A program made the translations under genes and the position numbers. From Candidatus Coatesiibacteriota bacterium (GTDB lineage Bacteria > RBG-13-66-14 > B26-G2 > WVWN01 > G020348885), in contig CP070755.1 in NCBI GenBank assembly GCA_020348885.1, positions 1,963,614 through 2,006,944 of the forward strand: a stretch of 43,331 nucleotides of DNA, read 5' to 3'. The notes beneath the pieces are model-generated. The model was not told where the DNA came from. It did not search any database and saw only the letters and a list, made by a program, of their open reading frames with translations. Below, piece by piece: positions 1 to 43,331 of the stretch (position 1 is the stretch's first letter; every line of letters begins with the position of its first letter).

Positions 1-99
1 ATATCGTGGCGAAATGACGCTCCGGCGTTTTTTCGACCTACCCGCCGTCGCGGCCTTTATTGAGCGTACGGGCCGGACTACAATCCGCCGAGATGAACA

Positions 100-594
100 A
101 TGGCCCGACGTAAAAAAAAGCGTAAGACCGTCGACTTCCCGGCTTCCGAAACGACGCCGCTCAGGCGTATAATCGCGTTATTATGCTACGCCGCAGTCGG
201 GTTGCCCTTGGTGCTTCCCTTCGTCTTCGCGCGCGAAGGGTTTATGCGACACCACGCGGCCAGGGCGATTCAAATGATACTAGTGTACGCTGCCACGGTC
301 TTAGTTTTCGCGAACTTCGTATACGTCGTAGAATCACCGAATCCGCCGACCGAATCCGGTGACGCAACCTTCTTCTTGGTAGGACTCCCGACTATATTCG
401 GTTTTTCGATTTTTATATTCACCTGGACCTGTTTGGTAATTTATTTCTCTTGGTTTTCGGTTATGCTACCGGTAAAAGGGAAAGCCTGGAACCTAGAACC
501 GGGTCTCGTCACCATAAAATGGTCGCTTATCTTCGGCGTAACGGCCGCCGGATTCGGCCTTCTCATCGGCGCTCTGGCGCACTTCCTCGGTTAA
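100..594 (+). CDS. small membrane protein, DUF4870/Tic20-like
   Basis: A 164-residue integral membrane protein. The N-terminus is strongly basic (RRKKKRK), followed by about four hydrophobic segments near residues 25-45, 58-75, 88-118 and 140-163. The sequence RHHAARAIQ between the first two segments resembles the FHArQAl signature of DUF4870/Tic20-like four-helix proteins, which is why I make that call; the function of the family in bacteria is unsettled. No strong ribosome binding site precedes the ATG. A weak promoter candidate (TTTATT, 17 bases, TACAAT, 56-84) lies just upstream. The first 99 bases hold no other gene that I can recognise. Confidence 0.6.
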   Translation: MARRKKKRKTVDFPASETTPLRRIIALLCYAAVGLPLVLPFVFAREGFMRHHAARAIQMILVYAATVLVFANFVYVVESPNPPTESGDATFFLVGLPTIFGFSIFIFTWTCLVIYFSWFSVMLPVKGKAWNLEPGLVTIKWSLIFGVTAAGFGLLIGALAHFLG

Positions 595-619
595 CCTCTG
601 TAAAATACCAATTTCGGAC

Positions 620-649
620 TTCACTTACTTATTGCCATAAGTCTATATT
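620..649 (+). promoter_or_regulatory. candidate promoter of the porin gene
   Basis: TTCACT (620-625) and TATATT (644-649) are separated by 18 bases, upstream of the porin ATG at 701. The match is 4/6 and 5/6. A second possible -10, TAGAAT, lies at 661-666, so the exact start of transcription is uncertain. Confidence 0.3.
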
Positions 650-700
650 TATGTTATCGATAGAATAACGTATTTACTTCGTATAGTCTGGGAGGGTCGT

Positions 701-1744
701 ATGGGGGTTAAAGTCCTTCTGGTCGTAGCCATACTTGCAAACGCTTTTCCCGCTTCGGCGGACATCGAGGTCGTACACTCGGACTACGGGACCGTCAATT
801 TGGCCGGGTATTGTATCGGTCGGTACGATTACTGTCGCGACGGCGTCGAACCGGGTTCGTTTTCGATTCGGGCGGTCGCGCCGATGGTTTACGGCGACGT
901 ATTCGAGTACGGCGGTTACTTTATCCTGGCGTACCTCAACAAACCGGACGTGCTTATTGACGCATACGGTACCTTCAAAGCCATCCCCTATACCGAAATC
1001 AAAGTCGGTCAGTTCCTGGTCCCGTTCGGGCTGGAAACCAACCAGTCAACTTCGAAGATACTTTGCATAGACCGTTCGCTTATCTCTACGAACATTGCAC
1101 CGGCGCCGCCTGCCCGGGACATCGGCGCGATGGTCGAAACGGCTTATTCCCCCGATAACTCGCCGTTCTATCTTCGGTTCGGCGCGGCCGTCGTCAACGG
1201 CACCGGCGTCAACACGAGGGACGACAACAAACACAAGGACCTCGCCGCCCGCGTATCGGTCAACCCCCTACCGTTCGCTTTCTTCGAAGGACTTACCGCC
1301 GAGGGGTACTTCTACTACGGCAAGGTTAATATCAACGACGACCCGGTTAATCCCGGCGACCGGGTCCTTTACGGCGGGGCCGACGCCCTGGATAAACCGT
1401 GGTTCTCGGTCCAGGGCGAGTATTTGGCCGGTTCGACCGATACGGAACCCATCCCCGGATTTGCCTATAAACTCGAATCCGACGGCTTTTACGTCCAGGG
1501 GAGTTATAAGCAGCGTACGCCCCTGCTCTGGCTTCACACAATAGAACCGCTGGCCCGGTACGAGGTATATAACCCGGACCGGCACGTCGCGGACGACCGG
1601 CAAGCGGTTTACACCGGCGGCGTAAACGTACACTTCGCGGAACCGCATCGCTGCAAACTTATGGTAAATTATTCGTGGTGGGAAGAAGAATCCGATAAAA
1701 CCAATAACGACCTTATCGCCGCCCAGTTCTCAGTAAGGTTCTAA
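701..1744 (+). CDS. phosphate-selective-porin-like outer membrane beta-barrel
   Basis: A 347-residue outer membrane protein with a signal peptide (residues 1-20, ending FPASA). The rest is alternating hydrophobic/polar beta-strands with aromatic girdles and a terminal phenylalanine (QFSVRF), the usual signal for BAM-mediated insertion. The stretch with KVGQFLVPFGLE and, later, RDIGAMVE and FRFGAAVVNGTG-like text is typical of the porin O/P (phosphate-selective porin) family. The substrate cannot be told from sequence; in many environmental bacteria these are general anion or unknown channels. A clear ribosome binding site (GGGAGGG) precedes the ATG. It appears monocistronic, ending before the hairpin at 1775-1802. 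Confidence 0.75.
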   Translation: MGVKVLLVVAILANAFPASADIEVVHSDYGTVNLAGYCIGRYDYCRDGVEPGSFSIRAVAPMVYGDVFEYGGYFILAYLNKPDVLIDAYGTFKAIPYTEIKVGQFLVPFGLETNQSTSKILCIDRSLISTNIAPAPPARDIGAMVETAYSPDNSPFYLRFGAAVVNGTGVNTRDDNKHKDLAARVSVNPLPFAFFEGLTAEGYFYYGKVNINDDPVNPGDRVLYGGADALDKPWFSVQGEYLAGSTDTEPIPGFAYKLESDGFYVQGSYKQRTPLLWLHTIEPLARYEVYNPDRHVADDRQAVYTGGVNVHFAEPHRCKLMVNYSWWEEESDKTNNDLIAAQFSVRF

Positions 1745-1774
1745 CCGTTAACCGACGTAACGAGTAACTACGAA

Positions 1775-1802
1775 GATACCCGGCGCCAACGCGCCGGGTA
1801 TC
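1775..1802. terminator. terminator hairpin between convergent genes
   Basis: A perfect 12-base-pair stem GATACCCGGCGC / GCGCCGGGTATC with a CAAC loop lies between the convergent porin and epimerase genes. There is no good T-run on either side, so it may need Rho or act by stem strength alone. Its position suits both transcripts. Confidence 0.55.
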
Positions 1803-1833
1803 GATTAACACCGGATAACCAACCGTTATACGG

Positions 1834-2766
1834 TTAAACTTTCGGCTTTTCCCTGAAAAACTCGACCAACTCGGCCAACCCTTCGTCCAACTCAACCGTC
1901 GTTTGCCATCCGAGTTCGCGGCGGGCTTTCTCGCCGGAAATACAAATCCGATGTATCTCTCCGGGTCGCAAAGGTTCCCACGTCGGTTCTTTCGCGTAAC
2001 CGGTTAACCCGGCCAACTTCTCGAAGAGTTCCGGGACGGTTACCTCAACGCCGCGGCCCAGGCAGTACGTTTCGCCGGCGCCCTTTTCCAACGCCAGAAC
2101 GTTGGACGCGGCGATATCGTCTATATAAACGTACTCCCGGGTCTCGGTCCCGTCGCCGAATATAGTACACGGTTCATCGCCCAGCATCTTGAGGGCGAAT
2201 ATCGCCGTCACGCCGGCCTCGCCGTGGGGGTCCTGCCGCGGGCCGTAAACGTTCGGGTAACGCAGTATCACATAGTCCAAACCGCGTTGGACCTTGTACA
2301 AGTAGAGATATCGCTCAAAAGCCAGCTTGGAACAGCCGTAGTGGGAAATCGGGCGCGCCGGCGTCCCCTCGTCGGCGGGGAGTTGCGACGGATCAGGTTC
2401 GCCGTAAATAGCGCCGCCGGTACTGGCGAAGATGAACCGCTGTACGCCGGCGGCCAGACCGGCCTCGAGCAGTTGTATGGAACCGACTACGTTCACATCG
2501 GCGTCGAAGTCGGGCCGTTCCACGGACGTGCGAACGTCTATCTGGGCGGCGTGATGGTTTATTACGTCCGGCTTCTCGTCTCCCACGACCTCGGCCAAAC
2601 GCGGGTCCCGGATGTCGAGTTCATAAAAAACCGCCGCGGGATTCAGGTGTTCACGTTTGCCCGCGGACAGGTTGTCAACGACTATGACGTCGTGCCCCAG
2701 GTCTATGTACTTATCGGTAACGTGAGACGCTATAAACCCGGCGCCACCGGATACGAGGATCTTCAT
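1834..2766 (-). CDS. NAD-dependent sugar-nucleotide epimerase/dehydratase (GalE-like)
   Basis: A 310-residue short-chain dehydrogenase of the extended type, the usual length for the family. The Rossmann motif GGAGFIAS is at residues 7-14 and the catalytic YxxxK appears as YGCSK near residue 143. ASTGGAIYGEP, NVYGPRQDP and the late REYVYIDD are the standard UDP-glucose 4-epimerase family landmarks. Such enzymes interconvert or dehydrate nucleotide sugars in the cytoplasm for polysaccharide or lipopolysaccharide synthesis; the exact substrate is not readable. It is the last gene of the operon that starts at 7239, 13 bases after the TolB-like gene. Confidence 0.85.
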   Translation of the reverse strand: MKILVSGGAGFIASHVTDKYIDLGHDVIVVDNLSAGKREHLNPAAVFYELDIRDPRLAEVVGDEKPDVINHHAAQIDVRTSVERPDFDADVNVVGSIQLLEAGLAAGVQRFIFASTGGAIYGEPDPSQLPADEGTPARPISHYGCSKLAFERYLYLYKVQRGLDYVILRYPNVYGPRQDPHGEAGVTAIFALKMLGDEPCTIFGDGTETREYVYIDDIAASNVLALEKGAGETYCLGRGVEVTVPELFEKLAGLTGYAKEPTWEPLRPGEIHRICISGEKARRELGWQTTVELDEGLAELVEFFREKPKV

Positions 2767-2779
2767 GTCGTTCTTCCGT

Positions 2780-3628
2780 TTATTTCGACCAGTGGGGCTC
2801 GTAGTTGTCGTACGCGTCGTCGGTTAACTGCAACACCCGATTACCGTCCATATCGTAAACGTAGATATCAAGGGAACCGGTTTCCTCGTTGGCCACGGCC
2901 ACGTAGCCGCCGTCCGGCGAAGGCGCACCCCGGCCCTCGCTGGTTTCCGTATTCAGGAAAGGCCGTTCGCCCGTCCCGTCGGCGTACATCAGGTAAAGGT
3001 CGTAATCCCCCTCACGGGTCGTAACGAAGAACACCTGTTTGCCGTCGGCGGTTATAGTCGGCATAATATCGATACCGGGCGAATCGGTCAACTGCTTGCG
3101 GCCGCTGGAATCTTTAAGCATAATCTCGTCATCGCCGTTAACGGCGGCCACGTACGCTATCTTCCCGCCGGGACCCTGGTACGCCATGCGTTCGTCTTCT
3201 CCACCGGCGTAAACCGCCTTAGACTCGCCCGAAACCAAATCGAGCCTGTACACGTCGCGGCCCTCGCCGGTTTCCAGCGTATAAATCACGCCGGACGCGT
3301 CGTTCGTGAACACCGGGTCTATCTCCGAATCATCGGTGTTCGTAAGCCGTACGACGTCACCGCTCGCTATGTTCATCAAGTAGAGTTCCCGGTTTCCGTC
3401 GCGGTTAGAGACGAAGACCACTTCCGTCCCGTCGGGCGAGAGCGCCGGTTGGTCGTCGTACGCGTCGTCGTCGGTCAGGTTCTCGAACCCCGTTCCGTTG
3501 GCGTTTATAACGCAGACCTCGGCGTTCCCGTTTCGCACCGAAGTAAAGACTATCTTACCCGTCGGTTGAGCGGACGCCGAGGCGGCAATCGCCATTAAGG
3601 CTAAAACAACCGCCATGCGGTTCAACAT
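2780..3628 (-). CDS. secreted TolB-like beta-propeller protein
   Basis: A 282-residue exported protein: signal peptide at residues 1-20 (ending ASASA), then six or so repeats of the WD40-like PD40 type. Each has an SPDG- or ADGK-like turn followed by a hydrophobic strand and R-(D/E)G(D/N)-(Y/E)LY, for example LSPDGTEVVFVSNRDGNREL. These repeats form the beta-propeller found in TolB and in DPP-type proteins. It lacks the TolB N-terminal domain, so it is a propeller only, probably a periplasmic binding or scaffold protein. Strong ribosome binding site GGGAGGAGG. It sits between a TPR lipoprotein and an epimerase. Confidence 0.75.
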   Translation of the reverse strand: MLNRMAVVLALMAIAASASAQPTGKIVFTSVRNGNAEVCVINANGTGFENLTDDDAYDDQPALSPDGTEVVFVSNRDGNRELYLMNIASGDVVRLTNTDDSEIDPVFTNDASGVIYTLETGEGRDVYRLDLVSGESKAVYAGGEDERMAYQGPGGKIAYVAAVNGDDEIMLKDSSGRKQLTDSPGIDIMPTITADGKQVFFVTTREGDYDLYLMYADGTGERPFLNTETSEGRGAPSPDGGYVAVANEETGSLDIYVYDMDGNRVLQLTDDAYDNYEPHWSK

Positions 3629-3678
3629 ACTAAGCCTCCTCCCGAAATATACGTTTCAACCGTCGATACAAGCTAACG

Positions 3679-4671
3679 TTACTCTTTGGTTAACTCGGAT
3701 TGAGCGTAAACGAGGGTGAACATGTCGAGATACGACTGGTTAAGAGGGTCTATCTCAAGCGCCGCTTTGAGCGCTTCCATCGCCCCATCAAAGTCGCCGG
3801 TCTGGGCCATTAGCTGGGCTTTCAGCGAAAGCATCCGCCCTTTGATCGCTTCGTCCTCGATTTCTTTTTCCAGACCGGTATTTATCGCGTCTAAAGGTTT
3901 CTCGAAATCCGTTATATCCTTCCGCAGATGATATTCGGCCAGCGTAAGATATACCTCGCCCCTGTCGGGGAAATCCTCGGCCAGCTTGTCTATCTCGGCC
4001 TTACTCGCTTCGAAATCCTCTTTCTGCGCGAGTATCGTCGCGCGGAGCCCGCGGGTACTTATCATTTCGGTATCGTCGGGTGCGTTTTCGATGGCCTTGT
4101 CGATTTCTTCGAGCGCTTTATCCTGGTCGTCGGTGGAGTAATAGTAGAGCGCCATGCCTTTGTGGCCGTAAGAGCTGTCTTCGTCTATCTCGATACACCG
4201 CTCGAACCGATACTTCGCGAGTTCAATATACGCGCCGGACATCAGCGCCAGTTCGCCCCGCATCGCCGGGTGGACCGACATCGCTTCGGCCGCTAAAGCG
4301 TTAGCCATTTGGAGGTATATCCAGCCGATGCCGTAGTTGGCTTTTACGTCGTCGCCGGCTATCTTCGCGAGTTCCATTAACAATTCGCCGGCCTCGTCGA
4401 AACGGCCGGAGTTGGCGAGCGCTTTACTTTCATCGAACAACTCTTCGCGTTTCGCGTCCAATTGGAGCTCTTTCGCTTTCTCAAACGTTTCGCTTTCGGG
4501 GTAGTCCATTATTATCTCGTCGCAAAGGTCGTCGACGATTTCGTACTCCCCGTTATCGAACGCCGCTTTCGCCCGGTCGTATATCTCCACCGCCGGGTCT
4601 TCCCCGCCGCAGCCCGCTATGAAAGCGGCCGCGAACGCAACACCAACCGATATGCGTAAATACTTACCCAC
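3679..4671 (-). CDS. TPR-repeat lipoprotein
   Basis: A 330-residue protein with a lipoprotein signal peptide (lipobox FIAGC, acylated Cys about residue 21) followed by tetratricopeptide-like helical repeats, best seen around residues 25-55 (AFDNGEYEIVDDLCDEII), 160-195 and 205-305. It probably acts as a periplasmic scaffold for protein-protein contacts, similar in style to BamD-like or YfgM-like proteins, though no specific family is recognised. It starts at GTG, overlapping the end of dnaJ by 8 bases, with GGAGGA just upstream, so it is translationally coupled to dnaJ. Confidence 0.75.
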   Translation of the reverse strand: MGKYLRISVGVAFAAAFIAGCGGEDPAVEIYDRAKAAFDNGEYEIVDDLCDEIIMDYPESETFEKAKELQLDAKREELFDESKALANSGRFDEAGELLMELAKIAGDDVKANYGIGWIYLQMANALAAEAMSVHPAMRGELALMSGAYIELAKYRFERCIEIDEDSSYGHKGMALYYYSTDDQDKALEEIDKAIENAPDDTEMISTRGLRATILAQKEDFEASKAEIDKLAEDFPDRGEVYLTLAEYHLRKDITDFEKPLDAINTGLEKEIEDEAIKGRMLSLKAQLMAQTGDFDGAMEALKAALEIDPLNQSYLDMFTLVYAQSELTKE

Positions 4672-5743
4672 TATTATCCTCCTCCAGTTCGTCGAGCTTC
4701 TTATATAGCTCTTTTTCTTTTTTCGAAAGCTTACGCGGAACGATGACCGATAACCTTACGAAGTGGTCTCCCTTTCCGCCGCCGCGAAGCCTGGGCATCC
4801 CTTCGCCCCGAGTTTTTATGTTATCGCCGTGCTGGGAACCAGCCGGTATCTTTATTCCGGTCTCGCCCCAAATCGTCGGCACGGTAACTTTGCGGCCGAG
4901 GGCGGCCGCCGCCGGCGAAATCCCGAGGTCGTATACGATATCGTCGCCCTGGCGTTTGAAGAGCGGGTGCCGCTCGACGGTCACTTGAATATACAGGTCG
5001 CCGGGCGGGCCGCCCCAGAGCCCGGATTCGCCCTCGCCTGTCAAACGAACGCGGACGCCGTCGTCGGCGCCCGGCGGTATAGAAAAGTTAATCGTTACCG
5101 TTTCCGGTTTACGCCCTTCGCCCTTGCATTCGGGGCACGGGTCGTTTACCGTTTCGCCGGTACCGCCGCAGTTCAAACAAGTGGTAGCGACGGAGAAAAA
5201 CCCGCGATGCGCCGCGACCTGACCGGTCCCGCCGCAAGTCGCGCACGTTACCGGCTTGGCGCCGTCGCGGCCGCCGGTTCCGTCGCAAACGTCGCAGGTC
5301 ATCAAACGTTCTACTTCGACCTTATCCTCCAGACCGTACGCCGCTTCCTCGAAAGTAATCCGCCGGCGGTACATCAAGTCGGAACCGCGTTTCGGGCGAC
5401 GCCCGCGGCGCACTGTAGCGAAACCGAATAAATCGGCGAACAGGTCGCCGAAAACGCCGCTGGCCGAAAAACCGCGGAATATGTCCTCGATATCGGCGAA
5501 ACCGTCAAAGCCGCGGCCCCGGAGCCCGGCGTGGCCGTAAGCGTCGTATATAGCTCGTTTGTCCGGGTCCGTTAATACCTCGGCCGCCTCTGAAGCCTCC
5601 TTGAACCTTTCGACCGCTTCCGGGTCGGGATTACGGTCAGGATGGTACTGGAGCGCCAGGCGCCGATAAGCCTTTTTGATCTCGTCGACGCCGGCGCTCC
5701 GGTCCACTTCCAGGATATCGTAGTAATCGCGGTTCGTCGTCAT
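4664..5743 (-). CDS. dnaJ: chaperone protein DnaJ (type I Hsp40)
   Basis: A 359-residue co-chaperone that delivers unfolded protein to DnaK and stimulates its ATPase. The J domain occupies residues 1-70 with HPD at 34-36. A Gly/Phe-rich linker follows (about 70-110). Four CxxCxGxG zinc repeats have Cys pairs at 150/153, 167/170, 189/192 and 203/206, then the two C-terminal beta domains. All diagnostic residues of a type I DnaJ are present. I place the start at the ATG at 5743 rather than a TTG one codon earlier. It lies 8 bases after the HtrA gene, without dnaK or grpE nearby. Confidence 0.93.
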   Translation of the reverse strand: MTTNRDYYDILEVDRSAGVDEIKKAYRRLALQYHPDRNPDPEAVERFKEASEAAEVLTDPDKRAIYDAYGHAGLRGRGFDGFADIEDIFRGFSASGVFGDLFADLFGFATVRRGRRPKRGSDLMYRRRITFEEAAYGLEDKVEVERLMTCDVCDGTGGRDGAKPVTCATCGGTGQVAAHRGFFSVATTCLNCGGTGETVNDPCPECKGEGRKPETVTINFSIPPGADDGVRVRLTGEGESGLWGGPPGDLYIQVTVERHPLFKRQGDDIVYDLGISPAAAALGRKVTVPTIWGETGIKIPAGSQHGDNIKTRGEGMPRLRGGGKGDHFVRLSVIVPRKLSKKEKELYKKLDELEEDNSG

Positions 5744-5751
5744 CAACGCGG

Positions 5752-7239
5752 CTAACCGCCCACCTCAAAGGTTACGTAACGAGTGTGCCCGCCGGTAATT
5801 ACTAGCAGAAGCACTTTATCGCCCTGGTCCAGCTTCGATACTTTCGTTTGATAATCCGATAAGCTGCTTACCGGGTCGCCGTCGATTTCGACGATTACGT
5901 CGCCCCGGCGTAAGCCGTTCTGATACGCGTCCGACGTCTGCTTTATCGATTCGACGACGACGCCCTTAGTCCCCGATTCCAACCCCAACTGCTCCAGCGT
6001 GTTCTCAGTCAGGTTCCGTACGCTGAACCCCATCTTGTCGCTCATCTTCTGTTCGCTTCCGGGCGGTTCGAACATACTTCCCGTTTCCTCTTCGGGAAGT
6101 TCCCCTATCTTCACCGTAAAAGTCTTCTCCCGACCGTCGCGAAGGACCTTGATCTTTACCTTCTTACCCACTTCCGTACCGGCGGCCATCATCCTGAGCT
6201 GGTTTACGTCTTTTATGTGCGTCCCGTCGAATTCGACGACGACGTCGCCGCGTTCGAGACCGGCGTCGTCGGAAGGTCCGCCGTCGACTACCTCGGAGAC
6301 GAGCGCGCCGTCTTCGCCGGGAAGGTCGAATTGCTCTTTCAACTCGGGCGTAACCGGCTGGATATACAGCCCCAACCACCCGCGGGTAACCTTACCGGTT
6401 TTTATCAACTGCTCCATTATCGCTTCGGCCATATTTATTGGGATAGCGAACCCGACGCCGCTATATAATCCCGTACGGCTGGCTATAGCCGTGTTGATTC
6501 CGACGACCTCGCCGTCGAGGTTCACCAACGCGCCGCCGGAGTTCCCCGGGTTTATCGCCGCGTCGGTCTGGATGAAGTCTTCGTAGTCCGCAAGGCCCAC
6601 GTTGGCACGTCCCTTGGCGGAAACGATACCGGCCGTAACCGTATGGGATAGTTGGAACGGGTTCCCTATCGCAAGCACCCACTCGCCCACCTGTATCTTG
6701 TCGGAATCGCCGAGTTCCGCCGCCGGGAGACCGTTGGCGTCGACCTTTATCACCGCCAGATCAGTCCTAGGGTCGGTTCCGATAAGCTCGCCGTCGTAAT
6801 CCTTACCGTCGAGCGTCCGAACCGTAATCTCCTCGGCACCTTCGACCACGTGATTATTGGTCAGGATGTACCCGTCCTTCGATACTATTACGCCCGAACC
6901 GGCGCCCTCGACCAAGTACTCCTCATCCTCCGGAATCCGGAAATCGAAGAAGTCGTCGAAGGGGCTACCGCCGAAGGGGCTATCGCCGAAGAAATCGAAG
7001 CCGTGAAACGAATTCTTGACCGTCCGTGAGACGCTTACGTTAACCACAGACGGCGAAACCTCTTTCGCAATCGCCGAAAAACCGGTACCGATATTCCTTA
7101 GCGCTTCCAGGTCACCGGTGTCGTCGTCCGCCGACAGACGCGGCGTAATATTTAACGTACCGGAGACCGCCACACCGGCGATGAAAGCCGCCAGCGCCAC
7201 AGCCGCCAGGCTTATTTTAGTTTTCGCGTCGAAAGCCAT
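5752..7239 (-). CDS. HtrA/DegP-family periplasmic serine protease
   Basis: A 495-residue envelope protease/chaperone for misfolded proteins. It has an N-terminal membrane anchor or signal (about residues 8-30), a trypsin-like domain with the triad His130 (TNNHVV), Asp160 (TDLAVIKV) and Ser234 (NPGNSGGALVN), then two PDZ domains (about 290-375 and 405-490). This is the DegP/DegQ architecture. A frame extends upstream to 7308, but the ATG at 7239 is preceded by a good GGAGG and opens a proper signal sequence, so I use it. It heads a five-gene operon with dnaJ, combining periplasmic and cytoplasmic protein quality control. Confidence 0.92.
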   Translation of the reverse strand: MAFDAKTKISLAAVALAAFIAGVAVSGTLNITPRLSADDDTGDLEALRNIGTGFSAIAKEVSPSVVNVSVSRTVKNSFHGFDFFGDSPFGGSPFDDFFDFRIPEDEEYLVEGAGSGVIVSKDGYILTNNHVVEGAEEITVRTLDGKDYDGELIGTDPRTDLAVIKVDANGLPAAELGDSDKIQVGEWVLAIGNPFQLSHTVTAGIVSAKGRANVGLADYEDFIQTDAAINPGNSGGALVNLDGEVVGINTAIASRTGLYSGVGFAIPINMAEAIMEQLIKTGKVTRGWLGLYIQPVTPELKEQFDLPGEDGALVSEVVDGGPSDDAGLERGDVVVEFDGTHIKDVNQLRMMAAGTEVGKKVKIKVLRDGREKTFTVKIGELPEEETGSMFEPPGSEQKMSDKMGFSVRNLTENTLEQLGLESGTKGVVVESIKQTSDAYQNGLRRGDVIVEIDGDPVSSLSDYQTKVSKLDQGDKVLLLVITGGHTRYVTFEVGG

Positions 7240-7397
7240 ATTTCGTCCTCCGGATTTAAAACACCATCTATACGGCCCGCCCCCGTCGGCGGCCCGTACC
7301 CGGTACAATGCGAATCAAGCGCTCGATTAGTTGACAACAGGGCCGCGTCGCGGGTTTAACCCTCCGCCTAGGCTTCGTTACAATCGGCTTTCCCGAT

Positions 7398-7426
7398 ATT
7401 ATAACCGCTCCCGGTCGAGAATTCTA
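7398..7426 (-). promoter_or_regulatory. candidate promoter of the HtrA-DnaJ operon
   Basis: On the minus strand, a perfect -10 TATAAT (7398-7403) lies 17 bases from TAGAAT (7421-7426), a poor -35. This would give a leader of about 150 bases before the HtrA start. The weak -35 could mean an activator or an alternative sigma factor, as is usual for htrA genes, but nothing here identifies one. Confidence 0.35.
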
Positions 7427-7442
7427 CCATATATAACAGAAT

Positions 7443-7473
7443 ACGGAGAGGAGGTTATTTACCTCCTCCCCGT
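7443..7473 (-). terminator. terminator of the subtilase gene
   Basis: A hairpin with stem ACGG-A-GAGGAGGT / ACCTCCTC-C-CCGT and loop TATTT, 43 bases beyond the subtilase stop. On the minus strand it is followed by ATTCTGTTATA, a broken U-tract. It also separates this unit from the HtrA promoter downstream. Confidence 0.6.
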
Positions 7474-7515
7474 AGTCAGGTTAACGTAATTTTACTCGTT
7501 CGAATAACCGGCCGC

Positions 7516-9498
7516 TTAGCGTGCGATTACCATTTTCTTGACCGCTGAAAAGTCGCCGGCGGCCATACGGTACACGTATACGCCCGGCGCCATCGCCGAT
7601 GTATCGACCGCTACCTCGTGCGAACCAGGTTCGACGACGCCGAACGAAAGGTCCACCGTTTTCCGACCGGCAATGTCATATACGACGAGTTCGACCGCGC
7701 CCGTGTGGCTCTCCGGAACTGAGAACGAGATTACGGCGTTTTCGGACGCCGGGTTCGGCCGGCACGCATAAAGCGCGTACGCGCCGGGCGACGACGGATT
7801 ATGGTCCACGTAAGCCGGACCATGCTGCGTCGTTTTACCGTTCAAATCGACGTCCTCTAGTATATATTCGTAACTACCTTCATCCAACCCGCCGTCGAGA
7901 TAAACGTACGGCGCGGTACCGGTTATTAAATCCGTGTTAACTTTCGCGTAACCATCGAGATTATCGCCGAGCCGGGCTTTACCTGCCGCGGTTTCTCTGC
8001 GGTACAGGTTGTACCCTGCGGTCTCGAATTCCTCGGCGTCCCATTCCAATTTCACGCCCTCGGGAGTGCTCGCGGCGGTGAAGTATTTCAACTCAACGTC
8101 GTTATTGTTGACCAGCGGGTTATAGCAGTTTATTAGGCCCTCGCCGAGTTTCCCCTCGTAATTGGGGTTATTCCAATCTATATCCCAGCACCCGTCGAGA
8201 ATGGCGTCACGCACCTGGGACTCGGAGTAACCCGGGAACTTGGCCCTTACTAAACCCGCAAGACCCGTTACGAACGGCGCCGCCATAGACGTACCGTCCA
8301 TGCTATAGTAATAATAGTGGTGCGTCGGCCCTCTGTAGTAGGTACTATGGATATTCGCGCCCGGCGCGCAACAGTCGACCCAATGCCCGTAATTCGAAAA
8401 GCTCGCTTTCTTCCCTATCGCGTTAATGGCCGCCACCGCCAACACATCGTTTCTCCCGCAAAGGTAAGAATAACTGGTGCCGCCGTCGTTACCGCCGGCC
8501 GCCACCACGACGCCGTCGTGGTTGATAAAGTAATCGGTGGCCGCACCTAAGCCGCCGCTGTTGGAGTTCCCCCAAGACGCGTTGTAAGCGTCGGCGCCTT
8601 CGTTGGCCGCGTAATACATGGCCTGGGCGCAGAAATCCATGCCGACGTACCCGTACGGGAAAGCGGACCAACCGACGCGCAGGCACATTATCTTGGCGTT
8701 CCAATTCACGCCAGCGACGCCTTTGCCGTTATTAGTAACGGCGCTGGCTATCCCGGACAGATGGGTCCCGTGGCCCATATAGTCCATCGGGTCGTTGTCC
8801 GGGTCTTTCCAATCCTCGCCTTCTTCGTGGGGCCAAGCGTTATGAACCCAGTCCCAACCTATCACGTCGTCGACGTACCCGTTGCCGTCGCTGTCGGCGT
8901 CGTTGTACGATTCGCCGGGGTTATGCCATATATTAGCCGCGAGGTCCTCGTGGTCGTATGCCACGCCCGTGTCGGCGATAGCGAGTTTCACGTTCGTGGA
9001 ACCGGTCGTAATGTTCCACGCTCGATGCGCGCGGATGTTGAACTCCTCGCTGGGTTTCAAAGCCCACTGCTGGGTAAACCTGGGGTCGTTCGGTACCAGG
9101 TTGACGCGATGAACCCGGATCCGTTCCGCGGTCCTGACGTCCGGGTCCGTGGCGAACTCGTCGACGGCCCGGGCCGCCAGCGCGTCGGTCGCCTCGGCTA
9201 GGTCGAAATGTACTATATAGTGCCGGTCCAGGTCGAACTCGGGCCCCGAGTTCGGGAACTCCTGCTCGACGCGTATTACGTTGAGGTCGGCGACTAACGC
9301 GTCCAACGATTCTATCCCGAAAACCGCGTCGTCGGAACGGTTAACCCCGACGCCGCGCTCGAGTACGACGAGTATTCTGTCCGTAACTTCGTAAACGCCC
9401 GGTCCGACCTCCACCATATAATCCGACGGCGACGAACCGAACGCCGAGGGATACGCTATTAAAAAAACGACTGCGAGCGGAAGCAGTTGTACTTTCAT
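7516..9498 (-). CDS. secreted subtilisin-like (S8) protease with C-terminal sorting tail
   Basis: A 660-residue exported protease. Signal peptide about 1-20; an N-terminal prodomain up to about 145; then the S8 catalytic domain with Asp176 (AIADTGVAYDHEDL), His243 (GHGTHLSGI), the oxyanion Asn307 (NASWG) and Ser404 (GTSMAAPFVTG). A fibronectin-like segment (about 490-570) is followed by a C-terminal module of some 85 residues with CRPNPASENAVISFSVPE, VYDIAGR and PGVYVYRM. That tail is the FlgD-like / type IX secretion type A sorting domain of FCB-group bacteria. It is the only such tail I see in the window. Transcribed alone from the promoter at 9572-9600. Confidence 0.9.
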   Translation of the reverse strand: MKVQLLPLAVVFLIAYPSAFGSSPSDYMVEVGPGVYEVTDRILVVLERGVGVNRSDDAVFGIESLDALVADLNVIRVEQEFPNSGPEFDLDRHYIVHFDLAEATDALAARAVDEFATDPDVRTAERIRVHRVNLVPNDPRFTQQWALKPSEEFNIRAHRAWNITTGSTNVKLAIADTGVAYDHEDLAANIWHNPGESYNDADSDGNGYVDDVIGWDWVHNAWPHEEGEDWKDPDNDPMDYMGHGTHLSGIASAVTNNGKGVAGVNWNAKIMCLRVGWSAFPYGYVGMDFCAQAMYYAANEGADAYNASWGNSNSGGLGAATDYFINHDGVVVAAGGNDGGTSYSYLCGRNDVLAVAAINAIGKKASFSNYGHWVDCCAPGANIHSTYYRGPTHHYYYYSMDGTSMAAPFVTGLAGLVRAKFPGYSESQVRDAILDGCWDIDWNNPNYEGKLGEGLINCYNPLVNNNDVELKYFTAASTPEGVKLEWDAEEFETAGYNLYRRETAAGKARLGDNLDGYAKVNTDLITGTAPYVYLDGGLDEGSYEYILEDVDLNGKTTQHGPAYVDHNPSSPGAYALYACRPNPASENAVISFSVPESHTGAVELVVYDIAGRKTVDLSFGVVEPGSHEVAVDTSAMAPGVYVYRMAAGDFSAVKKMVIAR

Positions 9499-9571
9499 TA
9501 AAAATCACCTTTTCGGGTATTTTTACTCCGTATGATGGGACTACTGTTTTTCCGGCGTATTACGAACTATT

Positions 9572-9600
9572 TATATACCACTGTAACGACCGGAAGTCAA
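9572..9600 (-). promoter_or_regulatory. sigma-70-type promoter of the subtilase gene
   Basis: Minus-strand TTGACT (9595-9600), exactly 17 bases, TATATA (9572-9577). Transcription would start near 9565, giving a leader of about 65 bases before the ATG at 9498. Confidence 0.65.
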
Positions 9601-9718
9601 GAAGTATCGCCGGAGAAACCGCCCAGTCTTTACACGGAAGAAAAAGCTAGCGTCGATAAACTATACAGCGACGATAATCGATAAACTATCGTCGTAGAAT
9701 ACGCTGGTGATAAACAAC

Positions 9719-9738
9719 GCCGTATACGACGGCTTTTT
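9719..9738 (+). terminator. plus-strand intrinsic terminator without an upstream gene
   Basis: Stem GCCGT / ACGGC with loop ATACG, followed directly by five T. It terminates transcription running to the right, yet no plus-strand gene lies between it and 9499. See the finding on a possible small RNA. Confidence 0.55.
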
Positions 9739-9969
9739 AGCATCTTTATAATATCTTAAGACTTATCATTATCGGAAACCACAGTTTGAACGTCTCGGTT
9801 GTTCGCCGATCGAAAGCGTTGTCACCGCTGTCCGGGGGTATAAAACCACCTCGTTTACGGGGTTGATATTAAAAAACCCTTTACCGCGTATAGAAATCCC
9901 GTGTCGACATATAACTGACTATACGGAATCCGCGTCGGCGCTCGAGGGGGCGGCAAACCGTTTTAACCG

Positions 9970-9998
9970 TTGCGACGCCAAAAAGATTTTGTTATATT
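9970..9998 (+). promoter_or_regulatory. sigma-70-type promoter of the permease gene
   Basis: TTGCGA (9970-9975), 17 bases, TATATT (9993-9998). The predicted start near 10005 leaves a leader of only about 23 bases. This rules out a leader riboswitch from this promoter and argues that the reading frame beginning at 9863 is not used. Confidence 0.7.
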
Positions 9999-10027
9999 TT
10001 AGACCGTTAGAGGGGAAGGAGAAGCGT

Positions 10028-11410
10028 ATGCTCGAGCGGTTGTTTCGTATCAAAGAGCGGGATACTACGGTCTGGCGCGAGTTTCTCGGCGGCGTCGTTA
10101 CATTTATGACGATGTCGTATATCATCTTCGTCAACCCGACCATCCTCTCCGCGGCGGGAATGGACTTCGACGGCGCTATGTTCGCGACTTGCGTCGCCGC
10201 CGGTATAGCAACCCTCGTGATGGGACTGGTGGCCAACTACCCGGTGGCGCAGGCGCCAGGGATGGGGCTGAACGCGTACTTCGCGTACACGGTCGTACTC
10301 GGGATGGGCATCAAGTTCGACGCGGCCCTGGGAGCCGTTTTCTTTTCGGGGATAACGTTTATAATCCTTACCGTTATCCGAGTACGGGCGCTCATCGTGG
10401 ACGCTTTACCCCACGGCGTAAAAAAAGCTATCGCCGCTGGTATCGGCTTATTTATCGCGTTCATAGGTTTGACCGAAGCCGGGATAGTCCAATTCGACGC
10501 CAATACGCTGGTAACACTGGCCGACGTAACGAAACCCCCGGCGCTTTTGGCGATCTTCGGCCTGGTCGTTACGGCGATTATGATGGTCTGGCGGGTCCGG
10601 GGCGCGATTCTCTGGGGTATCTTACTAACCGCGGTAGTGGGCTTACTCGGAGGAGTCCTCAAGTGGCAAGGTCTGATAGACCCGGCGCCGAAGCCTACGC
10701 TATTCATGGAAATGGACCTGATGGCGGCTTTCGACCTGGGGCTTCTAAACATTATATTTATCTTCCTGTTTATCGACATGTTCGACACCATCGGGACCCT
10801 CGTCGGCGTTACCGATAAAGCCCGCATAATGAAGCCGGACGGGAGTATCCCGGGGATAAATCGGGCGCTTCTTTCGGACGGGATAGGCACGTCCGTCGGC
10901 GCGGTCTTCGGTACTTCGACGGTAACGAGCTACATCGAGTCTGCCGCCGGAATTACGGCCGGAGCCAGAACCGGTCTCGCGAACGTCTTCACCGCCGCTC
11001 TGTTCTTCCTCGCATTGTTGTTTACGCCGCTGGCAAGGACCATCGGCGCGGGCGTTCCCGTCGAGCAGTTTACCGCGGTCGAAGGGGTTATCGGAGGCAC
11101 ACCGGTTTCCGGGATATTCGGTCAAACGGCGTTTTTGCATCCGGTTACGGCGCCTGCGCTAATAATTGTCGGCAGCTTAATGTTGACGGGGATACGTGAA
11201 ATCAAGTGGGACGACCCTATCGAGGCGATTCCCGCGTTTTTAACGATGATCGCGATTCCGCTTACTTTCTCGATAGCGAACGGAATAACCCTCGGGTTTA
11301 TAAGTTACCCGATATTAATGGTTTGCGCGGGGCGTTGGCGCGAAGTGAGTCCACTAGCGTACGTACTCGCGCTGCTCTTTATCGCGCGTTTCATCTTTAT
11401 AATGTCGTAG
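10028..11410 (+). CDS. NCS2-family purine permease (AzgA/PbuG-like)
   Basis: A 460-residue polytopic inner membrane protein, likely a proton-coupled importer of hypoxanthine, guanine or adenine. FLGGVVTFMTMSYIIFVNP near the N-terminus and FGTSTVTSYIESAAGITAG near residues 295-315 are signature segments of the AzgA-like branch of nucleobase:cation symporter-2 proteins. There are roughly 12-14 hydrophobic segments. The start at 10028 has GGGGAAGGAG upstream and matches family N-termini (LERLFRIKERDTT). An in-frame upstream ATG at 9863 would add 55 atypical residues and precede the promoter, so I reject it. Confidence 0.88.
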   Translation: MLERLFRIKERDTTVWREFLGGVVTFMTMSYIIFVNPTILSAAGMDFDGAMFATCVAAGIATLVMGLVANYPVAQAPGMGLNAYFAYTVVLGMGIKFDAALGAVFFSGITFIILTVIRVRALIVDALPHGVKKAIAAGIGLFIAFIGLTEAGIVQFDANTLVTLADVTKPPALLAIFGLVVTAIMMVWRVRGAILWGILLTAVVGLLGGVLKWQGLIDPAPKPTLFMEMDLMAAFDLGLLNIIFIFLFIDMFDTIGTLVGVTDKARIMKPDGSIPGINRALLSDGIGTSVGAVFGTSTVTSYIESAAGITAGARTGLANVFTAALFFLALLFTPLARTIGAGVPVEQFTAVEGVIGGTPVSGIFGQTAFLHPVTAPALIIVGSLMLTGIREIKWDDPIEAIPAFLTMIAIPLTFSIANGITLGFISYPILMVCAGRWREVSPLAYVLALLFIARFIFIMS

Positions 11411-11445
11411 AGCGAAAACCTCGGCGGTAAATAGGCGATAAACAA

Positions 11446-13080
11446 ATGTTGCTAAAAGGGAATCTGGCCGACGAACAGCTGGTTGACGTGCTCCAATTTA
11501 TTCACGCCGGAAAGCGGAGCGGGAGCCTGACGGTGGCCAGCGAAAAAAGACGCGGCGTCGTCGTTTTCCGGGACGGCGACATAGTAATGGCGACGGTCGA
11601 AGGTACCGAAGATACACTCGGCGGTATGTTGGCCGAGCGCGGGATTGTAGGCGCCGACGACGTCGCCCGCGCCGTCGAAGCGCAGAGAGGTCCCATGGCC
11701 GGCGTTCCCCTGGGGCAGATACTAGTTCGTATGGGTCTGATTACGAACGAAGAGCTAAAGCAAATTCTAGAGGACCGCATCAGGAACGTCATTTACGAAC
11801 TGATCCCCTGGACCGACGGCGAGTACGTTTTCAGCGACTACGAGTTAACTATGTTCGGCGACGTCGCCATACCGATAGACGAGATAATGCCCGACGTCCA
11901 TATCGACACCCAGCTTCTGCTCGTCGAGAGTATCAAAATATTCGACGAGCGAGGGAAACGGGACACCGACGGAGCGCCGACGGTCGTTCAAATACCGCCG
12001 CCGCCCGCCGCGGCGGGGCCGCCGCCCGTTTACTCCACTTCGGTAATCGCGAAAGGGCCCCCAATACAACTCGAACCGATATATCTGATGTCCGACGACG
12101 AAGAGCTCATAGACTTGGTTAACGATATAGCGAAACGCAATAACTGCGACCTTTCAGTATTCGACGATTTCGCCGAGATGTTAAGGCGACTGCAGGGCGC
12201 GGCGGATATAAACAACCTGCCGGCTGTCGTACTGGACGACCGGTTCGTGTCGGGCGAGGTTACGCCCAACGAAGACTCGAAAGCCGTTTTTACTGCTGTT
12301 TCGAAACTCGCGGGCAGTTTTCCGGATGCGGGTATGGTCATAATCGGCGGGCCCGTGTCTCACGAAGACCAAGTGCTGTTGTTGGAAAAAGGCGTCCGCG
12401 GATTCGTACGATTGGCTGTACTCGACGAGAACGTACCTTTACAAACCGCGAAATCGAAGGACTTGTTCAAAAAGGAGTTGTGGGTCCATATCAACGGTAT
12501 CTTCGCTTATTACGACGCGTTGGAGTTGAGTAGAACCTGGTCCAAACGGGCAGAGTCCCTCGAGTCCTATTTCATGAAGGTCCGCAGGTTCATCAGGGAC
12601 TCGCGTCAATCGAATATCTCGTTTATGGCGTCTCTAGATCTCTTGAATCTTATCGCAGAGAACTACGAACGGGCGATGTTGTTCCTGGCGCGGCCCGATT
12701 CCCTCGTCGGTATCGGCGGCTTCGGCCCGGGCGAGCACTTCCCCTTGGGAATCGCGGCCAAACGTATCTCGATTCCCTTGTCCGACGATTCGGTTTTCCG
12801 AAAAGTATTCGAATCGAAAGCGACTTTTATCGGGAAACCGGACGAAGATAACCAGTGGCATAAATACTTTTTCGCGCTGGTAAAACGGCCAGCCGCCGGC
12901 GAATCCATGATCGTCCCTCTTCTGTCGGACGACAAAGTTATAGCGGTAGTGTACTGTGATAACGGCGGTAAAGATAAACCCATGGAATACGACGAGCTAC
13001 TGGACCTTCTTTCCAATCAAACCCGCGTTCATTACGAGGCAATATTGATGGATCGGTTGCCCCAACCGGACGAGACATGA
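11446..13080 (+). CDS. DUF4388 (PATAN) signalling protein with receiver-like and GAF-like regions
   Basis: A 544-residue cytoplasmic protein. Residues 1-140 form a DUF4388 domain (GNLADEQLVDVLQFIHAGKR, SGSLTV, FRDGDIVMA), a module frequent in gliding and FCB-type bacteria next to response-regulator domains. After a proline-rich linker (about 180-200) comes a receiver-like segment: YLMSDDEELIDLV supplies the acidic pocket, AVVLDDRF the possible phospho-acceptor, and VIIGG the following strand. The last third (about 380-540) looks like a GAF-type sensor fold. There is no DNA-binding or kinase domain. Function is inferred as signal integration only. It lies 35 bases after the permease, probably cotranscribed. 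Confidence 0.7.
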   Translation: MLLKGNLADEQLVDVLQFIHAGKRSGSLTVASEKRRGVVVFRDGDIVMATVEGTEDTLGGMLAERGIVGADDVARAVEAQRGPMAGVPLGQILVRMGLITNEELKQILEDRIRNVIYELIPWTDGEYVFSDYELTMFGDVAIPIDEIMPDVHIDTQLLLVESIKIFDERGKRDTDGAPTVVQIPPPPAAAGPPPVYSTSVIAKGPPIQLEPIYLMSDDEELIDLVNDIAKRNNCDLSVFDDFAEMLRRLQGAADINNLPAVVLDDRFVSGEVTPNEDSKAVFTAVSKLAGSFPDAGMVIIGGPVSHEDQVLLLEKGVRGFVRLAVLDENVPLQTAKSKDLFKKELWVHINGIFAYYDALELSRTWSKRAESLESYFMKVRRFIRDSRQSNISFMASLDLLNLIAENYERAMLFLARPDSLVGIGGFGPGEHFPLGIAAKRISIPLSDDSVFRKVFESKATFIGKPDEDNQWHKYFFALVKRPAAGESMIVPLLSDDKVIAVVYCDNGGKDKPMEYDELLDLLSNQTRVHYEAILMDRLPQPDET

Positions 13081-13107
13081 CTTCCCGTCCGTTAGTAGGG
13101 CTGGACC

Positions 13108-13926
13108 TTGAGTAAGACCAAATACAGAATGGGCCAGGTGTTCTTGGTCGACGACGAGTATCTGCGGGCCATCGCCGACGCGGCATATCTGGAACCAACC
13201 GATAATGTTCTGGAGATAGGGATGGGCCGGGGGCAACTCACCCAGTTTCTAGTGCGTCGCGCGTCGCGCGTCGTCGCCGTGGAGTTGGACCCGCGGCAGG
13301 TCGACGAAGCGGAACGGGATTTCGCCGATTTCGAGAATCTTACTATCGTTGAAGGCAACATACTGGATATCGAATTAGCCGACGCCCTGGGCGATGCCGT
13401 ACCGGCGGTGTGTGTAGGTAATATACCATACTACATTACCGGCCCGATTATAGATTTACTGTTTGAGAATCGGGGGATTATCCACAGGTGGTTGCTACTT
13501 CTACAAAAAGAAGTAGCGCGGCGCGTAGTCGCTAATCCGGGTTCCAAGGAATACGGGCGCCTTTCGGTTCGGTTGCAATACTACGGCGTTCCGGCTTTGG
13601 AGCTTGACGTGCCCCGGGACGCGTTCGAACCCGTTCCGGAAGTCGATTCTGCGCTAGTTTCTTACTATTACCGGGACGAACCCTGCGCAGAAGTCGCCGA
13701 CGAAGCGCGTTTCTTCTACCTAGTCGATTACCTTTTCGGCGAACGGCGAAAGAAAATACGGAATCGGTTACCGGCATTTGCGAGCGGCACCGTATCACGG
13801 GATGAGATAGACGAAGCCCTCGGTAGTTCCGGCATAGCCGGGGATAGCCGACCGGAGAACCTATCGATTTCGGATTTCGCCGCTTTGCATAACTGGCTCG
13901 AAGGTGTAACACGCACGAACAGGTGA
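13108..13926 (+). CDS. rsmA: 16S rRNA (adenine(1518)-N6/adenine(1519)-N6)-dimethyltransferase
   Basis: A 272-residue methyltransferase that dimethylates two adjacent adenines in the helix 45 loop of 16S rRNA, a late step in 30S maturation. S-adenosylmethionine motif I is VLEIGMGRGQLTQFL (residues 34-48); the catalytic motif IV is GNIPYYIT (104-111), the family's N-(L/I)-P-Y. The N-terminal GQVFL replaces the more usual GQNFL. The C-terminal helical domain carries FGERRKKIRNRL, matching the family's F..RRKtL segment. It starts with TTG and a modest TAGGG upstream; the first internal ATG at 13129 would cut into the conserved N-terminus. Confidence 0.9.
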   Translation: MSKTKYRMGQVFLVDDEYLRAIADAAYLEPTDNVLEIGMGRGQLTQFLVRRASRVVAVELDPRQVDEAERDFADFENLTIVEGNILDIELADALGDAVPAVCVGNIPYYITGPIIDLLFENRGIIHRWLLLLQKEVARRVVANPGSKEYGRLSVRLQYYGVPALELDVPRDAFEPVPEVDSALVSYYYRDEPCAEVADEARFFYLVDYLFGERRKKIRNRLPAFASGTVSRDEIDEALGSSGIAGDSRPENLSISDFAALHNWLEGVTRTNR

Positions 13927-13930
13927 TTTT

Positions 13931-14995
13931 ATGCGGAATACCGCACTTCTGATGGCCGGGGGGAGGGGTACGCGGCTCTGGCCGGTCAGCCGCCGCGAAA
14001 AGCCGAAACAGTTCGCCGCGCTCGCGTCCGAAAAACCAATGCTGGTGGAAACGTACGAACGAATAACGGACCTTGTCGGTCCGGAAGGCGTTTTCGTTAT
14101 AGCCGAAAAAGAACTCGTGGAGTTGGCTAATCCGCTTTTTAGGGAAGTGCCGGATGGGAACTTTATTACTGAACCGTCGGCGCGGAACAGCGGCCCCGCG
14201 GCACTCCTGGGGACTCTCGTAATCGGGGAACGATACGGCGACGACGCAGTCGTTGCGATGCTCCCGGCCGACCACACGATACCAGATTCGGCAGCTTTTG
14301 CGGGGGCGGCGGCAAGAGCCTACGACGCGGCCGGCGAACCCGGAACCGTTGTTACATTCGGTATAGAACCGACTCGCGGAGACATCAACTACGGTTATAT
14401 CGAGGCCGGCGAACCGGTAGACGGCGGCGAGCCCCCGGTTTACGCGGTTCGGTCTTTTACCGAGAAACCTGATGAACAGACGGCTAAGCTATACGTCGCG
14501 GCGGGGAATTTCTACTGGAACAGCGGTATGTTCTTCTGGCGTGCCGACACGTTCGCTGATGCCTGGTGCGCGCTGCGGCCTGAAGAGAAGGACACCGTTG
14601 ATGAAATAGCCGCTAACGTTCGTAAAGGAGAGACGCCGACCGCTTACGATAAACTCGACGCGATATCGGTTGATTACGCGATAATGGAGCGGTACGACCC
14701 GATAGTTATGGTCAAAGGCGCGTTCCGGTGGGACGACGTGGGAACTTTCGAATCGCTGGAGAGGATAAGGACCTGCGACCCCGACGGAAACGTTACCGAC
14801 GGCGAGGTTTACGTGGTCGGCTCGTCAGGGAATATAATCCTGGCGCGCGGCGGGCGCCCGGCGGTCGTCGTCGGAAGCGAGGGGCTGGTCGTTATAGATA
14901 CGGGCGACGTCGTACTCGTCTATCCGAAAGGCGAAGGTACCCGCGTACGAGACGCCGTCGAGGTAATAGAGAAAGAGCGCCCCGATTTATCGTGA
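13931..14995 (+). CDS. mannose-1-phosphate guanylyltransferase
   Basis: A 354-residue nucleotidyltransferase that makes GDP-mannose from mannose 1-phosphate and GTP. The pyrophosphorylase signature MAGGRGTRLWPVSR is at residues 8-20, with the metal/phosphate Lys in EKPKQF. PADHTI, FTEKPDE, FYWNSGMFFW and FRWDDVGTFESL are family landmarks in order. It has only the GMP domain; the C-terminal isomerase half of bifunctional ManC is absent, so it is the short form. It starts 4 bases after rsmA and is the end of the plus-strand group. It supplies sugar nucleotide for surface polysaccharide, as does the epimerase at 1834. Confidence 0.9.
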   Translation: MRNTALLMAGGRGTRLWPVSRREKPKQFAALASEKPMLVETYERITDLVGPEGVFVIAEKELVELANPLFREVPDGNFITEPSARNSGPAALLGTLVIGERYGDDAVVAMLPADHTIPDSAAFAGAAARAYDAAGEPGTVVTFGIEPTRGDINYGYIEAGEPVDGGEPPVYAVRSFTEKPDEQTAKLYVAAGNFYWNSGMFFWRADTFADAWCALRPEEKDTVDEIAANVRKGETPTAYDKLDAISVDYAIMERYDPIVMVKGAFRWDDVGTFESLERIRTCDPDGNVTDGEVYVVGSSGNIILARGGRPAVVVGSEGLVVIDTGDVVLVYPKGEGTRVRDAVEVIEKERPDLS

Positions 14996-15015
14996 ATAGG
15001 CGGCCGAAAAAAGGC

Positions 15016-15043
15016 TTGAAATGCCCCGTTTTTTTACTATAAT
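15016..15043 (+). promoter_or_regulatory. sigma-70-type promoter of the beta-barrel gene
   Basis: TTGAAA (15016-15021), 16 bases including a T7 run, then a perfect TATAAT (15038-15043). It lies immediately after the guanylyltransferase gene and 42 bases before the next ATG. Confidence 0.75.
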
Positions 15044-15085
15044 CGCCAAGAAGGATTTATAAACCGACTACCAAGGAGGAGAATT

Positions 15086-15934
15086 ATGAAGCGTTTACTG
15101 GTTGTTCCGGTTATGCTCGCTTTGGCGGCTGGCGCGTACGGTTATAGCACCTGGCCGAGAGCTTTCACGTACGACGGGCTGGCTACGAAGGACCGTGGCG
15201 GTTTACCGCTTACGCCGGGCGCGCTACACCTGAACGGCGGTTTCTTCTACGCCGACTTGCTTGGCAAGAGGTTCAACGCGGACGGCGATTCCGTTGACGA
15301 GGACCTCAAAGCTATAGGTATTCCGATAGATCTCGGGTACGCTATTGATGAGCAGTGGGAAGTCGATATAACGTTCCAGCTTCTACGCGTAAGTAATGGG
15401 ACCAGCAACTTCGGTATCGGCGATATGTGGTTCAAAGCCCGCGCGCTGTTTGAAACCGGTACGGACTTCTACTTCGGCCCGCGGATAGCCGTTAAAATCC
15501 CCGTGGGCGACGATACGAAACTTCTGGGCGACGGCCAGGTCGATATCGATATCGGCGCCGTGGGTGCCAAGTACGGCGAAACCCACTTCCGGCTCAACGG
15601 CCAACTCGGATTCCGTTACCGCCTCGAAAACGGCGATTTAAACTACAAACCCGGTATTCTAATATACGCGTTCATGGAACCGGGTGTCGGCGTCGGGCGC
15701 GCGAACAAGTTCAGCTTCTACTTCCCGATAGCGTTCGATTACCATGCTGCATCCACGTTAAACGATGTAGACCAGAACGACAGCGGATACGGCTTCGCTT
15801 TCGGTATAAAGCCGGCGTACGCATTAGACCAGAACAACACCCTCAACCTCACGTTCCTGTACCCGGTATTCGGTAAAAACGCCAACAAGGACCTCTACAT
15901 CGGCTTCACGGCGGATTCGTTCATCCCGCTATAA
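15086..15934 (+). CDS. outer membrane beta-barrel protein of unknown function
   Basis: A 282-residue exported protein with signal peptide (about 1-19, ending AGAYG) and amphipathic beta-strands throughout. The pattern GIGDMWFKARALFETG, GPRIAVKIPVGD, YGFAFGIKPAYALD and a C-terminal VFGKNANKDLYIGFTADSFIPL resembles the Phenol_MetA_deg-type transporter barrels, a broad family without a single function. A strong ribosome binding site AAGGAGGAG and the strong promoter before it suggest high expression, as is usual for an abundant surface protein. Monocistronic, closed by the terminator at 15955. Confidence 0.65.
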   Translation: MKRLLVVPVMLALAAGAYGYSTWPRAFTYDGLATKDRGGLPLTPGALHLNGGFFYADLLGKRFNADGDSVDEDLKAIGIPIDLGYAIDEQWEVDITFQLLRVSNGTSNFGIGDMWFKARALFETGTDFYFGPRIAVKIPVGDDTKLLGDGQVDIDIGAVGAKYGETHFRLNGQLGFRYRLENGDLNYKPGILIYAFMEPGVGVGRANKFSFYFPIAFDYHAASTLNDVDQNDSGYGFAFGIKPAYALDQNNTLNLTFLYPVFGKNANKDLYIGFTADSFIPL

Positions 15935-15954
15935 TAAAAAACCATCTCAAAACG

Positions 15955-15981
15955 AAACGGGGCCGCTGAGGCCCCGTTTTT
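15955..15981. terminator. bidirectional intrinsic terminator
   Basis: Stem AAACGGGGCC / GGCCCCGTTT with loop GCTGA, followed by a T-run on the plus strand and, on the minus strand, by CGTTTTG. It serves the barrel gene and the convergent membrane protein at 15998. Confidence 0.85.
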
Positions 15982-15997
15982 GTATAAAGTGAAACAA

Positions 15998-16696
15998 TTA
16001 TTCGCCGACGTATGAATGTATCCGCACGGGTTTATAGACGAGCCCCTCCAATTCAAAGTGATACTCTATCTGGGGCGCCAAGTCCATAGTTATTTGAGCG
16101 AATTCGTTGTTTAATCTGCGTACGTCCGCCGTCAGAGTCTCGGCAGACTTGAAGCTGGGGCCTAATGTCGCTTTGAGCGCATTGTAACGTTGTTCGTACA
16201 TCCGTTTCTCGTAGTCGCTTTTCGCCGAATCGGCCCGGCGCTTATACTCTTCCATCATCTTTATTTTGTCGGCAACCGGAGACACTTGCTTCAGGTACTC
16301 CCGTTCCGCATCCAGGCAATTTATCCCGGAATCCAACGTAATCCTGATATTCGCGTCGAGTACGGCCATCTCCGACGAAGTAGGTTCGCCCAGCAGTTCC
16401 ATGTCCTTCCGCGCTTCCTTAAGGTCGTACAGGGCGTCCTCGATGCCGTCGTGATATTCGTCGAAAGTTACCTTTTCGCCGGATTCGAGTTCGTTAAGGT
16501 TGTTTACGGTTCGTAGGTAGCGCCGGACGATAATCTCGGCCTTATCGGTGTAACCGGTCTTCAATCCCCCAATATTAAAAACGTAGAACCCGGTTACGCA
16601 CATTACGGCCAGAACGACGAAGATAATCGAGACGTACAAGACGAGCATCGCCGTCCCGGCTTTGCGCATATAGGATTTGGCTTTTTCGTCGGCCAC
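15998..16696 (-). CDS. membrane-anchored coiled-coil protein, unrecognised
   Basis: A 232-residue protein with one transmembrane helix (about residues 16-42) and a long charged, mostly helical extracytoplasmic part: residues 60-200 are rich in Glu, Lys and Arg in heptad-like spacing. I do not recognise a family. The topology resembles a bitopic protein with a periplasmic stalk or sensor-like four-helix region, but no signalling domain follows. The GTG start coincides with the predicted transcription start and no ribosome binding site is seen, so the message may be leaderless. It is a single-gene unit. Confidence 0.6.
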   Translation of the reverse strand: MADEKAKSYMRKAGTAMLVLYVSIIFVVLAVMCVTGFYVFNIGGLKTGYTDKAEIIVRRYLRTVNNLNELESGEKVTFDEYHDGIEDALYDLKEARKDMELLGEPTSSEMAVLDANIRITLDSGINCLDAEREYLKQVSPVADKIKMMEEYKRRADSAKSDYEKRMYEQRYNALKATLGPSFKSAETLTADVRRLNNEFAQITMDLAPQIEYHFELEGLVYKPVRIHSYVGE

Positions 16697-16702
16697 GGTC
16701 TA

Positions 16703-16732
16703 ATTTTAACAGGGCGCCGGTAGGATTGTCAA
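16703..16732 (-). promoter_or_regulatory. sigma-70-type promoter touching the start codon
   Basis: Minus-strand perfect TTGACA (16727-16732), 18 bases, TAAAAT (16703-16708). Six bases separate the -10 from the GTG at 16694-16696, so transcription should begin at or next to the start codon. Confidence 0.65.
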
Positions 16733-16754
16733 ACGGTTTCGATTAGGAATCCCG

Positions 16755-17141
16755 TTATAGGGAATCGATTACAGTCTTCAACTTTACGCGGACTTGGTCG
16801 CCGCCCTCGGCCTGTTTAGGATTATCCACAGCTTGCATCGACGCCAGCGGGTCTATGGCCGCGACTTCGATTTCGTCCGGTACGAGTTCTTGTACGATAA
16901 CGTTGCACGGAAGCATCGTCCCTATTTTATCCTCGGCGAGTAGGGCTTGATAAGCGAACGACGGGTTGCACGCGCCCAGGATCATATAATTACGGAAATC
17001 AACGTCGAGTTTCTTCTTCAGCGTCTCTTTCACGTCTATTACCGTAATAATCCCGAAGCCTTCTTTATTAAGCTCGTCGGTCACTTTCGAAACCGATTCG
17101 TCGAAAGCAGCATTGATTTTCTTGCCGAAATAATAACTCAT
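16755..17141 (-). CDS. DUF302 domain protein
   Basis: A 128-residue protein made of a single DUF302 domain: a substrate of unknown kind would bind an alpha/beta fold that includes GFGIITVIDVKETLKKKL, the near-invariant RNYMILGACNPSFAYQAL (residues 50-67) and the following LPCNVIVQE. DUF302 proteins are often found next to cytochromes and other redox genes; here it follows a cytochrome c lipoprotein by 27 bases with a GGGGG ribosome binding site. The exact role is unknown. The conserved Cys in GACNP and in LPCNV are both present. Confidence 0.85.
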   Translation of the reverse strand: MSYYFGKKINAAFDESVSKVTDELNKEGFGIITVIDVKETLKKKLDVDFRNYMILGACNPSFAYQALLAEDKIGTMLPCNVIVQELVPDEIEVAAIDPLASMQAVDNPKQAEGGDQVRVKLKTVIDSL

Positions 17142-17168
17142 TTCGTTCCCCCGCCCGTTGGGTTCGCG

Positions 17169-17570
17169 TTATAAACCCGCGAGATATTCGATTACGGCGT
17201 CGCGCTCCTCCTCGTTTAACGAGGCGCCTCTGGCGATCATGCGGTCTATAGTATCCCCCCAGCCCGCCTCACTCATACTGGCCTTATAAACCAAGTCGAC
17301 GTCGTGGCAAAACGCACACCGTTCTTCTACCAACGCTTCGGCGTCTATACCTAAGAATTCGGTTTCGCCGGCGCTTTCGTCGGTCGTTCCTTCCCACGCT
17401 TCAACCGATTCTGCGTTCGGGTCAGGTTCTGTTTCTGCCGGTTCGGAAACCGGTTCGTCGTTGGTCAATTCGGTCGTAGCCGCTTCCGTTTCGTCGGCGC
17501 CGGTACAGCCCGTAAAAGCAGTACCGAAAACCAACGCCGCGACGGCGGTTATTATTAACACCTTAGCCAT
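17169..17570 (-). CDS. cytochrome c-type lipoprotein
   Basis: A 133-residue exported protein. Its signal peptide ends in a lipobox-like FTGC (Cys about 22). An acidic, Thr/Glu/Pro-rich linker (30-75) leads to a short haem domain with CAFCH (residues 85-89) and a possible axial Met111 in DRMIARGA. The final helix NEEERDAVIEYLAGL matches small mono-haem cytochromes c. It is probably a membrane-tethered periplasmic electron carrier. First gene of a two-gene unit with DUF302. Confidence 0.8.
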   Translation of the reverse strand: MAKVLIITAVAALVFGTAFTGCTGADETEAATTELTNDEPVSEPAETEPDPNAESVEAWEGTTDESAGETEFLGIDAEALVEERCAFCHDVDLVYKASMSEAGWGDTIDRMIARGASLNEEERDAVIEYLAGL

Positions 17571-17666
17571 TTAGCACCACTCCCGTCAATAAATCCCGTT
17601 TTTTAATACAACCGAACGTCAGAGCCATATTACACGAAGAAGAGAACTACCGCAATCAAAATCGAG

Positions 17667-18128
17667 TTAATCCGCTCGCCGCAGAAGTTCGAAGAAAGCA
17701 GCTAGAAGAGCGCCACACTCGACCTCCATTACGCCCCCTATTACTTCGGGATGGTGGTTAAATCTCGGTTCGGCGGGGACGTTTACGATGGATCCGCAGG
17801 CCCCCGCTTTCGGGTCGTAAGCGCCGAAGACGATCCGGTCAACGCGGGATAGTACGGCCGCGTATGCGCACATCGGGCACGGCTCGAGGGTAACGTACAA
17901 CGTACATCCGGTAAGTTCTCTGGCGCCGATCTTCTCAGTCGCGTCGATCAGCGCGAGTATCTCGGCGTGGGCGGTCGCCGTACCGCGCTCGACAATCCGA
18001 TTGCGTCCCTCGCCGACGATTTCGCCACCGCGGACGACGACGGCGCCTACCGGTACTTCACCCGCCGCGGCGGCTTCGGACGCCTGCGCGACGGCTTTCT
18101 CCATAAACGTTCGGTGAATCGACGTCAT
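17667..18128 (-). CDS. tadA: tRNA-specific adenosine deaminase
   Basis: A 153-residue zinc deaminase that converts A34 to inosine in the anticodon of tRNA-Arg(ACG), allowing it to read CGU, CGC and CGA. The zinc ligand and proton-shuttle motif HAE is at residues 54-56 and PCPMC at 83-87 gives the two Cys ligands. PVGAVVV and the later FGAYDPKAGACGS (TadA's DpkaGa.GS motif) are typical. Length is normal. The start at 18128 has AAGG immediately upstream; an internal ATG eight codons later is possible. Divergent from the TonB-dependent receptor. Confidence 0.9.
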   Translation of the reverse strand: MTSIHRTFMEKAVAQASEAAAAGEVPVGAVVVRGGEIVGEGRNRIVERGTATAHAEILALIDATEKIGARELTGCTLYVTLEPCPMCAYAAVLSRVDRIVFGAYDPKAGACGSIVNVPAEPRFNHHPEVIGGVMEVECGALLAAFFELLRRAD

Positions 18129-18177
18129 ACCTTAATACGTTGACCGGTTTTGTATTATATGATAACGTGCCGCCGTA

Positions 18178-20049
18178 ATGGTAATAAAAACGTGGGTCAT
18201 AGGGTTGGCCTGCCTAATCCGTGCGGTTTCTGCGGCCGGGTTGGAGAACATCTCGGCTCCGCTCCCGCCGCCGGACGAAATGTTATATGCCGGCGAGGAG
18301 AACGTAACGGGTTTAGGATACACCGGTACGCCTCTTAAAGAAACGCTGGCCCGCGTCGAGATTCTCGACGGCGACGAACTACGCGCTTACGGATACCGGG
18401 ATCTGGGCGAAGCCCTCGAGACACTGGCCGGTCTATACATTATGGAGGTCCCCGGCGCCGAAGGACCCGGCGCGACCGTCACGATGCGCGGCGCCGACCC
18501 GGGCGAGGTACTGTTACTCATAGACGACGTTCCGATAGGAAACTTGATATACGGTTGGCGCGACTTGCTCGTTGTCCCTTTGGAAACGGTGGACAGGATC
18601 GAGGTAATATACGGCCCCGACTCCGTCCGTTATGGCGACGGGGCCCTGGCCGGGGTGATAAACGTCTATACGATGATAGGACCGCGGGAGTCCGCCAGGA
18701 GCCAGCTCTCGGCCGCCGACGGTTCTTTCGATACCGAGCGTTACCGATTCAATTTCGGTATGACGGCCCGGGGGGTAGACCTCTTCTTCGGCGCGAACCG
18801 GCTCTTCGGCCACGAGCCCAACACCCGGGAAAGCATTTCCCTTTACAATATTGACGCGCGCGTCGCCCACCGGTGGGGCTCCGGCGACGCCGACTTAAAT
18901 ATCGGTACTTATCGCCGTCGGACGCCGGTTTTAGAACGATATAAATGGGACGTCTCGAGCGCACCCGGCGAACAACTCGATTACGGCGATAGGTTCCGGG
19001 GGCGTTTGAACTTCGGACTGGGGCCCGGCTCCGTCGGGTTATCCGGCTATTACCGGCGGGAGTTCCTGAGATACGACGGCGTTTCCGTGGGTCTCGCGTA
19101 CGCGGAACGGGCCGGCGAGGCGAACGGAACGGCGGCTTATACGCTACCCCACAACCGGGGGAGCGCCGCGACCTGGCGCGTCGGCGGGACGTTCCGACGG
19201 GACACGCACTCCGGCGTTGACGACACGGTCTTATCCACAGCCTTCGTCGAAGATTATCGCGCGCCGTTCCCACTCCGGGTTCGGTTGGGCGCGGCGTATG
19301 ACTACTATAGAGGTATCGGCGGCGTTTTCAATCCCGACGCCCGGTGCTCGTTTTTCCCGTTAGGTTGGTTGACCGTTTACGGCGGTTATTCAACGGGCGT
19401 ACGTTTCCCGCCGCTTGGCTTCGTCGGCAAGGGCGCTGGCGACGACGCCGTCGAGAAAAGCAAGAGTATCGAAGGCGGGGTGAAGTTTTTCGCGAAGGGA
19501 CACTTTACCACCGGAGCGTCGGTTTTCAGGGACGTAACCAGACACGCATGGTTGCCTGACGAGGGAATACGCGCCAACGAACTGAAGAGATTCGGCGGAG
19601 AGGTTTGGGCGGAAGGACGCCTGCCCCCCGACGTGTTTTACTGGGGCGCGTCGTATAGCCGGGCGAACGTCGAATACGACGGCGGGAAAACCGTTTCGTA
19701 TAAGCCAGCAGATACGGCTTTCGGCCGGTTCGGTTACCGCCAACGTCTGTTCCGCGGCGATTTAACGGTCCGGGCCGAACTCACGGCAAACTACGTAGGC
19801 CACCGCCGGGCGTACGGATATAAGAACCACGGCTCGTTCAAGGTAAAGTACGACGAAAAGACTTACCTTGGCGACTTGCCGTCCTACTGGCTGCTGGGCG
19901 CCCACTTCTCGGTTACAGTGGTGTCCGTTGAGGTGTTCGTTGATATGGAGAACGTAAACCGGTCGCCCGATTATTGGGCGCGGCCCGAGTACCACTTGCC
20001 GGCCGGGATACGTATCTACGTCGGATTCGTCTGGACTATGTACGATTAG
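18178..20049 (+). CDS. TonB-dependent outer membrane receptor
   Basis: A 623-residue outer membrane active transporter. Signal peptide about 1-20. The plug domain runs to about residue 165: LGEALETLAGLYIME, GATVTMRGADPGEVLLLIDDVPIGN, and VPLETVDRIEVIYGPDSVRYGDGALAGVINVYT are classic TonB-receptor plug motifs. The remainder is a 22-strand-type barrel ending in an aromatic strand (IRIYVGFVWTMYD). This is at the short end for the family and resembles cobalamin/siderophore receptors of the BtuB class. The substrate is unknown. No ribosome binding site is evident before the ATG at 18178. It is followed after 20 bases by a microprotein gene. Confidence 0.85.
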   Translation: MVIKTWVIGLACLIRAVSAAGLENISAPLPPPDEMLYAGEENVTGLGYTGTPLKETLARVEILDGDELRAYGYRDLGEALETLAGLYIMEVPGAEGPGATVTMRGADPGEVLLLIDDVPIGNLIYGWRDLLVVPLETVDRIEVIYGPDSVRYGDGALAGVINVYTMIGPRESARSQLSAADGSFDTERYRFNFGMTARGVDLFFGANRLFGHEPNTRESISLYNIDARVAHRWGSGDADLNIGTYRRRTPVLERYKWDVSSAPGEQLDYGDRFRGRLNFGLGPGSVGLSGYYRREFLRYDGVSVGLAYAERAGEANGTAAYTLPHNRGSAATWRVGGTFRRDTHSGVDDTVLSTAFVEDYRAPFPLRVRLGAAYDYYRGIGGVFNPDARCSFFPLGWLTVYGGYSTGVRFPPLGFVGKGAGDDAVEKSKSIEGGVKFFAKGHFTTGASVFRDVTRHAWLPDEGIRANELKRFGGEVWAEGRLPPDVFYWGASYSRANVEYDGGKTVSYKPADTAFGRFGYRQRLFRGDLTVRAELTANYVGHRRAYGYKNHGSFKVKYDEKTYLGDLPSYWLLGAHFSVTVVSVEVFVDMENVNRSPDYWARPEYHLPAGIRIYVGFVWTMYD

Positions 20050-20069
20050 AAAACTACCGAGGAGATACT

Positions 20070-20192
20070 ATGACCTGGGTCGCGATATGGCTGTCCGGTT
20101 TGACATTGTTATACTTCATTAACTTCATCGCCGGGTTATATCAAGGGCGGCGGATAAGGGAGTTGGAGAGGCGTTTGGCGGAGATGGAGTAA
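20070..20192 (+). CDS. 40-residue single-pass membrane microprotein
   Basis: ATG preceded by GAGGAG at a proper distance, 20 bases after the receptor stop. The predicted peptide has a hydrophobic helix (WVAIWLSGLTLLYFINFIAGLY, about residues 3-24) and a charged amphipathic tail (GRRIRELERRLAEME). This is a typical shape for a small regulatory or scaffold membrane peptide. The frame is longer upstream but overlaps the receptor and lacks a start signal there. No family is recognised. Confidence 0.6.
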   Translation: MTWVAIWLSGLTLLYFINFIAGLYQGRRIRELERRLAEME

Positions 20193-20222
20193 AGCGGTTA
20201 GCCTATAAATTACTGACGTTTA

Positions 20223-21176
20223 TTACGTACTAAAATCCACCACGTATTTCAACCCGGGGACGCCGCTTTCGAGCGTTTCGACGACTTCCCGGGGTTTTAT
20301 TATCCTTTCTATCAATGGTTCAGTGCTAATAAAACCGGATTCGATTAGTCTAAGAGCCGGTTCGAATGGTCCGCATCTGTTCCCTACAAGCTTTATCTCG
20401 TCGACGACTAAAGGCGCCAGGTCTAGCGCGTGTTCGCCGGCGACGGTCGTCTTCATTACGACGGTCCCCCCCGGCCGCACCAGACCGACAGCTGTCGGTA
20501 GTCCGTCCGCCGAACCGGACGCGTCAACGGCTACGTCATAATTATTGCCGGTTTCCGCTTCTGTCACGATGGTAATCGGGCTACCGACGGCGTCGATTAC
20601 CCCGGCGCGTTCCGCGTGCCGCCCGATTATCGTTACGTCCGCGCCGGTAACCGCCAGAACCTGGGCTGCGAGTATCCCGAGTTTCCCGTCGCCCACGACG
20701 GCGGCGCGGTCCTCGGAACGGACGTGGGTCTCCTGGAGTACGTTCAGCGCGGCCGCCAGCGGTTCCGTAAAAACCGCTGCTTCGTCGCTTACGGAATCCG
20801 GTACCGCGTGGAGGTTCGTTTCCGGCAGGTCAACGTAATCGGCAAAGCAGCCGTCACGCCCGGCGATGCCAAGGACCGTGCGGGACCTGCAGTGTTTCCC
20901 GAGTCCGCGGCGACAAAGCTCGCATTCACCGCACGGGCAATTTATTTCGCCGACCACTCGTCGGCCGAGCAACTCCGTACCCAGCGGCCCGACGACGGTC
21001 CCGACGAACTCGTGGCCGAGGACGCCCGTAAAGTCCATATACCCTCGCGCGATTTGAACGTCCGTATCGCAAATGCCGGCGTACTTAACGCGAATCAGCG
21101 CGTTATCCTGGTCCGGCGCGGGGTCCGGGTAATCGTCCACATATTTCAGTATACCGTCGTACGTTATCGCCCTCAT
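20223..21176 (-). CDS. zinc-dependent alcohol/polyol dehydrogenase (MDR family)
   Basis: A 317-residue medium-chain dehydrogenase/reductase. Catalytic zinc ligands are Cys36 (GICDTDV) and the His55-Glu56 of GHEFVG; the structural zinc lobe has Cys82, 85, 88 and 96 (CGECELCRRGLGKHC). A NAD(P)-binding fold follows, with VVGDGKLGILAAQVL near residue 160. It is somewhat shorter than the typical 340-350 residues, mainly in the C-terminal part. It resembles threonine or sorbitol dehydrogenases, but the substrate cannot be assigned. Its start overlaps the transglutaminase-like stop (ATGA), with GGGAGGAA upstream. Confidence 0.85.
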   Translation of the reverse strand: MRAITYDGILKYVDDYPDPAPDQDNALIRVKYAGICDTDVQIARGYMDFTGVLGHEFVGTVVGPLGTELLGRRVVGEINCPCGECELCRRGLGKHCRSRTVLGIAGRDGCFADYVDLPETNLHAVPDSVSDEAAVFTEPLAAALNVLQETHVRSEDRAAVVGDGKLGILAAQVLAVTGADVTIIGRHAERAGVIDAVGSPITIVTEAETGNNYDVAVDASGSADGLPTAVGLVRPGGTVVMKTTVAGEHALDLAPLVVDEIKLVGNRCGPFEPALRLIESGFISTEPLIERIIKPREVVETLESGVPGLKYVVDFST

Positions 21177-21730
21177 CGTTCCTCCCGGTAACCGACGAGA
21201 TGCCCGGGCAGATCGAAGCGGCCCCGGTAACGCCGAACGAAGCGCGTCATTACCGGCGGTAGCAAACCCTTGATATAATCGGCCGCACCCCCCAGCGTCT
21301 CGAACTCGCCGCCGCGGAGGCCCTGGTCGAAGACGCGATACTTACAATCCAAACGCAGGATGCATATCGTGTGGCTGTCGTAGAGGTTCCAAGTTATATA
21401 CGTAACTATCCACGCCCGATAGCCCAGCGACGAAAGGGCGTCGGCGGCCAGATACGCGAAGTCGTCGCAGTCGCCGTAGCGCCGGGACCACGTGAGCGCC
21501 GGCGCCGTAACGTAGTCCACGATCCCGTGCCACGGGTCTATGACGTACGTAACTCGCCCGGCTATCTCGGCACAGGTTTCCTCCGGTTCTTTCCCGCGTT
21601 TTTCTTTTAGCCACGCGGCGAAGGCGGGTTCGGCGTCCGCGAGTTTTCGCTGAAAGATAATACGGTTCGCCACTAGGGTGAGCAGCGACTTAACCGATAC
21701 CGACCATATAAAGGGGATGATACGGAGCAT
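21173..21730 (-). CDS. transglutaminase-like cysteine protease domain protein
   Basis: A 185-residue protein with the papain-like transglutaminase core: Cys88 in YGDCDDFAYLAADAL, His120 in YDSHTICI and Asp135 in YRVFDQG form a complete potential triad. Bacterial members usually act as cysteine proteases or peptidases rather than crosslinkers. An N-terminal hydrophobic stretch (residues 1-22) may anchor it in the membrane. The start at 21730 has only a weak ribosome binding site and lies 11 bases after the DUF6485 gene, so translation may be coupled. Confidence 0.75.
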   Translation of the reverse strand: MLRIIPFIWSVSVKSLLTLVANRIIFQRKLADAEPAFAAWLKEKRGKEPEETCAEIAGRVTYVIDPWHGIVDYVTAPALTWSRRYGDCDDFAYLAADALSSLGYRAWIVTYITWNLYDSHTICILRLDCKYRVFDQGLRGGEFETLGGAADYIKGLLPPVMTRFVRRYRGRFDLPGHLVGYREER

Positions 21731-21741
21731 AAGCCGGGGTT

Positions 21742-21942
21742 TTATTCCGAGTGGATTCGGACGAACCTGCGAATCGAACGGTCATAAGTCTTCTCTACGT
21801 CGTCCGGGAAAAGGCACGCAGGAAGCTGCCCCAACGACTTATGGTAGCTTATACAGTCGCAGCATATTCCCTTTCTCGAACACGGTTCGTACGTGCAGTT
21901 GCACCGCGCCAAGTTCTGTTCGATATTACAGTCACGTTTCAT
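21742..21942 (-). CDS. DUF6485 small cysteine-rich protein
   Basis: A 66-residue soluble protein with Cys in the pattern C-x8-C-x-C-x4-C-x5-CC-x-C ([19 protein letters not shown]), then [13 protein letters not shown]. This is the recognisable DUF6485 family, thought to bind metal or an Fe-S cluster from its cysteines; function unknown. GAAAGG precedes the ATG. It lies between the aspartyl protease and the transglutaminase-like gene in one operon. Confidence 0.75.
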
Positions 21943-21957
21943 AGAGTAACCTTTCGG

Positions 21958-23772
21958 TTATAGCAGCTCTTTCAGCGTAAGGGTTTCGACGAAGGTTTCG
22001 CCGCCGCGTTCGAACGAGATTTCGATATCAGTACCGGCCGGTTGGGAAACTATCTCGGAGAACCGACTGAAGCTTATTTCTCCGGCCGGCGCGCCGTCGA
22101 CGGCGGTTATAACGTCCCCTTTCTCCATCCCGGCCTTGGCGGCGGGAGATTCCCCGATAATGGCTTTCACTACGTATCCGGCTTCCGTCCTCGCGAGGGT
22201 GAACCCGGTACGGTTATACGGGAACGGATCGTCGAAGAACGAGTTCGGTATCAACCCGAGCCGATTACCTCGATAATCCAGGTACAGCGTGAACCGGGAT
22301 AGGACGCCGGCGCCTATATTCCCGGCGACGTTTTCCATCGCCATCGCGCCTTCTTCGGCGGTGGTTATTTCAACCACCGGGTCGTCTATGACGTAGTGAC
22401 CCAGCCCGAGGCCTTCGGCGCGTACCGAGTAGTTGGTGAAGAAACCGCCGACGCCGTACGCGGAAGTCGCCACCTTTTTATCGAACCGGCCCAATAGGCC
22501 GTGTTCGTCGGCATACGGTTTATGGAACACGAGCGAACCCGAGTTTCCCGTGTCCAATACGAATTCGCCCTCGTAATCATCGACGGACGCGCTTACAAGC
22601 GGAATACCGACGCCGCCCAGATAGGTTATCGGGATGAACTCGGCGTCGATTGGCGGGTCGAACTCGTCCGGTTCGTAGATGGTCAGGTTCTCGTTTTCGT
22701 AGTCCAGCTCAACTACGAACCGGCGGCAGATATCCGCGCCCAGGACGCCGTCGATCTTCTTCCCGGCCAGTTCCGATATCGCCGAGATGTCGAAAACGGC
22801 GACCATCGGGTTCATGACGGCCACGCCGCCGACGGACATTGAAGGAACGAGAGCAAGCGACGCGGTATCAGTCCCGCCAGCGCCGGTACCGCCGAGTTCG
22901 CCTTCGGTCTCGAAACCGAGTTCGTCGGCGACGGACGCGTCGAGGACGGAGATACTCGCGCCTGTATCGAACAGGAAGTTCAACGGCTCCGAGTCCACTA
23001 TCCTTACGGGGACGCAGGGCGCTTTCCCGACGAAGTCCAGCGGTACGGTCGTCGACGCAGCGTCGCCTTCGAAAACGTAATCCTTGAAATCGCCCACCGG
23101 CATTGCGAACGTCTCGGCGGTTACGCCTGCGTCAATGATAACGTCTTCGGTTACGGCCACTATCGTGTCGGCGCCGGTCGTCTGTTCGATGCGGAACGGT
23201 ACCATAAGGCCGTTTACCTCCCGGTAATCGCTGAACGCCGTAACCGACGTACCCAACTCGCTGTCGAGTTCGGTTCGGTCGGTCAAGCCGGTTTCTTTAT
23301 TAATAAACGCGCGGACCGGGTTCGTCGGGAAGGCCGTGTACTCGACGACGTAGTGTTCGTTGGTCTCTTCGACGAGCGCCGCCGTCCCGGGTTCGGGCGC
23401 CAGGTACCGGTAGTTGGCGAAGTAGGCCGAGATGTTTACCATAACCTCATCTCTACCGACCAGTTCGGAAACTTTGCCGTTGTAGTCTATTTGCCACGCG
23501 GTTTTCCCGTCGGTGCCGGTTACGTGCGTAATGGGGCCCAGGTGAACCTCGTTTACGAAACTGTCTGGTTTCATCGCCCCCGTGACGTCACTGCCGGACA
23601 TCCCCATCCCTTCGATTGTGGACATAGTAACCAGGCTGTGTAGCGAGTCGACGGCCGCGCCGCCGAGGGCCGCCTTATGCATATCGAGTACTTCCTCAAG
23701 GGTGGCGGCGTTCGCGGCGAAAGCCGCCGCGGTTAAAGATAATACAGCGATATTAAAGTATCCCTTTCGCAT
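21958..23772 (-). CDS. two-lobed retropepsin-like aspartyl protease with PDZ domain
   Basis: A 604-residue exported protein with a signal peptide (1-22). Residues 25-230 resemble a LolA/MucB-like beta-fold with an outer-membrane-lipoprotein-sorting flavour. Two retropepsin half-domains follow: Asp269 in FLFDTGASISVLD and Asp407 in FVLDTGNSGSLVF. Each has a later hydrophobic-Gly flap motif (DGVLGADICRRF; GNIGAGVLSRF). Both lobes in one chain would make an intramolecular active site. A C-terminal PDZ (about 525-600, SPAAKAGMEKGDVITAVDG) completes it. It is probably a periplasmic protease. AAGAGG precedes the ATG. First gene of the operon ending at 20223. Confidence 0.8.
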   Translation of the reverse strand: MRKGYFNIAVLSLTAAAFAANAATLEEVLDMHKAALGGAAVDSLHSLVTMSTIEGMGMSGSDVTGAMKPDSFVNEVHLGPITHVTGTDGKTAWQIDYNGKVSELVGRDEVMVNISAYFANYRYLAPEPGTAALVEETNEHYVVEYTAFPTNPVRAFINKETGLTDRTELDSELGTSVTAFSDYREVNGLMVPFRIEQTTGADTIVAVTEDVIIDAGVTAETFAMPVGDFKDYVFEGDAASTTVPLDFVGKAPCVPVRIVDSEPLNFLFDTGASISVLDASVADELGFETEGELGGTGAGGTDTASLALVPSMSVGGVAVMNPMVAVFDISAISELAGKKIDGVLGADICRRFVVELDYENENLTIYEPDEFDPPIDAEFIPITYLGGVGIPLVSASVDDYEGEFVLDTGNSGSLVFHKPYADEHGLLGRFDKKVATSAYGVGGFFTNYSVRAEGLGLGHYVIDDPVVEITTAEEGAMAMENVAGNIGAGVLSRFTLYLDYRGNRLGLIPNSFFDDPFPYNRTGFTLARTEAGYVVKAIIGESPAAKAGMEKGDVITAVDGAPAGEISFSRFSEIVSQPAGTDIEISFERGGETFVETLTLKELL

Positions 23773-24068
23773 ATCGACCTCTTAGAGTGAACTCGTCGGT
23801 GGAATGGTTATTCTTTTCCATTTACCTTACGTACTACGGATTATAACGATTTGGGGTTTCGCTTTATCAGACGCGTCCGGCCCCCGGCGAAAGATAATAT
23901 ACGGAGGAGGTTACGTCAAGAGGGATGAGGCATCGTGTGTCGGCTGAGATAATCCGCGTCGGTCCTATCCCGTAGTTTTAACGGGAGCGGCGGACATTAC
24001 GTCGGGCGCCAAGCTTTAGTAAACGGCGCGGATCAACCGCGCCGCTTCGTATTCAATTTTAATAAAGT
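23773..24068. other. intergenic region between the protease and export operons
   Basis: Contains a minus-strand TATAAT (23840-23845) suitable as -10 for the aspartyl protease operon but without a good -35, and the terminator at 24024-24044. No open frame resembling a transporter permease or any other gene is visible on either strand. Confidence 0.5.
24024..24044 (-). terminator. terminator of the export operon
   Basis: Stem CGGCGCGG / CCGCGCCG around ATCAA, 25 bases beyond the ABC ATPase stop. On the minus strand it is followed by TTTACT. It closes the operon directly after the ATPase gene. Confidence 0.6.
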
Positions 24069-24773
24069 TTACCCCTGCTTATTGTTCCACGTATCGCTCT
24101 GTATCTCGCCGTCCCGGAGGACGAGTACCCGCTCCGCGTGTTCGGCCACTTCCGGGTCGTGGGTTACGGTCACGATGGTCTTGCCCTGGTCGTTTATATC
24201 GTGAAAAAGCTTAAGTATCTCCTCGCCGGTCTTCGTATCGAGATTCCCTGTCGGCTCGTCGGCGAGCAAGACCGACGGCCGGTTCACCATCGCCCGGGCC
24301 ACGGCGACGCGCTGGCGTTCGCCGCCGCTCATCTCGTTGGGCTTGTGTTCGGTTCGGTGGCCCAACCCGACGGCCGAAAGGGCCTCTTGCGCCATCTCGT
24401 GCCGTTCGGCCCGGGATATACCGGAGTATATAAGCGGAAGTTCCACGTTCCGGAGTGCCGACGCCCGGGGCAAGAGGTTGAAGGTCTGGAAGATGAACCC
24501 CATCTCCTTGTTGCGTATCGCGGCGAGCTCATCCTCGGTCGCTTTCGCTACTTCGTTACCGTTCAGCCAGTAGGAGCCGGACGTGGGGGTATCGAGGCAG
24601 CCGATTATGTTCATCAACGTCGATTTCCCAGAGCCCGACGGGCCCATTATCGCGATGAACCCGGCGCGCCCGACCTCCAGGTCGATGTTTTTCAGCGCGT
24701 GGACGTCCTCGCCGCCCATGTAGTATATCTTCTCTATCTTATCGAGTTTAATCAGGGGTTTGCCCGGCGCCAT
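24069..24773 (-). CDS. ABC transporter ATPase (MacB/LolD-like)
   Basis: A 234-residue ATPase. Walker [10 protein letters not shown] is at residues 44-52, Q-loop [15 protein letters not shown] near 92, ABC signature [14 protein letters not shown] near 145, Walker [13 protein letters not shown] near 167, and H-loop VTVTHDPE near 200. It belongs to the MacB/LolD/FtsE-type group that powers FtsX-like permeases in export or lipoprotein release. No permease domain is fused and none follows; the gene is the last of its operon. Its ATG overlaps the adaptor stop (TAATG), so translation is coupled. Confidence 0.88.
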
Positions 24774-26074
24774 TATTCCTCTTCCATTTCTTCTTTCGTG
24801 ATCCTTATGCGGTCGCCGTCCTTAAGGGTCCGTAGCGGCTGGTAAGGTCCGGTTATGACCTCGGCGCCCGCCTCCGGTCCCTTGACGAGTTCTATGTACT
24901 GTTCGCCGCTCAGGCCCGTCTCCACCTCGACGAAACGGGCGCGGCCGCCGTCCACCACGAAGACGCCTTCGACGTCGTCCTTTCTGAACACGTCGCCCTT
25001 TATCTTTTTGGGCGCGTCACTTTTCTCATTACCTTTTTTCTTATTTCCGTCTTTCTTCCATTCCTCGACCGTCTCCCTGTCCCTGGTTACTATCGCCGAT
25101 ATCGGGACCGCGAGTACTTCCTTCGCCGTTCCGGTAACGACGTCCACGGTCGCGGTCATACCGGGTTTCAATCCGGCGGTGGCGTTTTCAAGAAGCACGC
25201 GAACCTTGAAGTCCGCCGACGAGCCCGTATCGACCGAGAGCAGGTTATCCTCGATGGCGCTGGAGCCGATTTCGACCACTTTCCCCTTAAATATCTCGTC
25301 AGGGAACGCGTCCACCGTGATCTTAGCCGGTTGGCCCATTTCAACCGATACGACGTCGGTCTCGTCGATTTCGGCCTCCACCTCGATGTAAGCCAGATCC
25401 GAGACGGTCAGCATTACGGTCCCCGGCGTGTTCAGGGTACCGACAACCGTGAACTCGCCTTCCTCGACGTTCAAGGCAGTAACGACGCCATCTATAGGCG
25501 ACGCGTATATCGTCTTGTCCAAAACATCTTTCGCCTGGACCAGAGCGGCCCGCGCGCGAATAAGCTCGTTCTTAGCCACCTCATACTGCGTCCGCTCCAT
25601 CTCGTACGCCGTAACGGCGGTGTCGTACGCTTCGCGGGAAATCAACCCCTGGTCATAGAGTTCCTTCTTTCGCTCGAAAGCGTCTTTCGCCGCCGACCAG
25701 CGGATCTCGGCCAATTCCAGGTTGTTCTGGGCCGACCTATACGCGGCCCAGGCCTGGTCCCGCCCGGCGGCGTACTCGGTTTGCTCGAGTTCCAGCAGTA
25801 TGTCGCCCTCGGATACACTCTGGCCTTCTTCGACGTATATTTTACTTACCCGACCCATTATATTGGCGCTGATGTCCACGCTCACCCGGGGGTCAACTTC
25901 GCCCGGGCCGGAGACGACCTCGGTGATGTCGCCCTTGACGACCTCTTCGGTCCGGAACTCCGGTATGCCGGCGTTCATGTTCCTTATCACGCAGAAGCCG
26001 ATGAAAGCCAGTATCACAACGGCGATTATAATCGCGATCCAGAGTTTACGCCTTTTCTTTGGAAAGAACCTCAT
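24773..26074 (-). CDS. HlyD/MacA-family periplasmic adaptor
   Basis: A 433-residue membrane fusion protein. It has a basic N-terminus and one transmembrane helix (about 9-30), a lipoyl-like half motif ([21 protein letters not shown]), a long alpha-helical hairpin (about 95-180), the second lipoyl half ([18 protein letters not shown]), then beta-barrel and membrane-proximal domains. It would join an inner membrane ABC transporter to the TolC-like protein encoded two genes upstream. A Lys-rich insertion ([18 protein letters not shown], about 330-350) is unusual. I choose the ATG at 26074, which overlaps the preceding stop (ATGA) and has GGAGAG before it. Confidence 0.85.
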
Positions 26075-27012
26075 GACTCGCTCTCCGCGCATCGTTCGTT
26101 AAATGGGATTTTTACCGCGTCTTCCCGCTTAATACGTATCAACGGGAACTTGTTAAATACTATCAGCACAATAACCACGCCCGCGACGGCGGTGGTCAGG
26201 ATACTCCCCTCGACGCCGAATCCGCCGCCGGAAATAAGGCTCGGGCCGGTGGGGGTATTCTCCAACACGGTCGGGAACCCGCAGTGACCGCTAACCGCCG
26301 AACCGAGTAGCGGCCCCTCAGCGAAGTTCCAACCAAAATGAAACCCAACCGCCGCCCATAGCGACCCGCTCTTTAAATATACGAGGGCCAGCATAATCCC
26401 CGCGAGAAATACGTTAATCAACCCGAGAGGGTTCGCCGACGGGTTTACGCCATGGCAGACGGCGAAGAGGACCGACGTCAACAGCACAGCGCCCCAGCGG
26501 CTCCACTGCTCGTCCATCACTTTTATCGGATACCCTCGGAACGCGAGTTCCTCCATCGCCGCCGCACCGACCAGTAAGGCGACGGCGAAACCGACCGGCT
26601 CCGGCGCGGCGAAAACCGCCGTACTGAACGCCGGTTTCATCCCGCCGGCGACCACTATTAAAAGATAAGCCGCCGCGGCGACCAGTACCCCGGTAAGGCA
26701 ACCCCATAGGGCGGGGAGAGCCGCCCTTCTGAAGTCCAACCCGAGCGAGACAAGGGGCCGCCGACCGTCGAGGAACCGCCGTAATAAAACCGTGGTTCCG
26801 AATAACAATACGCCCAACGCCCAGATACCAGCGAACGTTACGGTATCGAATCCGCCCGCCGTTTCCATCGCGACCGGGTAGTCGGGCGCGGCCAACTGTA
26901 ATACCAGCCAGGTTCCGGCCGAAGCTAGTATGGTGCATGCGACGGCAGCGCCCCAGAACGCTACAACCTTGAACCACGTTCGGAAATGACCTTTTACTTT
27001 AAAAACGCCCAT
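26071..27012 (-). CDS. CPBP-family intramembrane metalloprotease (CAAX-like)
   Basis: A membrane protein of about 313 residues with roughly eight helices. It has the three family motifs: EELAFRG (EExxxR), a helix with AVCHGVNP, and GFHFGWNF (H-x3-N). Eukaryotic relatives cleave prenylated CAAX proteins; bacterial members process or protect peptides and act in bacteriocin-type export or signalling. It lies inside the TolC/HlyD/ABC operon, where a permease would be expected. ATG at 27012 has CCAGGG upstream; a GTG at 27036 overlapping the TolC stop is an alternative. Confidence 0.82.
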   Translation of the reverse strand: MGVFKVKGHFRTWFKVVAFWGAAVACTILASAGTWLVLQLAAPDYPVAMETAGGFDTVTFAGIWALGVLLFGTTVLLRRFLDGRRPLVSLGLDFRRAALPALWGCLTGVLVAAAAYLLIVVAGGMKPAFSTAVFAAPEPVGFAVALLVGAAAMEELAFRGYPIKVMDEQWSRWGAVLLTSVLFAVCHGVNPSANPLGLINVFLAGIMLALVYLKSGSLWAAVGFHFGWNFAEGPLLGSAVSGHCGFPTVLENTPTGPSLISGGGFGVEGSILTTAVAGVVIVLIVFNKFPLIRIKREDAVKIPFNERCAESES

Positions 27013-27025
27013 AAAACCCTGGCGG

Positions 27026-28339
27026 TTACAGATCACCTGTCGCTTTCTTCAGTTTAATGTCGGCCAGGTAGAAGTCGTAAAGGGCTTCGATGTACGCGTT
27101 CTGGGCCTGGACGTACAGGGCTTGAGCGTCAGTCAGCTCCAGGGCGCTCGCGCCGTCCAGCTCGTAGAGCCGGTTGACTATCTCGAACTCTTCGTCGGCG
27201 GCTTCGGCCGTCTCCCGCGCCACGACGACCGTCTCTGCCTGCTTCTCGTATTCGTAGTACGCCGTCGTTACGTCCATCTCGACGGTTTCCTCGAGTATGT
27301 CCAGGTTCGCCCGGGCGACCCTGGCGGCCGCCTCGGCCCGGCGTACCGCCGCCCTGGTCGCGAAACCGTCGAGTAGCTCGTACTGAATCGTTATACCCAG
27401 CGTCCAAGAGTCGTTGGCGTCCCACGGACTGTCGTTGTCCCACGGGGATTGGTAATCGGACCAGTCGTACGACGCGCTTGCGTATATATTCGGCCACCGT
27501 CCCGCTTTCATCATCCCAACCGTATATTCGGCGACCTTCGTGTTGTACTCGTTGGCGACTATGTCCGGCCTGTTCTCCTCGGCCCGGGCCAGGATGTCGT
27601 CCAGCGGCGGGAGCGTCGGCTCCGGCATCGGCAGGTCGTCGTCCAGGACAACGGCGTCGTCGGGTTTTACGCCGAGCATGGAGAAGAACGCCAGGCGCGC
27701 GTTCTTTGCCGCCGCTTCGGCGGCGATTAACGCTACCCGGTCGGTCCCCGCCTGTACTACCGCCTTCAGGTACTCGGCACGGGAAATGGCGCCCGTCTCG
27801 AAGTTAACCTCGGCGATTCTGACGTTGTTCTCACTGGCCTCCAGCGATTTCTCGGTAACTTCGAGGAGTTTTTCGGCCTTCAAAGCGCCGAAAAAGGCTT
27901 CGGCCACGCCGACCTTCAGGTCGCCGAGTTTATCGGCCCGGTCGGCTTCTCCAGCGCGGCCGGCCGCCCGCCCGGAACGCCACCTGTTGAATACAAACCC
28001 CCCCGTAAATATCGGTTCCGTAACGGTAACGCCCAGCTGATAATATTCTCCCGGCGGCGCGCCCGGTATCTCGTAACCGCCTATATTATAGGTGTCCTGG
28101 TCGAGAAAGCGCGAATAGCCCGCGGTCGTCGAAAGTGTGGGCATCAAACCGCCCCAGCCCTCCAGCCAGGACGCGCGCCCTTCCATATACGACGCTTCGG
28201 CGCCGGCGGCTGCGGGACTGTTCTCCGCCGCTATTCCCCACGCGTCCTCGAGGGTCATCGAAGTACCATCGGCGTTCGCGGGCGTCGTTGATAGGTTAAC
28301 TAACAGAACGAGAGATATAAGAAAGGGCCTGCTTGTCAT
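27026..28339 (-). CDS. TolC-family outer membrane efflux protein
   Basis: A 437-residue exported protein with a signal peptide (1-23) and the duplicated TolC/OEP pattern: long coiled helices with AAAxxYAxR-like segments (for example LEDAWGIAAENSPA near residue 32 and AAVRRAEAAARVARANLD in the second half) alternating with short barrel strands (YSRFLDQ, ASASYDWSDYQSPW). It would form the outer membrane exit duct for the adaptor/ATPase pair encoded downstream. First gene of the four-gene operon; no convincing promoter is seen in the 156 bases before it. Confidence 0.85.
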   Translation of the reverse strand: MTSRPFLISLVLLVNLSTTPANADGTSMTLEDAWGIAAENSPAAAGAEASYMEGRASWLEGWGGLMPTLSTTAGYSRFLDQDTYNIGGYEIPGAPPGEYYQLGVTVTEPIFTGGFVFNRWRSGRAAGRAGEADRADKLGDLKVGVAEAFFGALKAEKLLEVTEKSLEASENNVRIAEVNFETGAISRAEYLKAVVQAGTDRVALIAAEAAAKNARLAFFSMLGVKPDDAVVLDDDLPMPEPTLPPLDDILARAEENRPDIVANEYNTKVAEYTVGMMKAGRWPNIYASASYDWSDYQSPWDNDSPWDANDSWTLGITIQYELLDGFATRAAVRRAEAAARVARANLDILEETVEMDVTTAYYEYEKQAETVVVARETAEAADEEFEIVNRLYELDGASALELTDAQALYVQAQNAYIEALYDFYLADIKLKKATGDL

Positions 28340-28446
28340 CTCGGCTCCCGATTATCTCCGGATTTTCCTAATTAGTACGTATAATACCATATTTTGTTTC
28401 GGTTTTACACCGGATTACAACGGTTCGTCACCCCGTCGCATCCGTA

Positions 28447-28475
28447 TTGCTTCGCCGCGCCGACGGTGTTAGTAT
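28447..28475 (+). promoter_or_regulatory. candidate promoter of the paralog pair-miaA operon
   Basis: TTGCTT (28447-28452), 17 bases, TAGTAT (28470-28475), about 20 bases before the ATG at 28496. Both hexamers are imperfect. Confidence 0.35.
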
Positions 28476-28495
28476 AACGCCCGAAAGGAGCTTCG

Positions 28496-28963
28496 ATGAC
28501 CAACAACCCGGTTAGGACGGCCGACGCGGTACGGTTCAAGAACAGGCTCAGATTCTGGTTGATTATTTCCGCCGTCGGGACGTTCCTTCTCTACCCGATA
28601 ATATTAATAGTCGTTTACTCTTATTTCGGCGCAAATATCGCCGCCGTTGTAACCGTCGCGTGGTTCTTCGACATCGGCGTGACTGTGTTTATGGTAAGCC
28701 GGTTCCCGGACGTGGAGGTATCAAGGCGGCAATTGGGAGTGCTGCGATACCTATACTTCACCTACGTCAGATGGGATAAAGTTCGAAGCGTCGGCGTCGT
28801 CGAAGGCGAGTCGAACCGCTGTATCGTCGTTACGTATTCGCCGGACGGCGGCGGGACCGCGCGCTTAAGGATACCTATGTCCGGGTTTTCCGGGACCGAC
28901 CGCGAACGATTAACCGAACTGATATTCCAATACGCCCCCAAGGGAGGCGCGGATGGTTCGTAA
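28496..28963 (+). CDS. membrane protein with PH-like domain, tandem copy 1
   Basis: A 155-residue protein with two transmembrane helices (about 20-45 and 48-70) followed by a soluble beta-rich part. The core motif is FPDVEVSRRQLG...YLYFTYVRWDKVRSVGVVEGES, a pattern of two-helix bacterial PH-domain proteins (YdbS-like). The function is unknown. GAAAGGAG precedes the ATG. The next gene is a clear paralog and overlaps its 3' end. Confidence 0.6.
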   Translation: MTNNPVRTADAVRFKNRLRFWLIISAVGTFLLYPIILIVVYSYFGANIAAVVTVAWFFDIGVTVFMVSRFPDVEVSRRQLGVLRYLYFTYVRWDKVRSVGVVEGESNRCIVVTYSPDGGGTARLRIPMSGFSGTDRERLTELIFQYAPKGGADGS

Positions 28964-29420
28964 GCCCGAGTCACGACACGAGTTCAAACAGAAGTTCTTC
29001 GCGGGCGAACGGGTCTTCGTTTACCTCGCGCTCGCTTTCGGCGTGGCTCTGTTGATACAGTTGTTTTTCGGTGATTTGAATTGGGTGGACGCGGGTCTAT
29101 TCGGGATTTACCTAGCGGTGCTGGTCGGCTTGACGGCGTACTCGACGTATTATCCCGACGTAACTATTGGACCCGACGGATTCGGTTACCGTATCTTCCT
29201 CCGGTATAAAAACGTCCGCTGGGACGCGGTTCGCGAAATCGCCGCGTATCCCGAGGACGTTCCGACCGGCGTGATGTTGACAGTAGGTGAAAACCGCCCG
29301 AGGAAGCTGTTGTTGCGTCGCAAGGCGGTTGTTGGTTTCGATGACATGTTGAACGGTTTAGCCCGGTACGTTCCGCCGGAACGCTGGGTCGGGTTCGAGT
29401 TCGAAAGTGGAGAGGACTAA
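28953..29420 (+). CDS. membrane protein with PH-like domain, tandem copy 2
   Basis: A 155-residue paralog of the preceding gene: identical length, two helices (about 22-42 and 46-65) and the shared motif YPDVTIGPDGFGYRIFLRYKNVRWDAVREIAAYP aligned with copy 1. The two are strongly diverged, so the duplication is old. The ATG at 28953 lies inside copy 1 and uses AGGGAGG as ribosome binding site. Its end overlaps the miaA start. A heteromeric pair is possible but unproven. Confidence 0.6.
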   Translation: MVRKPESRHEFKQKFFAGERVFVYLALAFGVALLIQLFFGDLNWVDAGLFGIYLAVLVGLTAYSTYYPDVTIGPDGFGYRIFLRYKNVRWDAVREIAAYPEDVPTGVMLTVGENRPRKLLLRRKAVVGFDDMLNGLARYVPPERWVGFEFESGED

Positions 29421-30342
29421 CGGTAGGTTGATATGCGTCGTCGGCCCGACCTGCACGGGAAAAGGCCGAACAGCCGTCGATTTGGCGATGTTACTCGGCG
29501 GGCCGGGGGCCGCGGCGATAGTCTCCTGCGACTCGGCCAAGGTTTACCGGGGGATGAACGTGGGGACCGGTAAGATACCGGTTGCGGCACGCCGCGATAT
29601 CGAATGGTTCATGCTGGACGTCGCCGACCCGATGGAAACATATAGCGCCGGGCGGTATTCGGCCGAGGCCGCCGAAGCGATAGGCGATATTTGGGCGTCG
29701 GGACGTACGCCGATACTGGCCGGTGGAACGGGGTTATATTTCCGCGCGTTGGCCGATGGTATCTGCGACGCGCCGCCCGGCGACCCGGCGACCCGCCGGG
29801 AGTTGCTCGCGAGGGCCGACGCCGGCGCGGACCTGCACACCGAACTCACGGCGGTAGACCCGGTCGCCGCCGGAAAGCTGGAACCGGCCGACACGAAGCG
29901 CATTGTGAGGGCGTTAGAGGTTTATCTCGCGACCGGCGTACCGCTAAGCGAACACCAGGAGATTACCGAACCGGCAGTCCGTCCGAAAGATCTCTTTGTC
30001 TTCGGACTCGACATGGAAAAAGACGCATTGGCGAAACGGATAGAAGAGAGGACAACGAGGATTGTCGAAGCCGGGCTGGAAGACGAAGTCCGGGCATTAC
30101 TCGACGCCGGCGCGGGCCCGGCGTCGCCGGCGCTCCAGGCTATCGGGTATCGGCAAACCGTAGGTTATATAAACGGCGAATACGGCCCGGAGGAATGGAA
30201 ACGGCTTATCAACCGGGATACGCGCCGGTTCGCGAAACGCCAGCGGACGTGGTGGCGCGCCGACGAAAGGGTCGAGTGGCTCGATGCGACGGCCGGGCCG
30301 GAAACGAACGCCATAGTAATTCTGGAAACTGTAACGGTTTAA
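29407..30342 (+). CDS. miaA: tRNA dimethylallyltransferase
   Basis: A 311-residue enzyme that transfers a dimethylallyl group to A37 of tRNAs reading codons that begin with U. The P-loop GPTCTGKG is at residues 13-20; CDSAKVYRGMNVGTGKIP is the DSxxxYR...TaKp substrate motif; GGTGLYFRALADG is the dimethylallyl-binding segment. AIGYRQTVGYINGE and TRRFAKRQRTWWR near the end are strongly conserved. The GTG start overlaps the previous gene by 14 bases; a TTG seven codons later, closer to GGTAGG, is equally possible. Confidence 0.9.
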   Translation: MERTNGRLICVVGPTCTGKGRTAVDLAMLLGGPGAAAIVSCDSAKVYRGMNVGTGKIPVAARRDIEWFMLDVADPMETYSAGRYSAEAAEAIGDIWASGRTPILAGGTGLYFRALADGICDAPPGDPATRRELLARADAGADLHTELTAVDPVAAGKLEPADTKRIVRALEVYLATGVPLSEHQEITEPAVRPKDLFVFGLDMEKDALAKRIEERTTRIVEAGLEDEVRALLDAGAGPASPALQAIGYRQTVGYINGEYGPEEWKRLINRDTRRFAKRQRTWWRADERVEWLDATAGPETNAIVILETVTV

Positions 30343-30350
30343 ACCCTTCC

Positions 30351-30379
30351 TTGCAAGTCGGCCGTCTATATGGTATAAA
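30351..30379 (+). promoter_or_regulatory. sigma-70-type promoter of the zinc-finger lipoprotein pair
   Basis: TTGCAA (30351-30356), 17 bases, TATAAA (30374-30379), with TGG before the -10 giving an extended -10. Transcription would begin near 30386. Confidence 0.7.
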
Positions 30380-30389
30380 CGGGTTACCT

Positions 30390-30425
30390 TTGGGCCGGCG
30401 GCGCAAAACAGCTAGGCCCAAGTTT
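30390..30425 (+). terminator. leader hairpin with T-run, possible attenuator
   Basis: Stem TTGGGCC (30390-30396) / GGCCCAA (30415-30421) with an 18-base loop, followed by GTTTTA. It lies just after the predicted transcription start and before the lipoprotein gene, so it could act as an attenuator of that operon as well as a terminator of miaA. Confidence 0.4.
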
Positions 30426-30475
30426 TAGCCTTATTAACCCATAACCTCTAACGTTTAAGCGCGAAAGGAGGTATG

Positions 30476-30775
30476 ATGAAAGCGCTAACATACCTGATGG
30501 TTCTGGCGTTCGCGCTCGGTTTCGCGGTTGCGATTATAGGTTGCCAACCGAAAGAAGAAGCCGAGTTCGCTTGCACCGAAGAGGGCTGCGATGCCGCCTT
30601 CGAGACCCAGGAAGACCTCGACGCCCACATAGCGGAAGCTCATCCGACCGACGAGCCTGTTGTCGAAGAGGAAGACTTCGTCTGCGAGGACTGCGAAATG
30701 CTTTTCATGACCGAGGATGAGTACGTCGACCATATGATGACCGAGCATCCGGAAGATTGGGCCGCGATGATGTAG
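30476..30775 (+). CDS. lipoprotein with two C2H2 zinc fingers, ended by an early TAG
   Basis: A 99-residue protein with a lipoprotein signal (lipobox AIIGC, Cys23). After the anchor it holds two classical C2H2 fingers: C-x4-C-x12-H-x4-H in ACTEEGCDAAF...LDAHIAEAH and C-x2-C-x12-H-x4-H in CEDCEMLF...YVDHMMTEH, with the aromatic and Leu core residues in place. C2H2 fingers on an exported lipoprotein are unusual. AAGGAGG suits the second of two adjacent ATG codons. The frame stops at TAG (30773-30775), but continues beyond it as a very acidic tail; see the separate entry. It pairs with the paralog at 30859. Confidence 0.75.
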   Translation: MKALTYLMVLAFALGFAVAIIGCQPKEEAEFACTEEGCDAAFETQEDLDAHIAEAHPTDEPVVEEEDFVCEDCEMLFMTEDEYVDHMMTEHPEDWAAMM

Positions 30776-30850
30776 GAAGGCGGCGGCGAAGAGCCGGCCG
30801 AGGAGGAAGTCCCGGCCGAGGAAACGCCCGCCGAGGAGGGCGGCGAATAG
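30776..30850 (+). pseudogene. in-frame acidic tail after the TAG stop
   Basis: Immediately downstream of the stop, 24 sense codons in the same frame encode an almost pure Glu/Gly/Pro/Ala tail, with EGGGEEPAEEE, then VPAEETPAEE and GGE, closed by a second TAG at 30848-30850. Such a composition is expected from coding sequence and resembles the acidic linker of the neighbouring paralog. It is either a tail lost by a recent nonsense change or a readthrough extension. Confidence 0.6.
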
Positions 30851-30858
30851 CGACCCCG

Positions 30859-31158
30859 ATGCGAAGATACCTGCCTACATACGTTATTATCGTAATTCTT
30901 ACGACCACCGTTTTATACGGGTGCAATGTACCCTCGTACGAATGCGACAAATGCGGCCAGGTTTTCGACACCAAAGAGGAATTGCAAGAACATATAAACC
31001 TGATCCACCGCGAAGACTCCGGCGAGGGCGCCGGCGAGGAAGCCGGCCCGGTTTGCGACATCTGCGGCGAAAAACCCGGGAGCTTCGACGAGTTCGTAGC
31101 CCATATGGAAACGGAACACCCGGACGAATGGCGGGCGATAAAGGAAGGGCAGGAATAA
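30859..31158 (+). CDS. lipoprotein with two C2H2 zinc fingers, second copy
   Basis: A 99-residue exported protein with a lipoprotein signal peptide (residues 1-21, lipobox VLYGC, Cys22). It has one finger at residues 29-52 (ECDKCGQVF...LQEHINLIH, C-x2-C-x12-H-x4-H) and a second (VCDICGEKP...FVAHMETEH) after an acidic Gly/Glu linker (GEGAGEEAG). It is a paralog of the gene at 30476, with the same two-finger layout and the same HPxxW motif after the last finger (EHPDEWRAI versus EHPEDWAAM). It starts 8 bases after the end of the tail described above. Probable role: metal binding or sensing in the envelope; inference only. Confidence 0.75.
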   Translation: MRRYLPTYVIIVILTTTVLYGCNVPSYECDKCGQVFDTKEELQEHINLIHREDSGEGAGEEAGPVCDICGEKPGSFDEFVAHMETEHPDEWRAIKEGQE

Positions 31159-31182
31159 GTTTCGGGACGCGATCGTCGACGA

Positions 31183-31208
31183 AGCGCCGCGGCGTCCGCC
31201 GCGGCGCT
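31183..31208 (+). terminator. terminator of the lipoprotein pair
   Basis: Long GC-rich inverted repeat AGCGCCGCGG... / ...CCGCGGCGCT, 25 bases after the second lipoprotein stop. The following sequence GTTATAC is not a strong T-run. Confidence 0.55.
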
Positions 31209-31263
31209 GTTATACAATCGCGTCGGACCTATAGACGTGACTTTTAGCGGGAGATATGTTAAT

Positions 31264-31283
31264 AGTTATATATATAAATAACT
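31264..31283. promoter_or_regulatory. AT-rich inverted repeat upstream of the zinc-ribbon genes
   Basis: AGTTAT (31264-31269) and ATAACT (31278-31283) form a 6-base inverted repeat around ATATATAA in a markedly AT-rich patch (31255-31297), 27 bases before the ATG at 31311. It could be an operator or just promoter DNA; no -35/-10 pair is obvious. Confidence 0.3.
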
Positions 31284-31310
31284 GTTGATATATAAAGGAG
31301 AGCAGGTTCT

Positions 31311-31499
31311 ATGCCGCTATACGGATACGTATGCGACGACTGCGGGAAGGTTTTCGAGGTGCTGGTTTTCGCCGGTACGGACAGGGATATTAGTTGCCCG
31401 GATTGCGGCTCCGGCGACGTGACGAAACTAGTGTCTTCTTTCTCGACCGGCGGCTCCGGCTCCAGTTCCGATTCCTGCGGTTCTAAATACTTCAGTTGA
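31311..31499 (+). CDS. FmdB-type zinc ribbon protein, copy 1
   Basis: A 62-residue soluble protein of the FmdB/CxxC_CXXC_SSSS family. MPLYGYVCDDCGKVFEVLV gives the first CxxC (residues 8-11) and ISCPDCGSGDVTKLVSSF the second (28-31), followed by the Ser/Gly-rich tail typical of the family, here with another Cys (SDSCGS). Members are thought to be zinc-binding regulators or accessory proteins; function is not established. AAAGGAGAG precedes the ATG. Confidence 0.88.
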   Translation: MPLYGYVCDDCGKVFEVLVFAGTDRDISCPDCGSGDVTKLVSSFSTGGSGSSSDSCGSKYFS

Positions 31500-31542
31500 G
31501 GTTAACGTACGCGCGGCACGCGCGCGAACGGTAATAGCAAAA

Positions 31543-31770
31543 ATGCCCGTTTACGAATACACCTGCGAAGAATGTTCGAACTGCTACGAAGCCCTGGTTC
31601 GCGAAGCGGACGCCGAGGGCCGCGTTACGTGTCCCAAGTGCGGCTCGACTCGGAAACGGCGCCTACTCTCGGTCTTCGCCGCGGCGTCGGGCGGGCATAT
31701 TACTTCCGCCGGCGGCGGGGGCTGCTCGTCGTGCGGCCAATCGAGTTGCGGTAGTTGTAGTCATCGATAA
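31543..31770 (+). CDS. FmdB-type zinc ribbon protein, copy 2
   Basis: A 75-residue paralog of the preceding gene: MPVYEYTCEECSNCYEALV with the first CxxC at residues 8-11, and VTCPKCGSTRKRRLLSVFA with the second. The tail is different and Cys-rich (GGCSSCGQSSCGSCSHR), giving extra CxxC-like pairs that could bind a second metal. Only a weak ribosome binding site is visible. The two copies are separated by 43 bases holding a CGCGCG palindrome (31513-31526). Confidence 0.88.
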   Translation: MPVYEYTCEECSNCYEALVREADAEGRVTCPKCGSTRKRRLLSVFAAASGGHITSAGGGGCSSCGQSSCGSCSHR

Positions 31771-31821
31771 CGATATCCGTCAACCCCCGTAACGACCAAT
31801 AAAATTAAGCCGATTAACGGG

Positions 31822-31850
31822 TTGACCGCTTTGCGTAAAGTAAGTACTTT
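31822..31850 (+). promoter_or_regulatory. candidate promoter of the thioredoxin reductase operon
   Basis: TTGACC (31822-31827), 17 bases, TACTTT (31845-31850). A start near 31857 would leave a leader of about 125 bases before trxB. The leader shows a small stem (CTTCG / CGAAG, 31865-31879) and a CCCGCGGG palindrome but no riboswitch I can recognise. Confidence 0.45.
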
Positions 31851-31981
31851 TCGTACGACTCTATCTTCGAACCGCGAAGCTGGAACCCGCGGGCGTGAAT
31901 TTAGTATCGAAGTAGTTATGGACCGTTCAATAAGGATCGAACGTAACGGCTTGGTCAAAGAGAGACGAATAAGGGGAGACG

Positions 31982-32953
31982 ATGGCCGAAGGTGGATACG
32001 AACTCGTTATCATAGGCGGGGGACCGGCTGGTTTGACGGCGGGGATATATGCGTCCCGTTCCCGGTTGAAGTGCGTACTGCTGGAAGCGAACCCGCTGGT
32101 CGGCGGACAGGCCGCTCTCACCGATATAGTCGAGAACTACCCGGGCTTCGACGAGCCGATTAACGGGTTCGAGCTGACCGAGAAGATGCGGAAGCAGGCC
32201 GAACGGTTCGGCCTTGAGGTGCGGAACGAACCTGTAAACCGTGTCGATAAGGTCGGTGAAGACTTCATAGTCTACACGGGTAAGGGCGAGTATCCGACCG
32301 AGTCGATAATCGTCGCCACCGGTTCCGAACCGCGGCACCTGGGCGCGCCGGGAGAGAAAGAGCTCCGCGGCGGCGGCGTAACCTATTGCGCCACGTGCGA
32401 CGGGCCGTTGTATAAGGAGATGGAAGTAGCCGTCGTAGGCGGCGGCGACAGCGCCGTGGGCGAGGCCCTTTACCTGACACGATTCGCGGGTAAGGTTTAT
32501 ATAATCCACCGCCGGGACCGGTTTCGAGCCGACGGGATACTTTCGGAACAAGCGATCGCCGACGACAAGATCGAGATAATCTGGGACACCGTCGTGACGT
32601 CGATTCACGGAGAAGGCGAAGTCGAGCACCTCCACCTAAAGAACGTGAAGACCATGGAGGAGTCTACGTTGGACGTAGCCGGCGTTTTTATCTACGTAGG
32701 TGTAAAACCTAATACCGAGTTCTTGGGTGGCTTACTCAAGTTAGATGACCGGGGGTTTATCCTCACCGACGATCGGTTGGAGGCTTCGGTCAGGGGTGTC
32801 TTCGCGGCGGGCGACTGCCGGTCCAAGGTGTTGAAGCAGATTGCGACGGCCGTAGGCGAGGGCGCGACGGCCGCTTTCGTTGCAAACGAGTACATTCAGG
32901 AACGGCGCCATAAAAGGGCCGAGACAGAGTCGTTGGGCTACGACCAGAAGTAA
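31982..32953 (+). CDS. trxB: thioredoxin reductase
   Basis: A 323-residue flavoprotein that reduces thioredoxin or a related dithiol carrier with NADPH. FAD-binding GGGPAGLTA is at residues 12-20; the redox-active CATC is at 136-139 (YCATCDG); the NADPH site has VVGGGDSAVGEALYL (151-165) and HRRDRFRA (176-183); the second FAD motif is GVFAAGDCR near 287. Length and order match low-molecular-weight bacterial TrxR. No thioredoxin gene is nearby. AGGGGAG precedes the ATG. The downstream neighbour, 26 bases away, is the putative selenoprotein at 32980, which suggests a shared redox role. Confidence 0.93.
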   Translation: MAEGGYELVIIGGGPAGLTAGIYASRSRLKCVLLEANPLVGGQAALTDIVENYPGFDEPINGFELTEKMRKQAERFGLEVRNEPVNRVDKVGEDFIVYTGKGEYPTESIIVATGSEPRHLGAPGEKELRGGGVTYCATCDGPLYKEMEVAVVGGGDSAVGEALYLTRFAGKVYIIHRRDRFRADGILSEQAIADDKIEIIWDTVVTSIHGEGEVEHLHLKNVKTMEESTLDVAGVFIYVGVKPNTEFLGGLLKLDDRGFILTDDRLEASVRGVFAAGDCRSKVLKQIATAVGEGATAAFVANEYIQERRHKRAETESLGYDQK

Positions 32954-32979
32954 TAGATTTTTAATTCCGTGGAGGATAA

Positions 32980-33168
32980 ATGTTAATTGCGTTAAAAATA
33001 GCGGGCGGGTTGTTTCTGGGCGGCGTGCTCGGTTATGGATACTACTTCATCGCTAGGTGCGCCGGCTCGAGTTGAGGCGTCAGCGGTAACCCCTACGTCT
33101 CCGTCGTACTCGGGGCCGTGCTGGGGTTGCTCGTGGTCACGGGCAGTGGCTGGGGCTCGGGGAATTAG
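32980..33168 (+). CDS. DUF6132-like membrane protein, candidate selenoprotein (in-frame TGA = Sec)
   Basis: A 62-residue product if TGA at 33073-33075 is read as selenocysteine. GGAGG stands just before the ATG. Residues 5-24 form a Gly-rich transmembrane helix ending GYGYYFIARC; then comes C27-x4-U32 and GVSGNPY; residues 38-54 form a second helix (YVSVVLGAVLGLLVV); the frame closes at TAG. As I recall the family, DUF6132 proteins have the same plan: two helices bracketing C-x4-C followed by S-(N/S)-P. The TGA stands exactly where the second Cys belongs. Without readthrough the peptide would be 31 residues and the conserved half would be untranslated. It follows trxB by 26 bases. Confidence 0.72.
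33081..33123 (+). promoter_or_regulatory. SECIS-like hairpin downstream of the in-frame TGA
   Basis: An imperfect hairpin within the coding frame: CAGC (33081-33084) with GCTG (33120-33123), GG with CC, CCCC (33090-33093) with GGGG (33112-33115), then TACG (33094-33097) with CGTA (33105-33108) closing the loop TCTCCGT. The apical loop starts 22 bases after the TGA, within the spacing usual for bacterial SECIS elements. If the G-C closing pair opens, the loop begins with G, as the bacterial element prefers. Confidence 0.55.
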
Positions 33169-33194
33169 AATCAAAGGGAAGAAAGAATGGGAAA

Positions 33195-33212
33195 GCCGCC
33201 CGGTCGGGCGGC
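33195..33212. terminator. bidirectional terminator hairpin
   Basis: Stem GCCGCCC / GGGCGGC with loop GGTC between the convergent selenoprotein and DUF362 genes. The plus strand continues GTTATTATAT and the minus strand TTTCCCATTC, so it could act on both. Confidence 0.6.
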
Positions 33213-33216
33213 GTTA

Positions 33217-34182
33217 TTATATATTTACCGCGGCGTACCGCGCCGCTTCCAGCGGCAGCATCCTGTCCCACGGACCGATGCGCCGTTCGTACTCGGACAT
33301 TACTGTCCTAGTCGAAACGTCTCCGCCGAAGAGCCCCGCGGCAAACGCATCCACGTCGGCGGGATTCGCCCCCACGACGGCGAGCCCCACCGTCCCGATG
33401 TCGTTATAACGCCCCCAGGGGACTTCGAAAACCCCGTCGGGCGCCTCCCGGACGCCGTGGTATACCGCTTCCACCACGCCGACGGGCGTAAAATACGAAC
33501 CATATAACGCACGGACGTCTATAAGCGTTTCGGGGAGCTTATCGTGGTAGCTGCTTCTGTTCGGTTCCGGGACGAGTCCGAACAGGTTTTTTAGCGACAG
33601 CGTGGGCGCGTTCGATTCAACCGAGGCGGGGAGTTTGAGCCGCGCAAGGCTAATAAGGGGCGCGCCCTCGAACTCCAACAACGCTTCCGGCATCTTGTCG
33701 TATAGCTCTTCGTTAGTCAACGGGCCGAACCGTTCTTCAACTCGAGTACGGACGTCGGAGGGGTCGATAGTCCGTCCGGCCCATACCTCGTCGGTCACGT
33801 TCACGTAGCGCGCGCCGTGTTTTTCGATGACTTCGGTTAGGCCGTTCTCTACTAAATACGCGTTTTCCTGTTCCCGAATCCATTCGGCGTTATCGCGGGC
33901 GTTCCCGACCGTAATCTCCCGCGACCCGTCGTTGCGCAAGAAGCTATGGCCTTCGATTACGACGGCCGGCCCGCCGAGGGCTTCGAGGAAGAGGTCGAGA
34001 GTAGCTGCGTCGGTGAACTGAGCCGGCAGACCCGAAAACCAGTTGACCTTGACCAGAACCGGTTTGTCGGCGCACCCGACGGCGCCTAACATACCCCGTA
34101 AAGCCGCCGATGTTTTAACGGATCCGGAAAAAAACAGGTCGTCCCGAACGGCGGTGCTCCCGTCTTCGTTGTAAATCGGCAT
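33217..34182 (-). CDS. DUF362 domain protein
   Basis: A 321-residue protein of the DUF362 family. Recognisable parts are VLVKVNWFSG (residues 42-51), VVIEGHSFLRND, the central LISLARLKLPASVESNAPTLSLKNLFGLVP (about 176-205), IDVRALYG and VVGANPADVDAFAAGLFGG. Some relatives carry an added ferredoxin domain; this one does not. The biochemical role is unknown. It begins one base after the DUF1844 stop and is the last gene of the operon that starts at 37526. Confidence 0.85.
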   Translation of the reverse strand: MPIYNEDGSTAVRDDLFFSGSVKTSAALRGMLGAVGCADKPVLVKVNWFSGLPAQFTDAATLDLFLEALGGPAVVIEGHSFLRNDGSREITVGNARDNAEWIREQENAYLVENGLTEVIEKHGARYVNVTDEVWAGRTIDPSDVRTRVEERFGPLTNEELYDKMPEALLEFEGAPLISLARLKLPASVESNAPTLSLKNLFGLVPEPNRSSYHDKLPETLIDVRALYGSYFTPVGVVEAVYHGVREAPDGVFEVPWGRYNDIGTVGLAVVGANPADVDAFAAGLFGGDVSTRTVMSEYERRIGPWDRMLPLEAARYAAVNI

Positions 34183-34183
34183 C

Positions 34184-34693
34184 CTATTCCTTCTTCTTTT
34201 TGGATTTTTTCTTCTTCGGTTTTTTCTCCGGTTTATCCCGGGCTTCGGGTTCGCCCGGTTTTTCTTCCTCTTCCTCCTTTTTCATCCAGGCGACGTCGAC
34301 GCCTTCGGGCGCTTCTTCCGTCGTTTCTGACGCGGCTTCTTCCGGTTCTGCCGCTCCAGGGGCTTCCGCCGGTACAGGTTCTTCAGACGGTTCGGTCGGC
34401 TCCGCCGGGGCGGGCGCCTCCTCGCCCCGCTTCGCTTCGTCGACGTAGTTCAGTTGAAGCTCCTGTAACAGGCCGTTCAGGGTTCGTTCCTCCAGGTCGG
34501 TCAGGTTCCCCTCGGTGCGTTTTTGAAGGACCATCAGCGTGTCTATGGCGCCCCGGGCGGCGGCCAGGTTTCGCTCGATTTCGCCGGTGAACGGGTTCGC
34601 GATCTTACCCATCTGCTGCATCGCTGCGGCGTGGAACGAATAGATGACCGACAAGAACATCGCCTCTTCCGGGTCAAGCTCGGTTGAACTCAT
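34184..34693 (-). CDS. DUF1844 protein with charged C-terminal tail
   Basis: A 169-residue protein. Residues 8-85 form the DUF1844 domain (AMFLSVIYSFHAAAMQQMGKIANPFTGE, NLAAARGAIDTLMVLQKRTEGNL, LQELQLNYVDE), a helical family of unknown function common in many phyla. It is followed by an Ala/Pro/Glu-rich stretch (about 90-140) and a Lys-rich end (KPEKKPKKKKSKKKKE), a highly unusual acid-then-base tail that could bind nucleic acid or membrane. The ATG at 34693 is chosen over one four codons earlier because GGAGG sits five bases before it. Confidence 0.8.
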   Translation of the reverse strand: MSSTELDPEEAMFLSVIYSFHAAAMQQMGKIANPFTGEIERNLAAARGAIDTLMVLQKRTEGNLTDLEERTLNGLLQELQLNYVDEAKRGEEAPAPAEPTEPSEEPVPAEAPGAAEPEEAASETTEEAPEGVDVAWMKKEEEEEKPGEPEARDKPEKKPKKKKSKKKKE

Positions 34694-34737
34694 CAGTACC
34701 TCCATCCTTGGGACTTAAAATCGTTGTAGTTTAGTCC

Positions 34738-36594
34738 TTATACAATCCCCTCAATCACCCGTAACGCGATATCGTATTTCTGGAACGGCGGCGTCACGTA
34801 AATGCCCAGGCACAGGTCCCGGACCTCTCCGAGAACCTCCAACGCTATCGCGACGCCTTCGGCCGCTTCGGCTTCTTTGCCGTCGTTGGACGCCGTTTCC
34901 ATCCTTTCGAGTACTCCTTCGGGAACCGTTATCCCCGGGACCTCGTGGTGGATAAACATGGCATGCCTGTAAGTATAGAGAGGTAGTGTCCCGATTATTA
35001 CCGGGATAGGCGGATCGCCCGCGAACTCGAGCCAGCCCTTCCACGCCCTCGGGTCGTAGAAGGGTTGGGTTATCGCGAAATCGGCGCCGGCCTCGACCTT
35101 CTCCCGGAACCGGGACAATTCCTTCTCCGGGTCCTTTGAGGCCGGGTTCAAAGCGACGCCCACGGTTATCTCGGTGGACGCACCAAGGTCGTTCCCGGCC
35201 AGGTCTTTCCCGTCGTTCAGGAGGCCAACCATGTTGACCAGGCCGGTGGAGTTAACGTCGTAGACCGACGTGGCTTTGGGGAAGTCGCCCACCTCGCTGG
35301 GGTCGCCGGTAAGGGCAAGGATGGCGCTTATCCCGAGGGCCGTCGCGCCGATAAGCTCCGATTGGAGCCCGAGTAGGTTCCGATCCCGGCACGTGAAGTG
35401 AAGTATCGGTTCGATACCCACGTCCTCGCGGAGTATATGCGCGAGCGCGATCGACGACATCCGTACCCGCGCCATCGGGTTGTCGGCTATGTTCACAGCG
35501 GAAACGCCGGCGTCCCGCAACCTCCGGGCGCCCTCGAATATCGTATCGTAATCGACCCCTTTGGGCGGGTCCAGTTCGACGGTGGACACGAACTCGCGGC
35601 CGAGTTTATCTAAAAATCCGTTGGCTATAACGCGTTTCCGCAGTTCGCGGTGGGGTATTCGCTCGGTTACTTCAACTTGCACGGGCGTCGGCCGGCGGGA
35701 CGCGGGCGCGCGCCCGGCGATTACCTCGTTCATCGCCTTGACGTGTTCCGGCGTGGTACCGCAGCAACCGCCGATGATGTTCGCGCCCAGTTCGGCGAAC
35801 ATCGCCGCGTAGGTCTTGAAGTACTCGGGCGACGCCACGTAAACGGTCTGCTCCTCCACACGGGTCGGGTACCCGGCGTTGGGCATCACCGAGAGGATGA
35901 AATCGCGGGTTCCCAATCCGCCGCCGAGTAGCTTATCGGCGACCAGGTCGTACGTCTCCTTAGGCCCCAGGTTGCAGTTAAGGCCGATTCCGTCGGCCCC
36001 GGCGTCGAGAAGACGCCTGGACGCGGTCGTTAAGTCGTCGCCGAACTTGGTAGTCCCGTCGGGGAGGAACGTCATCGAGCAGAACACGGGTACGTCGGTG
36101 ACCTCCCGGGCGACCGAAAGCGCTTCCAGACACTCGACCGTGCTGGACATCGTTTCCACCAGGATGCAGTCCACGCCGCCGACGGCCAGGCCCGAAATCT
36201 GCTCGCGGAAGAGGTCCCGGACCTCGTTTACGGTCAGGTTCCCGTACGGCCGCAGCATCGCGCCCAGCGGCCCGACGGACCCGGCCACGTAAACTTCCGG
36301 GCCGGCGGCGTCCCGCGCTATCCGCGACGCCGCCTCGGCCATCTCCGCGACCCGGTCTTCCAATCCAAACCTGGCGAGTTTAATGGCGTTCGCCGCGAAG
36401 GTATGGGTTTCTATAAGCCGGGCGCCGGCGTCCACGTAATCACCGTGTACTCCGGCTATGAGTTCCGGTTCGTCGAAGACGACGCACTGGAGACATCCCT
36501 CGGGTTCGACGCCTTTCCAATATAGATATGTACCCATCGCCCCGTCGGCGAGTAGTATCTCTTCTTTAAGCGCGTCCAGTATGTTTCGCGTCAC
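34738..36594 (-). CDS. bifunctional homocysteine S-methyltransferase / methylenetetrahydrofolate reductase
   Basis: A 618-residue fusion. Residues 1-290 are a homocysteine S-methyltransferase (LLADGAMGTYLY, GLNCNLGP, and GGCCGTTPEH, whose Cys residues bind the catalytic zinc). Residues 320-618 are a methylenetetrahydrofolate reductase barrel (FVSTVELDPP, HFTCRDRNLLGLQSELIGATALGI, LALTGDP, FAITQPFYDP, IPVIIGTLPL). Together they would make 5-methyltetrahydrofolate and methylate homocysteine to methionine, as in YitJ-type enzymes. I place the start at GTG 36594, overlapping the hydrolase stop (GTGA) with GGAGAGGGG upstream; an ATG nine codons earlier lies inside the previous gene. Confidence 0.9.
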   Translation of the reverse strand: MTRNILDALKEEILLADGAMGTYLYWKGVEPEGCLQCVVFDEPELIAGVHGDYVDAGARLIETHTFAANAIKLARFGLEDRVAEMAEAASRIARDAAGPEVYVAGSVGPLGAMLRPYGNLTVNEVRDLFREQISGLAVGGVDCILVETMSSTVECLEALSVAREVTDVPVFCSMTFLPDGTTKFGDDLTTASRRLLDAGADGIGLNCNLGPKETYDLVADKLLGGGLGTRDFILSVMPNAGYPTRVEEQTVYVASPEYFKTYAAMFAELGANIIGGCCGTTPEHVKAMNEVIAGRAPASRRPTPVQVEVTERIPHRELRKRVIANGFLDKLGREFVSTVELDPPKGVDYDTIFEGARRLRDAGVSAVNIADNPMARVRMSSIALAHILREDVGIEPILHFTCRDRNLLGLQSELIGATALGISAILALTGDPSEVGDFPKATSVYDVNSTGLVNMVGLLNDGKDLAGNDLGASTEITVGVALNPASKDPEKELSRFREKVEAGADFAITQPFYDPRAWKGWLEFAGDPPIPVIIGTLPLYTYRHAMFIHHEVPGITVPEGVLERMETASNDGKEAEAAEGVAIALEVLGEVRDLCLGIYVTPPFQKYDIALRVIEGIV

Positions 36595-37526
36595 TCGTTC
36601 CCCTCTCCGCCATTCTCGCAAACCGAGTCGATAAACGAGATAATTTCGCTTTTATACCTTTCGTTCCGGATTTCGTCCAACTCGTCCCAGACGATAATGT
36701 GGTCCGCTTCCGGGAAGTACGCGTATGTCTTCGGTTCGTTGGCGGCTTCGTACAGGGCGTCACCGTGGGATTCGTGTATCGTCTGGTCCCGGCCGCCCTG
36801 TATAATCAGGACCGGCACGTGAACGTCGTCGATCGACTCGACGGGGTTTATATCACCCGGGTCGGCGCCGCCGGTCTGGACGCGGAAGGCCATCCGCGTA
36901 ATAGGATAAACGACCGGCGCAGGTAGGAGCATACCCTGGATGTGCCCCTTCATCGCGTCGCTGAATCGGGCGTAACCGCAGCTGAGGATATAACCGTCGA
37001 CGCCCTCCATTTCAGGCGCGGCGAGTGCGGCCGTCGCGGCGCCCATCGAGATGCCGAAGACGACGAGTTTGCCGCGGACCATATCGTTCGCCCGGGCGTG
37101 GGCGAGGACCGCTTCCGCGTCTAGTACCTCGCGGGCGCCGTAAGTTATAGCGTCGTCGTCGGATTCGCCGTGGTGGCGGTAGTCGAAGAGGATGACCGAA
37201 CAGCCGGCCTCGTGGAGGAAGCGGGCGTGGCCCAGCAGGCCGTCGCGTTCGCCCCGGTCGCCGTTGAGCATCAGGACCGTCGCCCTCGTGTTCTCGCAAG
37301 GTATATACCAGCCGTGCAAGTTTATCCCGTCGGCGGTCTCGCAAGCGAAGTCGGCGTACGGAAGCCCGAACGCGTCGGGCGTTACCGTGTGGGCCGGCAC
37401 GCGGGCGCCCACCATAAGCCCGATGGTACGCCAGACGAAGGCGAAGAAGAACGCCCCGGCGATTACGAGTAAAATTACAACGACCGCGACCGCCGTAAGT
37501 ACCGGATGGTTCTGGATTAATCCCAT
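36591..37526 (-). CDS. membrane-anchored alpha/beta hydrolase
   Basis: A 311-residue protein with one N-terminal transmembrane helix (about 9-35) and an alpha/beta hydrolase domain: an MLNGDRGERDG oxyanion-region loop, FDYRHHGESD, nucleophile Ser160 in FGISMGAA, acid in IIQGGRDQTI and His in PEADHII. This is the BAAT/YqkD-like group of serine hydrolases with a membrane anchor; the substrate is unknown. First gene of the four-gene minus-strand operon (hydrolase > methionine enzyme > DUF1844 > DUF362). GAGAAGG precedes the ATG. Confidence 0.85.
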   Translation of the reverse strand: MGLIQNHPVLTAVAVVVILLVIAGAFFFAFVWRTIGLMVGARVPAHTVTPDAFGLPYADFACETADGINLHGWYIPCENTRATVLMLNGDRGERDGLLGHARFLHEAGCSVILFDYRHHGESDDDAITYGAREVLDAEAVLAHARANDMVRGKLVVFGISMGAATAALAAPEMEGVDGYILSCGYARFSDAMKGHIQGMLLPAPVVYPITRMAFRVQTGGADPGDINPVESIDDVHVPVLIIQGGRDQTIHESHGDALYEAANEPKTYAYFPEADHIIVWDELDEIRNERYKSEIISFIDSVCENGGEGNE

Positions 37527-37541
37527 AAGGCCTTCTCGGCG

Positions 37542-37570
37542 ATTATAACTGTTTTCGGCGGGAAGGGAAA
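37542..37570 (-). promoter_or_regulatory. candidate promoter of the hydrolase operon
   Basis: Minus-strand TATAAT (37542-37547, perfect) lies 17 bases from TTTCCC (37565-37570, weak). The leader would be only about 10 bases and would hold little more than the ribosome binding site. Confidence 0.4.
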
Positions 37571-37740
37571 GGTAAAAGGTGGAAAGAGCGAAAACGGACA
37601 GTGTTCCGTTGGGTAGTCACTTAAAACGAAAATTACGTAACTCAAAAGGGACTCGCACTTTACTTAAATCAATTGTTTTAATACGATATACTCGGTTTGG
37701 ATGGAAATAAGCTGTATTAATATCTACGCTGAAATAACTA

Positions 37741-37769
37741 TTGAATTGCCGCCTTCTAAGCGCTATAAT
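37741..37769 (+). promoter_or_regulatory. sigma-70-type promoter of the duplicated-gene/glycosidase operon
   Basis: TTGAAT (37741-37746), 17 bases, TATAAT (37764-37769). The start near 37776 gives a 43-base leader to the ATG at 37819. The upstream DNA 37600-37740 is AT-rich and gene-free. This position excludes a longer reading frame that begins at 37741. Confidence 0.75.
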
Positions 37770-37818
37770 ATGTAACGGAATCCGATTTTACTCTACACAT
37801 AACGAAACGGAGGTAGAA

Positions 37819-38592
37819 ATGAAACCCCTACGAATATTACTAATAACCCTCCTGACGACCGTTGCCCTAACCGCCGCAACGGACCCGCGGTTGTCTATAT
37901 GGGTAACTACCGCGCAAAAAGACCCTTATACATTAATAACGTGGTTTTCCTGGGACATACCTGTAGAGGGCCAAACACGCGGCGCCGCTTTCGACGATGG
38001 TTACATATGGCTCCACTCAAAACCCATGAGCGGAGAAGTATACTACTACTATCAAATAGATTTCGACGATAATATAATTACGTCTTTCGAAGCTCCGGAC
38101 GTTTTCGGTTTGGGTTACGGTATAGACGTGGACGGCGATTATCTATGGATAATGTGCAACGGTTTCGTATACCACGTCACTAAAACCGGTTCTGTAGTAT
38201 CGCCTTCGCCTTTCTACGTGGGCGGCGGTATACACGACCTCGGGTGGGACGGCGAGTACTTGTGGGTCGCGTGGGGCGAATCGGATTCTATAGCTTACTA
38301 CAAATACGACGTAAATACCGGTGCCGTAGTTGACATCATTCTACCCGAATACGGCCAACTCCTCGAGTGGCCGGCCATCGCCGTCGACGACGACGGATAT
38401 ATATACTGCCTGTACTCGGACCGGTTCGACGACGTCGGCGGCGGGTACTATTTTATCTACGAACCTAACGGCGACGATATCGTATATTTTTTAAACTACG
38501 GGTTCCTAAACTTCGGTATTGACGTGGGCGCGTGGCCGGTAACATTCGTTAAGCCTGCTTCGTTGGGTACGATTAAAGCGCTATATAAATAA
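37819..38592 (+). CDS. secreted propeller-like repeat protein, tandem copy 1
   Basis: A 257-residue exported protein (signal peptide about 1-20, then TDPRLSIWVTTAQKDPY). Several repeats share (D/G)xYLW(I/V)-(A/M)-(C/W) and DDGY(I/L)(W/Y) strands, as in WGESDSIAYYKYDVNTG and AVDDDGYIYCLYSDR. The pattern is that of a beta-propeller of the SBBP/NHL type, with acidic loops suited to calcium. I recognise no named family. CGGAGGT precedes the ATG. It is followed after 12 bases by a very similar copy. Confidence 0.65.
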   Translation: MKPLRILLITLLTTVALTAATDPRLSIWVTTAQKDPYTLITWFSWDIPVEGQTRGAAFDDGYIWLHSKPMSGEVYYYYQIDFDDNIITSFEAPDVFGLGYGIDVDGDYLWIMCNGFVYHVTKTGSVVSPSPFYVGGGIHDLGWDGEYLWVAWGESDSIAYYKYDVNTGAVVDIILPEYGQLLEWPAIAVDDDGYIYCLYSDRFDDVGGGYYFIYEPNGDDIVYFLNYGFLNFGIDVGAWPVTFVKPASLGTIKALYK

Positions 38593-38604
38593 GGGGGAAC
38601 CGAA

Positions 38605-39378
38605 ATGAAATACGCGAAAACGACATTAGTAATCCTCTTAACGACCGCCACCGTGGCCGCCGCGACGGACCCGCGATTATCTATATGGGTGACGACTGCC
38701 CAAAAAGACCCTTATACATTAATCACGTGGTTTTCCTGGGACATACCTGTAGAGGGCGAAACGCGCGGCGCCGCTTTCGACGACGGGTATATTTGGTTGC
38801 ATTCTAAAAAGTCAGGGCCCGAAATCTACGACTACTATAAGATAGATTTCGAAGGTAATATTATTACATCCTTCCAATCGCCGGATGTCTATGGTAAGTC
38901 GCGCGGTATAGATGTAGACGGTGATTATTTATGGATCGCTTGTAACGGCTACGTATACCACGTTACGAAGGCAGGGTCTGTAATTTCGCCTCCGCCTTTT
39001 TCGGTAGGTAGCGGTATAGATGATATAGCTTGGGACGGCGAGTACCTGTGGGTCGCGTGGGGCGAGTCCGATTCCATCGCTTACTACAAATACGACGTAG
39101 ATACCGGTACCGTGGTTGACGTCATTATACCGGAATACGGTCAACTACTCGAGTGGCCGGCCAGCGCCGTCGACGACGACGGATATATATATTGCCTATA
39201 CTCGGACCGGTTCGACGACGTCGGCGGCGGGTACTATCTTATATACGAACCTAACGGCGACGACATCGTATATTTTTTAAATTACGGGTTCCTAAACTAC
39301 GGTATTGACGTGGGCGCGTGGCCGGTAACGTCAATTACGCCTACGTCGCTGGGTACAATTAAAGCGTTATATAAATAA
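38605..39378 (+). CDS. secreted propeller-like repeat protein, tandem copy 2
   Basis: A 257-residue near-duplicate of the preceding gene, with the same length, signal peptide and motif order. Long nucleotide stretches are almost unchanged, for example those coding QKDPYTLITWFSWDIPVEG and the last third (EWPA-AVDDDGYIYCLYSDR onward). Most differences are third-base changes, with a cluster of replacements in residues 70-110. Linker and ribosome binding site (GGGGG after the stop) are duplicated too. It probably has the same role as copy 1 or a variant ligand specificity. Confidence 0.65.
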   Translation: MKYAKTTLVILLTTATVAAATDPRLSIWVTTAQKDPYTLITWFSWDIPVEGETRGAAFDDGYIWLHSKKSGPEIYDYYKIDFEGNIITSFQSPDVYGKSRGIDVDGDYLWIACNGYVYHVTKAGSVISPPPFSVGSGIDDIAWDGEYLWVAWGESDSIAYYKYDVDTGTVVDVIIPEYGQLLEWPASAVDDDGYIYCLYSDRFDDVGGGYYLIYEPNGDDIVYFLNYGFLNYGIDVGAWPVTSITPTSLGTIKALYK

Positions 39379-39390
39379 GGGGGTAAGGCA

Positions 39391-42300
39391 GTGAAGACGT
39401 TTAAAATCCTAACGGCGGTAGTTTTATTCGCCGGAACCGTCCCGTTCCCCGCAAACGCCGACTTCGATTATCCTAAACTCCCCTGGTACGAGAAGTACTT
39501 CTTCCCTCTCGGCTGTTGGGTGACGCCGTATCTCGAGTGCGTACCCGACTCCGAGTGGCCGGTAGAGTCCGAGAGAAAGGGTATAGAGTGGTCCGACTGG
39601 AACGCCAGGTACGCCGCGATAAACTGGGACGAATACCATAATTTGGGTCTGGACTTCGCCAAACTATTCTCGTACTACCACCCTTATAAAATCGGTAGCC
39701 GGGTATCGGGAACCGAACGAACGACCTACGAGAAGCGCTTCCACAACGAAACCGGCCATGAACTGGCCGGGTTGGTTGAAACGAACCAGATAGTCCTCGA
39801 TAACTTCAAAAACCTGAACACGCGCGTTTTTATGAAGGCCGGTGATATGTACCGGATTAACTACGACGACGATATCGAAGAGTTTTGGCTTTGCTTCCCG
39901 CGCCTTTGCGGCGACCAGGGCGACGGCGAGATAACCGACCTCGGAGACCCTCCCTGGGGCTTCCCCGATTGCGATACGACGGACTATTACGACCAGATAT
40001 ACGACCACTACGACGACCAGGGTAACGGAACCAACCCCAGCAACGGGCCGGTTTACGAGAAAACGATAGCGTATTACGAGGACTACGAGAACCTGACCGC
40101 TTACGATATTATCGACGAGCCCCGGATATACCAGATACTACCTTGCAGAGCTATGGTCGATTACTGCCACGACCACGACGTTGAAGCGGTTATGATAAAA
40201 AATATGGTCGATTATACCGGGATGGCGTGGGAGCGGTTACCGGACGACGTTTATAACTACTACAAATGGTCCGTATGCCATATCGGAGACGAAGTTTTTA
40301 TGGGCCGCGAATACCCGTTCCGGCACGACATTGCGCCTAACGCACCGGCTATATATAACGGCAAGACCCGCGAACCGCCTCCTGGGGCCGAGGAAGACGG
40401 TTATACGGGTACCCGTTTAGACCACGGTTTCTACGGGCTAGAGCAACATCTTAAGCACGGTCGTGAAACGGGATTAACCCACGCTATACCGTTTTGGCAT
40501 CTTCCCGGCGTTACGTCCCATTTCGGGCCCCCAAGCGCTATACGTATCCCTACGCCCCGTGAATTAAACGCCGAAACTAACATGGCCCTTACGTACGGCG
40601 CGGCCGGTATCTTGTACTACACTCTCTTCAAACCGGAAGGATTTAGGGTAGAAAACGACGAAGTCGTCCGATACTTCACGCACAGCGATTCCCTCCTTGA
40701 CGAAAACGGCGATTTGCAGCCGGGTACGTACTCCGCCGGTACTCACGACATAACCTACCAATCCCTTTATAACGAGGTCCTCGACATCAACACCAAACTC
40801 CACAGCGTCCGGGACACCCTCCAGACCACCGTCTCCCTCGACGCGTTTCACTCCTTCGACTTAGATAACGAGCTCCCCCGCGGGCTTATATATGATTACG
40901 TCGGTAACCGGGACCGGGGCACTCAGGACGATTACCCGCCCGACTACGAAGACTGCGTGGACTTCCTCGACTTCGGGACATTCGTCTGTCCGTACACCGG
41001 CGTACGTTACTTAGCCGTATCGGACCGGTTCTGCAACTGGCCGCCGGCCACGTTCCCGAACCCCATTGAGGAGGACGAGGTTACGGTCCGCCACCCGGGC
41101 CGTATAATATTCGATGTATACGACGACGACCCCCAGCCCGATTATTTCACGTACTTCAAGATAGATAACCTCCATTATGATAACGGCGCCAGTACGTTCG
41201 ACGTTGACCTGAACAACGCCGACGGGCGTATATTCAAGCTCGACCCGCGCCTTAACTACAACCCAGGGTTCGAGGACGACGAACACCCGACCACCCCGCC
41301 GGCCGACTGGACTATGGGCGGCGAATCCGCGTACTTCACGACCACCGACGAGGAGGCGCGTAAAGGTGACTGGAGCTGTAAAGCTCACACGCTAACCCAG
41401 GACACCCACGCCTGGCTCGACAGCGAAGTGACCCTCGACATAGATGAGGACGTCTTCGCCGGGATGAAGTACCGCGTTTCCGGCTATATTAAATGCTCGT
41501 CCGGTTCGACGACTCACACCGAATTCCAGGTCAAATTGGAAGACACGGTCCCCGCGGTCGCCGAGACTATGCCATTAAACACCGGTACAGGCTGGGTCGG
41601 CCCCGACGGTTGGGTCTATACCCACGCGGACTTCGAGATGCCGGAGCCGCAATATAACCCTCAACGCGATACGGTTTGGGCGAGGATATTCTTACACGGC
41701 GGAGACGAAAACAGTACGATCTGGTTCGACGAAGTCCGGCTAGAGCCGTTAAGCCGCGTATTTAACTGCCACTTCGAGTGGGGCGGCGGCGATTGGTGGT
41801 TCGGTCCGGTACACGGATGGGGCTGGTCGTTCAGCATGCAGGGCGTCGATTACGAGCGATACTCGGCCGGCCGATACGGCGACTATTGTATGCGCGTGGG
41901 CACCGTCGGAGAGGTTACGCGCATACGCAACGACGAGAAGCTTTACCTCGGCAAGGGTACCAACTACGCGGTAACCGGCTGGGCTAAAAAAGACATTGAT
42001 TGCCCAGACGCGAAGGTAATCGTCGAGTTCTACACTACGAAGGACGTCAAGTTCAACGTCGAGTCGTACATAGTTCAACCCGGTAACTGGCAGCAGTTCA
42101 CCATCCCGATTAAGGCCGGCGAGTGGGGCATACCGTTCGTCGGCGACGGTCCGCCGGCGTACGTGAAGATCGCGTGTAAGGTCGGAAGCCATTCTACCAC
42201 CAAAAACGCGTACTTCGATAACATAGAGCTAATCGAAACCAACCTCGTATCCAACGGGAGTTTCGAGCTGGCCGAGGAGGGGCCACACTGGCCGGACCGG

Positions 42301-42756
42301 TGGGACTACATGGGCTTAATGTCGCCGCCGGACCCGGGCGACCCGGAATGGTCGGCGGTTTACGACGCGACGGCTAAATACGACAGAAGGTGCTGGCGCG
42401 TCCGTACCCCTCCCGATAGTAACATCGGTTACGGTTCCGAGACGTTCGTGCTGGAACCGGGTACTCAGTACAGGTTATCCGGGTGGATGAGGAACTTCGA
42501 CGTGGACCCGTACGTCATTACGCTCGACGGTTGTAAGCTGAAAATAAACCTTTATGACAGCTACGGTACCAACCTCGGTTCTTACGAAACGGGAGAGGTA
42601 AGGACCCAGGAAGAATGGACGTACAAGTACGTGGACTTCACTACCCCCGACGGCGGTTCAGCCGAGTGTTTCGCCCGGGTAACGGTGGTAGAGGAGGAAG
42701 ACGCATACTCCAGCGCCGCCGACGGGATACGGGTACTCCCCGTCAGCATTCAATAA
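39391..42756 (+). CDS. large secreted putative glycosidase with carbohydrate-binding-like modules
   Basis: A 1121-residue exported protein (signal peptide about 1-23). Residues 30-480 look like a glycosidase-type barrel: WSDWNARYAAINWDEYHNLGLDFAKLF, then YENLTAYDIIDEPRIYQI, whose Asp-Glu-Pro matches the acid/base position of many TIM-barrel hydrolases, and later AIPFWHLPG and LTYGAAGILYYT. Three jelly-roll CBM4/9-like modules follow, opening at about 627 (NPGFEDDEHP), 792 (NCHFEWGGG) and 952 (NGSFELAEEG), each with a buried-Trp and FDEV/FDNI-type end. It likely acts on polysaccharide outside the cell. Starts with GTG after GGGGGTAAGG. No sorting tail is seen, and no specific GH family is assigned. 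Confidence 0.6.
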   Translation: MKTFKILTAVVLFAGTVPFPANADFDYPKLPWYEKYFFPLGCWVTPYLECVPDSEWPVESERKGIEWSDWNARYAAINWDEYHNLGLDFAKLFSYYHPYKIGSRVSGTERTTYEKRFHNETGHELAGLVETNQIVLDNFKNLNTRVFMKAGDMYRINYDDDIEEFWLCFPRLCGDQGDGEITDLGDPPWGFPDCDTTDYYDQIYDHYDDQGNGTNPSNGPVYEKTIAYYEDYENLTAYDIIDEPRIYQILPCRAMVDYCHDHDVEAVMIKNMVDYTGMAWERLPDDVYNYYKWSVCHIGDEVFMGREYPFRHDIAPNAPAIYNGKTREPPPGAEEDGYTGTRLDHGFYGLEQHLKHGRETGLTHAIPFWHLPGVTSHFGPPSAIRIPTPRELNAETNMALTYGAAGILYYTLFKPEGFRVENDEVVRYFTHSDSLLDENGDLQPGTYSAGTHDITYQSLYNEVLDINTKLHSVRDTLQTTVSLDAFHSFDLDNELPRGLIYDYVGNRDRGTQDDYPPDYEDCVDFLDFGTFVCPYTGVRYLAVSDRFCNWPPATFPNPIEEDEVTVRHPGRIIFDVYDDDPQPDYFTYFKIDNLHYDNGASTFDVDLNNADGRIFKLDPRLNYNPGFEDDEHPTTPPADWTMGGESAYFTTTDEEARKGDWSCKAHTLTQDTHAWLDSEVTLDIDEDVFAGMKYRVSGYIKCSSGSTTHTEFQVKLEDTVPAVAETMPLNTGTGWVGPDGWVYTHADFEMPEPQYNPQRDTVWARIFLHGGDENSTIWFDEVRLEPLSRVFNCHFEWGGGDWWFGPVHGWGWSFSMQGVDYERYSAGRYGDYCMRVGTVGEVTRIRNDEKLYLGKGTNYAVTGWAKKDIDCPDAKVIVEFYTTKDVKFNVESYIVQPGNWQQFTIPIKAGEWGIPFVGDGPPAYVKIACKVGSHSTTKNAYFDNIELIETNLVSNGSFELAEEGPHWPDRWDYMGLMSPPDPGDPEWSAVYDATAKYDRRCWRVRTPPDSNIGYGSETFVLEPGTQYRLSGWMRNFDVDPYVITLDGCKLKINLYDSYGTNLGSYETGEVRTQEEWTYKYVDFTTPDGGSAECFARVTVVEEEDAYSSAADGIRVLPVSIQ

Positions 42757-42784
42757 TAGCCGACGCTTAACGCGTTATTTACGG

Positions 42785-42820
42785 ACCTAAAAGGCTCGCG
42801 TTGTGCGGGCCTTTTTTAGG
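42785..42820 (+). terminator. intrinsic terminator of the glycosidase operon
   Basis: Stem CCTAAAAGGCTCGC / GCGGGCCTTTTTTAGG with loop GTTGT and a T6 run inside the 3' arm, 28 bases after the stop codon. Confidence 0.8.
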
Positions 42821-42855
42821 TATGCGTTGTGGCGTTCTTGGAAACCGCAAATCCC

Positions 42856-42884
42856 TTGACATCCCCGTTTGCGTGATGTATATT
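42856..42884 (+). promoter_or_regulatory. strong sigma-70-type promoter of tRNA-Ala
   Basis: Perfect TTGACA (42856-42861), 17 bases, TATATT (42879-42884). The start near 42891 leaves a 5-base leader before the tRNA. Confidence 0.85.
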
Positions 42885-42895
42885 TGACCGTAAGC

Positions 42896-42968
<73 letters not shown>

Positions 42969-42980
42969 ATCGGAAGGAGG

Positions 42981-43015
42981 GCGCAGGCGGCGGGTTTCCG
43001 GGCCTGTGCGTTTTT
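42981..43015 (+). terminator. intrinsic terminator after tRNA-Ala
   Basis: GCGCAGGC (42981-42988) pairs with GCCTGTGC(G) (43002-43010) with one bulge, followed by T5. It ends 20 bases before the clpP ATG, so clpP may depend on partial readthrough or on a promoter within this short gap that I cannot identify. Confidence 0.7.
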
Positions 43016-43034
43016 ACCTCAAAGGTAAGGTACT

Positions 43035-43331
43035 ATGAACGACCGGAGTTCCATGCAGCTAATCCCCTGGGTAATCGAACAGACGGCCCGCGGCGAACGC
43101 TCCTACGATATCTACTCGCGTTTGCTCAAGGAACACATCATATTCATCGGTTCGCCGATTGACGACAACATAGCGAACCTGGCGATCGCGCAGCTTCTCT
43201 ACCTCGAAAAAGAGGACCCGGGCAAAGACGTGGTAATGTACATCAATTCGCCGGGCGGTTCGGTTTCGGCGGGTCTCGCCATCTACGACACGATGCAGTT
43301 CGTCCGCTCGGAGGTGGCGACGTACTGCCTG
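43035..43331 (+). CDS. clpP: ATP-dependent Clp protease proteolytic subunit, 5' part
   Basis: The first 99 codons of ClpP, cut by the window end. [47 protein letters not shown] and [21 protein letters not shown] are the conserved N-terminal loop, first helix and the glycine-rich oxyanion strand. The catalytic Ser and His (GQAASM, CDRD-type motifs) would lie just beyond the edge. ClpP forms the 14-subunit chamber that degrades proteins fed by ClpX or ClpA. AAGGTAAGG precedes the ATG; Met at 43053 is a possible alternative start. Confidence 0.92.

Follow-up and report, generated by a model that had tools for sequence, protein, structure and literature searches.

The window, a stretch of 43,331 nucleotides from a Candidatus Coatesiibacteriota genome (GCA_020348885.1, contig CP070755.1), contains a short reading frame behind a trxB-like gene, and this frame is interrupted by a single TGA. 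From a GGAGG ribosome binding site and an ATG the frame passes through 31 codons to the TGA, the only one in frame, and then through 30 more codons to a TAG (Table 1). This arrangement had been described in an earlier note on the same DNA and was confirmed base by base, as was the distance of 26 bases from trxB on the same strand. When the TGA is read through, the product carries the motif C27-x4-U32...N37-P38 between two predicted helices, which fits the C-x4-C...(N/S)P pattern of the Pfam family DUF6132 (PF19628). Two consecutive genes for FmdB-type zinc ribbons (Zn_ribbon_8, at 31311-31499 and 31543-31770) lie just upstream of trxB.

Table 1. Features at the locus (positions in the window)
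Feature	Position	Strand	Remark
trxB-like NAD(P)H thioredoxin reductase, CATC motif	31982..32953	+	Pfam Pyr_redox_2, E 1.8e-54; ends 26 bases upstream of the gene
Ribosome binding site GGAGG	32971..32975	+	4 bases 5' of the ATG; read from sequence
Gene for 62-residue DUF6132-related putative selenoprotein (TGA as Sec)	32980..33168	+	ATG at 32980, TAG stop at 33166-33168
Predicted transmembrane helix 1, residues 2-28	32983..33063	+	AlphaFold2 model
Cys27 codon TGC	33058..33060	+	Partner of Sec, invariant in alignment
TGA, codon 32, very probably read as Sec	33073..33075	+	Second Cys of C-x4-C in Cys homologues
Putative bSECIS hairpin, long stem	33083..33134	+	Loop 33104-33110, 27-28 nt past the UGA; marginal alone
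Predicted transmembrane helix 2, residues 38-59	33091..33156	+	AlphaFold2 model

When the read-through protein was compared with six-frame translations of the four genomes of its order that were searched (G001-G004), every one yielded a homologue (E 2.5e-9 to 2.7e-6, identity 38-48%). Each homologue is broken by a single internal TGA, which falls in the column of the TGA of the window gene. In the homologues from G058 and G017, a Cys, the second of C-x4-C, is aligned with the TGA. The earlier note had placed the TGA exactly at the second conserved Cys and had suggested looking for homologues with Cys at this column; such homologues were found, and together with the four same-order genomes they bear the placement out. 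Within G001-G004, the gene is followed by another short ORF that also contains an in-frame TGA (L016 ~1672-1861 in G002; ...ADCVT-U-ASQGSPWVTG...). This ORF, weakly similar to the first gene by BLASTP and apparently its tandem paralogue, is absent from the window. All four genomes keep its TGA and, 21 nt further on, a hairpin of 7-9 bp; only G002 keeps its Cys.

The TGA form is spread well beyond this order. Searching 386 genomes with PF19628 gave 13 matches above the cut-off, with TGA at the column in three (G277, G299 and G364) and not in the others; G294 and G218 were rejected as further Sec forms, the TGA there being the terminal stop only. We also scanned about 85,000 species with the DNA pattern C-x4-U-x4-(N/S)-P-W-x5-G-x3-G. 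Sixteen of the 56 matches are homologous by profile score (37-81 bits), and the other 40, at 21 bits or less, were set aside as chance. The scoring profile already included L148, L162, L145 and L184, so the scores of these four are circular. By record title, the 16 loci belong to Delongbacteria, UBP11, Fermentibacteria, Dehalococcoidia, Cloacimonadota, Deltaproteobacteria, Coatesbacteria/Zixiibacteriota, 'Geobacter', Bacteroidales and one unnamed bacterium. The Sec loci L151 (Cloacimonadota title) and L175 (Geobacter title) are near-identical, and one of the two bins is probably mislabelled or contaminated. The Bacteroidales contig (L170:4686-4756, 37 bits) has a TGA at the DUF6132 column (PUPLTSNPW); it was dropped because the upstream frame closes 9 codons before the TGA, perhaps through a frameshift. 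With near-copies counted once and L170 left out, the TGA form is present in 17 distinct genomes, titled Coatesbacteria/Zixiibacteriota, Delongbacteria, Fermentibacteria, Cloacimonadota, Dehalococcoidia, UBP11 and Deltaproteobacteria. The C-x5-U spacing of G277 is the sole exception to C-x4-U.

Membership of DUF6132, which the earlier note had proposed from the Cys pattern, holds for the family. The Pfam model, which is independent of our scoring profile, matched 13 of the 14 aligned Sec proteins at E<=1. Only the window protein was missed in this Pfam search, and it joins the family through its same-order relatives, one of which (the Sec orthologue of G004) reaches 24.3 bits against a gathering score of 23.2. 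For comparison, the Cys form of G058 is a clear member at 38.7 bits. We regard the 62-residue protein as the probable Sec form of DUF6132, with a predicted two-helix membrane topology.

The window genome encodes SelA (409.6 bits), SelB with the SelB beta-barrel and wing_3 domains, and SelD (G000:C1:267282-268208), which has an in-frame TGA at its catalytic position (AGUASK) and is thus itself a Sec protein. The earlier note had made its reading depend on the sel genes; selA, selB and selD are there, whereas selC was not located by Rfam, an order-specific covariance model, two DNA patterns or BLAST with the selC of a relative, all of which returned only other tRNAs or a coding stretch. A tRNA predicted by ARAGORN next to selA is false, since it sits inside an ORF read as queA. 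By comparison, tRNA-Sec was detected in 10 of 10 relatives searched (64-78 bits), and ARAGORN confirmed the TCA anticodon in all eight that were checked. The genome record is a single contig of 90% estimated completeness, and selC may possibly have fallen into an assembly gap. Elsewhere in the family, selA is present in G277 and G364 and lies about 3.3 kb from the Sec gene in G001-G004; G299 has no selA above the cut-off and a tRNA-Sec of 76.8 bits.

A hairpin follows the UGA in most Sec forms. In 13 of 18 Sec forms, six or more perfect base pairs enclose a loop that lies 17-20 nt after the UGA and has a G in its first two positions. Not one of 11 Cys forms has this; the longest such stem at the equivalent place is 4 bp. 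The hairpins come in three registers: CCCU-GGUC-AGGG, which recurs in four unrelated lineages; CCCGUG-GCU-CACGGG in Coatesbacteria, with a variant in L136; and GAAUCC-GUG-GGGUUC in Delongbacteria. In shuffle tests on the 13 hairpin-bearing forms, 0.2-8% of shuffles were as good, which is individually not overwhelming, and therefore it is the contrast between Sec and Cys forms that carries the argument. Bacterial SECIS elements are limited to a loop of 3-9 nt with a G in its first two positions and a spacing of 16-37 nt (PMC13188914), and most Sec members of the family lie within these limits. The hairpin of the window copy, a marginal fold, fits them only with one pair opened, when the 9-nt loop begins with G at a spacing of 27 nt. 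The window copy lacks the short hairpin of the relatives. Over 56 bases its fold does not beat shuffled sequences (z 0.15); over 64 bases there is a modest advantage (MFE -27.9, z -1.71, 15 of 200 shuffles as good). The SECIS-like hairpin of the earlier note holds only in part for this copy, and the exact geometry given there is poorly supported: the loop lies about 27-28 nt past the UGA, where the note had put it at 22. For the window protein, this marginal SECIS is the weakest part of the case.

We consider it very probable that codon 32 is read as selenocysteine. It is most improbable that the TGA is a true stop and the product a 31-residue one-helix peptide, followed by untranslated sequence or a pseudogene remnant; the unlocated selC and the weak SECIS of the window copy would agree with such a stop, but the second half of the protein is conserved in many lineages. 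The invariant positions of the 14-row Sec alignment are G18, C27, U32, P38, G45 and G49, and dN/dS downstream of the TGA is 0.10-0.47 across groups, well below 1 even if the values are rough for such short genes. In the Coatesbacteria set, pN/pS is 0.57 after the TGA and 0.66 before it, an equal constraint on either side within the roughness of short genes. These ratios indicate purifying selection on the part of the gene downstream of the TGA. Moreover, the next in-frame stop of the window gene falls at the end of the homologues. Alternatively, recoded or leaky decoding might insert Trp, Gly or near-cognate Cys at the TGA instead of Sec. We give this only a very slight chance: TGA is an ordinary stop elsewhere, terminating 3 of 20 long ORFs of the window and the copies of the gene itself in G001-G003, and the exchange of Cys for TGA, the sel genes and the hairpins favour Sec. 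The chance of a sequencing or assembly error of TGC or TGT to TGA is practically negligible. The window genome is known from a single assembly, yet the same TGA recurs in independent assemblies of 17 genomes, and for the family this refutes the error, which the earlier note had named as a possible objection. The central proposal of that note, Sec insertion giving a Cys-Sec pair in a membrane protein, is accordingly supported by the conservation of the TGA, the Cys homologues and the sel genes except selC, with insertion and topology as its predicted elements.

The genes beside the Sec forms are trxB in Coatesbacteria, a run of thioredoxin, exported thioredoxin, OsmC and ArsR in the Delongbacteria and UBP11 type, a thioredoxin further upstream in Dehalococcoidia and, read by eye, peroxiredoxin-like ORFs in G277. 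The Cys forms, whose neighbours were mostly read by eye and in part checked with Pfam, adjoin thioredoxin in G157, G218 and G118, metallo-beta-lactamase/rhodanese-type genes in G216 and G066, and trxB, rubrerythrin and a thioredoxin-like ORF in G142. Near the Sec gene of L214 (922-2080 relative to the gene), and downstream of that of L163, an opposite-strand ORF reads by eye like a tRNA 2-selenouridine synthase (rhodanese plus P-loop). AlphaFold2 places C27 and U32 at the junction of the two helices (mean pLDDT 70.6, pTM 0.40). A PDB fold search gave no match at E<=0.001, and the charges are few and mixed and do not settle the topology. Because trxB or thioredoxin genes adjoin the gene in many lineages, we infer reduction by the thioredoxin system, and on the strength of these neighbours a thioredoxin-linked redox role seems fairly likely. 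The selenoprotein might instead bind or transport a metal or metalloid, in the manner of MerT or SaoC. ArsR-type regulators do adjoin some loci; nevertheless, no metal transporter, MerA/MerB or arsenic gene was recognised beside the gene in the loci read, where thioredoxin, trxB, OsmC and rhodanese-type genes dominate, and we hold a metal role to be unlikely.

For the thioredoxin-linked selenoprotein, we propose the following sequence of events. SelB with Sec-tRNA would decode the UGA of codon 32 as selenocysteine, guided by the hairpin just downstream. Cys27 and Sec32 would then lie in the loop between the helices, able to form a selenylsulfide that the thioredoxin system, as presumed partner, may reduce. 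The protein could thereby serve at the membrane as a thiol/selenol redox relay or as a handler of sulfane sulfur (persulfide). On a 29-row tree, Sec requires at least two changes, and the Sec forms make up two sets, 'RC-x-G-x-x-U' and the Delongbacteria-type 'IGC-x-x-G-G-U'; with only 60 residues to compare, this count is tentative. As a speculative picture, to which we would give limited credence, the Cys-Sec pair of this family of about 60 residues, set in a two-helix membrane hairpin, might connect the cytosolic thioredoxin system with an exported thioredoxin by passing on reducing equivalents or sulfane sulfur, as a minimal selenium-based membrane relay that has arisen from DUF6132 at least twice.

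By its sequences, the family is almost certainly a selenium-protein family, recurring in several bacterial phyla and not found in any catalogue searched. Neither DUF6132 nor the C-x4-U motif appears among the 119 prokaryotic selenoprotein families in Table 1 of a 2026 review (PMC13188914), and DUF6132 is also absent from a list of 2022 (PMC9312934). The NCBIfam models of June 2026 gave no credible match, including to any selenoprotein model. These results agree with the surmise of the earlier note that this is not a textbook selenoprotein. A full-text search for DUF6132, PF19628 or Sec proteins in these phyla, with most subscription papers and all preprints outside its scope, returned nothing relevant, and no published function for DUF6132 was found in the literature searched.

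Our analysis would add one family, mostly from uncultivated phyla, to the roughly 119 catalogued. Standard gene calling would truncate the protein at codon 31. The exchange of Cys for Sec suggests that the second Cys of DUF6132 is the reactive residue. DUF6132 thereby gains a testable role, and the operon neighbours point to thioredoxin as the likely partner.

The 2026 catalogue includes other small or membrane selenoproteins (MerT-like mercuric transport protein, YeeE/YedE, SaoC and DUF466/KCU-star). They are likewise bacterial, with UGA-encoded Sec, and several are membrane or transport proteins (PMC13188914). Unlike them, the present family matches no selenoprotein model of NCBIfam. The Cys forms of DUF6132, such as that of G058, resemble the Sec forms: they have about 60 residues and two predicted helices, share the G-x3-G spacing and the C-x4-C followed by (T/S)-(S/A)-N-P (the second Cys being Sec here), and adjoin thioredoxin or rhodanese genes. 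They differ in that most Sec forms have P-W-(S/G/L/F), with the codons shaped into the hairpin, whereas the Cys forms mostly have P-W-I-S. In the bSECIS of E. coli fdhF, a GGUC-type loop caps the hairpin at about 20 nt past the UGA. Such a loop at this distance is common to L184, L113, L168 and L151, whereas the stem of the window copy is longer and its loop lies 27-28 nt away.
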